From positions 1 through 47,021 of the forward strand of contig JADFPP010000021.1 of NCBI GenBank assembly GCA_022562275.1: 47,021 nt of DNA, given 5' to 3'. Under the pieces are notes generated by a model, which searched no databases, was not told the origin of the DNA, and saw only the letters and a program-made list of their open reading frames with translations. Positions 1-47,021 of this stretch are shown in pieces. The number at the start of each line of letters is the position of its first letter. Position 1 is the stretch's first letter. The stretch comes from Bacteroidota bacterium. GTDB taxonomy: Bacteria > Bacteroidota > Ignavibacteria > Ignavibacteriales > Ignavibacteriaceae. Made by a program: the position numbers and the translations under genes.

Positions 1-1875
1 TTCCTCAAAACTTTCCTTCAATTTCTTCTTCTTTTCTTCCAATTCTTTATTCAGATTCATTAATTGCAAAGCTATATCTTCGGTCTCCGCAGCTTCAATT
101 TTGCTATGGTTTTCTTTTATTTGCTCATCAATCCTGAAAAGTTTAAATCTTAATACAATATCCCGTGCATATTTATGTAGAATCATTTCAGGAGTAATGC
201 CTGGATATCTTTCTTCCCAATTGCTGCTTATTGAATATTGCTCGAAGGTGATTTCTCTTATATACGCTTCAAGTTTATCGTTTTTTATATCTTCAATTAA
301 ATTGCTTGCATTAACAGAACCATTCTCGTTTAGTTCTTTGTACACAAGGTTAGCCAACTTATAATGTGCATCAATACTGAAATCCTTAGGGGAAATGTTT
401 TCAAATATGAATTCAACTACCTGTTTTTCCCCATCAAACAATAAATTAATCATTTCCCTTTCCATATTATAAAGCAAAGGGTTTTTATTCTTCTCTTCAA
501 TTATTTCAGGTAAAATTTCAGATTCGGTTTTTTCTTTACCGGAAGAGCGTATAACTGCAGGTCTTCTTGTGGTTTCGTTCCTGATAATTTTATCAAGTTC
601 TGTTTCGAGCAATTTTTCTCTAAGGTTAAATTTTTTTGCAATATTCTTAATCAATAAATTTCTTTTCAATTCATCTCTAATAAGAGCTAACGATTTTACT
701 AATTCACGAATAGTTTCAGCCGCAGAAGCAGGATCGTTTAATTTTCCAAGAGAATCGTAATAGCGTGTTTGATACTCGATAAAATTTTCTGCTTTCTTCA
801 ATAAGTCATCAAACTTATCTTTACCAAATTTATTAACATAAGAATCCGGGTCTTCACCCTTGGGTAGCGGTACAATCTTAACTTCCATATCTTGTTTCAA
901 CAGGATTTCAATGCTTCTCATCGAGGCTTTAATCCCTGCAACATCGGAATCAAACAATAGCACAACATCTTTTGTATATCTCGAAAGCAATTGAACCTGG
1001 TCATCAGTTAACGCTGTACCTGAAACTGCAACAACATTTTTTATCCCGCTTTGATATAAAGATATCAGATCCATATAACCTTCAACAATAATGGCTTTGC
1101 CCAGTCTTCTTATCTCATCTTTTGCAAATGAGAGACCATAAAGTACTTTGCTTTTAGAATAGATTAGTGATTCGGGTGAGTTTATATACTTTGCTGCTTT
1201 TTCATTCGGATCTAAAATTCTTCCGGCAAATGCAACAACTCTGCCATTTGGTGAGAAAATTGGGAATATCAGTCTTCCCGGGAGTTTATCATAATATCTG
1301 CCATCGTCGCTTTTACCTATTAATCCTAACTCTACGCTTTTATCTAAATTGATTCCCTTCTCTTTAGCGAAATTGATAAAATTTTCCCAACCTTTCAAAG
1401 CGTAACCCAATCCGAATGCACGAATTGTTTGCTGCTTAATATTTCTTTCCTGAATATAAATTCTTGCCCCTTCACCTTCTTTATCGCTAAGCAGATTATT
1501 TAAATAATACTTTACTGCTTCTGTGTTAATATCATAGAGTGTTTCCTGCTCCGATTGCTGTTCTTCATAGCCGGCTGAATCCTGGTATTCTAAATCTATT
1601 CCATGTTGTTCTGCCACTTCTTGCACGGCTTCTACAAATGAGATCTTTTTATATTCCATTAAGAACTTAAATATATTACCTCCGGTGTGGCAGCCGAAGC
1701 AGTGAAATATCTGCTTTTCATCACTAACTGTAAAGGATGGAGTTTTCTCGTTGTGAAATGGACATAGTCCAACGTAGTTCTTTCCACGTTTGCGAAGCTG
1801 CACATACTCAGATATAGCATCAACTACATTTGCAGATGTTCTTACCTCTTCTATTTTGGATTCTGGGATTCGCAT
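1..1875 (-). CDS. dnaG: DNA primase DnaG (3' end outside window)
   Basis: Makes the RNA primers for DNA replication. The minus-strand frame is open from an ATG at 1875 to the left edge: 625 codons with no stop, so the C-terminus is cut off by the window. The N-terminus carries the CHC2 zinc finger (C38, H41, C59, C62, in CPFH...CFGC). The catalytic core and Toprim domain follow, with VEGYMDLISL and the acidic FDSDVAG motif. The visible C-terminal part is charged and helical, as in the helicase-binding region. The gene diverges from the DJ-1/ispG pair, and the 139-bp gap holds a palindrome that could drive both directions. Identity is clear from the motifs. Confidence 0.97.
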   Translation of the reverse strand, partial: MRIPESKIEEVRTSANVVDAISEYVQLRKRGKNYVGLCPFHNEKTPSFTVSDEKQIFHCFGCHTGGNIFKFLMEYKKISFVEAVQEVAEQHGIDLEYQDSAGYEEQQSEQETLYDINTEAVKYYLNNLLSDKEGEGARIYIQERNIKQQTIRAFGLGYALKGWENFINFAKEKGINLDKSVELGLIGKSDDGRYYDKLPGRLIFPIFSPNGRVVAFAGRILDPNEKAAKYINSPESLIYSKSKVLYGLSFAKDEIRRLGKAIIVEGYMDLISLYQSGIKNVVAVSGTALTDDQVQLLSRYTKDVVLLFDSDVAGIKASMRSIEILLKQDMEVKIVPLPKGEDPDSYVNKFGKDKFDDLLKKAENFIEYQTRYYDSLGKLNDPASAAETIRELVKSLALIRDELKRNLLIKNIAKKFNLREKLLETELDKIIRNETTRRPAVIRSSGKEKTESEILPEIIEEKNKNPLLYNMEREMINLLFDGEKQVVEFIFENISPKDFSIDAHYKLANLVYKELNENGSVNASNLIEDIKNDKLEAYIREITFEQYSISSNWEERYPGITPEMILHKYARDIVLRFKLFRIDEQIKENHSKIEAAETEDIALQLMNLNKELEEKKKKLKESFEE

Positions 1876-1977
1876 TTATGTTAATAACAAGTTTTATAGT
1901 CATTGCGATAGATTATAGCAAAACTAACTAAGATCTCAGATAAAATTTAGTTCTTTTCCTCTAACAGTGCATTATCT

Positions 1978-2000
1978 TATATTTGTAAATTACAAATATA
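1978..2000. promoter_or_regulatory. Perfect palindrome, likely divergent promoter/operator
   Basis: Two 11-bp arms, TATATTTGTAA and TTACAAATATA, flank a single A. Each strand therefore carries TATATTTG, which fits the Bacteroidota -7 box TAnnTTTG. The site lies between divergent dnaG and the DJ-1 gene, 15 bp before the latter's TTG start. On the minus strand a TTTTG lies 17 bp upstream of the box. It could be a back-to-back promoter or the operator of a dimeric regulator. The palindrome is seen; the promoter role is inferred. Confidence 0.45.
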
Positions 2001-2014
2001 AATAACCATAAAAA

Positions 2015-2539
2015 TTGCAAAATCGTTTTACCAAAAATAGCATTTTAATTTTCCTCGCAGCAAATAATTTTAGTGAAGAGGAATATTTAATTGTTAAACA
2101 AGTATTCTTAAAAGCAAATAAAAAAATATTTATAACATCTGATTCCAATTCTGTTTGCAGCGGGGATAACGGAATGAAAGTAAAAGCAGATACAGAATTC
2201 TTAAATATTAATGAGATGAACTTTACTGCTATTGTTTTAATTGGAGGAAAAGGAAGTAAAGATTATTGGGATAATGAAACACTCTGGAGAATAGTAAAAA
2301 ACTTTAATGCGTCGGGAAAGATTGTTGCGGCTATATGCAGTGCTCCAATAATTCTTGCCCGGGCAGGGTTACTTTCAAAAGTTTCAGCCACCTGCTGGAC
2401 TGAAGATAAAATTGAACTGATTAAGTTAGGAATAAAGTATAATGATAGATCAGTAATTGCTGAAAAAGGTGTGATAACTTCCGACGGACCACGCTCTGCA
2501 GAACAATTTGCCGAAACAGTTTTGAATATGATAAAATGA
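2015..2539 (+). CDS. DJ-1/PfpI family protein
   Basis: A 174-residue single-domain protein of the DJ-1/PfpI (class I glutamine-amidotransferase-like) superfamily. Members include deglycase-type, chaperone and cysteine-dependent hydrolase proteins, so the exact activity cannot be read from the sequence. The nucleophile-elbow cysteine is in AAICSAP, after the strand TAIVLIGGKG; an acidic FSEEEY loop near the N-terminus fits the family's conserved Glu. The start is TTG at 2015: a stop codon lies only two codons upstream in the same frame, so no earlier start is possible, and the protein begins where the family usually does. The stop overlaps the ATG of ispG (ATGA), indicating translational coupling. 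Confidence 0.85.
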   Translation: MQNRFTKNSILIFLAANNFSEEEYLIVKQVFLKANKKIFITSDSNSVCSGDNGMKVKADTEFLNINEMNFTAIVLIGGKGSKDYWDNETLWRIVKNFNASGKIVAAICSAPIILARAGLLSKVSATCWTEDKIELIKLGIKYNDRSVIAEKGVITSDGPRSAEQFAETVLNMIK

Positions 2540-4530
2540 TTGAAACAATAAAAAGATATTGCAACAGTTTAACAGAATACTCCCGGTATAAAACAAGAGA
2601 AGTAAATATTGGAGATATTCCGCTGGGTGGAAGTAATCCTATTAGAATCCAATCCATGACGATAACCGATACAATGGATACGATGGCAACTGTTGAACAA
2701 ACTATTAGAATGGTTGATGCGGGATGCGAGTATGTTAGAATAACCGCACCAAGTATTAATGAAGCAAAAAATCTGGAAAACATAAAAAACGAGCTGAGAA
2801 AAAGAGGATATACTGTTCCTCTAATAGCCGACATCCATTTCACACCAAATGCAGCAGAAGTTGCAGCAAGAATAGTGGAAAAGGTTAGAGTTAATCCCGG
2901 TAATTATGCGGATAAGAAAAAATTTGAATCAATCGATTATTCTGATGAAGATTACGAAATAGAACTAATAAGGATAAGAGAAAAGTTTGCGCCACTTGTT
3001 AAAATCTGCAAAGAATACGGCACAGCAATGCGTATTGGAACAAATCATGGTTCATTATCAGATAGAATAATGAGCTGGTACGGGGATACACCACTCGGAA
3101 TGGTTGAGTCAGCATTGGAGTTTGTAAGAATTTGTGAAGAGTTGGATTACTATGACATAGTTTTATCTATGAAGGCAAGTAACACAAAAGTGATGGTGCA
3201 GGCATACAGGTTACTTATACAAAAGATGGAAGAAGAAGGTATGAATTATCCGCTTCACCTGGGTGTTACGGAAGCGGGCGGCGGAGAGGATGGAAGAATA
3301 AAATCGGCTGTCGGAATTGGAGCACTGCTGGAGGACGGAATTGGTGATACAATCAGAGTCTCACTCACCGAAGATCCTGAATATGAGGTGCCGGTTGCCA
3401 TATCTTTGGTTAACCGGTACACCAATCGGGTCGGACACGATTTAATAAAATCAATTGATAAATTGCCAATTGATCCCATAGATTATAAAAGAAGAATAAC
3501 AAATGAAATTGCAGGTATCGGCGGACATTGCGTTCCGGTTGTAATTGCGGACTTCAGTTGTCGTACAATTCAATCCACTTATGATTTAAACGATATTGGT
3601 TATACATATGATTCAGCAACAGATAAGTGGAATATGACAGATGCAGCCGCTGATTTAATATATCTTGGGAAAAATAAATTGCCTTTCAATTGTCCTTCAG
3701 GATTAAAAATTATTTATGATTATAATTTTTGGACAGACCTCGAGGGAAAAAACAGAAGTTTCCCATTGCTGACAAAAGAACAATACTTTTATGAAAAAGA
3801 GCAATCATCAAAGCTTAATTTTTTATCAATACATCTTAATTCTTTATCTGCAGAATTGATTGACAAACTTAAAACCGATAAAAAAACTGTTTTAATTGCA
3901 GAAACACAAAACAAACACGGGATGGCAGATCAAAGAAGATTGTTCTTTGAGCTAATTGAACATGAGATATTAAATCCTGTAATCATAAAAAGGGACTATA
4001 GCAATATTACCACAGAACAATTCAGATTATACTCCTCAACTGATTTTGGTTCATTATTAATAGATGGTTTAGGTGATGGAGTTTGGGCAGGCAATATCAG
4101 TTTTTCTACTGAGAATAAAACCAAAAATAACTATGTTTTTAATATTATCGACATAAAAGAATCATCTCAAAAAACAGTTAATAGAACACTTTTCGGGATA
4201 CTGCAAGCCGCACGTGTTAGAATATCCAAAACGGAATATATTGCTTGTCCTTCTTGTGGAAGAACGCTTTTCGATTTACAGGAAACAACTGAAATGATCA
4301 GGAAAAGAACCGAACATTTGAAGGGACTAAAAATAGCTGTGATGGGATGCATAGTTAACGGCCCGGGTGAAATGGCAGATGCTGATTATGGTTATGTCGG
4401 TTCAGGAGTGGATAAAATTACATTGTATAAAGAAAAGGAAATTATTAAGCGCAATATTCCAGCTTCGGAAGCAGTTGATGCACTTATAGAACTGATTAAA
4501 GAGGACGGATGTTGGTTGGAATCACAGTAA
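2536..4530 (+). CDS. ispG: 4-hydroxy-3-methylbut-2-enyl diphosphate synthase IspG, large form
   Basis: Penultimate step of the MEP isoprenoid pathway: reduces MEcPP to HMBPP with a [4Fe-4S] cluster. The N-terminal TIM barrel (about residues 20-300) includes IRIQSMT-like and ADIHF motifs. The C-terminal reductase-like domain supplies the cluster ligands C571, C574 (CPSCGRT), C605 and E612 (GCIVNGPGE). At 664 residues it is far longer than the roughly 370 aa of E. coli IspG. About 270 residues are inserted between barrel and cluster domain, the three-part architecture known from Bacteroidota, Chlorobi, chlamydiae and plants. It overlaps the upstream DJ-1 gene by 4 nt. dxr of the same pathway lies at 21.8 kb. 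Confidence 0.97.
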   Translation: MIETIKRYCNSLTEYSRYKTREVNIGDIPLGGSNPIRIQSMTITDTMDTMATVEQTIRMVDAGCEYVRITAPSINEAKNLENIKNELRKRGYTVPLIADIHFTPNAAEVAARIVEKVRVNPGNYADKKKFESIDYSDEDYEIELIRIREKFAPLVKICKEYGTAMRIGTNHGSLSDRIMSWYGDTPLGMVESALEFVRICEELDYYDIVLSMKASNTKVMVQAYRLLIQKMEEEGMNYPLHLGVTEAGGGEDGRIKSAVGIGALLEDGIGDTIRVSLTEDPEYEVPVAISLVNRYTNRVGHDLIKSIDKLPIDPIDYKRRITNEIAGIGGHCVPVVIADFSCRTIQSTYDLNDIGYTYDSATDKWNMTDAAADLIYLGKNKLPFNCPSGLKIIYDYNFWTDLEGKNRSFPLLTKEQYFYEKEQSSKLNFLSIHLNSLSAELIDKLKTDKKTVLIAETQNKHGMADQRRLFFELIEHEILNPVIIKRDYSNITTEQFRLYSSTDFGSLLIDGLGDGVWAGNISFSTENKTKNNYVFNIIDIKESSQKTVNRTLFGILQAARVRISKTEYIACPSCGRTLFDLQETTEMIRKRTEHLKGLKIAVMGCIVNGPGEMADADYGYVGSGVDKITLYKEKEIIKRNIPASEAVDALIELIKEDGCWLESQ

Positions 4531-4689
4531 GATTTAGCTGATTATTTTTTAATGGATTGAAAATGTTGTAAACTTTTATTATTATATATATCGTATTTTG
4601 AAAGAACTTTATGATTAACAGAAAGAAATTTCTTACTATAACTAACATAGGGGAAAAAAGTAACCCCGTTATAAGATAAAATTATAAAA

Positions 4690-4719
4690 GCACCCCGATT
4701 TGATCTGGGTGCTTTTTTT
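4690..4719 (+). terminator. Rho-independent terminator after ispG
   Basis: GCACCC (4690-4695) pairs with GGGTGC (4707-4712) across an 11-nt loop and is followed by seven T. It ends the ispG transcript. Unusually, the T run ends three bases before the ATG of the next gene, so the hairpin sits where that gene's ribosome-binding site would be. Confidence 0.75.
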
Positions 4720-4722
4720 ATT

Positions 4723-5835
4723 ATGAAATGTGAAGAAGTTATAAAATATTTAGAAGAATGGGCTCCTATAGAAATTGCGTGGGGAAAAGATAACGTTGGT
4801 CTTCAAATCGGAACAACCGATAGGAAAATGAAGAATATATTACTTAGTCTGGATCTCAACATAAATGTGATTGATCAGGCACTTAAAAAGAAATGTAATT
4901 TTATTATAACTCACCATCCCTTACTTTTCAAACCATTAAGAAAAATAGATACGAAATCCGATTACACATCGAGACTTGTTGAAAAACTTATTAAAAATGA
5001 TATTACTCTTTATTCAGCCCATACAAATCTTGATTATACCAGAGATGGAGTAAGCTTTCAATTGGCTAAAAAACTGAACCTGCACAACATTAATTTTTTA
5101 GTTAACCTTTCAGAAAATCAAGTAAAATTAGTTGTGTTTGTTCCCGGAAATAGTGCCGATGCTGTTGCTGAATCTATATATCGATCCGGTGGGGGTATAA
5201 TTGGCGACTACACCAAATGCAGCTACAGGTCTAGCGGAACCGGTACATTTAGAGGATCTGAAAAGACTAATCCATCGATTGGTAAAAAAGAAAACCCGGA
5301 ATCTGTTAACGAAATAAGATTAGAAGTGCTTGTTGATACCTGGAAATTACGTAGGGTAATCGAAGCAATGAAATCAGTGCATCCTTACGAAGAAGTTGCA
5401 TACGATCTTTACCCGTTAAAAAATGATAATGTAAACTACGGAATTGGGGCTGTTGGTGAATTAAGTTACGCAATGAATAAGAAAGAATTTTTTAATCATA
5501 TATCAGGGTGCTTAAAAATTAAGAATTTCAAATATTCTAAAGGGAAGAATGGTAAAATAAAAAAAGTTGCCGTTTGTGGCGGATCTTGCAGTGAATTATT
5601 AGATAAGGCAATCTACTTAGGAGCAGATGCATTTATTACCGCAGATATAAAATATCATTCTTTTCAGGATGCCAAAGGTCAAATTCTTTTTATTGATGCA
5701 GGTCACTACGAAACTGAGATCCATACACTTGAAGAAATACAAAAAAAATTAACTCGTTTTCTTACAAAGGAATCGGGAATTAAAGTTATTAAATATAGCG
5801 GATCTACAAATCCAATAATTTTTTATAACAACTGA
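4723..5835 (+). CDS. Nif3-like dinuclear metal centre protein (DUF34, YqfO type)
   Basis: Member of the DUF34/NIF3 family, hexameric ring proteins with a two-metal site. Proposed roles include GTP cyclohydrolase-like and metal-insertion functions, but none is settled. The N-terminal half has DNVGLQIG and the ligands H64-H65 (THHPLLF), H100 and D104 (SAHTNLDYT). The C-terminal half supplies H328 and E332 (DAGHYETE). At 370 residues it contains the PII/CutA-like insert (about 125-235) typical of Bacillus YqfO, unlike the ~250-aa E. coli YbgI. The ATG at 4723 fits the family N-terminus but has no Shine-Dalgarno sequence; a terminator T run precedes it directly. The zinc-ribbon gene follows after 14 bp, a common pairing. 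Confidence 0.92.
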   Translation: MKCEEVIKYLEEWAPIEIAWGKDNVGLQIGTTDRKMKNILLSLDLNINVIDQALKKKCNFIITHHPLLFKPLRKIDTKSDYTSRLVEKLIKNDITLYSAHTNLDYTRDGVSFQLAKKLNLHNINFLVNLSENQVKLVVFVPGNSADAVAESIYRSGGGIIGDYTKCSYRSSGTGTFRGSEKTNPSIGKKENPESVNEIRLEVLVDTWKLRRVIEAMKSVHPYEEVAYDLYPLKNDNVNYGIGAVGELSYAMNKKEFFNHISGCLKIKNFKYSKGKNGKIKKVAVCGGSCSELLDKAIYLGADAFITADIKYHSFQDAKGQILFIDAGHYETEIHTLEEIQKKLTRFLTKESGIKVIKYSGSTNPIIFYNN

Positions 5836-5849
5836 GGAGCATAGGCAAA

Positions 5850-6575
5850 TTGTATAACAGATTAAAAATCATATATCAGCTTCAGATTATTGATGATCAA
5901 CTTGATGAATTAGAAGAGTTGAGGGGCGATCTTCCGAAAACCGTAGAGGATCTGGAACAAAAGATCAACAATTTTAAAGAAGACATTAAAAATATGGAGA
6001 AGGAACAAAAGGATTCATTAAAGACTCGAATCAAAAATGAAAAAGAAGCAGGGAAGCTTGCAGAAAATCAGAAAAGATTTAAGTCTCAACTTTACCAGGT
6101 CAGGAACAATAAAGAATACGATGCACTCACTAAAGAAATTGATCATACTGAAAACCAGATAAAAAACCTGAGCTCGGAGAACGATGCTTTGGCTGATACA
6201 AGTAAAAACATTACTGAACACATAGAAGAGATGAAACCTATTTTAAATGAATTAAAAGATGAATTAAAGGCGAAAAAAGCCGATCTAAAAGAGATAATAA
6301 AAGCCAACGAAAAAGAAGAAACCATTTTGCAGAGTGAAAGAAAGAGTGCTGAAAATGAAATAAAAAAACCCGATCTATCTTCATACATGCGAATAAGAAA
6401 AGCAAAAAAAGGAAAAGCTGTAGCTACAATTAAAAGATCTGCTTGTTCCGGCTGCCATAATATTGTTCCCTCTCAAAGGCAATTGGAAATTCGCCAGAAT
6501 AACAGGTTGTTTTTCTGCGAATACTGTGGAAGAATATTAGTTTCTAGTGAAATTGCAGAATCTGTAAAAGCTTGA
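5850..6575 (+). CDS. C4 zinc-ribbon coiled-coil protein (DUF164/CT398-like)
   Basis: A 241-residue protein. Residues about 10-180 form a long charged coiled coil, and the C-terminus (about 195-230) is a zinc ribbon with two CxxC pairs (CSGC and CEYC). This is the architecture of the zinc-ribbon family of CT398 and HP0958, structurally known helical hairpins with nucleic-acid or sigma-54-linked roles in some species. The role here is unknown. The start is TTG at 5850 with GAGGAG about 10 nt upstream, and it lies 14 bp after the Nif3-like gene, so the two are probably co-transcribed. A weak AATCAG/CTGATT hairpin with a T run follows the stop. Confidence 0.88.
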   Translation: MYNRLKIIYQLQIIDDQLDELEELRGDLPKTVEDLEQKINNFKEDIKNMEKEQKDSLKTRIKNEKEAGKLAENQKRFKSQLYQVRNNKEYDALTKEIDHTENQIKNLSSENDALADTSKNITEHIEEMKPILNELKDELKAKKADLKEIIKANEKEETILQSERKSAENEIKKPDLSSYMRIRKAKKGKAVATIKRSACSGCHNIVPSQRQLEIRQNNRLFFCEYCGRILVSSEIAESVKA

Positions 6576-6750
6576 AATTCAATCAGGTGCTTTTTTTATC
6601 TGATTAACGCTTAATAATTTATTATATTTACTTCGGAATTAGAATATGTTAGATTTTAGAAAAATTGTTGGCGATATCATAAATTTGTAATTAGCAAAGT
6701 TGTACACTTTTAATATAGTGTTCAATTTTATTTTAAAAGAATAAAAAATA

Positions 6751-7150
6751 GATCAGTCCGGGCAATTGCTCCTCTAAAAAAATTGGAGGGGAGGAAAGTC
6801 CGAACTTCATAGAACAGGGTGCCGGGTAACCCCCGGGAAATATAAGAGTAATCTTATGTTTACTGCTAGTGCCACAGAAAATATACTTCCCCGGTTTTTT
6901 TAAGACCGGGGTAAAGGTGAAAAGGCGGGGTAAAAGCCCACCGCTCTAATGGTAACATTGGAGGCAAGGTAAACCACACCTGAAGCAAGGTCAAATAGAG
7001 AGGCTGCTTCCCGGCTTGTTTGGGAATTAGAGTTGTTCGCTCGATAGTCTCCGGGTAGACCGCTAGATCCTGATGGTAACATCCGGACAAGATAAATAAT
7101 TGCCATCCCGATTTTTTTTGGGATACAGAATTCGGCTTATAAGACTGAGC
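6751..7150 (+). ncRNA. rnpB: RNase P RNA, bacterial class A
   Basis: Catalytic RNA that matures the 5' ends of tRNAs. The conserved P4 strand GAGGAAAGTCCG lies at 6791-6802, and the 3' partner ACAGAATTCGGCTTAT at 7125-7140. P1 is formed by GATCAGTC (6751-6758) and GACTGAGC (7143-7150), with one mismatch. Between them are GC hairpins such as CCCCGG...CCGGGG (from 6891) and the GGTAACA segments. The length of about 400 nt is usual. T-rich sequence follows the 3' end. No protein should be called here; the minus-strand reading frames are chance. It lies 40 bp before recJ. Confidence 0.97.
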
Positions 7151-7190
7151 TATTTTATTTGTTCTTTTTATTCCTTATCAAGTACTGAAT

Positions 7191-8921
7191 ATGCTGAATA
7201 AACATTGGAATACTAAAGTATATACGAATGATTCAGATGTTGCATCACTCGCTGAGTCATTGAATATCTCTAAAGTACTGGCGCTCCTGCTAGTTGAAAG
7301 AGATATAAAAACTTTTGAAGATGCGAAGCATTTTTTCAGACCATCGCTCGAATCTTTTCACGATCCATTTCTAATGGACGGAATGGAAACAGCTACTCAT
7401 CGCCTTATTAAGGCACTTACCGAAAATGAACTGATCACAATTTATGGTGATTATGATGTTGATGGTACCTGTGCTACTGCTATACTCTATTTATTCCTTA
7501 AAGAACTAGATGCTAATGTAGAATTCTATATACCCAAAAGATTAACAGAAGGTTATGGCATTTCAAAACAGGCAATAGAAAATGTAAAGAACAGGGGTAC
7601 CTCTCTGTTAATCAGCGTAGATTGCGGAATTACTGCTATCGATGAAACCGAGTATGCAAATCAGCTTGAGATGGATGTGATTATATGCGATCATCATAAA
7701 CCAAAAGAAATACTCCCCAATGCGTTGGCAGTATTGGATCCTCTTAAACCTTCCTGTGATTATCCTTTTAAGTTTTTATCCGGTGCAGGCATAGCATTTA
7801 AGCTTGCACAGGGTTTGGCTGAAAGGATCGGCAAAAGGGATCTGCCGCTGCAATATCTTGATCTTGCCGCATTAGCCGGGGCTGCTGACATAGTGCCGTT
7901 AACAGGTGAAAATAGAATTATTGTGAATGAAGGAATAAAGAGGATAAATCAATCTCCACGACCAGCTATTGAAGCATTAATAGAGACGTGTCATCTCCAG
8001 CCGGGCAATTTAAATTCGGGACAAATTGTATTTACTATTGCTCCAAGAATTAATGCTGTGGGAAGAATGGGTGATGCTGAGCGTGCAGTTCAGCTTCTTA
8101 TTACTAAAAATAAGAATGATGCTTTTGATCTGGCCAGGATTCTGGAAACAGAAAATTATGAACGCAGAAAAATAGATGTTAATACATTTGAGGCTGCTAT
8201 TCAAATGGTAGATAATGCACTTGATCTCGAGAAGGATTTTGCAATTATTTTACATCAGGAGGATTGGCACCCGGGTGTAATAGGAATTGTTGCCTCAAGA
8301 TTGGTTGAAAAATACTACCGACCAACAATTATGTTAACCACAGTTGACGGAGTTTTGAAAGGATCCGCAAGGAGTATTCCAAACTTTGATATATATGAGG
8401 CACTTCAAAAGTGTGAAGAGTCTATTATCCAATTCGGTGGTCATCGTGCTGCAGCAGGACTTGCAATTAAGCTTGACAAATTAAGCGAGTTTAAAGAAAA
8501 ATTTAATGCAGTAGTACATACATCAGTTTCGGCGGATGACCTTTTACCAGAAATATTAATTGATTCACCCCTCGATTTTTCTGAAATAACTCCAAAGTTT
8601 TTAAGAGTGCTCGATCTGTTTGCCCCGTTCGGTCCGGGAAATATGAGACCTGTATTCATTTCGGAAAATATTAATGTATCAGGTAAACCGAGAATTGTTG
8701 GGAATAACCATCTGCTATGCAGTTTTAAGCAGGAAGGCTCCGATAGAGTTTTTGATTGCATTGGATTTAATATGGGAGATTATTATGATATTTTACTGAA
8801 TTCCAACAGCGATAAATTAAACATTGTTTACACAATCGATAAATATGAAAGAGCTGAAAAAACTTTCCCTCAGTTCAGATTAAAAGATATCAAAACAAAA
8901 GTATCATTGCAGGAGAGTTAG
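7191..8921 (+). CDS. recJ: Single-stranded-DNA-specific exonuclease RecJ
   Basis: 5'-3' single-strand DNA exonuclease of recombination and mismatch repair. DHH-domain motifs are in order: YGDYDVDG (D87, D89, D91), SVDCG (D144), and the family-naming DHH at 167-169. The DHHA1 motif GGHRAAAG starts at residue 416, and an OB-fold-like nucleic-acid domain occupies about 460-570. The length of 576 aa is normal for RecJ. The ATG at 7191 gives a full N-terminus. yebC follows after 2 nt, so the two are probably one transcript. Confidence 0.97.
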
Positions 8922-8923
8922 GA

Positions 8924-9661
8924 ATGTCCGGTCATTCAAAATGGTCAACCATCAAAAGAAAGAAGGGTGCTGCCGATGCAAAACGAGGAAAAATATTTAC
9001 TAAACTGATAAAAGAAATTGCAATTGCAGCCAGAGAAGGTGGGGGAGACCCTGCAGGTAATCCCAGATTACGTTTGGCAGTTGATAATGCAAAAGCTGCA
9101 AATATGCCGGCTGATAATATAGAACGAGCAATTAAAAAAGCTACAGGTGAATTGGAAGGCGTCACCTATCTCGAACTAACATACGAAGGATACGCTTCCG
9201 GGGGAATTGCAATAATTATTGAGGTTGCAACAGATAATAAAAACAGAACAGTTGCTGACGTAAGACATATATTCAGCAAACATGGCGGAAGCATGGGTGA
9301 AACCGGATCTGTGGCGTGGATGTTTGATAGAAAAGGAATAATTTCACTGCAATCCATAGATAGAACTGAAGATGAGATAATGGATATTGCCCTGGAAGCC
9401 GGCGCGGAAGATCTTCAAACAGAAGAAGGATATTTTGAAATTCAAACAGATCTTGAATCGTTTGAAACTGTAAGAAATGCATTGGTTGCAGCAGATCTGA
9501 AAATTGAAAATGCCTCTTTACAATGGATTGCAAAAAATACTGTTAGTGTAAACGGAGATGAGGCAGAAAAAGTAATGAAATTAATTGAAGCAATGGAAGA
9601 TAATGACGACGTACAAAACGTATATTCCAATGCGGATTTTGACAAAGAATTGATTCAATAA
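8924..9661 (+). CDS. YebC/PmpR family translation or transcription regulator
   Basis: A 245-residue YebC/PmpR (TACO1) family protein. It starts with the invariant [15 protein letters not shown] and continues with KLIKEI and [14 protein letters not shown]. The family was described as transcriptional regulators (PmpR) and more recently as ribosome-associated factors that relieve stalling on difficult motifs; which applies here is not visible. ATG at 8924 is preceded by AGGAGAGTTAGGA. It often sits directly before ruvC; here a 288-bp gap with a palindromic element separates them. Confidence 0.96.
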
Positions 9662-9674
9662 TTATTTAAGGTAT

Positions 9675-9886
9675 TAACTAACTCAAGTTGACCGTTTAAA
9701 AACTGATTTATTAAAAACCGTTGTCCAAGGGACTCCTTCGGAGAAACAGTTAAAAAAATAAAGTTTTGTATATTAACCCACTCCGCCGCAGGCGGATTAA
9801 GTCGTAGGTTAATGAAAAAAAAGTGTAATAACCGTTTCAACGGTTTTTTAATAACAAAAAAATTTACCGGTCAACTTGAGTTAACT
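9675..9886. repeat. Nested inverted-repeat element (MITE- or REP-like) in the yebC-ruvC gap
   Basis: About 210 bp bounded by a perfect 15-bp inverted repeat: AACTCAAGTTGACCG (9680-9694) and its complement (9868-9882). Inside are further nested arms. AAAAACCGTTG (about 9713-9723) pairs with CAACGGTTTTT (9838-9848); ATTAACC pairs with GGTTAAT (about 9772-9812); at the centre is TCCGCC-GCA-GGCGGA (9782-9796). A CTCCTTCGGAG palindrome sits on the left arm. The layout suggests a non-autonomous palindromic element or a long structured RNA. It has no coding capacity. Confidence 0.65.
9830..9849 (+). terminator. Terminator-like hairpin inside the yebC-ruvC element
   Basis: AACCGT (9830-9835) pairs with ACGGTT (9840-9845) over a TTCA loop and runs into a T6 tract. 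It could end the recJ-yebC transcript before ruvC. The same 3' arm can instead pair with 9713-9723, so the hairpin competes with the longer structure. Confidence 0.5.
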
Positions 9887-9949
9887 TAAAAGCATTACGA
9901 CTGTTATTATAAAGACTAAGTTAATACTTTTAGGCAGTTCCAAATTAAT

Positions 9950-10489
9950 ATGATAATACTCGGAATTGATCCCGGAACAACTGTAACAGGTTACGGCATC
10001 ATTAAATATGAAAGTAATACATTTACAAAAATTGCCAGTGGGGTAATCAACCTGCCTTCCACAAAGCCGATTCCAATACGTTTAAAAGTTATTCACCAAG
10101 AAATAAATAAAATAATCAAATTATATAAACCGGATGAGTTTGCGATTGAGACAGCATTTTACGGAAAGAATGTTCAATCGGCAATGAAGATAGGTTACGC
10201 AAGAGGTGTGGCAATTCTGGCAGCGGTTCTTAACAACATTCCCGTAAGCGAGTATTCTCCGCGCGAGATAAAAAAATCTGTTGTCGGCAGAGGATCTGCA
10301 ACAAAAGAGCAGGTTGGGTTTATGATAAAATCAATATTAGTTTTTGATCAAAAGAATATGAAATCCGATGAAACGGATGCACTTGCAATTGCACTTTGCC
10401 ATGCATTCAGAATGAAATCGCCAACAAAAGGAAGTATGAGCTGGAAACAATTTACCGAAGCATTTCCTGAAAGAGTAATAAGCGAATGA
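9950..10489 (+). CDS. ruvC: Holliday junction resolvase RuvC
   Basis: Dimeric nuclease that cuts Holliday junctions made during recombination and fork repair. It starts with the RNase H-fold signature ILGIDPGT. The four catalytic acids are in place: D7, E67 (AIETAF), D140 and D143 (SDETDAL). The length of 179 aa is normal. ruvA follows 10 bp after the stop; ruvB is not next to them here. Confidence 0.97.
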   Translation: MIILGIDPGTTVTGYGIIKYESNTFTKIASGVINLPSTKPIPIRLKVIHQEINKIIKLYKPDEFAIETAFYGKNVQSAMKIGYARGVAILAAVLNNIPVSEYSPREIKKSVVGRGSATKEQVGFMIKSILVFDQKNMKSDETDALAIALCHAFRMKSPTKGSMSWKQFTEAFPERVISE

Positions 10490-10499
10490 GAGCAGAAAG

Positions 10500-11081
10500 A
10501 TGATTGGATTTTTAAGCGGCAAAATTATCTCATTAAAACCAACTAAAATTTTATTGGATGTGAACGGAGTTGGTTATGTTGTTTTCATTTCAATTAATAC
10601 TTTCGAAGTGATTTCTAACAAAGAAATAATCTCCCTTTATATTCACACACATGTTAAAGAAGATTCAATTACACTTTACGGCTTTCATAATGAATCCGAA
10701 AAGGAAATTTTTGAACTGCTTATTTCGATAAGTGGAATAGGACCGAAATTAGCACTTGGTGTCTTATCCGGAATTCAAACGGAAGACTTAAAGGAGGCAA
10801 TACTGAACGGTGATGTATCCCGGATGGTTGCCATCCCGGGCATTGGCAAAAAAACAGCTGATAGATTAATTTTAGAGTTAAAAACTAAAGTCGGTGAAGT
10901 AAGAGTTGAGGGTGAGAGCACTGTGCCGCACGGAGTTAAACAAGAAGCTGTATCGGCGTTAACTACTTTGGGCTATAATTATGCAACTGCCGAAAAGGTG
11001 GTAAGGCAAATTTTAGCTTCATCCCCTGCCTGCACGTTGGAAGAGCTAATTAAAAATTCACTGAGTGAGTTGAATAAATAA
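10500..11081 (+). CDS. ruvA: Holliday junction branch migration protein RuvA
   Basis: Tetrameric DNA-binding subunit that holds the four-way junction for the RuvB motor. An N-terminal OB fold starts MIGFLSGKI. Two helix-hairpin-helix motifs follow, ISGIGPKLA and IPGIGKKTA, then a flexible linker and a small C-terminal RuvB-binding domain (EAVSALTTLGYN, about 147-190). The length of 193 aa is normal. ruvC precedes it by 10 bp, so they share an operon. Confidence 0.97.
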   Translation: MIGFLSGKIISLKPTKILLDVNGVGYVVFISINTFEVISNKEIISLYIHTHVKEDSITLYGFHNESEKEIFELLISISGIGPKLALGVLSGIQTEDLKEAILNGDVSRMVAIPGIGKKTADRLILELKTKVGEVRVEGESTVPHGVKQEAVSALTTLGYNYATAEKVVRQILASSPACTLEELIKNSLSELNK

Positions 11082-11086
11082 AATTC

Positions 11087-11219
11087 CAATAGACAAACAA
11101 CAAAATTCAAATAATCTTCAAATCACAATTCTCAAACTATAATTGATTTTAATAATAAGTCGATGTTTCGAGAATTGGTAATTATAATTTGTTTGCTGCT
11201 CGTTATTTGTGTTTTGAAT
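11087..11219. repeat. Imperfect inverted repeat after ruvA
   Basis: The 141-bp gap between convergent ruvA and the FAH-family gene is almost wholly one imperfect inverted repeat. Its core arms are CAATTCTC (11126-11133) and GAGAATTG (11170-11177), extended by AAAC/GTTT and by A-rich CAAACAACAAAATTCAA facing TTTGTGTTTTGAAT. It may end both transcripts or be a degenerate dispersed repeat. Confidence 0.5.
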
Positions 11220-11222
11220 ATT

Positions 11223-11879
11223 TTAGCAAACCTTTGCAGTTAATTCTGCTATGCCCACTATTCCTGCTTTAATAACATCTCCTTTATTAACTTTACCAAC
11301 TCCTTTGGGAGTGCCTGTAAAAATTAAATCTCCTTTTTCCAAAGTCATTAATGAAGAAAGATATTGAACCAGATCTCCAGGTTTAAAGATCATCTTATTA
11401 AGTTTATCACGTTGTCTTTCTTCATCATTAACGGTTAAAAATATCTCTTCATCTAAAGTAAGATTGTGATCATCTTTCAAAACAAATTCTGATAAAACAG
11501 CAGATGTATCAAAACACTTTGCAATCGTCCAGGGGTGTCCTTTGCTCTTCAAATTTGTTTGAACATCCCGAAGTGTCATATCCAATCCCACTCCGTAACC
11601 TGCAATCGCATTTTCAGCTTCTATTAAGGATGCATCTTTAATTTTGTTTCCTATTAACAACACCAACTCAACTTCGTGATGCATTTCTTCCGAAAAGGAT
11701 GGATACTTTATCTCATCACCGGAAAAAATTATTGCAGATGTTGGTTTTAAAAAAACAACGGGTTTTTCAGGTACTTCATTTCCTAATTCCTTTGCGTGTT
11801 CAGCATAATTTCTTCCCACACAAACAATTTTTCCAATGCTAATTTCTTCTGTGCTGTTTCTAATTTTTATTGTTTTCAT
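11223..11879 (-). CDS. Fumarylacetoacetate hydrolase (FAH) family protein
   Basis: A 218-residue single-domain FAH-family enzyme. The family includes acylpyruvate hydrolases, oxaloacetate decarboxylases and 2-hydroxyhepta-2,4-diene-1,7-dioate isomerases, so the substrate is uncertain. Motifs visible: KIVCVGRNYAEHA at the N-terminus, HHEVELVLLIG with the metal-binding Glu residues, GVGLDMTLRD, the GHPWTIAKCFD segment and FTGTPKGVG near the C-terminus. The frame is open for 28 codons further upstream (to 11963), but those residues are unlike the family, and MKTIKIRN at 11879 is the natural start. Confidence 0.9.
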   Translation of the reverse strand: MKTIKIRNSTEEISIGKIVCVGRNYAEHAKELGNEVPEKPVVFLKPTSAIIFSGDEIKYPSFSEEMHHEVELVLLIGNKIKDASLIEAENAIAGYGVGLDMTLRDVQTNLKSKGHPWTIAKCFDTSAVLSEFVLKDDHNLTLDEEIFLTVNDEERQRDKLNKMIFKPGDLVQYLSSLMTLEKGDLIFTGTPKGVGKVNKGDVIKAGIVGIAELTAKVC

Positions 11880-12007
11880 AAATGATGAAATGAATTGACG
11901 GATAACTTTAAGTGTAAAATTAGTGAAAATTTGTGAAATGAATTGGCTGTATACTTTAAACACAAAGATCCAATGACATAAAAGATTAATTGAAAACTAT
12001 AAAGAAA

Positions 12008-12038
12008 GATATGCCAGATTTTTGAAATCTGGCATATC
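12008..12038. terminator. Strong hairpin terminator after the metalloprotease gene
   Basis: Perfect 13-bp stem: GATATGCCAGATT (12008-12020) and AATCTGGCATATC (12026-12038) with a 5-nt loop, followed on the minus strand by TTTCTTT. It lies 12 bp past the stop of the minus-strand metalloprotease gene. Confidence 0.75.
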
Positions 12039-12049
12039 TAAACGTAATA

Positions 12050-15000
12050 TTATTTTAAAAGTATCATCTTCTTCACATCAACATAATCATTCACATTAAG
12101 CCTGTACAGATAAACACCACTTGCAAGATTTGAGGCATTAAAGTTTACTTCATATCTTCCCTGGGTTTTCACTTCATTAACCAAAGTTGCAACTTCTTTA
12201 CCCAGAATATCATAAACCTTAAGAGTTACAAACCCATTTTGCGGGATTTGATACTTTAAGGTTGTTGAGGGATTGAAAGGGTTTGGGTAGTTCTGTTCAA
12301 GTGCATATTCTATAACAGCTAAATCGCCTCCGAAAGATACTTCTTGATACCCCTCTTTGCCAATGTGTAATACACTATCTTCTGCAATCAATTCTGATAA
12401 AGTATACTCTCCGGAAATATTCTCATCTAACAATATTTTTAGGTGTACTTTCGTTTTACGCATTCCACTAGTTTTAAGACTAAATGAGAGGTTAGTTAGT
12501 TCTTCAACATTATTTGCATTGTATTCCAGAATAGCAAATGAATTAAGAATTTCGCCTGTTTTATCCTCAATTAGTTCTACTTTAAATTTTACATATTTAC
12601 CATCTTCTAAAAGCATTGGCGCAACACGGGGATTGACAACCCCGCTTACTACGCTAAAGCTAAGTGCTGATCTATTATCCAAATAAAATGGTTTGCTTTT
12701 TAGATAATTGTTTAATTCTTGCTGTGAGTTTATTTGAATGGTGTCTTTAACATCCTTAAATTTAATGGGTTCATCATTCAATAAAACATCGCCTAACGCA
12801 TAAATAAACTCTGCGCTATCTTTAGTTACAATTGCTGCTCTTCCGATTGATTCTCTCTTTTTATTTTGTTTATTAAGATTACCGAAACTTGATGATTGAA
12901 CAAATCTATATGGTAGTGTTACATTACTTTGAAATGCCAGGCAAAACATATTGTAAAAGTTATCAGCATTGCAAACTTGTATATCCCTGCCGGTTGTTCC
13001 TAAGTTATTCATCGTCCACAAATTTGAATTTTTAACATACTTATTCTGATAACCAGTATATGATTCGCTAAAAACAAAAGCGTAATTGTTATCGTATGTT
13101 CTATTTATATTGACTGACTCAGTGCTATAACTACCATAATTAATAATTGTTGAACTCCATAAACCGTTTGTTTGCTTTGCTCTAAATACAGTTCGGTGTC
13201 CATACCAGGGAGTATAACCAATCCATACAAGCCTGGGTGTATGATCGTCTACCACGATAATACTTGGTTTGCGGTTCGTCCAAAAGCCCGCACCATTGGA
13301 AGGAGTTTCGAGGGCAGTTGTTGGATTTATTACTCCCCCACTAGCAGATAATTCAAAATATTTTATATAAGAATAAAAACCTGCCTGTTGTTCCCAGGCC
13401 AGGTGATATTCGGCAGGTATTAAATTATAATCCTTATCTGCAACTAATGTCGGATTAATAGAATTAGAATTGGTTGAAGGTATCGCACCCTCATCTATCT
13501 TGTTCCAGTGCCATCCACCAGTCATTTCAAAAGAACCATAACTGTATAAAATTCCATAAGGCAATCCAGATTGAAATTCGTCGTCTTCTCTTTGCCATAC
13601 AACCAATATCCTTCGGTCGCCATCCCAAGCAACAGCGGGATTTGTATTGTAACTATATGGCAGGTAAATATCCCAAAAAACATTGTCATTAAAGATAAAG
13701 TTTCCGTTAAGGAAATTTGCTATTTTTATCTTGTAGTTTCCACCATAATTTTCTTGCCAGACGATTGCAATGTCATTAGAAGAACCCCTTTCATAATCAA
13801 TTGCCGGAAGCTTACTATCTTCACTACCACTTAATGGCTGTCCATTATTAGCAATCTGCCAGGAACTTCCATTATCAGTGCTTATTTCATAAAATGCTTT
13901 ACCCATACTTTCATAAACCATATGCAGATCACCGTTATCTGTTCGTACAAACTTTCGCTGGCTGTTGTTTAAGAATGCCCCTGCGTCATCTGAAAGCTGT
14001 GTGCCTTTTAGGTTTGCCTGAGCTATAGGATCAACTCCTTGAATATTATCCTGAAAGACTACGCCGGTTTCTAAAGCGTTATTGTTTTCGAACTGCACCT
14101 CTGTTCCGCTCCAGTTTTGAAAATAAAACCTGTGTGTTTTACCGGTTTCATTTAAGTAAATATCCTGTGTTTGGTCTGCTTTAACGGAGTAGTAAGGTTT
14201 ATTGGGATCATTTGGATCAGGATTTTGATTCAAAAATATTCCTTTTTCAGTAGCTCCTTCATTACCGGTTGGCTCATAGTATGAATTAAATTGTTTCCAA
14301 TAGTTTCCGGGCTGAGTTCCATTACTTAAAATAAACCACGGATCTTGAAACTCTGAGGCACCCTTACCAGCCATAAGTTGTCCTTCAAGCTTCACTTCTA
14401 TCTTGCTGTAATTCAAAACCATATTATTTGCATCTCTGAAAGGAGAAGCTGCTCTATCAATGGTATAATTTTCCGTTAACTTGAATTGAGAAGATTGACC
14501 GTTCCAATTATTATGTTTTATTGTTCCGTAACTCAGGTAATTTGGAAATCTTTCCTGGTTTGTTTTTATATCATAACTGTTTCCATCTAATAAAGTTACC
14601 GAGGTGCCTGAATTAACAGTTGATACACCCACAACAGTAAGTGTGCTTGTTTGAACATTTGGAATATTTGGAATAATGTTTCCACTAATTTTATTTGCCA
14701 AAGGAACAGAAGCCTCTATGAGATATGAAAGACTTGTTGATAAAGTTTGATTCATTTTTTGAATCTGTAGAGAACTGTAATCTTCTCTACAATTTGCGGG
14801 TGCCAACCCCATAAAATTATTTGTATCAGGAGTATACAATTGATTATTTGCATCTCGAAAAGTGCCAAAATAAACACAGGTGTTTGTAAAAACATATCCA
14901 TTAATTCCAGAACCACTATTGTAAGGCTCCGCAGGCGTATCACACAAAAAATCACCAGCTACAGTACAGTTTGAGCCATCAACTAACTCCTCTATACCAG

Positions 15001-15541
15001 TTCCGTGGGTATGATAAAGATATAAATTATGACCAACCTCGTGAGCCAGTGTACTTCCGTTAATAGCTGCTGCATTTGTTACGGCGCATTTATTACTATT
15101 TAAAAATGCAATTCCATTAAATCCTGCAGCTCCGGGTACGAAATATACATTTAACTTATTGCTAACTGTATTTATGTTTGATAAAGCAAACCATTCAGCT
15201 TGGGTAAGGTTTTCATATGTATCATTGTCTATATAGTCAGTTTGGTTATGTACAAAATCTATCATTACATCAGTATATGCTAATTTAAGTTGTTGAATAG
15301 CTGTGTTCAAATCATTTTGGGTAATTCCACCTGTTCCATTAGATGAGCGAACTATATGTGCAGCTATGTAAATTGTACGCACCTCTGTAGGCTGAAATAA
15401 AGAAAGTTCATCAGGATCACCAAATGAACTTAATGGAACAGATGGAACTCCGGGAGGTGTCAATACTATACATTCTTGTGCTTGTAATGTGGTATATGTT
15501 ACTAAAAAAAGAAATAACACAATTTTTGCAAAATTTTTCAT
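12050..15541 (-). CDS. Secreted M43-like zinc metalloprotease with T9SS sorting domain
   Basis: An 1163-residue exported protein. A signal peptide (about 1-21, ending LQAQ) is followed by a metzincin-type zinc site HEVGHNLYLYH (H167, E168, H171, H177), which fits the pappalysin/cytophagalysin (M43) family. Residues about 300-500 are beta-rich. Residues about 520-900 contain repeated DNGSSW- and W-rich blades like sialidase-type propellers. The last ~85 residues are a type IX secretion sorting domain (YPNPFNPSTTLKY...GVYLYRL...KKMILLK), which targets the protein to the surface or medium in Bacteroidota-group bacteria. AAGGAG lies 8 nt before the ATG. A tiny ORF and two hairpins occupy its leader. 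The proteolytic role is inferred from the motif. Confidence 0.9.
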   Translation of the reverse strand: MKNFAKIVLFLFLVTYTTLQAQECIVLTPPGVPSVPLSSFGDPDELSLFQPTEVRTIYIAAHIVRSSNGTGGITQNDLNTAIQQLKLAYTDVMIDFVHNQTDYIDNDTYENLTQAEWFALSNINTVSNKLNVYFVPGAAGFNGIAFLNSNKCAVTNAAAINGSTLAHEVGHNLYLYHTHGTGIEELVDGSNCTVAGDFLCDTPAEPYNSGSGINGYVFTNTCVYFGTFRDANNQLYTPDTNNFMGLAPANCREDYSSLQIQKMNQTLSTSLSYLIEASVPLANKISGNIIPNIPNVQTSTLTVVGVSTVNSGTSVTLLDGNSYDIKTNQERFPNYLSYGTIKHNNWNGQSSQFKLTENYTIDRAASPFRDANNMVLNYSKIEVKLEGQLMAGKGASEFQDPWFILSNGTQPGNYWKQFNSYYEPTGNEGATEKGIFLNQNPDPNDPNKPYYSVKADQTQDIYLNETGKTHRFYFQNWSGTEVQFENNNALETGVVFQDNIQGVDPIAQANLKGTQLSDDAGAFLNNSQRKFVRTDNGDLHMVYESMGKAFYEISTDNGSSWQIANNGQPLSGSEDSKLPAIDYERGSSNDIAIVWQENYGGNYKIKIANFLNGNFIFNDNVFWDIYLPYSYNTNPAVAWDGDRRILVVWQREDDEFQSGLPYGILYSYGSFEMTGGWHWNKIDEGAIPSTNSNSINPTLVADKDYNLIPAEYHLAWEQQAGFYSYIKYFELSASGGVINPTTALETPSNGAGFWTNRKPSIIVVDDHTPRLVWIGYTPWYGHRTVFRAKQTNGLWSSTIINYGSYSTESVNINRTYDNNYAFVFSESYTGYQNKYVKNSNLWTMNNLGTTGRDIQVCNADNFYNMFCLAFQSNVTLPYRFVQSSSFGNLNKQNKKRESIGRAAIVTKDSAEFIYALGDVLLNDEPIKFKDVKDTIQINSQQELNNYLKSKPFYLDNRSALSFSVVSGVVNPRVAPMLLEDGKYVKFKVELIEDKTGEILNSFAILEYNANNVEELTNLSFSLKTSGMRKTKVHLKILLDENISGEYTLSELIAEDSVLHIGKEGYQEVSFGGDLAVIEYALEQNYPNPFNPSTTLKYQIPQNGFVTLKVYDILGKEVATLVNEVKTQGRYEVNFNASNLASGVYLYRLNVNDYVDVKKMILLK

Positions 15542-15602
15542 TTCAAGGCTCCTTAGTTTTTATTAAAAAATGAATTATGTTTAAACTGCAAACAAAAAGG
15601 CA

Positions 15603-15621
15603 CTTCTTACCCCGTAAGAAG
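15603..15621 (-). terminator. Hairpin with T run in the metalloprotease leader
   Basis: Read on the minus strand, CTTCTTA and TAAGAAG enclose a CGGGG loop and are followed by TGCCTTTTTG. It may terminate the upstream lipoprotein transcript or attenuate the metalloprotease gene, whose ATG is about 60 nt further on. Confidence 0.5.
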
Positions 15622-15649
15622 CGGTCGTTTCAAATTTGTTTGTATTATG

Positions 15650-15675
15650 GGTAACGGTGTTGCACTACCGTTACC
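15650..15675 (-). promoter_or_regulatory. GC-containing hairpin in the metalloprotease leader
   Basis: GGTAACGGT (15650-15658) is fully complementary to ACCGTTACC (15667-15675), with an 8-nt loop and no T run. It lies just past the MNENPPPK mini-ORF, so ribosomes finishing that ORF would approach it. Its position fits a leader-type regulatory stem. Confidence 0.45.
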
Positions 15676-15678
15676 TAA

Positions 15679-15705
15679 TTATTTTGGCGGCGGATTTTCA
15701 TTCAT
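15679..15705 (-). CDS. Possible 8-codon leader ORF (MNENPPPK)
   Basis: Just after the lipoprotein stop codon a perfect AGGAGG lies 7 nt before ATG. The ORF reads MNENPPPK and stops at 15679. Three consecutive prolines are a known ribosome-stalling motif, and hairpins follow directly in the leader of the metalloprotease gene. The AGGAGG also encodes the last two arginines of the upstream lipoprotein, so the match may be chance. Too short for gene finders; speculative. Confidence 0.25.
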   Translation of the reverse strand: MNENPPPK

Positions 15706-15709
15706 TCTT

Positions 15710-17086
15710 TTACCTCCTTCCTATAATTAATAATGCCCCACCCAATACACCGGCTTCGAATCTTTTACCTACCGCAACAATAAAATCATTATTTACTGCT
15801 AATCCATATAGTCTATCATTTTCGCTATGTAATTCTGAGTATTTATGCCAGCTTGTACCATTATAATGCCATATCATAGCCGCATCACCTGCAACAGCGA
15901 TATTATTTTTATTGCTGCCTTTTATTCTGTAACCATAATTCCCAAGTTCAAGTACTTTACTTCTGTTTGGATATCTTATCCATTCCAGTCTTACTATACG
16001 TTTATCTATAAGTGAATGTCTGAGGACCTGACCCCCAACAAAAATAAATTCTCCGTTCCCGTTAGCCCATAAGCTGTTTAAAAGAGTTCCTCTATATATG
16101 TTTAAAGTTGTATTTGTTTGACTATCCCAGATAGATTCCACACCATTTCCTTTTATTTTTAATATCGCAACTCGCCCACTTTGATTACTCCAGCCGCAAG
16201 CCCAGATTTCATTACCATCAGGTGTGCCCCATACATCTGACAAATCGGCATCCGTTCCGCTTTCTATCCGTGTCCACACTCTGCCATTGTACCTGGCGAT
16301 TTGTCCATTTACACCGACAGCATATATATTCTGATTATCAACTCCCCAAAGCTTTCTAACCGATACTGGAAGACAATAAGTTGCTACTTGTGTTGTTCCG
16401 TTTAATCTTGCTACCTGACTACCGAGCATTCCAACCCAGATGTCACTTTCTGAAAATGCAAAGATTGAGGAAGCTGGATAAGGTGTTCTATTTTGTTGCC
16501 CGCAAATTGTATAAAACATAATTCTAAAAGGTATCCATTCCGTACCATCCCAGTGAACTGCGTTGTAGGCGTTCGGGTCAGGATTACCAAGGGAATCATT
16601 CAAATAAATCTCCCCTACAGCCCATATGCAGTCTTCATTAATTATTGCAACATCATAAAGTACACTGCTGCTGTGTTCACCAAAAGTCCACGTTTGCCAG
16701 GTAAAGTTGTGGCTGGTGGTGTCCATTGTGGTTACGGTAAGCACATTGCTTTTCACTTCGTTTGTATGGTTGGATGGTTGTATGGCTGCAAGGAATGAGT
16801 ATGTTGTGTTTGGTAAAAGGGAATCAATATAAATAACTGTGTCTGCGTAGCTCAGGACAATATCCTGAGTTACGGAATTTCCGCCCGTGGCGGATTGTTT
16901 TAAAGTAATAGTTGTAGGAAGTTGTAAATTGTTTGTGGTTAGTTTTATCCACGCTTCTATGCTGGAAACATCTTCGAGAATAAGAGTTAGTGTGATCTTC
17001 TCACCCGGCGGAGGCGGCTCGGTTGTGTTACAGGACTGTATTAAGCCTATAAAAATAAAGAGTAAAACAACTATTTTTTTAGACAT
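15710..17086 (-). CDS. Lipoprotein with FN3-like domain and propeller-like repeats
   Basis: A 458-residue predicted lipoprotein. A hydrophobic signal ends in the lipobox LIQSC with C19 as the acylated cysteine, followed by a proline-rich linker. Residues about 30-125 look like a fibronectin type III fold (LLPNTTYSF...). The remainder holds repeated blades of the form DIWVGM, NIYAVGVNGQIARYNG and NIAVAGDAAMIWHYNG, like Kelch or YCF48-type propellers. The function is unknown; probably a surface binding protein. It lies upstream of the metalloprotease on the same strand. A TCCGCC-N3-GGCGGA palindrome sits in frame in its coding sequence (encoding SATGG). Confidence 0.8.
   Translation of the reverse strand: MSKKIVVLLFIFIGLIQSCNTTEPPPPGEKITLTLILEDVSSIEAWIKLTTNNLQLPTTITLKQSATGGNSVTQDIVLSYADTVIYIDSLLPNTTYSFLAAIQPSNHTNEVKSNVLTVTTMDTTSHNFTWQTWTFGEHSSSVLYDVAIINEDCIWAVGEIYLNDSLGNPDPNAYNAVHWDGTEWIPFRIMFYTICGQQNRTPYPASSIFAFSESDIWVGMLGSQVARLNGTTQVATYCLPVSVRKLWGVDNQNIYAVGVNGQIARYNGRVWTRIESGTDADLSDVWGTPDGNEIWACGWSNQSGRVAILKIKGNGVESIWDSQTNTTLNIYRGTLLNSLWANGNGEFIFVGGQVLRHSLIDKRIVRLEWIRYPNRSKVLELGNYGYRIKGSNKNNIAVAGDAAMIWHYNGTSWHKYSELHSENDRLYGLAVNNDFIVAVGKRFEAGVLGGALLIIGRR
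16881..16895. repeat. TCCGCC-N3-GGCGGA mini-palindrome inside a coding sequence
   Basis: Perfect 6-bp arms TCCGCC and GGCGGA around CGT. The same arms around GCA occur at 9782-9796 in the yebC-ruvC gap. Here it lies in frame in the lipoprotein gene, encoding S-A-T-G-G on the minus strand. GC-rich in an AT-rich background, it looks like a dispersed small palindrome. Confidence 0.5.
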
Positions 17087-17171
17087 TTCGTACCCTTAAA
17101 TAATTGTTAGATAAAATCTTCAACCATAAGGTATAAAAAAAAACAAGCTAAAAGCAACTTATTTTTTCCCC

Positions 17172-18440
17172 TCAAGTCTTCTGCTTCTTCTTTGTAGCTG
17201 CAGGAAATAAAATATTATTAAGTATTAAGCGATACCCAAGTGAATTTTTATACAATGCCAGATCAGTTGGCGGGTCGCCAACTGCGTGCTGATAATCCTC
17301 GGGATCATGACCGGCATAAAATGTAAATGTTCCTCTTCCGAAATTACCGTGGATGTATTTTACCTGATCGGTTCCCTCTCTTTCTGCAAGGATGATAACA
17401 GATTTTTTTATCCTGCTTCTTCTAAACATTGTTGTCTGCCCCATAAAACCCCGTATTACACTCACGTGATCTTGTGTAAGCATAGTGGGTACAGGATCAT
17501 ACTTAGCTGAGAATTCAAAAAGAGTGAAGTAATCATTGTTAAAATTTCCTATCTCAATCGGCTGAATATCAATATCGCTGTATTCATAAACATAAGGATT
17601 CATTTCTAATTTAAAATCCGTAAACGCAAGAGTATTATTATACTCTAACTTGTTTTGAGCATCAGGGTCTGCAGCATCACCATCATACATCTGTGCAGCA
17701 ATGTCCACATTCTGCGCTGCCAAAGAAATATCATAACTATCCGTAGCTGAACACATCGCAAAGAGAAAACCTCCCTTTCCCACGAAATTTTTAATTGTTT
17801 GCGATACTGCTTTCATCATTTCGGATACTTTTTTAAATCCGTTTTGCTTTGCATTCTGCTCATACCAAATCTGCTGATCTATATACCACTGAGCATTACT
17901 GAAACTTGCATAAAACTTACCGTACTGTCCTGTAAAATCCTCGTGATGAAGATGGAGCCAATCGTATTTTTCTAAGTCTCCTTTCAATATCTCATCGTTC
18001 CAAATTTTATCATACGGTACTTTTGCATATTCAAGTGCAAGCGTAACCGCATCGTCCCATGGCTGAAACCCCGGTGGAACATAAACAGCTATCTTAGGAG
18101 ATTTCTCCAATCTTACTACATCCATATTATTTTCATCACTTTGTACCCAGGAATAAATATCAGCTGCTTCAGAGAATGAAACTTCCTGAAAAGCAATCCC
18201 TTTCAGCCTGCACTCTGCTGTTAGCTTGCTATCGTAATCAATCAAAAATGAACCACCGCGATAGTTCAATAGCCAATCTGATTTGTATCCATTGCCAATT
18301 GCACGAAATGTTATGCCATAAGCTTTCAGATGATCGGTCTGGTTTAAATCCATGTAGATAAGAATTTTTGATTGGGAACATATTACTGACGAAAAAAAAC
18401 AAAGCAGCAAAAAAATATTTCGCAGAGATTTAAAAATCAT
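17172..18440 (-). CDS. Exported GATase1-like protein, often labelled asparagine synthetase B
   Basis: A 422-residue protein with a signal peptide (about 1-21). It has MDLNQTDHLKAYGI, then WLLNYRGGSFL, VPPGFQPWDDAVT, a segment around FVGKGGFLFAMCSATDSYD that resembles a class I amidotransferase nucleophile elbow (C in MCSA), and HGNFGRGTFTFYAGHDPED. Homologues in Bacteroidota are commonly named asparagine synthetase B, but nothing here resembles the AsnB glutaminase or synthetase domains, and export argues against that role. The ThuA/GATase1-like fold is an inference. It lies 42 bp downstream of clpX on the same strand. Function unknown. Confidence 0.8.
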   Translation of the reverse strand: MIFKSLRNIFLLLCFFSSVICSQSKILIYMDLNQTDHLKAYGITFRAIGNGYKSDWLLNYRGGSFLIDYDSKLTAECRLKGIAFQEVSFSEAADIYSWVQSDENNMDVVRLEKSPKIAVYVPPGFQPWDDAVTLALEYAKVPYDKIWNDEILKGDLEKYDWLHLHHEDFTGQYGKFYASFSNAQWYIDQQIWYEQNAKQNGFKKVSEMMKAVSQTIKNFVGKGGFLFAMCSATDSYDISLAAQNVDIAAQMYDGDAADPDAQNKLEYNNTLAFTDFKLEMNPYVYEYSDIDIQPIEIGNFNNDYFTLFEFSAKYDPVPTMLTQDHVSVIRGFMGQTTMFRRSRIKKSVIILAEREGTDQVKYIHGNFGRGTFTFYAGHDPEDYQHAVGDPPTDLALYKNSLGYRLILNNILFPAATKKKQKT

Positions 18441-18482
18441 TGTGCGGCTAATAGAAATTTATTCTGGGGTTATCTTCTTACG

Positions 18483-19733
18483 TTAAGCAGATTTTTTTCC
18501 GGCTTTTAAGAATAACGGTTCCTTACCTTTGCTAATAACATCCTTTGTTATAATACATTTCTGTACACTTTTTTTACCCGGCAGATCATACATTATATCG
18601 AGCATAAAGTGTTCTACAATAGAACGAAGTGCCCTGGCACCGGATTTTCTCTCCATTGCTTTTTGTACAATATCATCAATAGCAAAAGGATCAAACTCAA
18701 GTTCAATTCCATCCATCATAAACAGTTTTTTATATTGTTTAAGAATAGCATTTCTTGGTTCTGTAAGTATACTTTTCATTGCTTGCTCAGAAAGAGTCTG
18801 AAGAGGGGCAACAACAGGAATTCTTCCAATCAATTCGGGTATCAGCCCATATTTCAGCAAATCTTCGGGTTGTATATGCTGCAATAGGTCTTCTTCTGAT
18901 TTCTTATCTTTTAAATCAGAACGAAAACCCATTTTATTTTTATTTATTCTTGCTGCGATTATACTGTCGATCCCGTCAAATGCTCCACCAAGGATGAACA
19001 AAATATTTTTAGTGTTAAGGTTTATTAAGTTTTGTTCCGGGTGCTTTCTTCCGCCTTTAGGAGGAATTCCGGCAACTGTCCCCTCAAGAATTTTAAGCAG
19101 GGCTTGCTGCACACCTTCACCGGAAACATCTCTTGTTATAGATGTGCTTTCACTTTTTCTGGCTATCTTATCAATTTCATCGATATAAACTATTCCTTTC
19201 TGTGCCCGGTCAAGATTATAATCTGCTGCCTGAAGTAAATGAACCAAAACTGTCTCAACATCATCACCAACATAACCTGCTTCCGTAAGTGTTGTTGCAT
19301 CTGCAATTGCAAATGGAACATCTAGTATCTTTGTAAGAGTTTGTGCAAGAAGTGTTTTCCCTACACCGGTTGGACCAATTAAAAGGATATTGCTTTTTTC
19401 AATTTCCACATCATCCAATTCAAAGAATGTTGAGCGTGAATTTATTCTTTTGTAATGATTATATACCGCAACCGCAAGAACTTTTTTTGCTCTTTCCTGC
19501 CCGATTACATATTCATCAATTGCCTTTTTTAATGACTGAGGTGTATGTTTTTGTTTCTCAATTAATTTTGTGTTGTTATAGGCAGCAAGATTATTTTTTA
19601 ATATATCAACACTGCTGGCAATACAAATATCACAAATGTACACATCTGGTCCGGCTATCATACTGCCGACTTCATTGCCGTCTCTCGCGCAAAAAGAACA
19701 TTTAACTATTTTTTGATTCTGCTTTTTAGCCAT
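18483..19733 (-). CDS. clpX: ATP-dependent Clp protease ATP-binding subunit ClpX
   Basis: AAA+ unfoldase that feeds substrates to ClpP. The N-terminal zinc-binding domain has C12, C15, C34 and C37. Walker A is GPTGVGKT (residues 120-127), Walker [11 protein letters not shown], and the pore loop GYVGDD. An MGF tripeptide (KMGFRSDL) is in the position of the ClpP-docking IGF loop. The sensor/arginine region PELIGRIPV and [11 protein letters not shown] complete the fold. The length of 416 aa is normal. clpP is not adjacent. It lies 10 nt after the TPR gene, whose stop overlaps the likely ribosome-binding site (TTAGGAAAG), so the two are coupled. Confidence 0.97.
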
Positions 19734-19743
19734 TATAACTTTC

Positions 19744-21588
19744 CTAACTTAGTTTATCTTTTAACTTAATTATTTCAACTCTTGCATAATCAATGTAAAT
19801 TGATGCTGGAAATTCAATAAGAAGTTTTTCGTACATTTCCACGGCTTTTGTATTATCACCAATCCCATACTGATAAATATCACCCAGCAAATATAATGCT
19901 TTATCACTATAAATGTTTTTTTCTCCTTCCTCAAAAACTTTTTCAAACAATTCAATTGAGTGTGGATAATTATCCTGTGCAAGTTCCATTTCGGCCATTC
20001 TTAAACTTGCAACCGAGTGAAGTATAAAAACCTGTGGATTATTTGCTAACAGCTTGTATTTTTTTCCTGCTTCGTTAAATTTTTTCTGGTCAGCTAAAAA
20101 TTCTGCATTCGCAAAAAGCATAAGGTTAGATGAGTCATTCTTTGAAGTGTTCAGCAGTAAAGACAATTCCAGAGCATCATTTGCATTATTATCCTTTAAA
20201 TTTATCATAACATCTGCTAATAGCTTTTTAGCTTGCGCAATCTTACCGAGATAGAGTTTAATCCTTGCCAGTTTGTACTTAGCATCATTAATTATTTGAA
20301 TGTCGACGTTGGCAAGTATGGTAATTTGTGAATAATTTTTTTCTGCTTCAGCTAAATCACCATTAAGTAAGGCAATTTCACCAAGCCTGCTATAAGCTTC
20401 TGTAATGCTTACCCCCATCCGGGTTTCCTTTATTATTTTATTAAGGTATTGCTTTGCTTCAATTTGATTATCTTGTAAATAAAATTTTATCATCCCAATT
20501 CTTAACATAGCTTCATAAGCTGCTTCCGAATTTTTATATAATCTAACCACTTCATTAAAAGCATCAATTGTTTCTTCAATATCATCCGATTCATACGGAT
20601 GTTTAATAAAATAAGGTTTCCACAGAGGAAGCTGTTTAGTAAAGTCCCCCATTAAAATTGCTTCCAATGTTTTTGCATATCCTAATTTTGCAGAAGTTAT
20701 TAATGGTGAATTTGGGAATAGCTCCATTATTGATCTATATACATTTCTTGAAAGACTGTATTGGGCTTCCTTAAACAGAAATTCTGCATAACGGTAAAGT
20801 TCATCTCCGTTTTCAGATTGCTTCTTATCAATATCAAGATATATTTCATAAGCTTTATCAAACTCTTTGTTCTCGATATACAATCTTGCTAACAAATATG
20901 AAAAACTCAGATTGTCGTCATTCAAATATTTTTCAACGACTGGGATTGAAGCCTTTAATGCATTTGGTTTATTTACATTAGCAAGGATTTTTGTTTGAAT
21001 TGTTTGAAGCTGTAAAGGATCTGCGGAAAGAATAGAGCAATATTCTGCTGTCGCTTTTTCATACTGCATTGTTATTGAGTAAAGTTGAGCCAGATCATTC
21101 GAAAAGATATTTCCATCACTGGTAATATTCTTTCCCTTTAGGTATATATCAATCGCCTTTTCAAACGCACGTCTCTGAATAGCGTAGTTAGCAATTACCC
21201 TGATAGTAATCGGATTTGGTTCATTTAATGAAAATGGTTTGTCCCATGTACTGAATGCTTTTTCTTCATTTCCCATTAGATAATAAGTAGAACCGAGTAG
21301 CCCGTGCAAATTAATATCTTTAGAGCGCCTGGTAATTTCCTTTTCAATCAGATTTACAGATGCAGCATAATTTTTCAAACCAACATAAGCACGGTTAAGT
21401 GATTCGAAATAGAAATTATTGTTCGGCTCAAGTTCGTATAATTCCTCATATATTTTAACAGCTTTCTCCAGATCACCCGAATTTTCATAGCTTTCGGCAA
21501 GAGCAAATTTGTTCAGCAAGATGCTGTTGTTCTGTGCAAACAGAATAAAAGAAGATAGAACAAATATGATGAACAATCTTAATAACAT
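19744..21588 (-). CDS. Exported TPR-repeat protein
   Basis: A 614-residue protein with an N-terminal signal (about 1-18, ending LFAQ) and tetratricopeptide repeats over nearly its whole length, e.g. [21 protein letters not shown] at the start and [11 protein letters not shown]...AVEMYEKLL at the end. TPR arrays mediate protein contacts; in this group exported ones serve envelope assembly or gliding/secretion machines, but the partner is unknown. It is the first gene of a minus-strand run leading into clpX (10-nt gap), and diverges from dxr across 168 bp. Confidence 0.85.
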
Positions 21589-21756
21589 ATTTCTAAAATA
21601 GTAATTAAAAACGACGTATCAAGGTGAATATTAAGCAATGGGTTTTACTAAAATATTTTTCACTTTGTATTTAAAGTTTAAGATTTCCTGTAATAAACTA
21701 CATTGTATTAGAAACCCTATTTTTTTACATTTAAAAGCTTTTTATAGAAAATTATT

Positions 21757-22899
21757 ATGAAAAATGTATTTGTCTTAGGTTCAACCGGTTCGATTGGTGT
21801 AAACACACTTAACGTAATCAGAAATTTCCCCGATCACTTTAAAGTTTCAGCATTAACAGTTAACACTAATACAACTCTTCTCCTTGAACAAGTAAATGAG
21901 TTTAAGCCGGGATGTGTTGTTGTTAAAAATAAAGAGGCTGCAATAAATTTGGAGAATCAGCTTCCTGCCAAATGCATATTATTAGTCGGCTCGGAGGGAT
22001 TAATAACTGCAGCATCTGAAATAGACTATGATATTTTTTTGGGTGCAATGGTTGGATATGCAGGACTTGCTCCAACAATGGAGGCGATAAAAAGAGGAAA
22101 GAGAATTGCCCTGGCAAACAAAGAAACTCTTGTAGTTGCGGGAGAGGTTGTAAAAAGTTATTGCGAAAAATACGGTGCAGAGATAATTCCTGTTGATTCA
22201 GAACACAGTGCAATTTATCAGTGCCTTGTTGGAGAAAATATAGGCGATGTAGAAAAATTAATAATAACTGCATCGGGCGGACCGTTTTTCAATAAAGATA
22301 AATCGTTCTTCGATCATGCAACTGTAGAAGAAGCACTTGATCATCCTAACTGGGAAATGGGAAATAAAATTACAATTGATTCCGCTACTATGATGAATAA
22401 AGGACTTGAAGTTATCGAGGCAAGATGGTTATTTGGTCTTCCAACAAATAAAATCGATGTTGTTATTCACCCTCAATCAATTGTACATTCAATGGTTCAG
22501 TTCAGGGATGGATCTATAAAAGCACAGATGGGTTTACCGGACATGAAATTGCCTATTCAATATGCACTTACATATCCTGAAAGATTTGAGAACAAATTTG
22601 AAAGAACTAACCTGGCAGCAATTGGAACGTTAAGTTTTTACGAACCGGATCTTGAAAAATTTGAATGCTTAAAACTTGCATTTGATGTGTTAGATACCGG
22701 GGGAACAGCACCGTGCGTACTTAATGCTGCAAATGAAATTGCAGTTGAAAAATTCTTAAATAAGGAGATAAAATTTTCAACCATTCCTGCATTGATAGAA
22801 AAAACTCTTGCAAAAATTGGAAATCATCAATCACCGGATCTTGACACGATTTTTGCTTGTGATCTGGAAACTCGTGAATTTGTTAGAAAGTTAAATTAA
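21757..22899 (+). CDS. dxr: 1-deoxy-D-xylulose 5-phosphate reductoisomerase
   Basis: Second step of the MEP pathway: NADPH- and metal-dependent conversion of DXP to MEP. The Rossmann signature is GSTGSIG (residues 8-14), followed by ANKETLVVAGE, the metal/substrate motifs PVDSEHSAIYQ and SGGPF, TIDSATMMNKGLE and HPQSIVHSMVQF. The length of 380 aa is normal. rseP follows after 16 bp, an order seen in many bacteria. With ispG in the same window it indicates that isoprenoids are made by the MEP route. Confidence 0.97.
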   Translation: MKNVFVLGSTGSIGVNTLNVIRNFPDHFKVSALTVNTNTTLLLEQVNEFKPGCVVVKNKEAAINLENQLPAKCILLVGSEGLITAASEIDYDIFLGAMVGYAGLAPTMEAIKRGKRIALANKETLVVAGEVVKSYCEKYGAEIIPVDSEHSAIYQCLVGENIGDVEKLIITASGGPFFNKDKSFFDHATVEEALDHPNWEMGNKITIDSATMMNKGLEVIEARWLFGLPTNKIDVVIHPQSIVHSMVQFRDGSIKAQMGLPDMKLPIQYALTYPERFENKFERTNLAAIGTLSFYEPDLEKFECLKLAFDVLDTGGTAPCVLNAANEIAVEKFLNKEIKFSTIPALIEKTLAKIGNHQSPDLDTIFACDLETREFVRKLN

Positions 22900-22915
22900 A
22901 AAGGGTCTTAACTTA

Positions 22916-24274
22916 ATGGATTATATAATATATTTTGCTCTTTCAATCGGTATCCTTGTATTCATTCATGAATTCGGACATTTTGCTGCGGCAAAGCTAT
23001 GTGGTATGAGGGTGGAAGTTTTTGCAATAGGTTTTGGCAGAAGATTAATTGGATGGAATAAAAAAACAGGTTTTACTTTCGGTGCGCTGCCAAAAGATTT
23101 TAAAGGTGAAGGGAACACTGATTATAGATTATCGATGCTTCCATTAGGTGGTTATGTAAAGATTTCGGGAATGGTGGATGAAAGTTTTGATACTAAATTT
23201 GCTGATAAAGAGCCACAACCCTACGAGTTCCGCTCAAAACCGATATGGCAGAAAATATTTGTAATTACCGCTGGTGTTGTTATGAATTTAATGCTTGCCT
23301 GGGCAATATTGTGGGGTGGAAATTTCTTCCAGGGTAAACCGGTAACTAACACAACAACCATTGCCTACGTCGGAGATGGAAGTCTGGCTGACTCACTAAA
23401 ATTTAAATCTCATGATAAGATTATTTCAATAAATGGTGAAAAGGTTAAATATTGGGAAGAAGTAATAGCACAATTATTCATACATTCCCTGGGTGAAGAT
23501 GTAAATGTTGTTGTACAAAGAAACGGAATGGAGAAAACCATATTTATTCCCCGTTCAAGAATTCCGGAAGATGAATCTCAATTAAATTTCCTTACACCGG
23601 AAGGGATCAGAACCGGAATAAGTGAAGTACTAAAGGATTCTCCTGCTATGGCTTCGGGAATAAAGAGTGGTGACATTTTTCTGAAAATTAATCATGTCCC
23701 CATTTTTTCTAATCAACAAGTAATTAAAAGAATTAGCAGTAATCCTCAAAAAGAAATATCTATTGTAATGCTGAGAGGGGAAGACACACTTACATTTTCA
23801 GTTACTCCGGGCAAAGACGGTATGATTGGAATAGGAATTATATCCGGCTTTGCAGGTGGATCTTCACATTATAGAACGTACGGATTTTTTGAGTCCATTT
23901 ATATGGGTTTGGCAGATATTGTTATGATTACCGATCTAACCTTTAATATGGTAGGAAAAGTCTTTAGTGGAAAAATAGAATTTGGAAAAGCTTTTGGCGG
24001 ACCTGTTAAGATAGCTCAATTTGCTGCAAAATCAGCAGACAGAGGGTTTTTAAGTTTCTTATACTTTCTTGCAATGCTTAGTTTAAGCTTAGCCATCATA
24101 AATATAATGCCTTTCCCGGTTTTAGACGGCGGGCATTTGATCATCATTTTAATTGAGGGAATTACCAAAAGAGAGATCCCAGTTAAAATAAAAATTGCTA
24201 TACAGAATACCGGGCTAATTGTTCTATTGTTACTAATGGCATTTGTGATTTATAACGATATTTTATCATTTTAA
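22916..24274 (+). CDS. rseP: Site-2 intramembrane metalloprotease RseP
   Basis: Membrane-embedded zinc protease that cleaves anti-sigma factors or signal peptides within the bilayer. The HExxH site HEFGH (H18, E19, H22) lies in the first membrane helix; the third ligand is in NIMPFPVLDGGH in the C-terminal membrane helices. Between them are PDZ-like domains (about 140-300; one with SGIKSGDIFLKINHVP). The 452-aa length fits. It is co-transcribed with dxr. The ECF sigma/anti-sigma pair at 37-38.7 kb is a possible client system, but this is only inference. Confidence 0.95.
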   Translation: MDYIIYFALSIGILVFIHEFGHFAAAKLCGMRVEVFAIGFGRRLIGWNKKTGFTFGALPKDFKGEGNTDYRLSMLPLGGYVKISGMVDESFDTKFADKEPQPYEFRSKPIWQKIFVITAGVVMNLMLAWAILWGGNFFQGKPVTNTTTIAYVGDGSLADSLKFKSHDKIISINGEKVKYWEEVIAQLFIHSLGEDVNVVVQRNGMEKTIFIPRSRIPEDESQLNFLTPEGIRTGISEVLKDSPAMASGIKSGDIFLKINHVPIFSNQQVIKRISSNPQKEISIVMLRGEDTLTFSVTPGKDGMIGIGIISGFAGGSSHYRTYGFFESIYMGLADIVMITDLTFNMVGKVFSGKIEFGKAFGGPVKIAQFAAKSADRGFLSFLYFLAMLSLSLAIINIMPFPVLDGGHLIIILIEGITKREIPVKIKIAIQNTGLIVLLLLMAFVIYNDILSF

Positions 24275-24413
24275 TTTTTAGTGAGACTTGCTTTACAGTG
24301 AATCTCACATTCTATTTCCTATCATTCAAACCGCACAACATTTTATATAACCATTAAAAGAAAAAATTGTTGTAAACTGTTTATTGTAGGTTATTTTTCA
24401 TCTTCAAAATTAT

Positions 24414-24442
24414 TAAGTCCGGTCACATGCCGGACTTATTTT
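24414..24442 (+). terminator. Terminator-like hairpin after rseP
   Basis: TAAGTCCGG (24414-24422) pairs with CCGGACTTA (24430-24438) across a 7-nt loop, followed by TTTTATCT. A weaker GTGAGA/TCTCAC stem lies nearer the rseP stop (about 24281-24308). Confidence 0.65.
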
Positions 24443-24486
24443 ATCTCTAAAATGGTTTTGTTTTAGTACAGCTACATTTATATTTA

Positions 24487-25635
24487 ATGCAAGTAATTGT
24501 GAACTTAAATTTTCAACCTGCAAGAACAAGTTTAAGGAAGTTTTCTTTGTACGAAGTAAATATCAGCCGAAAAAAGTTATACTGGCTTTGCCAAATAATT
24601 GGATGGAGTGCTTTTGTACTTGTTACTTTTCTTATAATATCTTCATTTGAAGAGTTACGGTGGGAGAGAATCATTAGCGGTATCTCATATATAATAGTTG
24701 GTATCGGCTTTACACATATTTTTAGAGGCGTAATAAAAAAGCGAAACTGGCTTGGTCTTCCGCTAAAGGAAATTATACCCAATGTAATACTTTCAATTAT
24801 TATTCTTGGTGTTGCAATTTATGGTGTAACGTATTCAGTAATTTTTTTTTCGGGCGCAATAGTGAAACAGGATTACGCCATAATAAAACCGATTATTGGT
24901 TTTATAATTACTGCCGGTATATCTTCGCTCTGGGCACTTATATATTTTTCCATTCACTACCTGGAGAGTTATAAAAAAACCGAAATAGAATCCCTTATAT
25001 GGGAAGCTGCAGTGAAAGACTATGAATTAAAAACACTTAAGACACAATTAAACCCGCACTTTATGTTTAATGCGATGAATGGTATACGTGCCTTGATAGA
25101 GGAGGACCCGGATAGAGCAAAAATTGCATTAACAAAACTCTCTAACATTCTGCGGTACTCACTTAAAATGGAAAGATCGGAGAGAGTTCCGCTTAGTGAT
25201 GAATTAGAAACTGTTAAAGATTATCTTGATCTGGAAAAAATGAGATTTGAAGAACGGCTTAAATATAATCTAAATATAGAAAGTTCTGCTGCCCGTGTTG
25301 AGATCCCACCGATGATGATCCAGACTTTGGTTGAGAATGGAATAAAACATGGTATTTCAAAGATGACACAAGGCGGTGAAATTAGCATCGATTCAAAAAT
25401 TGAAAATTCGGAACTGTTAGTTGAGATAAGAAATGACGGGCATCTTGAAGATGACGCTTTAAAGAATTCTAAGGGTTTTGGTATTGCCAATACAAAACAC
25501 CGGCTAAATTTACTCTTCGGTGAAAAGGCTTCCTTTTCTATTCTTAATGAAAATAATAACAAAGTATTAGCCAGATTAAAAATTCCAATCAATCCCGGTA
25601 TTGCCGGGCACGAACAAATAGGAGGATCAAATTAA
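24487..25635 (+). CDS. LytS/AlgZ-type sensor histidine kinase
   Basis: Membrane sensor kinase of the His_kinase (PF06580) class. Four membrane helices (about 36-55, 62-80, 97-120, 132-158) lead to the phosphoacceptor motif LNPHFMFNAMN (H191) and a GHKL ATPase domain with VENGIKHG (N box) and SKGFGIANTKHRL (G box). There is no large sensor domain, so it may sense through its membrane part. The ATG at 24487 has no ribosome-binding site, and a promoter-like TATATTTA abuts it. TTG at 24547, after AAGGAAG, would give a start closer to relatives (YEVNISRKKLYW) and is a good alternative. The stop overlaps the regulator's ATG (TAATG). Confidence 0.92.
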   Translation: MQVIVNLNFQPARTSLRKFSLYEVNISRKKLYWLCQIIGWSAFVLVTFLIISSFEELRWERIISGISYIIVGIGFTHIFRGVIKKRNWLGLPLKEIIPNVILSIIILGVAIYGVTYSVIFFSGAIVKQDYAIIKPIIGFIITAGISSLWALIYFSIHYLESYKKTEIESLIWEAAVKDYELKTLKTQLNPHFMFNAMNGIRALIEEDPDRAKIALTKLSNILRYSLKMERSERVPLSDELETVKDYLDLEKMRFEERLKYNLNIESSAARVEIPPMMIQTLVENGIKHGISKMTQGGEISIDSKIENSELLVEIRNDGHLEDDALKNSKGFGIANTKHRLNLLFGEKASFSILNENNNKVLARLKIPINPGIAGHEQIGGSN

Positions 25636-26354
25636 TGAAAGCATTAATAATTGACGACGAAAGATTAGCCAGAACAGAATTAAAAAGATTATTGGCTCCA
25701 TTTAAAGAAATAAAAGTAGTTGGCGAAGCTGTAAATGCAGATGATGCACTTGAGAAAATACAACAGCTCAAACCAGACCTGCTCTTCCTTGATATACAGA
25801 TGCCGGGTAAAACAGGTTTCGAGATGCTCGAAGAACTTGATAGCGTGCCAATAGTAATTTTCGTTACTGCTTACGATGAGTATGCGCTAAAAGCATTTGA
25901 GTACAACGCTCTCGACTATCTGCTTAAACCAATCGAGCCAAAACGACTTGAAGAAACCGTAAATAAATTGATAGAGAAGAAGCGTAAAAAAATAATTGGT
26001 GAACTGGATAAAGAAAATTTAGCCGAAACTGATCAGGTATTTGTTAAAGATGGCGAAAAATGCTGGTTTGTTAAATTGGAAACAATCCGGCTATTTGAAT
26101 CGGAAGGAAATTATGTAAGAATTTACTTTGGGGATAACAAACCGCTTATTCTTCGAACATTAAACTACCTTGACGAACGGCTGGATGATAAAACATTCTT
26201 CAGGGCAAATAGAAAACATATCATTAATCTTAAATGGATTGCCTCAATAGAGCCATGGCTTAATGGCGGGTTACTTGTAAAACTTAAAGACGGTCAAAAA
26301 GTGGAAGTATCAAGAAGACAGGCTATTAAGTTTAAAGATATGTTAAGTCTTTAG
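25635..26354 (+). CDS. LytTR-family response regulator
   Basis: Response regulator paired with the upstream kinase (1-nt overlap). The receiver domain (1-120) has the acidic pocket DDE near residues 7-9, phosphoacceptor D53 (FLDIQMPG), the FVTAYDEYA switch and LLKPI with the conserved Lys. The C-terminal LytTR DNA-binding domain (about 135-235) contains the typical SEGNYVRIYF and FRANRKHIINLKWI motifs. LytTR regulators bind pairs of short direct repeats upstream of targets; no such target is obvious in the window. Confidence 0.95.
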   Translation: MKALIIDDERLARTELKRLLAPFKEIKVVGEAVNADDALEKIQQLKPDLLFLDIQMPGKTGFEMLEELDSVPIVIFVTAYDEYALKAFEYNALDYLLKPIEPKRLEETVNKLIEKKRKKIIGELDKENLAETDQVFVKDGEKCWFVKLETIRLFESEGNYVRIYFGDNKPLILRTLNYLDERLDDKTFFRANRKHIINLKWIASIEPWLNGGLLVKLKDGQKVEVSRRQAIKFKDMLSL

Positions 26355-26382
26355 ATTATTAATTCCAGCATATAACTATTCT

Positions 26383-26421
26383 CCCCTTCATAAGGGAAGA
26401 TGTCACGAAGTGACAAAGGGG
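26383..26421. repeat. Hairpin-forming repeat between convergent genes
   Basis: CCCCTT (26383-26388) pairs with AAGGGG (26416-26421), enclosing the palindrome GTCAC-GAA-GTGAC (26402-26414). It fills the 68-bp gap between the convergent regulator and TonB-plug genes, and could end both transcripts. Confidence 0.45.
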
Positions 26422-26422
26422 T

Positions 26423-28384
26423 TTAATTAAACAACTCCCACGAAATCCCAAATCTTATATTCCTTTCCGGCATTGGATAAAACGGTGTGATGAAATACTG
26501 ATTATTGAACAGGTTCTCCCAGGCAAAGTAAACTATTGCCACTCTTCTTATTTCTCCCGCAAACGTAAAATCTATTTTGTTTGATGCGTCAACATTGATT
26601 TCTCTTCCGGGAATAAAATTCTGTCCGGTGTAATAAAAAACAAAGCCAGCCTTCAATTTTAGATTACCGTCAAAGAACATATCATTTAAATAAATTCCAT
26701 TGATGAACTGGACATCGGGTAAATTTATTAATTTATCCTTTTCTTCTGTGAAATAGTGGGATACATTTGATTCAAATAATATTTTCCAATATTGATAACT
26801 AAATGACAGCCCAATGCCATCTACATTTCCCACCAGAGAAAAATGAACATCGGGGGCAAAGGGAGGTATAAAATGAGAAGGTAAATACAAGTCTCTTCTA
26901 CTAAAATATCTTAACTCTACAAATAAATTTTTGCTCATATATTTACCACCAAGTTCAAGTGTATTTACATTATTATCGCTTTGTCCTTGTGCATAAGAAG
27001 AATAGCCGCCATAAAATGAAAGAGCATTGTTAATAATATACTTGATATCAATTCCATAGCCTGATAAATTATGAACGGTTTCCGGACTAATATATGATAT
27101 GTCTTCATTTGTATATCTATAAAATACAGATGGTATTAAAGTTTTATCCAATAAATAACCGGAAAATATTGCGGCACCGGAAATGTAATTCTTATCCCAG
27201 GAATGCTGCACACTATCACCACCATTAATATTAAGATTATAATGTATGTCACTCTTCTCATAATTTCCTAATACTTGCAGCGATGTAATTCCCCAATTAT
27301 GATTGTAATTTAAAGACACGCCTATTGTCTTGTTCTCATTACTATCTGTAGTGCTGATGGAATCCCGGCTATCTTTTATTTCTATAAAATCGTATTTATA
27401 GTAAGTGGTTAAATCCAATTTAGCATTTGTATAAGGGATGGCATGCATCCTCAAACTAACATTATGATTAAGAACACTTTGAACTTTATTAGGATAAACT
27501 ACAGGCGCAGCTAAATTATCATATAATACTGAGTTAATGTCGCTTGTAAGATTAGAGATGCTGTCCACATCCACACCGCCGTTCAAGCCAACATCAGAAT
27601 CAACAAAGCTGTAATTTGCACTGAGGTTAACTGAATTTGACAAAAAATATTTCAGCTTTGTGTTAACCTGCCAAATACTGTAATCACTGTTAATGTAACG
27701 ATCATCGGCACTTCTGTTCGTTAGATCAAACGATAAATTCCATCTTTTATAAATCCGTGCACTAAACTTTCCATCAATCATTGCTTCGCCATAGGGCCCC
27801 TCATAATATTTTATTCTCGAGTAAGGTTCACGGGAAAGAAAATCTTTCATTATAAAGTTTACTGTTACCGGGTTATTGTATGTACCATATAAAAATCCTC
27901 TGGGGGATGGAACGATTTCTATTGAGTCAATATCCTCGCTCTGTATATGGTTTAAATCCAGTGAATTCGTAAATCTGTTATTCCACAGCACTCCGTCCTG
28001 CAAAAAACTGATTCCGCCATTGCCTACTCCATATATGAAACTTTCATTTGGCTGCCCCATAAATGCAAGGTCTTTTACAAAATTCAATGAATAGGAACGA
28101 AGAAAATCACCGGTGTAACGGTAGTTATAAAAGAGGAAAGAGCGCCGATTAATTAATTTAGAAACATTGGTTAACGGTATTGCCTGCAACGGAATTAATG
28201 TATCCGGGAATACGGTTTCCTCTCTAACCATAGAGGAATCAAGTGCGAAAAGTGAATCATAAGCTGCGTTTACAGAGATTGGATCAACTTTTAAGCTGTC
28301 CGGGATGTTATCTAATGAATCTGATATTTGTGAAAATATGTTCAAATAATTCAGCAGGAAAAATATGGGAAGATACTTTATCAT
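26423..28384 (-). CDS. Outer-membrane protein with TonB-receptor plug domain
   Basis: A 653-residue predicted outer-membrane beta-barrel. A signal peptide starts at M28384 (hydrophobic, ending NIFSQ); a longer frame to 28450 adds 22 unlikely residues. Residues about 70-190 form a plug-like domain (GNGGISFLQDGVLWNNRFT, then SEDIDSIEIVPSPRGFLYG, matching the IERIEVLKGP region of TonB receptors). The rest alternates aromatic beta-strands and ends ...MPERNIRFGISWELFN, with the usual aromatic terminal residue region. No clear TonB box is visible. The substrate is unknown. Confidence 0.82.
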   Translation of the reverse strand: MIKYLPIFFLLNYLNIFSQISDSLDNIPDSLKVDPISVNAAYDSLFALDSSMVREETVFPDTLIPLQAIPLTNVSKLINRRSFLFYNYRYTGDFLRSYSLNFVKDLAFMGQPNESFIYGVGNGGISFLQDGVLWNNRFTNSLDLNHIQSEDIDSIEIVPSPRGFLYGTYNNPVTVNFIMKDFLSREPYSRIKYYEGPYGEAMIDGKFSARIYKRWNLSFDLTNRSADDRYINSDYSIWQVNTKLKYFLSNSVNLSANYSFVDSDVGLNGGVDVDSISNLTSDINSVLYDNLAAPVVYPNKVQSVLNHNVSLRMHAIPYTNAKLDLTTYYKYDFIEIKDSRDSISTTDSNENKTIGVSLNYNHNWGITSLQVLGNYEKSDIHYNLNINGGDSVQHSWDKNYISGAAIFSGYLLDKTLIPSVFYRYTNEDISYISPETVHNLSGYGIDIKYIINNALSFYGGYSSYAQGQSDNNVNTLELGGKYMSKNLFVELRYFSRRDLYLPSHFIPPFAPDVHFSLVGNVDGIGLSFSYQYWKILFESNVSHYFTEEKDKLINLPDVQFINGIYLNDMFFDGNLKLKAGFVFYYTGQNFIPGREINVDASNKIDFTFAGEIRRVAIVYFAWENLFNNQYFITPFYPMPERNIRFGISWELFN

Positions 28385-28617
28385 TAATTTTTTTGGATGA
28401 GAATATTCTATTTTAAAATATAAAAAATAGTTATTAATAGAGTAAGCCACAAAGTGATATTAACCTGAAGTAAAAACCAACCGGCATCTGAACTCCCTTT
28501 CTGGCGGGGACTTCGGAGATATTTTATTTTAGATATATTTCAAAAATTATTTCTTTTAAGAAAAATAATATATATCTTGGCGTCCGTATTTAAACAATTT
28601 AAAAAGGAGTTAACATA

Positions 28618-28929
28618 ATGGCTGCAAAACCAATGACAAAAGGTGATATCGTTGATCACCTGTCAAATAAACTCGGTTCAACAAAAAAACTTGCAAATCA
28701 GTTTTTGGATGAGCTAGTTGGTCTCTCTCATAGAGAAGCGAAAAGAGATTTCACTATTCCCGGACTTGGTAAATTAACTGTTGCAAGCAGGAAGAAAAGA
28801 ATGGGCAGAAATCCTGCAACAGGTGAATCTATGGTTATTCCTGCAAAGAAAGTTTTGAAATTCAAAATTTCAAAGCAAGCTAAAGATGCAGTATTCCCAT
28901 CACAGAAAGTTACCAAGAAAATAAAGTAA
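28618..28929 (+). CDS. HU-family DNA-binding protein
   Basis: Small basic histone-like protein that bends and compacts DNA as a dimer. The 103 residues cover the HU/IHF fold: a helical N-terminal half, GLGKLTVASRKKRMGRNPATGE across the DNA-contacting arms with the intercalating proline in NPATGE, and a C-terminal AKKVLKFK strand. AAGGAG at 28604-28609 lies 8 nt before the ATG, one of the clearest ribosome-binding sites here, fitting high expression. It has its own terminator. Confidence 0.95.
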   Translation: MAAKPMTKGDIVDHLSNKLGSTKKLANQFLDELVGLSHREAKRDFTIPGLGKLTVASRKKRMGRNPATGESMVIPAKKVLKFKISKQAKDAVFPSQKVTKKIK

Positions 28930-28957
28930 TAACTTTTGTAGTTTGAACAATGTTTAG

Positions 28958-28983
28958 AGCCGGGCAAATGCCTGGCTTTTTTT
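28958..28983 (+). terminator. Rho-independent terminator after the HU gene
   Basis: AGCCGGGC pairs with GCCTGGCT (one G-T pair) over an AAAT loop, followed by seven T. It lies 28 bp after the HU stop. From here to 29209 I see only AT-rich sequence with no gene. Confidence 0.85.
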
Positions 28984-29209
28984 ATTAAAACATTCCGAAC
29001 TCCTATTGATCAATTTATATTCAGCTTTGAGTTTTAGCCAACTATAAAATATAAACTTTACATAATTATATTTCTTTTTTTTAAAGTTACTTATTGCCGA
29101 TAGCTATGCATTACATTTGTTTTATATCCTAATCCGGAAGAAAATAATTTTCATTAATTTATCTGATCATTTCATAAATACTTATGCCGCGAGGAATTAA
29201 CTAAACATC

Positions 29210-30532
29210 ATGCGTGTTTTTTCAATCTCTATATTAATGTTATTAATTATATTTGCCTGTGGCGATCAGAATAAAAAATCAATTAACGAATTAGAATTAA
29301 AAATGAATGAAATTGCTGCACAATATGTAAAACTCGTCTTAGAGATTGGAATATACAAACCCGATTATGTTGATGCCTATTACGGACCAGCGGAATGGAA
29401 GCCGAACAAAGCTGATCAAAAAGAAATTGATTCAACCCTTATAAATTCATTAAATAAAAAAACAGACGCCCTGCTTAATAAGTTAGATGCACTTAAAGAT
29501 TACCAGGCAACTGAACTTGAAACATTGCGCTATCGCTTTCTTTATAAGCAAATTCTATCAATTAAAGGAATGATATTTATAATTTCCGGCGGCACATTTC
29601 CGTTCGATAAAGAAGCGAAGATACTTTACGATACCGAGGTACCTCATTATAACAAAGAACATTTTCAAAAGATAATTGATGAACTTAATAAAATTGTTCC
29701 CGGCAACGGTCAATTGTCTAAAAGGTTAAATGATTTTAAAGATCAATTTATTATTCCACCAGATAAACTTGATACTGTTTTTACTGTGGCAATAAACGAG
29801 TGCAGAAAAAGAACATTACAATACATACAACTTCCCGATGAAGAAAACTTTGAAGTTGAGTTTGTTAAGAACAAACCGTGGGGCGCATATAATTGGTATA
29901 AAGGAAACAGCTTCAGTCTTATCCAGGTAAATACTGATTTACCAATGCAGATTGACAGAGTAATCGATTTAGCTGCACATGAAGGTTACCCTGGGCATCA
30001 TGTTTTTAACGCACTGTTAGAAAAGAATTTCGTTAAAGAAAAAGGGTGGATAGAATTTTCGGTGTATCCTCTCTTCAGTCCTGTTTCACTTATTGCAGAA
30101 GGTACAGCTAATTATGGAATTCAGGTTGTTCTTCCCGGTAATGAACAAATAGAGTTTGAGCAAGAAGTATTATTCCCACTGGCTGGAATAAATTCGAATA
30201 ATGCTGATCTTTATTATCGTATTCTTAGTCTGTTGAAAGGTTTAAATTATGCTGGAAACGAAGCCGCCAGAAATTACCTGGATAATAATTGGACAAAGGA
30301 AGAAACGATTGCTTACCAAACAAATTACCAGCTTCTTTCGGAAAAAAGAGCAAAGAAAAAACTTGATTTTATAATGAAGTACAGAAGTTATGTTATTAAC
30401 TATAATCTGGGAGAAGATTTAGTTAAAAGCTATATTGAATTAAACGGCGGTACAGACGATTACCCAAAAAGAAGATGGGAATTATTTGAGCAATTAATGT
30501 CGGTTCCTCAAACACCTTCGGGATTAAAATGA
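29210..30532 (+). CDS. DUF885-family lipoprotein
   Basis: A 440-residue predicted lipoprotein: a short hydrophobic signal ends in IIFAC, with C17 as lipid attachment. The mature part matches DUF885 proteins, which carry the HExxPGHH signature; here HEGYPGHH at residues 257-264. A conserved Glu follows at AEGTANYG. The pattern suggests a zinc-dependent peptidase fold, but activity is unproven for most of the family. It is convergent with the DUF4922 gene, with only 3 bp between the two stop codons and no room for a terminator. Confidence 0.82.
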   Translation: MRVFSISILMLLIIFACGDQNKKSINELELKMNEIAAQYVKLVLEIGIYKPDYVDAYYGPAEWKPNKADQKEIDSTLINSLNKKTDALLNKLDALKDYQATELETLRYRFLYKQILSIKGMIFIISGGTFPFDKEAKILYDTEVPHYNKEHFQKIIDELNKIVPGNGQLSKRLNDFKDQFIIPPDKLDTVFTVAINECRKRTLQYIQLPDEENFEVEFVKNKPWGAYNWYKGNSFSLIQVNTDLPMQIDRVIDLAAHEGYPGHHVFNALLEKNFVKEKGWIEFSVYPLFSPVSLIAEGTANYGIQVVLPGNEQIEFEQEVLFPLAGINSNNADLYYRILSLLKGLNYAGNEAARNYLDNNWTKEETIAYQTNYQLLSEKRAKKKLDFIMKYRSYVINYNLGEDLVKSYIELNGGTDDYPKRRWELFEQLMSVPQTPSGLK

Positions 30533-30535
30533 ATA

Positions 30536-31549
30536 TTATCCAAACTCTTTCTTCAATTCTGTTTTAATATATTCAAGGCTTTCTTTATTTAAGGATACTT
30601 CACTTAATATATTTTTAAGTAACTCCTTATCAATTTTCTCATAATCTTTTTCTGCAGGAGTAATACATACCCCTCCCAGATCGATTGCTGCGGGGCTTAA
30701 TAATATCCGGTTTTCTTCTTCAAGATAATAATGGAAAGACCTGTGTTTGCTTCTCAAAAATATAATTACATTCCAGCCATAATCTTCATAATAATTGCAA
30801 ATAATATTCAGCATTGGTTCTCCCTCCCCAGAATTCAATCTTGTGTAAATTTTATAAACCCGGTTAAATATTTTACTTAACATATTTTCGTCATTCGTTT
30901 CCAAGCTTATAAATCTTCTCAATCCATCATCAATAACCGTTATGGTTCCTATTTCATCTTCAAAAATAAATTCACCGAATTCGTTTTTTAATGAATGAAA
31001 ATCATTCTCAATCGGCATGAACTGTTTTGTGCCTGCCTGAAAGTGTAAATGATCCGGAGCCGATGCCCCGCACCTTGGTCCGTTGTAAATAAGTGAATAG
31101 CCGCCGGACAGGATTTTACTTATTTTTATTAAATCATTAAATGATGATAATATTTCCTGCGGTTTATGAATGATTGATACAATAGTAAAATGTTCGGGGA
31201 AAACCGGATATGGATTAGAAAGCAAAATATAACCCGGTAGTATCTTTATACCTTTTTGTTCTATAGGTAAATTCTCATCACATAAAAAACACTTACGATT
31301 TTGAATTGTGTCTGCATCCACCTTTGCTGAAGTAGATTTAAATCTGCCCTGATTAAACTGAAGTCCTATTTTAAATCCATCAAACCAAAATGATTTTGTT
31401 TTTATAGACGTTAAGTTTTTATAACCCGAATCAAGTTGGCTCCAATCTTTACGTTGTAATCTTAACAACTGTTTTGCTGCATTAACGTAATCTTCTACTT
31501 TTAATAATGCCAGGACATTTTCATTTGTAATAATTCTTGATTCGCTCAA
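30536..31549 (-). CDS. DUF4922 protein, HIT/GalT-like nucleotidyltransferase or phosphorylase
   Basis: A 337-residue cytoplasmic protein of the DUF4922 family, in the histidine-triad/GalT superfamily. It has a CFLC motif (C87, C90) and the catalytic-type segment [13 protein letters not shown] (H167, H169, Q171), resembling GDP-L-galactose phosphorylase and ATP adenylyltransferase active sites. It probably acts on a nucleotide sugar or dinucleotide; the substrate is unknown. The start is TTG at 31549, overlapping the stop of the GT2 gene by 4 nt, so the two are translated together. It lies at the end of the SpoIID-GT4-GT2 cluster. Confidence 0.82.
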
Positions 31550-33030
31550 TTGTTTTCGATTCTCCCTCTTAACTTATTTAACTCTTGTCTTGCTATTATC
31601 TCTTTTGTTCGAATTGAATCCTTGTAGTAATTATTTTCGTTTTGTCTTTCAATACTAAGATCGGCATCAGTATTTCCTTCCCACCTGCGGCACAAATATA
31701 TTGGTTCGTAAATCCTGCCAATTTTATATTCTCTTGAAATAGCTAAAGCAATTGCATAATCTTCACCATAGCTTACGTTTGGAAATTTTATTTTCCGGAT
31801 TATCGGGGTGTAAAAAGCCCTTGGGGCTCCTAATCCATTCACCCTTAACGCATTGTTATGCCCGTTCTTATCAGTCCATTCTTTATGATCAATTATACCG
31901 GGGGGGATCTCTCTCATATTGTAATCGGTTAACTTGTAACTGCCAATTATCATCGCACACTTTTCTTCATAAAATTTGTTAACGATTTTTTGTAAAACAG
32001 TATTATTTATATATAAATCATCGCTATCCAACTGTATTGCAAATCTACCGCATTGTGAATGTGTAATACCTTCATTCCAACACCCACCTATGCCCAGATC
32101 TTTTCGATTCGGAATGATATGAACCAGATTATTTTTTGTTTTCGCAAATTCACTTAGTCTTTCCGTTGTTCCATCGGTTGAATGATTATCAATAATAATT
32201 ATATTAAATGCGAAATCCGTCTCTTGCATCAACGCAGATTCTACAGCTTCTATTATTGTTTTGCTTCTATCTTTAACGGGAATAATAACAGATGCCTCAT
32301 TTTCAAAACTTTCAGTAATAAGATCCACCGTCCCGGTAATGGGTTCCAGATGTGCTTCAATATTTTTCAGGTGTAGAGTTACGGCTTTTTCCATCTCTAT
32401 TTGCATATCACGATTTTGAGGATCGACATAATCAAATTGATTATCACCGGATTTTCTTGTATCAGTTATAGTAGAAGAATAAAGATACTCCGGGGTTCTA
32501 ACTATGGGAAAATTTCTGGATATGTTTAGCATCAAGTTGTAAATCCCGGCATACTTATAATTTGATGCTTCATCAATCGAAGCAACCAAAGCCTTTCTGC
32601 TCAAAAGTATTAATGGTCCAAAATCAAAATCATCTCTTATGCTTCCAGGTTGAAAATCTATAAGAGGATGTGGTGTTTTATTATCATCACTCAGTTCATA
32701 AAAATCTGAATAAATAATCCCGGCACCTGAAGATTCTGCAACCTTTAATTGGCTATCGAGATCAAGTTCATTTAAATCTATAAGTGCGCCTTTAAGTTCC
32801 AACAGTAAAAAATCATCTTCTGTAAATTGAACTATGTAGTTAATAAATTCTGAGGAGAGGGACGAAGAAACTTGTGTGACAGTACAGTTACTAAATTCTT
32901 TATCACAGGAAGCTGCAGAAAATAAATTAATTTTTTGTACAGCCTTAAACTTTCGCAGCATATTTACATTTTCTACTGCAACTTTTTCATATAGTAACGG
33001 GAAAAATGCTGTGATTGTTTTACCAGGCAT
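31546..33030 (-). CDS. Glycosyltransferase family 2 with a second, degenerate GT-A-like half
   Basis: A 494-residue protein. The C-terminal half (about 247-470) is a GT-A glycosyltransferase: [28 protein letters not shown] and the metal-binding DSDD (about 335-338). The N-terminal half (about 50-200) has [16 protein letters not shown] and [16 protein letters not shown], which look like the acceptor half of a GT2 domain without a nucleotide-binding DxD. Only the C-terminal half is therefore expected to be catalytic. It overlaps DUF4922 and is separated from GT4 by a repeat-filled gap. Acceptor unknown; likely a cell-envelope glycan. Confidence 0.85.
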
Positions 33031-33078
33031 ATAATTTTATATAAATAAAATTTAGAGATAAGAACAATTTTTATCTAG

Positions 33079-33224
33079 AGACTTCTAAATTATTCTATTA
33101 CTGTCACTCTGAACGACCTGTCTACCGGAAGTCGGGAGTGAAGAGTCTGTTTTATAATAAAAATCGAGATATTTCTCCCGATAAATCGGGATCAATACGA
33201 CCATGATAAATTTTTCAGAAGTCT
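33079..33224. repeat. MITE-like element between two glycosyltransferase genes
   Basis: AGACTTCT (33079-33086) and AGAAGTCT (33217-33224) bound about 146 bp. Inside are the perfect palindrome CCCGAT-AA-ATCGGG (33177-33190), a degenerate CGGAAGTCGGG arm, and a TGTCACTCTGAACGACC/GTGAAGAGTCT stretch. That stretch resembles a dispersed repeat of the type TGTCATTCTGA...GAAGAATCT, common in genomes of this group. It fills the GT4-GT2 gap and contains no gene. Confidence 0.6.
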
Positions 33225-33227
33225 TAT

Positions 33228-34346
33228 CTAATTACTTTGTTCAATTACTTTTTTATATACATTCAAAACGCGGTCTGTAAGGATTTCAAAATCATAAATA
33301 CATACAGCTCTGGTTCTTGCAGCAAGAGAAAATTCTTTTCTTTTGGTGGAAGAATTTAATAAGAGTTCTACTTGCTTTACTAAATCTTTTTCATTTTTTT
33401 TCTCAAAAAGATAGCCGGTTTTACCATCAACAACTATATCAAGAATCCCATCGGAATTGGTACACACCGAAGGTATACCCATAGACATTGCTTCAACAAG
33501 TGCAATTCCAAATGCCTCTGAATGTGAAGGAAATATAAAAATGTCCATTGCAGATAAAATCTCCGGCGTATCACTTCTGAATCCTGTAAATATTACGTTC
33601 TTTAATGCCAGGTCAATTACCATTTTTTTAATCCCCTCTGCGTATTCCTCTTCTCCTCTGCTTGCTTCACCAGCAATTAAAAATATTAAGTTATCGAATT
33701 TAGTATTTAATTCGACAGCAGCAGATAAAAATTCCTCATGACCTTTCCCTGGAGTGAACCGGGCAAGCATACCGAGAACAATTTTATCTTCTCCGATATT
33801 AAATTCTTCTCTAATCTTTTCTTTATCAACTTTCCCCGCATCAAATTTTTGAGTATTAACTCCATTGGGTAATATAATAATTTTATCTTCTGCCAGCGGG
33901 CATGTTTCAAGCAAATTATTTTTTATCACCTCACTAATAGCAAGCACCACATTCACCCTTTTATAAATAAACCGATGCATAAAATCTTTTTTTATAATGA
34001 ACGATCCAACCTGCTTGGTTAAAAACAACGGGATGCTGCTCCCGGCAAGTTTTAGAGCTGGTACAAGCAGCCATAAATCCTTTGATGCTTGTGTATGAAT
34101 CAGATCATAATTATTGCGCCGTATTAGTAAGCTAATTTTTAAAGATGTAAACGGATGAAAATAACCGGGGGCTTTAACAGGATGAATTATTAACCCAAGA
34201 TTATTTGCTTCAATATGAATTCTACTATCAGCAGAACAGATTAATTCAACAGAATAATTTCTGTTTAGGAGCTGTTTAATTGCGTTGATGGTAAGCATTT
34301 CCATCCCACCCCAGCTTTTAGATAAGCAACTGTAAAGGATTTTCAT
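33228..34346 (-). CDS. Glycosyltransferase family 4
   Basis: A 372-residue GT-B enzyme of the GT4 group. The N-terminal Rossmann domain starts MKILYSCLSKSWGGMEML (glycine-rich acceptor loop); the middle has LPNGVNTQKFD. The C-terminal nucleotide-sugar domain has LGMLARFTPGKGHEEFL and FPSHSEAFGIALVEAMSMGIP, with the two conserved Glu (E..7..E). It probably builds a lipid-linked or surface glycan. It starts 5 bp after the SpoIID gene, so they share a transcript. Confidence 0.93.
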   Translation of the reverse strand: MKILYSCLSKSWGGMEMLTINAIKQLLNRNYSVELICSADSRIHIEANNLGLIIHPVKAPGYFHPFTSLKISLLIRRNNYDLIHTQASKDLWLLVPALKLAGSSIPLFLTKQVGSFIIKKDFMHRFIYKRVNVVLAISEVIKNNLLETCPLAEDKIIILPNGVNTQKFDAGKVDKEKIREEFNIGEDKIVLGMLARFTPGKGHEEFLSAAVELNTKFDNLIFLIAGEASRGEEEYAEGIKKMVIDLALKNVIFTGFRSDTPEILSAMDIFIFPSHSEAFGIALVEAMSMGIPSVCTNSDGILDIVVDGKTGYLFEKKNEKDLVKQVELLLNSSTKRKEFSLAARTRAVCIYDFEILTDRVLNVYKKVIEQSN

Positions 34347-34351
34347 AAACT

Positions 34352-35698
34352 TTAATAAATCCTTTTTAATAACGCATTGGAAAAATAATGGAGAAGAATT
34401 TCATCAAATTGATATCCTTTCTCCGACATCACTGCAGAACCGATTTGACAAAGTCCAACACCATGTCCCCAACCCGCACCGTGAATAATAAACTTTTCAG
34501 GTACATTATCATTTCCAATTTCTTTATCAACCACAAAGGCAGAGCTATACAGATGGGTTGATGAAAGCAGTCTTCTGATTTCCAACTCTTTTCCTACAAT
34601 CAGAGTTTTTTTGCTTCCAACAATTTTTAGTTTAATTAATCTTGCCGATGAACCCCGCTCTAAAGGAATTAAATCCAAAATATCTCCAAAATCAATCCCG
34701 CTTTTCTCTTTAATAATTGATGATAGATCCGCCTGGCTGTATTCAACCTGCCATCGAAAATAATCTGTTGTTTCCTGATCATAATCTACCAGAATTTGTG
34801 AGAGCATGATTTTATCATGAGTATTGCAAAATGATGGCACATTGCCCAGTATCCATTTTCGGGAATTTCTTTCATTTGAAAAGTCGAGATTAAAATTTTC
34901 TGATGGATGAGCATAATCTATAACAGAGATAAGATAAGGTAATTTAACAGGCTCCCAAACATTTTCAAAGTCTTCAGTTACACCTCCACAGGATTTTGAA
35001 TATCTTGTGTCGCAAATCTTATCATCACTCAGTAATACAACTCCCCTTGTTTGGGATACTGCTTTAATGGTTATCTCTGATGTTACTTTTGTAACCCCTT
35101 GAAATCTCTGACAATGATCATCGGCACAAACATCAAAGTTATTGTGTTGTTCCCGGTCATACCATTTAATAATTTCATTTTCAGATTGATAAATAGATCC
35201 ACTTTTTTTTTCTGTTTTAACCGACTTGGATTTTTCCAGTTGAGCCAGCAACCAGCTCCTGGAAACAACTGATAATGCTTTTAAAGATTGTAGTGAACAT
35301 TTGGCATTCATTTCCGACGATATAACCGATACAAGGTAGCCTTCCAAAGGTAATTTATTTATGGCAACCAGTTTATCCCCGTCTCTTATCAACTCAAATG
35401 AATGAATGAATCGCTGCTTCTCGTACATTTGCCAATGAAAATCGATTCCAATTACAACATCATGTATTAAAAAAGATTCTGAATAAGGATCATCGGGTTC
35501 AAAATTAATTGCATCAGCCATTTCAATAGCTGAAGTATTTCCCCTGCACACTATTTTATTATTTTTTACTTCGGCTGTAAATATTCCACTAAAAGTATCG
35601 GTATAACCGGTAACTTTATAATCACCATATAGTTCAAATTCTATTTTTTTCTCGGTTAAAATTCCAACCCTGATTGTTGGTTCTTCCCTGATATTCAT
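34352..35698 (-). CDS. SpoIID/LytB domain protein (possible peptidoglycan glycosidase or amidase enhancer)
   Basis: A 448-residue protein with the SpoIID/LytB domain: LPLEGYLVSVISSEMNA, LKALSVVSRSWLLAQ, RYSKSCGGVTED and the C-terminal GAGWGHGVGLCQIGS...ILLHYFS. In Bacillus, SpoIID is a lytic transglycosylase acting on denuded glycan and LytB an amidase modifier. No clear signal peptide is seen at the ATG (MNIREEPTI), which is odd for a wall enzyme. The N-terminal ~110 residues form a separate beta-rich region. It is first in the minus-strand glycan cluster; relatives occur beside DUF4922 and glycosyltransferases in Bacteroidota. Confidence 0.88.
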   Translation of the reverse strand: MNIREEPTIRVGILTEKKIEFELYGDYKVTGYTDTFSGIFTAEVKNNKIVCRGNTSAIEMADAINFEPDDPYSESFLIHDVVIGIDFHWQMYEKQRFIHSFELIRDGDKLVAINKLPLEGYLVSVISSEMNAKCSLQSLKALSVVSRSWLLAQLEKSKSVKTEKKSGSIYQSENEIIKWYDREQHNNFDVCADDHCQRFQGVTKVTSEITIKAVSQTRGVVLLSDDKICDTRYSKSCGGVTEDFENVWEPVKLPYLISVIDYAHPSENFNLDFSNERNSRKWILGNVPSFCNTHDKIMLSQILVDYDQETTDYFRWQVEYSQADLSSIIKEKSGIDFGDILDLIPLERGSSARLIKLKIVGSKKTLIVGKELEIRRLLSSTHLYSSAFVVDKEIGNDNVPEKFIIHGAGWGHGVGLCQIGSAVMSEKGYQFDEILLHYFSNALLKRIY

Positions 35699-35871
35699 TT
35701 GCTATAGATGTTTTTATACTTTGTGAAACAATTAATGATAATTAATCTACAAAAATTTAAATATAAGCAATTGAACCCTATAATGTTTTGGTCAAAAGTT
35801 ATTAATGGAATCTTATTCCGATTCTTTTTAACTTCATATTCACTTATTAAAACTTCTATCTGCCGGACATT

Positions 35872-36795
35872 ATGAAAAAAATACAAAGAGAGATTGTTTC
35901 CATAATTGGATTCCCTATGGATTTGGGAGCAGGAAGAAGAGGTGTAGATATGGGTCCCTCTGCTCTTAGAATAGCAGGATTACAATCCAAACTTGAAAAT
36001 TTAGGTTACGATGTGAATGATACTGGCGACGTTAAGATAGAAATAATGGAACGCCAAAAAGTTCAGAATTTAAAACTTAAGTTTCTTAACGAGATACTTA
36101 AAACATCAGTTTCGCTCGCTTCAAAAGTAGAAAAGGTACTGGATAAAGGTAATTTTCCGCTATGTTTGGGTGGCGATCATTCTATGGCTCTTGGTACCAT
36201 CGCAGGAATCTCAGCACATTGCAAAAAAAATAAATTAAGACTTGGTGTTATCTGGATTGATGCACATACTGATATGAATACTGAAGAAACTACACCGTCG
36301 GGAAATATACATGGCATGCCGCTTGCGGCATCATTGGGTATTGGTAATGATAAGCTTGTTAATTTATACGGGATCAATCCCAAACTAAAACCTGAAAACT
36401 GTGCCTTAATAGGTATTCGTTCTGTTGATACTGCTGAGAAAATGAATATTAAAAAGTTGAAGATCCCTGTATCTACAATGGCAGATATAGATAAAGTGGG
36501 CATTTATAGGATAATGGTAAAAACACTTAAGCATTTTAAAGAAAGTGTAGATCATATTCACGTTAGTTTTGATGTAGATAGCGTTGACCCTTCTTTGGCG
36601 CCGGGTGTTGGAACACCTATACCGGGTGGATTAAGTTACAGAGAAGCTCATCTTATAATGGAATCTATCGCTGAGTGCGGGTGTATGTCTTCACTGGAAG
36701 TTGCAGAGGTGAACCCGATCTTAGATCACAAAAATAAAACCGCGATTTTTACTACTGACTTAATCGCATCTAGTATGGGACAGAGAATTCTTTAA
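35872..36795 (+). CDS. rocF: Arginase
   Basis: Ureohydrolase that splits arginine to ornithine and urea with a two-manganese centre. Ligands are H103 (LGGDHS), D130, H132 and D134 (WIDAHTD), and D234/D236 (FDVDSVDPS). The N-terminal LGAGRRGVDMGPSALR is typical of arginases rather than agmatinases or formimidoylglutamases. The length of 307 aa is normal. Its TAA overlaps the ATG of the following membrane gene (TAATG). Gene symbol by family resemblance. Confidence 0.92.
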   Translation: MKKIQREIVSIIGFPMDLGAGRRGVDMGPSALRIAGLQSKLENLGYDVNDTGDVKIEIMERQKVQNLKLKFLNEILKTSVSLASKVEKVLDKGNFPLCLGGDHSMALGTIAGISAHCKKNKLRLGVIWIDAHTDMNTEETTPSGNIHGMPLAASLGIGNDKLVNLYGINPKLKPENCALIGIRSVDTAEKMNIKKLKIPVSTMADIDKVGIYRIMVKTLKHFKESVDHIHVSFDVDSVDPSLAPGVGTPIPGGLSYREAHLIMESIAECGCMSSLEVAEVNPILDHKNKTAIFTTDLIASSMGQRIL

Positions 36796-37301
36796 TGCGT
36801 AATAATTTAATTCTTATTTATCTGCTGGTATTTGTTGCTATATTAATTTTTCTACGTGCTTTGGGAGTAATTTATATTAGTAATGATGAGCTATTGGGAT
36901 ACGTATTAATTATTTATGGCTTAAGCTTGTTCTATTCCTCATTTATCAGTGGTCGGAAAATTTTTCTTTTTATTGGTTCAACAACATTTTTAATAGGAAT
37001 AATATTTTTCTTATTAAGTAATTTTCAATTTCAAAATACCCACGATTTTATATTGCCTGCCGTAATCTTTATTCTATCAATTAGTTCGTTCATGGTTTAT
37101 TTATCTGATACAACTCAGAAAATATCAGTGTACATCGCAATAATCCTATGCGCTCTGGGTGTTGGAGAAATGGTTCTTATAAGTAAAAATACAATTGTTG
37201 GCTATTTTGCAAACATCGTTTTTATTACTGAAATTTACTGGCCGATGTTAATTATATTAATCGTAGTTGTTATACTTGTAAATAAAAATTCCAAACAATA
37301 G
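36795..37301 (+). CDS. Small multi-pass membrane protein
   Basis: A 168-residue hydrophobic protein with about six membrane helices (roughly 5-27, 33-52, 56-75, 84-104, 111-130, 140-164), short loops and a basic C-terminus. The stacked-helix pattern recalls the LiaI/LiaF-type (DUF5668-like) membrane domains, but I see no decisive motif. It overlaps arginase by one base, so translation is coupled. Function unknown. Confidence 0.7.
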   Translation: MRNNLILIYLLVFVAILIFLRALGVIYISNDELLGYVLIIYGLSLFYSSFISGRKIFLFIGSTTFLIGIIFFLLSNFQFQNTHDFILPAVIFILSISSFMVYLSDTTQKISVYIAIILCALGVGEMVLISKNTIVGYFANIVFITEIYWPMLIILIVVVILVNKNSKQ

Positions 37302-37344
37302 TTATATTTTAAGGTAGGGGGATAATTGAGCAGTTACAGATTCA

Positions 37345-38112
37345 CTAAGCGTTACTAAAATTATTTGAATATACCTTGTCGTTAATTACCTCTGAGCTGA
37401 TTTGCCGTTTTAAATTTTCAATCTCATTCTTGTTAGATTCTATATCCGAAGAAAACTTGAAATAAATAAATATTAATAAGAAAAGGGTAATTAAAAGAAA
37501 TGTGACGGCAGCTATTAGGAACAGTTTATTTTTATTTCTCCCATCAAGATTTTCGCCGACCGGAATTTTCGAACTGTAGTTTTTAACCGGTTTTTCCTTA
37601 AATTCTTTCTTAACAATACTAACCGGGGGTTTTTTTTTCGGTTTGTCCGTTTGAGTCGTAAACGTTTCTTTATTTAAGTTCTCAAAGCCGGGTAGAGGTA
37701 TTTCAGACGCTTTACGTTTCTTAAAGGAGATTGAATCTGCCATATCTTTTTTCTCAGCGGCAACTTCTTTAAGGTTGGGAATTTCTTGCGATTCAACATC
37801 TTTATCTTCTTCTAATTCTTCAATTACTATTCCCTCATCCGATTCATCCTCTTTAACAGATTTTTCTTCAGACGTTAACTTTTCGTTAAGGTCATAGAGT
37901 ATTTTTGAAACTTTATCTTTTACTTCCTGATCCGGTATTTCTATTTCAAGCAGAGCCGGCATGCACGAAACGATCTTTTGATAAGATCCGTATTCTTTCC
38001 AGGGAAAGTTTTCATCTTCATTCGTACATTTTATAAAAATCTCATCTTCTTCCGGGTCCAAACATCCTAATGCTTTTGCCTGAAGTAAATCCTTTACTTG
38101 CAAACCACTCAC
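37345..38112 (-). CDS. Putative anti-sigma factor with one membrane helix
   Basis: Follows the ECF sigma gene. The frame is open to a TTG at 38133, but GTG at 38112 has a perfect AGGAGA 8 nt upstream and starts just after the sigma stop, so I prefer it (255 aa). The N-terminal ~75 residues (DLLQAKALGCLDPEEDEIFI...) match the anti-sigma-like pattern seen in Bacteroidota, without the classical HxxxCxxC zinc motif. A very acidic then basic low-complexity linker (about 75-195) leads to one membrane helix (about 197-219) and a short outer tail of about 36 residues. The small outside domain is unusual for a signal receiver. Role inferred from position and topology. Confidence 0.72.
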   Translation of the reverse strand: MSGLQVKDLLQAKALGCLDPEEDEIFIKCTNEDENFPWKEYGSYQKIVSCMPALLEIEIPDQEVKDKVSKILYDLNEKLTSEEKSVKEDESDEGIVIEELEEDKDVESQEIPNLKEVAAEKKDMADSISFKKRKASEIPLPGFENLNKETFTTQTDKPKKKPPVSIVKKEFKEKPVKNYSSKIPVGENLDGRNKNKLFLIAAVTFLLITLFLLIFIYFKFSSDIESNKNEIENLKRQISSEVINDKVYSNNFSNA

Positions 38113-38116
38113 AACA

Positions 38117-38695
38117 TTATTCTCCTGATACAAAGTTTATTTTTAAGTTTGATAATGCCACTTGAATTTTTGACTTTACAGTAGTCAGTGGAATATTTAA
38201 CTCACTGGCAATTTCACCTTGAGTTTTCCCATCATAAAACGCCATATTTATCACATATTTTTGTGCCTCAGTTAATTTATTCATTGCCCCTTCAAATTTC
38301 TCCTTTTCTGCTTGTACTTTGGTCAATTCAACAGGATCAATAGATTTTGATATTTTGGGAATGATAATTTCATCTTCAAAATCATCAGAATATTCGGGTA
38401 GCTCTTTCAATTTTGAATCTCTTATTTTTCTGTCCACAGCTTTATTTCGTGCGAGTATAATCAACCATGTATAAAGATTTTCATTTGATAATTCAAAGTG
38501 TTTGCTTTTTTTCCATAGAATAACAAAGATATCTGCCAAAACCTCTTCAGCAACAGTTTGGTCTGGAACAATCTTTCTGATGAGGGTATACAAAATAGGT
38601 GAATAACGATCGTATAATTCTTCTAAAGCCTTGGAATCATATTCCTTAATTTTATGCATAATCTGACTATCCGTAATTATTTTATTGTCTTCCAA
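38117..38695 (-). CDS. ECF-type RNA polymerase sigma factor
   Basis: A 192-residue sigma-70-family ECF factor. Region 2 (about 20-95) has LEELYDRYSPILYTLIRKI, AEEVLADIFVILWKK and YTWLIILARNKAVDRKI. Region 4 (about 130-185) has LTEAQKYVINMAFYDGKTQGEIASELNIPLTTVKSKIQ, a clear helix-turn-helix for the -35 box. It begins at TTG 38695 with AAGGAC upstream. The anti-sigma candidate follows immediately, so the pair probably answers an envelope signal. Confidence 0.94.
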   Translation of the reverse strand: MEDNKIITDSQIMHKIKEYDSKALEELYDRYSPILYTLIRKIVPDQTVAEEVLADIFVILWKKSKHFELSNENLYTWLIILARNKAVDRKIRDSKLKELPEYSDDFEDEIIIPKISKSIDPVELTKVQAEKEKFEGAMNKLTEAQKYVINMAFYDGKTQGEIASELNIPLTTVKSKIQVALSNLKINFVSGE

Positions 38696-38877
38696 GTCTG
38701 TAAGTCCTTATTAATTCTTCATTTATTTGAATACTAAAATTACACCTGCAACTTAATAAAATCAATTATGTTTTAACTAATCGAAACTACAGATTTAGAT
38801 TGAAAGTATCTGAAAAATCAACAATTCTTATTTTATTCAAGGTTTATCCTACATTTATTATCTTTATGGATTGATAA

Positions 38878-41481
38878 ATGAAAATTGTAACGGAAATGAC
38901 ATCTACGGAAATAAGGGATCAATTTCTTAAATTTTTTGAAAAAAAAGAACATAAGTTAGTACCCGGTGCGCCGGTTGTACCATTCGACGACCCAACATTA
39001 TTGTTTACAAATGCAGGTATGATTCAATTTAAAGATGTGTTTCTTGGGAAGGGAACGCGCGAGTATTCGCGTGCAGCAGATACACAAAAGTGTATACGCG
39101 TCAGCGGTAAGCATAACGACCTGGAAGAAGTAGGATATGATACTTATCATCACACTTTTTTTGAAATGCTTGGTAACTGGTCTTTTGGTGATTACTATAA
39201 AAAGGAGGCTATTGGCTGGGCATGGGAATTATTAACCGGTGTTTGGAAACTACCCAAGGAAAGACTTTGGGCAACTATACATAATGATGACGATGAATCT
39301 TATAGCCTATGGAAATCTGAAACAGATATTGATCCCAAACACATTTTGCGATTTGGTGAAAAAGATAATTTTTGGGAAATGGGTGAAACAGGACCGTGCG
39401 GACCGTGTTCTGAAATTCATATCAATACGGGGGATGATTATGATAATCCAAAATGGGTAAATGCCGGCGCTCCGGAATGCATCGAACTGTGGAACCTTGT
39501 GTTTATTCAATATGATAAAGATGAAAAAGGAAACCTTCACGATCTTCCGATGAAACACATCGACACAGGAATGGGATTTGAAAGAATGTGTGCGGTTTTA
39601 CAAAATAAAAAATCAAATTACGATACTGATGTTTTTTCTCCATTGATTGAACAAGTAGTAAAGCTGTCGGGAATAAAAAACGATTCGGAAGAAAATAAAA
39701 TTCCGATGCGCGTAATTGCTGATCACATCCGCACTCTTACATTTGCCATTGCAGACGGTGCTGTGCCTGGTAACGAAGGCAGGGGATATGTTTTAAGAAG
39801 AATATTAAGAAGAGCAGCACGCTACGGCAGAAAATTAAATTTGAACGACCCTTTTCTTTACAAGCTTGTTGATACACTTGTTAATACAATGGGAGATGTG
39901 TTCCCCGAAATAAGAGATAAAAAGAACTATGTGAAAAAAATTATTAAAGCCGAAGAAGAAAGCTTTAATGCTACACTTGACAGAGGAATAGAATTATTTG
40001 GAGAAATTATAAATCAATTGGAGAGAGAAAAAACGAAAGAAATTGCCGGCAATGAGGTATTTAAATTATACGATACCTATGGTTTCCCTGCTGATTTAAC
40101 AAACGTTATGGCTCAGGAAAAAGGTTTTACAATTGATGAGGAGGGTTTTAATAAATTAATGACTGAACAAAAAGATAGGGCAAGGAATGCATCAAAAGAT
40201 AAGTTATCTTCAATAAATATCTCTCTAAAAGATCTCACCTCCTTTGATTTATCTGATGACAAAGCAACTGCGTTTACGGGTTATGATGAGTTCAAATCAA
40301 AAGCAAAAATAACCGGACATAAAAATGAACGGGATACTGATCTAATAATATTAGACCGCTCACCGTTTTACGTTGAAGCCGGCGGACAGGTTGATGACAT
40401 TGGAAAAATTCAGGTAGATGCAGATTTGTTAGATGTGGTTGATGTGACAAGAATTGAAAATAAAACTATCCATATAGTTCAAAATGCAACTGAAGGAATA
40501 ATTGCTGCAGGCAAAACAGTGATTGCCGAAATTGATGAATTACGCCGCTGGGATATAATGCGCAATCACACTGCAACACATTTTTTACACGCCGCTTTAA
40601 GAAAAGTGCTTGGAACTCATGTTCATCAGGCGGGTTCGTATGTTGGTCCGGATCATTTACGATTTGATTTCACTCACTTCGCAAAACTTGCTGCTGAAGA
40701 AATACGCGATATTGAAGCATTGGTTAACGATGAATTGCGAAGAAATTACGCTTTACAACATCATCGGGATATCCCATTTGATAAAGCAAAGAAGATGGGG
40801 GCACTGATGTTTTTCGGGGATAAGTATGGAGATAAAGTTAATGTTGTTCAGTATGGTGATTTTACAATGGAATTCTGCGGCGGCACACATGTTAAAAATT
40901 CATCCGAAATTGGATTGTTTAAAATTGTAAGTGAATCATCAATTGCCAGCGGAGTTAGAAGAATTGAAGCTGTTACAGGTGCCGGAGTTGAAAAATATAT
41001 TAAAAATCAACTTAGCATAGTTAAGCAAAGTAACGAGCGTATTGAAGAACTTTTTGATGTGAAAAAGAAACTTGAGAAAGAAATGGCGGAACTCAAGATG
41101 AAAGATAAGCTTGGACAATTGGATCACATTCTGGCGCTATCTTCTAAGGTTAAAAATATAAAAATTTATAAGGGGAAAGTTATTGCTGACAACATAGATG
41201 AACTAAAATCATTTGGTGATGTGCTGAGGGAAAAAATGGAAAGCGGTGTTGGTGTGCTGGTTGCACAGATTGATGATAAAGTTGGTATTGTTACGGTTGT
41301 TTCAGATGATTTGATAAAAGAGAAAAAACTTAATGCGGGGAAAATAGTTGGCATGCTTGCTAAACTAATCGGCGGCGGCGGCGGCGGAAGGGCGCACCTG
41401 GCAACTGCCGGTGGAAAAAACATTGAGCAAATACCTGCCGCAATTGGTAAAGTGGAAGAGGTTGTAAGTAGTTTAATTTAA
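38878..41481 (+). CDS. alaS: Alanyl-tRNA synthetase
   Basis: Charges tRNA-Ala. The class II catalytic domain starts IRDQFLKFFEKKEHKLVPGAPVVP, with LLFTNAGMIQFKDVFLG and GPCGPCSEIH. The editing domain has the zinc motif HTATHFLH plus FCGGTH. The C-terminal C-Ala domain ends in a glycine run (IGGGGGGRAHLATAGG). The length of 867 aa is normal. ATG at 38878 gives seven residues before a second in-frame ATG at 38899, which is closer to the usual start. Confidence 0.97.
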   Translation: MKIVTEMTSTEIRDQFLKFFEKKEHKLVPGAPVVPFDDPTLLFTNAGMIQFKDVFLGKGTREYSRAADTQKCIRVSGKHNDLEEVGYDTYHHTFFEMLGNWSFGDYYKKEAIGWAWELLTGVWKLPKERLWATIHNDDDESYSLWKSETDIDPKHILRFGEKDNFWEMGETGPCGPCSEIHINTGDDYDNPKWVNAGAPECIELWNLVFIQYDKDEKGNLHDLPMKHIDTGMGFERMCAVLQNKKSNYDTDVFSPLIEQVVKLSGIKNDSEENKIPMRVIADHIRTLTFAIADGAVPGNEGRGYVLRRILRRAARYGRKLNLNDPFLYKLVDTLVNTMGDVFPEIRDKKNYVKKIIKAEEESFNATLDRGIELFGEIINQLEREKTKEIAGNEVFKLYDTYGFPADLTNVMAQEKGFTIDEEGFNKLMTEQKDRARNASKDKLSSINISLKDLTSFDLSDDKATAFTGYDEFKSKAKITGHKNERDTDLIILDRSPFYVEAGGQVDDIGKIQVDADLLDVVDVTRIENKTIHIVQNATEGIIAAGKTVIAEIDELRRWDIMRNHTATHFLHAALRKVLGTHVHQAGSYVGPDHLRFDFTHFAKLAAEEIRDIEALVNDELRRNYALQHHRDIPFDKAKKMGALMFFGDKYGDKVNVVQYGDFTMEFCGGTHVKNSSEIGLFKIVSESSIASGVRRIEAVTGAGVEKYIKNQLSIVKQSNERIEELFDVKKKLEKEMAELKMKDKLGQLDHILALSSKVKNIKIYKGKVIADNIDELKSFGDVLREKMESGVGVLVAQIDDKVGIVTVVSDDLIKEKKLNAGKIVGMLAKLIGGGGGGRAHLATAGGKNIEQIPAAIGKVEEVVSSLI

Positions 41482-41500
41482 TTATTTGTACTTTTTTCTT

Positions 41501-41540
41501 TTTACCACTTAGACACTAAGAACACGCAGATACACTGAGA
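41501..41540 (+). repeat. Left CACTAAG-type repeat arm
   Basis: Reads ACCACTTAGA, CACTAAGAA, CACGCAGATA, CACTGAGA: four degenerate units of 8-10 bp. It is inverted with respect to 41977-42015. Confidence 0.7.
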
Positions 41541-41549
41541 ATATATTTA

Positions 41550-41963
41550 ATGATATTGACACAAAAATATATCAATAACTTATCATATCAAATTGTGGGC
41601 TGCGCGATTGAAGTTCATAAATATTTAGGCCCGGGATTACTGGAATCGGTTTATGAATCTTGCCTCGTGGAAGAAATGATTGAGCAAGGACTTCCCTTTG
41701 AAAGGCAGGTTCAAGTTCCGATAAATTATAAGGGTAAAGACTTAGGAAGTAATCTAATCCTTGACTTAGTAGTTAAGGATCTCATTATTGTTGAACTTAA
41801 GGCAGTAGAACAGATGATACCGGTTTTTAAGGCACAACTTCTTTCGTACTTAAAATTAACAGGGAAACCAAAAGGATTATTAATAAACTTTAATTGTGAA
41901 AATATAACTAAGCAACTTGTTCCATTAGTTACTTCAGAATTTTCTAAATTACCAGTGGAATAA
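41550..41963 (+). CDS. GxxExxY family protein, PD-(D/E)XK nuclease-like
   Basis: A 137-residue member of the GxxExxY family, named for the motif GLLESVY seen here after VHKYLGPG. The family is placed in the PD-(D/E)XK nuclease superfamily; the candidate active-site strand pair is LILDLVV and IIVELKA (D...ExK). The rest follows the family pattern (FERQVQVPINYKG, AQLLSYLKLTGKPKGLLINFN). ATG at 41550 lies ten bases after the left repeat arm. No enzymatic activity is established for the family. Its position within paired repeats suggests it travels as a unit. Confidence 0.9.
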   Translation: MILTQKYINNLSYQIVGCAIEVHKYLGPGLLESVYESCLVEEMIEQGLPFERQVQVPINYKGKDLGSNLILDLVVKDLIIVELKAVEQMIPVFKAQLLSYLKLTGKPKGLLINFNCENITKQLVPLVTSEFSKLPVE

Positions 41964-41976
41964 ATATTGTAATTTA

Positions 41977-42015
41977 CTAAGTGTTACTTAGTGCTCTAAG
42001 TGTCTTAGTGGTAAA
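41977..42015 (-). repeat. Right CACTAAG-type repeat arm
   Basis: On the minus strand it reads ACCACTAAGA, CACTTAGAG, CACTAAGTAA, CACTTAG, in register with the left arm at 41501-41540. It ends 11 bp before the radA ATG and therefore forms radA's 5' leader. Confidence 0.7.
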
Positions 42016-42026
42016 TTTCCTTTCAA

Positions 42027-43376
42027 ATGAGTAAGACAAGAATAAAATACATCTGTTCAAAATGCGGCTATGAATCACTGAAATGGCTTGGTAAATGCCC
42101 TGAATGTGATGATTGGAATACCTTTACAGAAGAGATAATCGAAACATCTAAAAGAAGAATTACAACAGCAAAAACCAAGGTTTCAGTTGCAAAACTTGAT
42201 GAGATATCTGCTGATAAAAAGGAAAGAATAAAAACCGGAATTGCGGAATTTGACAGAGTGTTAGGCGGAGGTCTTATGCCCGGTTCGGTAATTCTTCTTG
42301 TTGGTGATCCCGGAATTGGAAAATCCACTTTGGCAATGCAGGCGGTAGCACAAGTAAGTGAAAAAGTTTTATACGTAACCGGTGAAGAATCTGATGCACA
42401 GATCAAACTACGGGCATCAAGATTAAAATTAGTTCCTGATGATTTTTTTGTATTTCCCGAAACAGATTTGGGGCATATTATAGCAGCAATAAATAATGTT
42501 TCCCCTGCAGTCGTTGTGATTGACTCTATTCAAACTATTTACAGACCCGAACTTGAGAACTCTCCCGGGACAATAACACAAATAAGAGAATGCACATCTT
42601 TACTGATGGAAGAAGCTAAGAGAAAACATTTTAGTGTTATCATCATCGGGCATGTTACTAAAGAAGGAATGGTTGCCGGACCAAAAATTCTTGAACACAT
42701 TGTAGATACTGTTATTCAATTTGAGGGTGATGCCCATCATTCATTGAGAATATTGCGTGCACAAAAGAACAGATTCGGAAGCACCAACGAGATTGGTGTT
42801 TTTGATATGCGGGAAGACGGCTTACATGAAGTACTAAATCCAAGTGAGTTATTTTTAAACGGAAGCGAAAGAAAAACACCCGGCTCAGCAGTTACATCGA
42901 GCATTGAAGGTACACGCCCTATTCTGCTGGAAGTACAGGCGCTTGTAACTACTTCCAATTACGGTTATCCGCAGCGTGTAACAACAGGATTCGATCAAAG
43001 GCGTCTTTCCATTCTTTTAGCTGTTTTGGAAAAGCGGGCAAAGATAAGAGTATCTGCTAATAATATTTTTGTAAATATGGCTGGAGGTGTGCGAATAAAC
43101 GAACCGGCTGTTGATCTGGCAGTTTGCTGCAGCATTGCTTCCAGTTTGTTTGATAAAGCAATTAACAACAAAACCGTAGTTGTTGGAGAAGTCGGGCTTG
43201 GTGGAGAAATAAGAACGGTAAACAATATTGAAAAAAGAATTCAGGAAGCAGAAAGGCTGGGTTTTAAAAGAGTAATTGTACCGGCGGGAAATTCTTCCGG
43301 AATATCTTCAACACCAAAAATTGAAATCACTTCAGTTGAAAACTTGACAGACGCAATAAAGATTCTGTTGGGTTAA
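42027..43376 (+). CDS. radA: DNA repair protein RadA
   Basis: RecA-like hexameric ATPase that drives branch migration in recombination. The N-terminal zinc finger has CSKC and CPEC. Walker A is GDPGIGKS (93-100), Walker B VVVIDSIQT, and the RadA-specific KNRFG motif is at 247-251. The C-terminal Lon-like domain includes RVSANNIFVNMAGG and VVGEVGLGGEIRTV. The length of 449 aa is normal. There is no clear ribosome-binding site; the leader derives from the GxxExxY repeat unit. Confidence 0.97.
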   Translation: MSKTRIKYICSKCGYESLKWLGKCPECDDWNTFTEEIIETSKRRITTAKTKVSVAKLDEISADKKERIKTGIAEFDRVLGGGLMPGSVILLVGDPGIGKSTLAMQAVAQVSEKVLYVTGEESDAQIKLRASRLKLVPDDFFVFPETDLGHIIAAINNVSPAVVVIDSIQTIYRPELENSPGTITQIRECTSLLMEEAKRKHFSVIIIGHVTKEGMVAGPKILEHIVDTVIQFEGDAHHSLRILRAQKNRFGSTNEIGVFDMREDGLHEVLNPSELFLNGSERKTPGSAVTSSIEGTRPILLEVQALVTTSNYGYPQRVTTGFDQRRLSILLAVLEKRAKIRVSANNIFVNMAGGVRINEPAVDLAVCCSIASSLFDKAINNKTVVVGEVGLGGEIRTVNNIEKRIQEAERLGFKRVIVPAGNSSGISSTPKIEITSVENLTDAIKILLG

Positions 43377-43638
43377 TCGATAATTTAATGCAATAATATG
43401 CAATCAATAATTACATGGTTACAGCTTAGGCAGAAAGGACGCAGTATCGGAAAGATTAAATTGACCGGATTACTTTATTTATGCCTGCGCTGACCGAACG
43501 TGATATTTTACATATTGCAGTGCTGTCCAATATAAATTGAAAACTGAAGATTTGTTTCGAATAATAAAATTTTTATTACATTAGAACTCATCCCTCCCAG
43601 GGAGTCCTTTGCCGAAGGCATTCCTTCAGAACGGACAA

Positions 43639-43661
43639 CCCTTCTCTTTCCAAGAGAAGGG
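43639..43661. repeat. Perfect 10-bp inverted repeat
   Basis: CCCTTCTCTT and AAGAGAAGGG are separated by TCC, followed by TTATTAAT. It could end the radA transcript, though it lies 263 bp after the stop and lacks a clean T run. Confidence 0.5.
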
Positions 43662-43691
43662 CTTATTAATAATGAGGTCTAATTGCTAACA

Positions 43692-43806
43692 ATCTGTCCC
43701 AACATGATCATTAATCGATTCATTGTCAATAATTCTCTCTCTTTTTAAGAGAGACCTGCCTAGCGCAGGCAGGGATTAGAGAGAGTTCTTTTTGTTTTGG
43801 ACAGAT
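43692..43806. repeat. Nested palindromic element before the RRM gene
   Basis: Outer arms ATCTGTCC (43692-43699) and GGACAGAT (43799-43806). Within them are CTCTCTC (from 43735) with GAGAGAG (to 43795), and the GC-rich core CTGCC-TAGC-GCAGGCAG (about 43756-43772). The nested-arm design resembles the element at 9675-9886. Confidence 0.5.
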
Positions 43807-43914
43807 GTGACATATTGCAACAAAATAAACTTTGTTCTAATAGGTAATTAATTTATCTTTTAGTCCGGTATTTATGCCGATGTTAATTTATAATTATTTT
43901 TTTGAGGTACTTTA

Positions 43915-44166
43915 GTGAGTAAAAAGCTTTTCGTGGGATCTCTCCCATGGGCAGTAAACGATGAAGCTTTGAAAGAGGCTTTTGCTACTTATGGTAACGT
44001 GATATCTGCCAATGTTGTTACTGATCGGCAAACCGGTCGATCGAGAGGTTTCGGATTTGTTGAGTTTGAAAACGACTCTGAAGCCGCTGCAGCTATCGAA
44101 GCATTGAACGGTTCCGAACTTGACGGACGGAATATCGTTGTAAATGAAGCAAAGCCAAAGAATTAA
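43915..44166 (+). CDS. RRM-type RNA-binding protein
   Basis: An 83-residue single RNA-recognition-motif protein, like the small Rbp proteins of cyanobacteria and Bacteroidota that are often cold-induced. RNP2 is LFVGSL (residues 5-10) and RNP1 RGFGFVEF (44-51), with the exposed aromatics intact; the fold ends at IVVNEAKP. It starts at GTG 43915 with GAGG 7 nt upstream. A strong terminator follows within 35 bp, so it is monocistronic. It is the last ordinary chromosomal gene before the cassette array. Confidence 0.94.
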   Translation: MSKKLFVGSLPWAVNDEALKEAFATYGNVISANVVTDRQTGRSRGFGFVEFENDSEAAAAIEALNGSELDGRNIVVNEAKPKN

Positions 44167-44197
44167 GTTCTTTCTTGGTTAGGTTGCAACTACTTAT

Positions 44198-44220
44198 AGC
44201 GCCCGACGGGGCGCTTTTTT
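44198..44220 (+). terminator. Rho-independent terminator after the RRM gene
   Basis: AGCGCCC (44198-44204) pairs with GGGCGCT (44209-44215) over a GACG loop, followed by a T6 tract. A very clear intrinsic terminator. Confidence 0.9.
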
Positions 44221-44346
44221 ATTTTAAATTACTTATAAACTTTGTAACGTATTGATTTACTTATATTTACCTATCTTATAATAACATTATAGTAACATTT
44301 TTTAATAAATACTTCTCTCAGATCATCTTAACAATTTTGAAAATAC

Positions 44347-44473
44347 TATAACGGGGGCGTTAAGCGCCCTCCGACTCTTAAAAGAATCGACTATTTCATT
44401 ATAGCCAACATTTTGCAATTTTCGCGCCGCTTACCCTCCGCCGGAGGCGGGTCGCTTGCACGCGGGGTTAGAC
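44347..44473 (-). other. attC-like site A
   Basis: About 127 bp with imperfectly complementary ends: TATAAC (44347-44352) and GTTAGAC (44467-44473; GTTRRRY). AAGCG (44362-44366) pairs with CGCTT (44453-44457), CCC with GGG (44449-44451), and GCGT with ACGC (44460-44463). T44452 is unpaired, and G44458 lies in a bulge. An extrahelical T and G on this arm are what folded attC sites show on their recombining strand, here the plus strand. The loop holds a CCTCCG/CGGAGG palindrome. Confidence 0.7.
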
Positions 44474-44486
44474 GCTCGCTGTTGGT

Positions 44487-45281
44487 CTACTGCGAAATAA
44501 ATGCTATAACCTCTTTCCACCAATGGAGTTCTGCAGCAACCGGCACTTCGTTATGTCTTACATCTTTAAACATCCACAGTCTCTTGTTTGCGGTTAATGA
44601 CTCATACAACCTTTTACCATGCTGCACTGGAACAACCTCATCGTTTTCGGCAAGAACGACAGCAATATTTCCATCAAATCTTTGAAGGTCATCAACACTG
44701 TTGTATTTGTCGAGAACTAACCAACGTGCTGGAAGGAACCAATAGTGTGTTTGAGCAAGATTGGGTAGCGAATCCCAGGCCAGAAACAGAATCACTCCTT
44801 TAATGGGGATATCAGATTTACTGAGAGCACTGCAAACGACCCCACTTCCAAGAGATTCGCCCCATAGGTACAGAGGCTCCCCAAACTCCTGATAGGCAAT
44901 CCTTATGGTTTCGAGCGCATCCTTTACCAATACATCCTCACTGGGTTGTCCAGATCGGCCTCCATAGCCAGGATATTCGGCTAAAATGACTCGCATATTT
45001 TGAATAGATAGCGCTTTGACATAGAAGCTGCGATGATAGGCTGCGCCTGCATTGCCATGAAATACGATGACGGTTCCCTTTGCGTCAAGCAGTTTTGCTT
45101 GACTGATAAATCCTTGAAATACTTCAAAAGAAGGCCAGTAGATTAAGCCTTCTTTGATTGCACGCTGTTCAGCCAACTTGATTTGAGACGGCAGATAGAG
45201 TAATTTCCGCTGAAATATAAAAACTATTGCGCACAAGGCTACATAGCCCAGCAATGTATATATCAATATTTTCCAAATCAT
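44487..45281 (-). CDS. Alpha/beta hydrolase (ABHD17/BEM46-like), cassette gene
   Basis: Serine hydrolase with an N-terminal membrane anchor (about residues 3-22). The core has the oxyanion motif FHGNAGA, the nucleophile elbow GESLG (Ser143), a late acid in AENDEVVP and the catalytic His in VRHNEVP. This is the BEM46/ABHD13-17 group; the substrate (thioester, lipid or peptide) is unknown. ATG 45281 has AAAGGA upstream; GTG 45308 is an alternative adding nine residues. The codon and base composition look less AT-rich than the neighbouring genes, suggesting transfer from another genome. The stop lies 14 bp before attC-like site A. Confidence 0.88.
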   Translation of the reverse strand: MIWKILIYTLLGYVALCAIVFIFQRKLLYLPSQIKLAEQRAIKEGLIYWPSFEVFQGFISQAKLLDAKGTVIVFHGNAGAAYHRSFYVKALSIQNMRVILAEYPGYGGRSGQPSEDVLVKDALETIRIAYQEFGEPLYLWGESLGSGVVCSALSKSDIPIKGVILFLAWDSLPNLAQTHYWFLPARWLVLDKYNSVDDLQRFDGNIAVVLAENDEVVPVQHGKRLYESLTANKRLWMFKDVRHNEVPVAAELHWWKEVIAFISQ

Positions 45282-45330
45282 TTGAGTAACAATTCCTTTC
45301 GATTGCACGAGAGTAAAATTTTAGGGAGCG

Positions 45331-45515
45331 TCTAACGGTGTTGCCGCTAACCGGCAGCCCATAACAAGAATGCCGAATTGAAAGTTACAGCCAATAATTT
45401 TTAACAACATTATTTAATATAACAATTTTGATTACGATGCTTACATTTTTAACCAAACCCGATAATTAGAAAATACCGCAATCAAAACACGGTCGGGTGG
45501 AAAAGCTGGTTATAC
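45331..45515 (-). other. attC-like site B
   Basis: Ends TCTAAC (45331-45336) and GTTATAC (45509-45515), 185 bp apart. The end sequences match the partner cassettes exactly (11 and 13 bp inverted identities), but pairing of the inner boxes is poorer than in sites A and C. A local TGCCG/CGGCA hairpin sits at the left edge (45342-45356). At 185 bp it is longer than most attC sites. Confidence 0.6.
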
Positions 45516-45523
45516 AGTAATTA

Positions 45524-46141
45524 TTATAAAATAAATGGTTTATATTTTTTGTCTAAAAATTGAATTTTCTTACCACCAAATAAAAATATAAATGCTGATT
45601 CTAATTCCAATGCCCTACTTGAAAAAACTTTCATATATAATTTACGTTGACGTAGTAATAGAAAATGATTTACTAAATACCCGATACAAAGGATACTTAT
45701 TGTTGGGTAATTCAAAAAATAAAAGATTACTGATAAAGCAATCACAATTATTGGCATTATTTTCTTTAAGGGGAAAAAGTTACTTGTAAAAGTCCCGGCA
45801 ATAAAAGGAAAGATTATTCCGACAAGAAAAAAGTAATTTGAAAAAACGAATGTAATTATTAAGAAAATAATTGAAATCAAATAAGGAAGACTGGTAAAAG
45901 TGTATTGCAGAATCTTCTCATATCTTTTTGCGATAAGAAAAAATGCAGTGCTACTAATATCGCCCATCCCTTGTATAATATGCGCATTCCCATTCTTAAC
46001 TTCTTGAACCAACTCATTATGAGAATTAAAGGGTAACTCTTCTATCTCATTAATGCTTTTGGGGTAATTATATTTTCTCATAACTTTTGAATTCATTATT
46101 GACCTTAATTCGCCATCAAGTTTCAAGCAAAATTCATTCAT
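45524..46141 (-). CDS. Unknown membrane protein, cassette gene
   Basis: A 205-residue protein without a recognised family. A soluble N-terminal part (about 1-75; LPFNSHNELVQEVKNGNAHIIQGMG) is followed by about four membrane helices (roughly 80-100, 103-120, 128-148, 150-165), then an amphipathic C-terminal segment ending GKKIQFLDKKYKPFIL. Strongly AT-rich. It is the only gene between attC-like sites B and C: the start is 27 bp from the cassette edge and the stop 9 bp before site B. Orphan membrane proteins are common integron cargo. Function unknown. Confidence 0.7.
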   Translation of the reverse strand: MNEFCLKLDGELRSIMNSKVMRKYNYPKSINEIEELPFNSHNELVQEVKNGNAHIIQGMGDISSTAFFLIAKRYEKILQYTFTSLPYLISIIFLIITFVFSNYFFLVGIIFPFIAGTFTSNFFPLKKIMPIIVIALSVIFYFLNYPTISILCIGYLVNHFLLLRQRKLYMKVFSSRALELESAFIFLFGGKKIQFLDKKYKPFIL

Positions 46142-46162
46142 TTTTTTATTACCTTATTACTG

Positions 46163-46349
46163 TATAACGACATTGCAACTAAAGCGCCGCCCAGAATTAG
46201 GATGCCTGCTCTTTAGTGCAAACCGATTTTTATTTATTAACTTTATTTATTATTCACACTTATAACAACAAACTCAAATAAATCACCAACTTACAAAATC
46301 AAAAAATCGCCAAATAAAATAGGCGGTCGCTTTGAGTTGCTGGTTATAT
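46163..46349 (-). other. attC-like site C
   Basis: The clearest of the three. TATAAC (46163-46168) faces GTTATAT (46343-46349). GCAACT (46175-46180) pairs with AGTTGC (46335-46340), AAAGCG with CGCTTT (46328-46333), and CCGCC with GGCGG (46322-46326). Two bases on the right arm, T46327 and G46334, are left unpaired 7 nt apart, as in the recombining strand of known attC hairpins. It spans 187 bp with an AT-rich centre. Confidence 0.72.
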
Positions 46350-46382
46350 GTACGTCAACTTATAATCATTATTTAATACATT

Positions 46383-47021
46383 TTATATCACAGGACTTTC
46401 TTTTTGTCGCAGGGAATACCATTTATATTCATTCCAATTTGGATCTATTCTTTTCAATTCATCGATTACACAAATCATCGCTTTTATTGAATCTTTTACA
46501 TTTACTACAAATTTATTTTCTTCATCTTTGATGTTATTACTCATTGCAAAAGTATATTCTATAATGTGAGATTTATAATGAACTAAATTATTACGTAATG
46601 TTACTACTTTGTCTAGCAATTGAAACGCTTGTGAATCACGATTAAATTCGGCATTCGAAAATAACTTAGGGAAAATAATCCATTTTGATCTCACTTCTAA
46701 CTTGTCTAGATAGTTTTCAAAATATGATTTTGAAGAACGTGAAATAGCATAATGATTTATAATTGCTTCTAAACACATTGCAGAAAATATTATCGTTATA
46801 TGACCCGCTGCTTCACGATCATTTCTATAACCGGGGGCAATATTTAGCAATCTTTTGATTTCTTTAGAATTGTTTTCGTCATAAATATTTTCATTATTTT
46901 TATCTAACTCATCAATTTTAAACCAAGTATTTTTTAGCTTTCCATCATAATCCCAAAATTCAAGAAAATGATTTTTACTAATATCAAAATAATGTTCACC
47001 ATATGATGTTAAATACTTTTC
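46383..47021 (-). CDS. HEPN-like protein, cassette gene (5' end outside window)
   Basis: The frame is open from the right edge to a stop at 46383: 212 residues, N-terminus missing. A TTG at 46850 is an internal codon, not the start, because the frame continues upstream with good sequence (e.g. LEFWDYDGKLKNTWFKID). The C-terminal half is helical and has ITIIFSAMCLEAIINHYA, WIIFPKLF and VVTLRNNLVHYKS. RNNLVH fits the RxxxxH motif of HEPN domains, many of which are RNases in toxin-antitoxin and antiphage systems. It stops 33 bp before attC-like site C. The RNase role is inferred from the motif only. Confidence 0.75.
   Translation of the reverse strand, partial: EKYLTSYGEHYFDISKNHFLEFWDYDGKLKNTWFKIDELDKNNENIYDENNSKEIKRLLNIAPGYRNDREAAGHITIIFSAMCLEAIINHYAISRSSKSYFENYLDKLEVRSKWIIFPKLFSNAEFNRDSQAFQLLDKVVTLRNNLVHYKSHIIEYTFAMSNNIKDEENKFVVNVKDSIKAMICVIDELKRIDPNWNEYKWYSLRQKESPVI

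Follow-up and report, generated by a model that had tools for sequence, protein, structure and literature searches.

Evidence for the attI-distal end of an integron gene-cassette array in a draft Ignavibacteriaceae genome

Our analysis of a 47,021-nucleotide stretch of DNA from an Ignavibacteriaceae genome indicates with high confidence that its right-hand end, from 44346 to 47021, is an integron gene-cassette array seen at its attI-distal end. This stretch, here called the window, spans the whole of one contig (C125, 47021 bases) of a 3.4-Mb draft genome assembled in 148 contigs with a contamination of 2.72%. The array contains two complete cassettes and one partial cassette, all on the minus strand. 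A sequence-only reading of the same DNA had taken this region for the distal part of such an array. This proposal is now supported by the anatomy of the cassettes, by an attC profile, and by an integron integrase encoded elsewhere in the same genome. That reading had also described three minus-strand genes separated by three large imperfect palindromes. The three genes are present, each with a noncoding stretch below it, but in whole-strand folding only one of the three sites behaves as a palindrome.

The right part of the contig carries alaS and radA (both named by eye from the sequence), a gene for an RRM-domain RNA-binding protein, and then, after 44345, the array. The RRM gene (43915..44166, plus strand; Pfam PF00076, E 3.7e-26) is the first gene beyond the array, and the chromosomal flank at the array's distal end (44213..44345) is a copy of a dispersed intergenic repeat with copies in other genomes, four of them in G005, a genome of the same genus, and one in G003. 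The terminal attC site of the array, attC A, lies at 44346..44473 on the minus strand, with an R'' box GTCTAAC at 44467-44473, an R' box GTTATAG at 44346-44352, and the crossover after G 44352. Together with an alpha/beta hydrolase gene it makes up gene cassette 1 (44352..45335, minus strand, 984 bp). Gene cassette 2 follows at 45336..46167 (minus strand, 832 bp), and attC B is found at 45330..45515 on the same strand, with R'' GTATAAC at 45509-45515 and R' GTTAGAC at 45330-45336. The third site, attC C (46162..46349, minus strand), has R'' ATATAAC at 46343-46349 and R' GTTATAC at 46162-46168. Gene cassette 3 (46168..47021, minus strand) is incomplete, its start lying past the contig end at 47021.

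In total the contig holds three attC sites and no match to the integron integrase model TIGR02249; since it stops inside cassette 3, an integrase may still lie beside this array. The lack of an integrase on the contig and the missing other end of the array both count against an integron reading. We looked for a right-hand continuation, and the last 127 bp of the window match no other contig of the genome; likewise, no exact end overlap of at least 16 bases was found with C23 and C63 (searched whole) or with the first parts of C45, C137, and C145, the contigs of this genome that carry integrase or attC sequences. At Rfam gathering thresholds, RNase P was the only match in the window.

The cargo of the array is mostly uncharacterised, and each cassette is rare among the 80 genomes of the family. 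The gene of cassette 1 (44487..45308, minus strand, GTG start as listed) encodes an alpha/beta hydrolase of 273 aa with a hydrophobic N-terminus, matching Pfam PF12146 (Hydrolase_4) with an E value of 1.3e-12 and 48 bits against a cut-off of 27. At E <= 1e-20 this protein occurs in 3 of the 80 family genomes, namely its own, G030 (98% at the amino acid level), and G005 (95%). Cassette 2 encodes a protein of 205 aa with hydrophobic segments (45524..46141, minus strand) that belongs to no known family, searches of Pfam, NCBIfam, and PADLOC at the thresholds used having returned zero matches. Three of the 80 family genomes carry it at E <= 1e-4: its own, G030 (99% at the amino acid level), and G034, where the match is weak (29%) and contains stops. 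The gene of cassette 3 (46383..47021, minus strand; 212 aa up to the contig edge, where the frame is still open) is also of no known family, with nothing over the cut-off in Pfam, NCBIfam, or PADLOC. Its homologs at E <= 1e-5 are on contig C23 of its own genome (55% at the amino acid level) and in G005 (45%), that is, in 2 of the 80 family genomes with its own counted. Within it is a stretch, RNNLVH, which we take to resemble the RxxxxH motif of HEPN proteins. A single-sequence structure model of this protein was too poor to use (mean pLDDT 37.6). A sequence search against solved structures gave nothing better than E 0.58. None of the three cassette genes matches a transposase family, two of them matching no family whatever.

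If these units are integron cassettes, the start of each should be related to its own attC site, and passages of PMC2727003 state that R'' is complementary to the start of its own cassette over 9 to 11 consecutive nucleotides in most gene cassettes. Both exact inverted matches that had been reported from the sequence alone are real, one of 11 nt (44467-44477 with 45326-45336) and one of 13 nt (45509-45521 with 46156-46168), and both begin at the crossover G. We extended the comparison to the seven complete cassettes of this genome with both ends known: both complete cassettes of the window, the four of C45, and a single one from C137. Counted from the G, complementarity extended over 11 and 13 nt in window cassettes 1 and 2 and over 10, 11, 11, 5, and 10 nt in the others, with a mean of 10.1, compared with a mean of 4.6 nt and a maximum of 7 for 42 cross-cassette pairs. 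Among the 5040 permutations of the pairings, the observed total was attained by one, the true pairing. This complementarity between a cassette's own start and end speaks against repeats of the REP or MITE type.

To score the attC sites themselves, we used a two-arm position profile whose training set was six sites elsewhere in the genome (four from C45 and one each from C137 and C145). The profile gave 49.0 for attC C and 34.3 for attC B and missed attC A, and its independence is not total, because the C137 and C145 training sites came from a motif written partly from B and C. Among 200 random sequences matched in dinucleotide content, the best score was 29.0 (mean 19.0, standard deviation 2.5). 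A third profile row on the window, at 33.6, reused the 3' arm of C with a poor 5' arm, and later rows reached at most 17.3. The motif in question, covering the R' arm, matched eight sites in the genome and none in a reversed control; six of the eight (B and C included) had served to write it, and the new ones are those on C137 and C145. Both read as array ends, on contigs that begin inside further arrays. With one mismatch allowed, the counts in the same genome rose to 47 for the motif and 35 for the control, so an abundance of further sites is not supported and the looser search was set aside. An attC covariance model of our own was dropped, because MAFFT failed to bring the 5' arms into register.

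Folding of the bottom strand separates the three sites. Compared with dinucleotide shuffles, attC C folds better than expected (z -2.79, with 1 of 200 shuffles as good), while attC B (z 0.08) and attC A (z -0.48) do not, so that folding alone would have discarded A and B. When only the two arms were paired, using DNA parameters, the nine sites had a mean of -15.0 kcal/mol with their own partners versus -11.3 kcal/mol for 72 cross pairs, and 7 of 20000 permutations of the nine sites together were as good as the own pairing. A, C, and the first C45 site (c45_1) ranked their own partner first in both directions. The ranks of the other sites in the two directions were 5th/9th for B, 1st/2nd for c45_2, 6th/1st for c45_3, 3rd/7th for c45_4, 1st/4th for C137, and 4th/3rd for C145. 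Site B has R boxes and a profile score that fit and L arms that fail to pair; it looks degenerate or recombined. The unpaired arms of B, and the shuffle-level folding of A and B, are further observations that count against an integron reading.

According to parts of PMC2727003, the attC bottom strand bears an extrahelical G in L'' and a T 6 to 8 nt away. In the computed duplex of site C, a T and a G on the R''-L'' arm of the bottom strand are left unpaired, with six paired bases between them, and c45_1 and c45_2 show an extrahelical T and G pair likewise. An extrahelical T and a G bulge on the predicted arm had been claimed for both A and C; for C both are computed, while for A the T is computed and the G bulge is seen in a hand alignment only, with GC opposite T. 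The C145 site has an unpaired T, its G lying within a three-base unpaired stretch, and the G/T pair is absent from the computed duplexes of B, c45_3, and c45_4. Of the three window sites, C alone has both bases computed clearly, a further point against an integron reading.

The result that the sequence-only reading had named as its refutation was not obtained: the genome does encode an integron integrase and carries more attC-gene-attC units, though on other contigs. Contig C23 matches TIGR02249 with 303.9 bits (cut-off 265), with a further piece of 79.6 bits in another frame; 14 control genomes gave sub-threshold matches throughout and none over the cut-off. The reading frame of the C23 integrase shifts after HTFRHSF, near its 3' end, so that the gene may be dead or misassembled; this too counts against an integron reading. 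A second, truncated copy of intI sits at the start of C63. An exact shared end of 127 bp joins C23 to C45, and because the end of C63 is similar, though not identical, this join is likely rather than proven. Past the integrase start come, on C45, a leader and an attI-like site (G371|TT). Four attC-bearing cassettes follow, and one of the four holds a toxin-antitoxin pair of Phd/ParE type. The C45 array stops before open reading frames of chromosomal look; since it ends by itself, the window array is a separate array. An intact homolog of the integrase, 319 aa long, is encoded in JACZTL010000013.1 ("Bacteroidetes bacterium isolate B13T1B10"), with 246 of 256 residues identical (96%). DNA identity to this record is 98.4% over the 374 bp of C45 between the integrase start and attI, and it ends at C45 position 374, three bases past the attI G. 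JACZTL010000013.1 appears to belong to G030, judging by a RadA match at the same place with the same score.

Comparison between genomes offers a natural experiment: the same cassettes occur in up to three of them, and the shared DNA breaks off at the crossover or only a few bases from it. In G030, which belongs to another genus (its RadA is 67% identical to that of the window), cassettes 2 and 1 are adjacent and share 96.2% DNA identity over 1840 aligned bases, the shared block ending 5 nt beyond the crossover G of attC A. In G005 (RadA 85%), cassette 1 is found in a different setting, and the match ends 3 nt past the same G. The DNA downstream of attC A is unrelated among the three genomes. 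At the other end of cassette 2, sharing begins at G|TTATACAG, with a different attC upstream. Of all the evidence that A and C are probably working crossover points, we regard these breakpoints as the strongest; attC A, missed by the profile, is backed instead by shared DNA that ends at or near G|TT in three genomes. An empty insertion site was sought in G005 and none could be demonstrated: alaS-radA is present there, the RRM gene is not found after radA, and its best match is elsewhere, on C26.

The array had been expected to widen the known host range of cassette arrays, and this expectation fails, since integrons of Ignavibacteriae are already in print and 24 of the 80 Ignavibacteriaceae genomes, the present one included, encode an integrase over the cut-off. 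Passages of PMC9024848, on IntegronFinder 2.0, mention complete integrons for Chlorobi, Ignavibacteriae, and Salinibacter, and parts of PMC8618304 ("The Natural History of Integrons") place Bacteroidota among the integron-bearing phyla and describe CALINs, including their origin by off-target insertion. Across the 80 family genomes, the R'-arm motif has 268 matches against 90 for the reversed control. The median per genome is 6.5 in the 24 integrase-positive genomes and 1 in the 56 others (p 2e-8, with no correction for completeness or genome size), and the reversed control is also somewhat commoner in the integrase-positive genomes (p 0.006). The 56 family genomes without an integrase over the cut-off were also counted against an integron reading; one genome without such an integrase, G005, has 19 motif matches. 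The window array is therefore ordinary though genuine, integrons being frequent in Ignavibacteriaceae and already known from the wider group. Its worth lies in being one more well-supported integron array from beyond the Proteobacteria, in what it shows of cassette traffic between genera, and in two uncharacterised cassette proteins.

Under an integron reading, each unit of the array would consist of a gene followed by its attC site, and IntI would act on attC as a folded bottom strand, recombining it at the G|TT in R', so that cassettes could leave as circles and re-enter elsewhere. The window cassettes may have been moved by this genome's own integrase or by an intact form of the enzyme present in other cells, and the array is presumably transcribed and selected for its cargo. 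Beyond 47021 there would be either another integrase or none. More speculatively, the arrays of the family may have spread by repeated off-target insertion, giving several integrase-free arrays per genome that are seeded at intergenic G|TT (two of them beside the same dispersed repeat family), with blocks recently crossing genera (96% DNA identity versus 67% for RadA); we hold this wider reading to be doubtful.

Several other accounts of the locus have to be weighed. A transposon, REP or MITE repeats, or terminator hairpins lying by chance between three genes would fit the dispersed repeat that directly adjoins the array as well as the shuffle-like folding of A and B. However, such repeats would not be expected to show gene-specific complementarity between start and end, matches to an attC profile, or breakpoints at G|TT, and the three genes include no transposase family, though two match no family; we consider this explanation very improbable. 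Even less probable, in our view, is that the cassettes come from another organism through an artefact of binning or assembly. The fragmented and slightly contaminated draft and the near identity of the cassettes in another genus would be in keeping with such an artefact, but the cassettes share their 47-kb contig with alaS and radA, which are found in the same order in a congeneric genome at 80 to 82% DNA identity.

The term CALIN denotes a cluster of at least two attC sites without an integrase nearby. As a special case of the integron reading, the window array could be a CALIN, seeded off-target at a chromosomal G|TT with no adjoining integrase, and here the evidence is evenly balanced in our judgment. 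The array beside the integrase, on C45, ends alone, so the window array is distinct from it; two more array ends were read on C137 and C145; and the block of two cassettes that is shared between two genera ends at a different chromosomal place in each. Against this, the other end of the window array is unassembled and an integrase could lie nearby, a second, truncated intI copy is present on C63, and draft genomes are said, in parts of PMC9024848, to overstate CALINs.

We compared the window array, which we read as the distal end of an integron array, with known systems. Integration at attG is reportedly the subject of a 2024 study by Loot et al. in Nat Microbiol. The window array resembles it in ending at G|TT within a chromosomal intergenic repeat, and because neither an empty site nor a left boundary could be demonstrated here, attG integration is not established for this array. 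With CALINs, as described in parts of PMC8618304, it shares attC-bearing cassettes and the lack of an integrase on the sequenced part of the array, which stops inside cassette 3. A further comparison is with the chromosomal integrons mentioned for Chlorobi, Ignavibacteriae, and Salinibacter in passages of PMC9024848. Unlike these, the window array is cut by the contig end with no integrase on the contig, and the frame of the genome's integrase is broken. As in these, the genome has an IntI over the TIGR02249 cut-off and a divergent array behind an attI-like leader; the attC sites have R'', L'', L', and R' boxes, some with an extrahelical G and T; and the cargo is mostly uncharacterised, with the addition of the Phd/ParE-type pair in the C45 array. 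We found no difference in kind between the window array and chromosomal integron arrays.

The chromosomal flank of the cassette array carries repeats of two kinds. Between radA and the gene for an RRM-domain protein, positions 43515-43810 of the window are a dispersed repeat, further copies of which are present on four other contigs of the same draft genome (C51, C43, C83, and C76) and in three of the compared genomes (G002, G003, and G006). A search of this repeat found no inverted repeat of 12 nt or longer; shorter inverted repeats were seen by eye. Closer to the array, positions 44213-44345 are a copy of a 110- to 130-bp intergenic repeat that belongs to the genus of the window genome, with four copies in its congener G005 and one in G003. 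An apparent attC R' end adjoins two of the six observed copies, namely, the window copy and G005:C8:2351-2460. Elsewhere in the window, a score of 287 bits identifies positions 6750-7155 as a bacterial class A RNase P RNA.

Cassette gene 3 has a homolog (55% amino acid identity) at positions 4612-5268 of contig C23, beyond the 3' end of the integrase gene. When contig C23 was searched for the attC motif, no matching site was found. We also observed a truncated second copy of the integrase N terminus (51 codons) at positions 1-157 of contig C63. This fragment begins at the same base as the C23 end and is 96% identical over 148 bp to the N-terminal region of the integrase at locus L040.

The 3' end of cassette 1 has a second, partial copy in G005 (C12, 6175-6282; 95% over 108 bp). 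This copy is located past the next gene and may be left over from an earlier rearrangement. The same genome has 19 matches to the attC motif, 9 of them in one 9-kb run, and no integrase over the cutoff (TIGR02249, 265 bits). The stretch mainly concerned, C31:1377-10169, is a candidate integrase-free array.

Contig C137, which begins inside a further array of the window genome, has an orphan attC 3' half between two open reading frames (positions 4551-4647), 91% identical to the 3' half of attC C in the window. At positions 245-350, the first, partial cassette of this contig appears G+C-rich and is accompanied by a short attC-like site that differs in style (GCCTAAC...GTTAGCT). Taken together, its base composition and this differing site suggest that the cassette is cargo of a different lineage.
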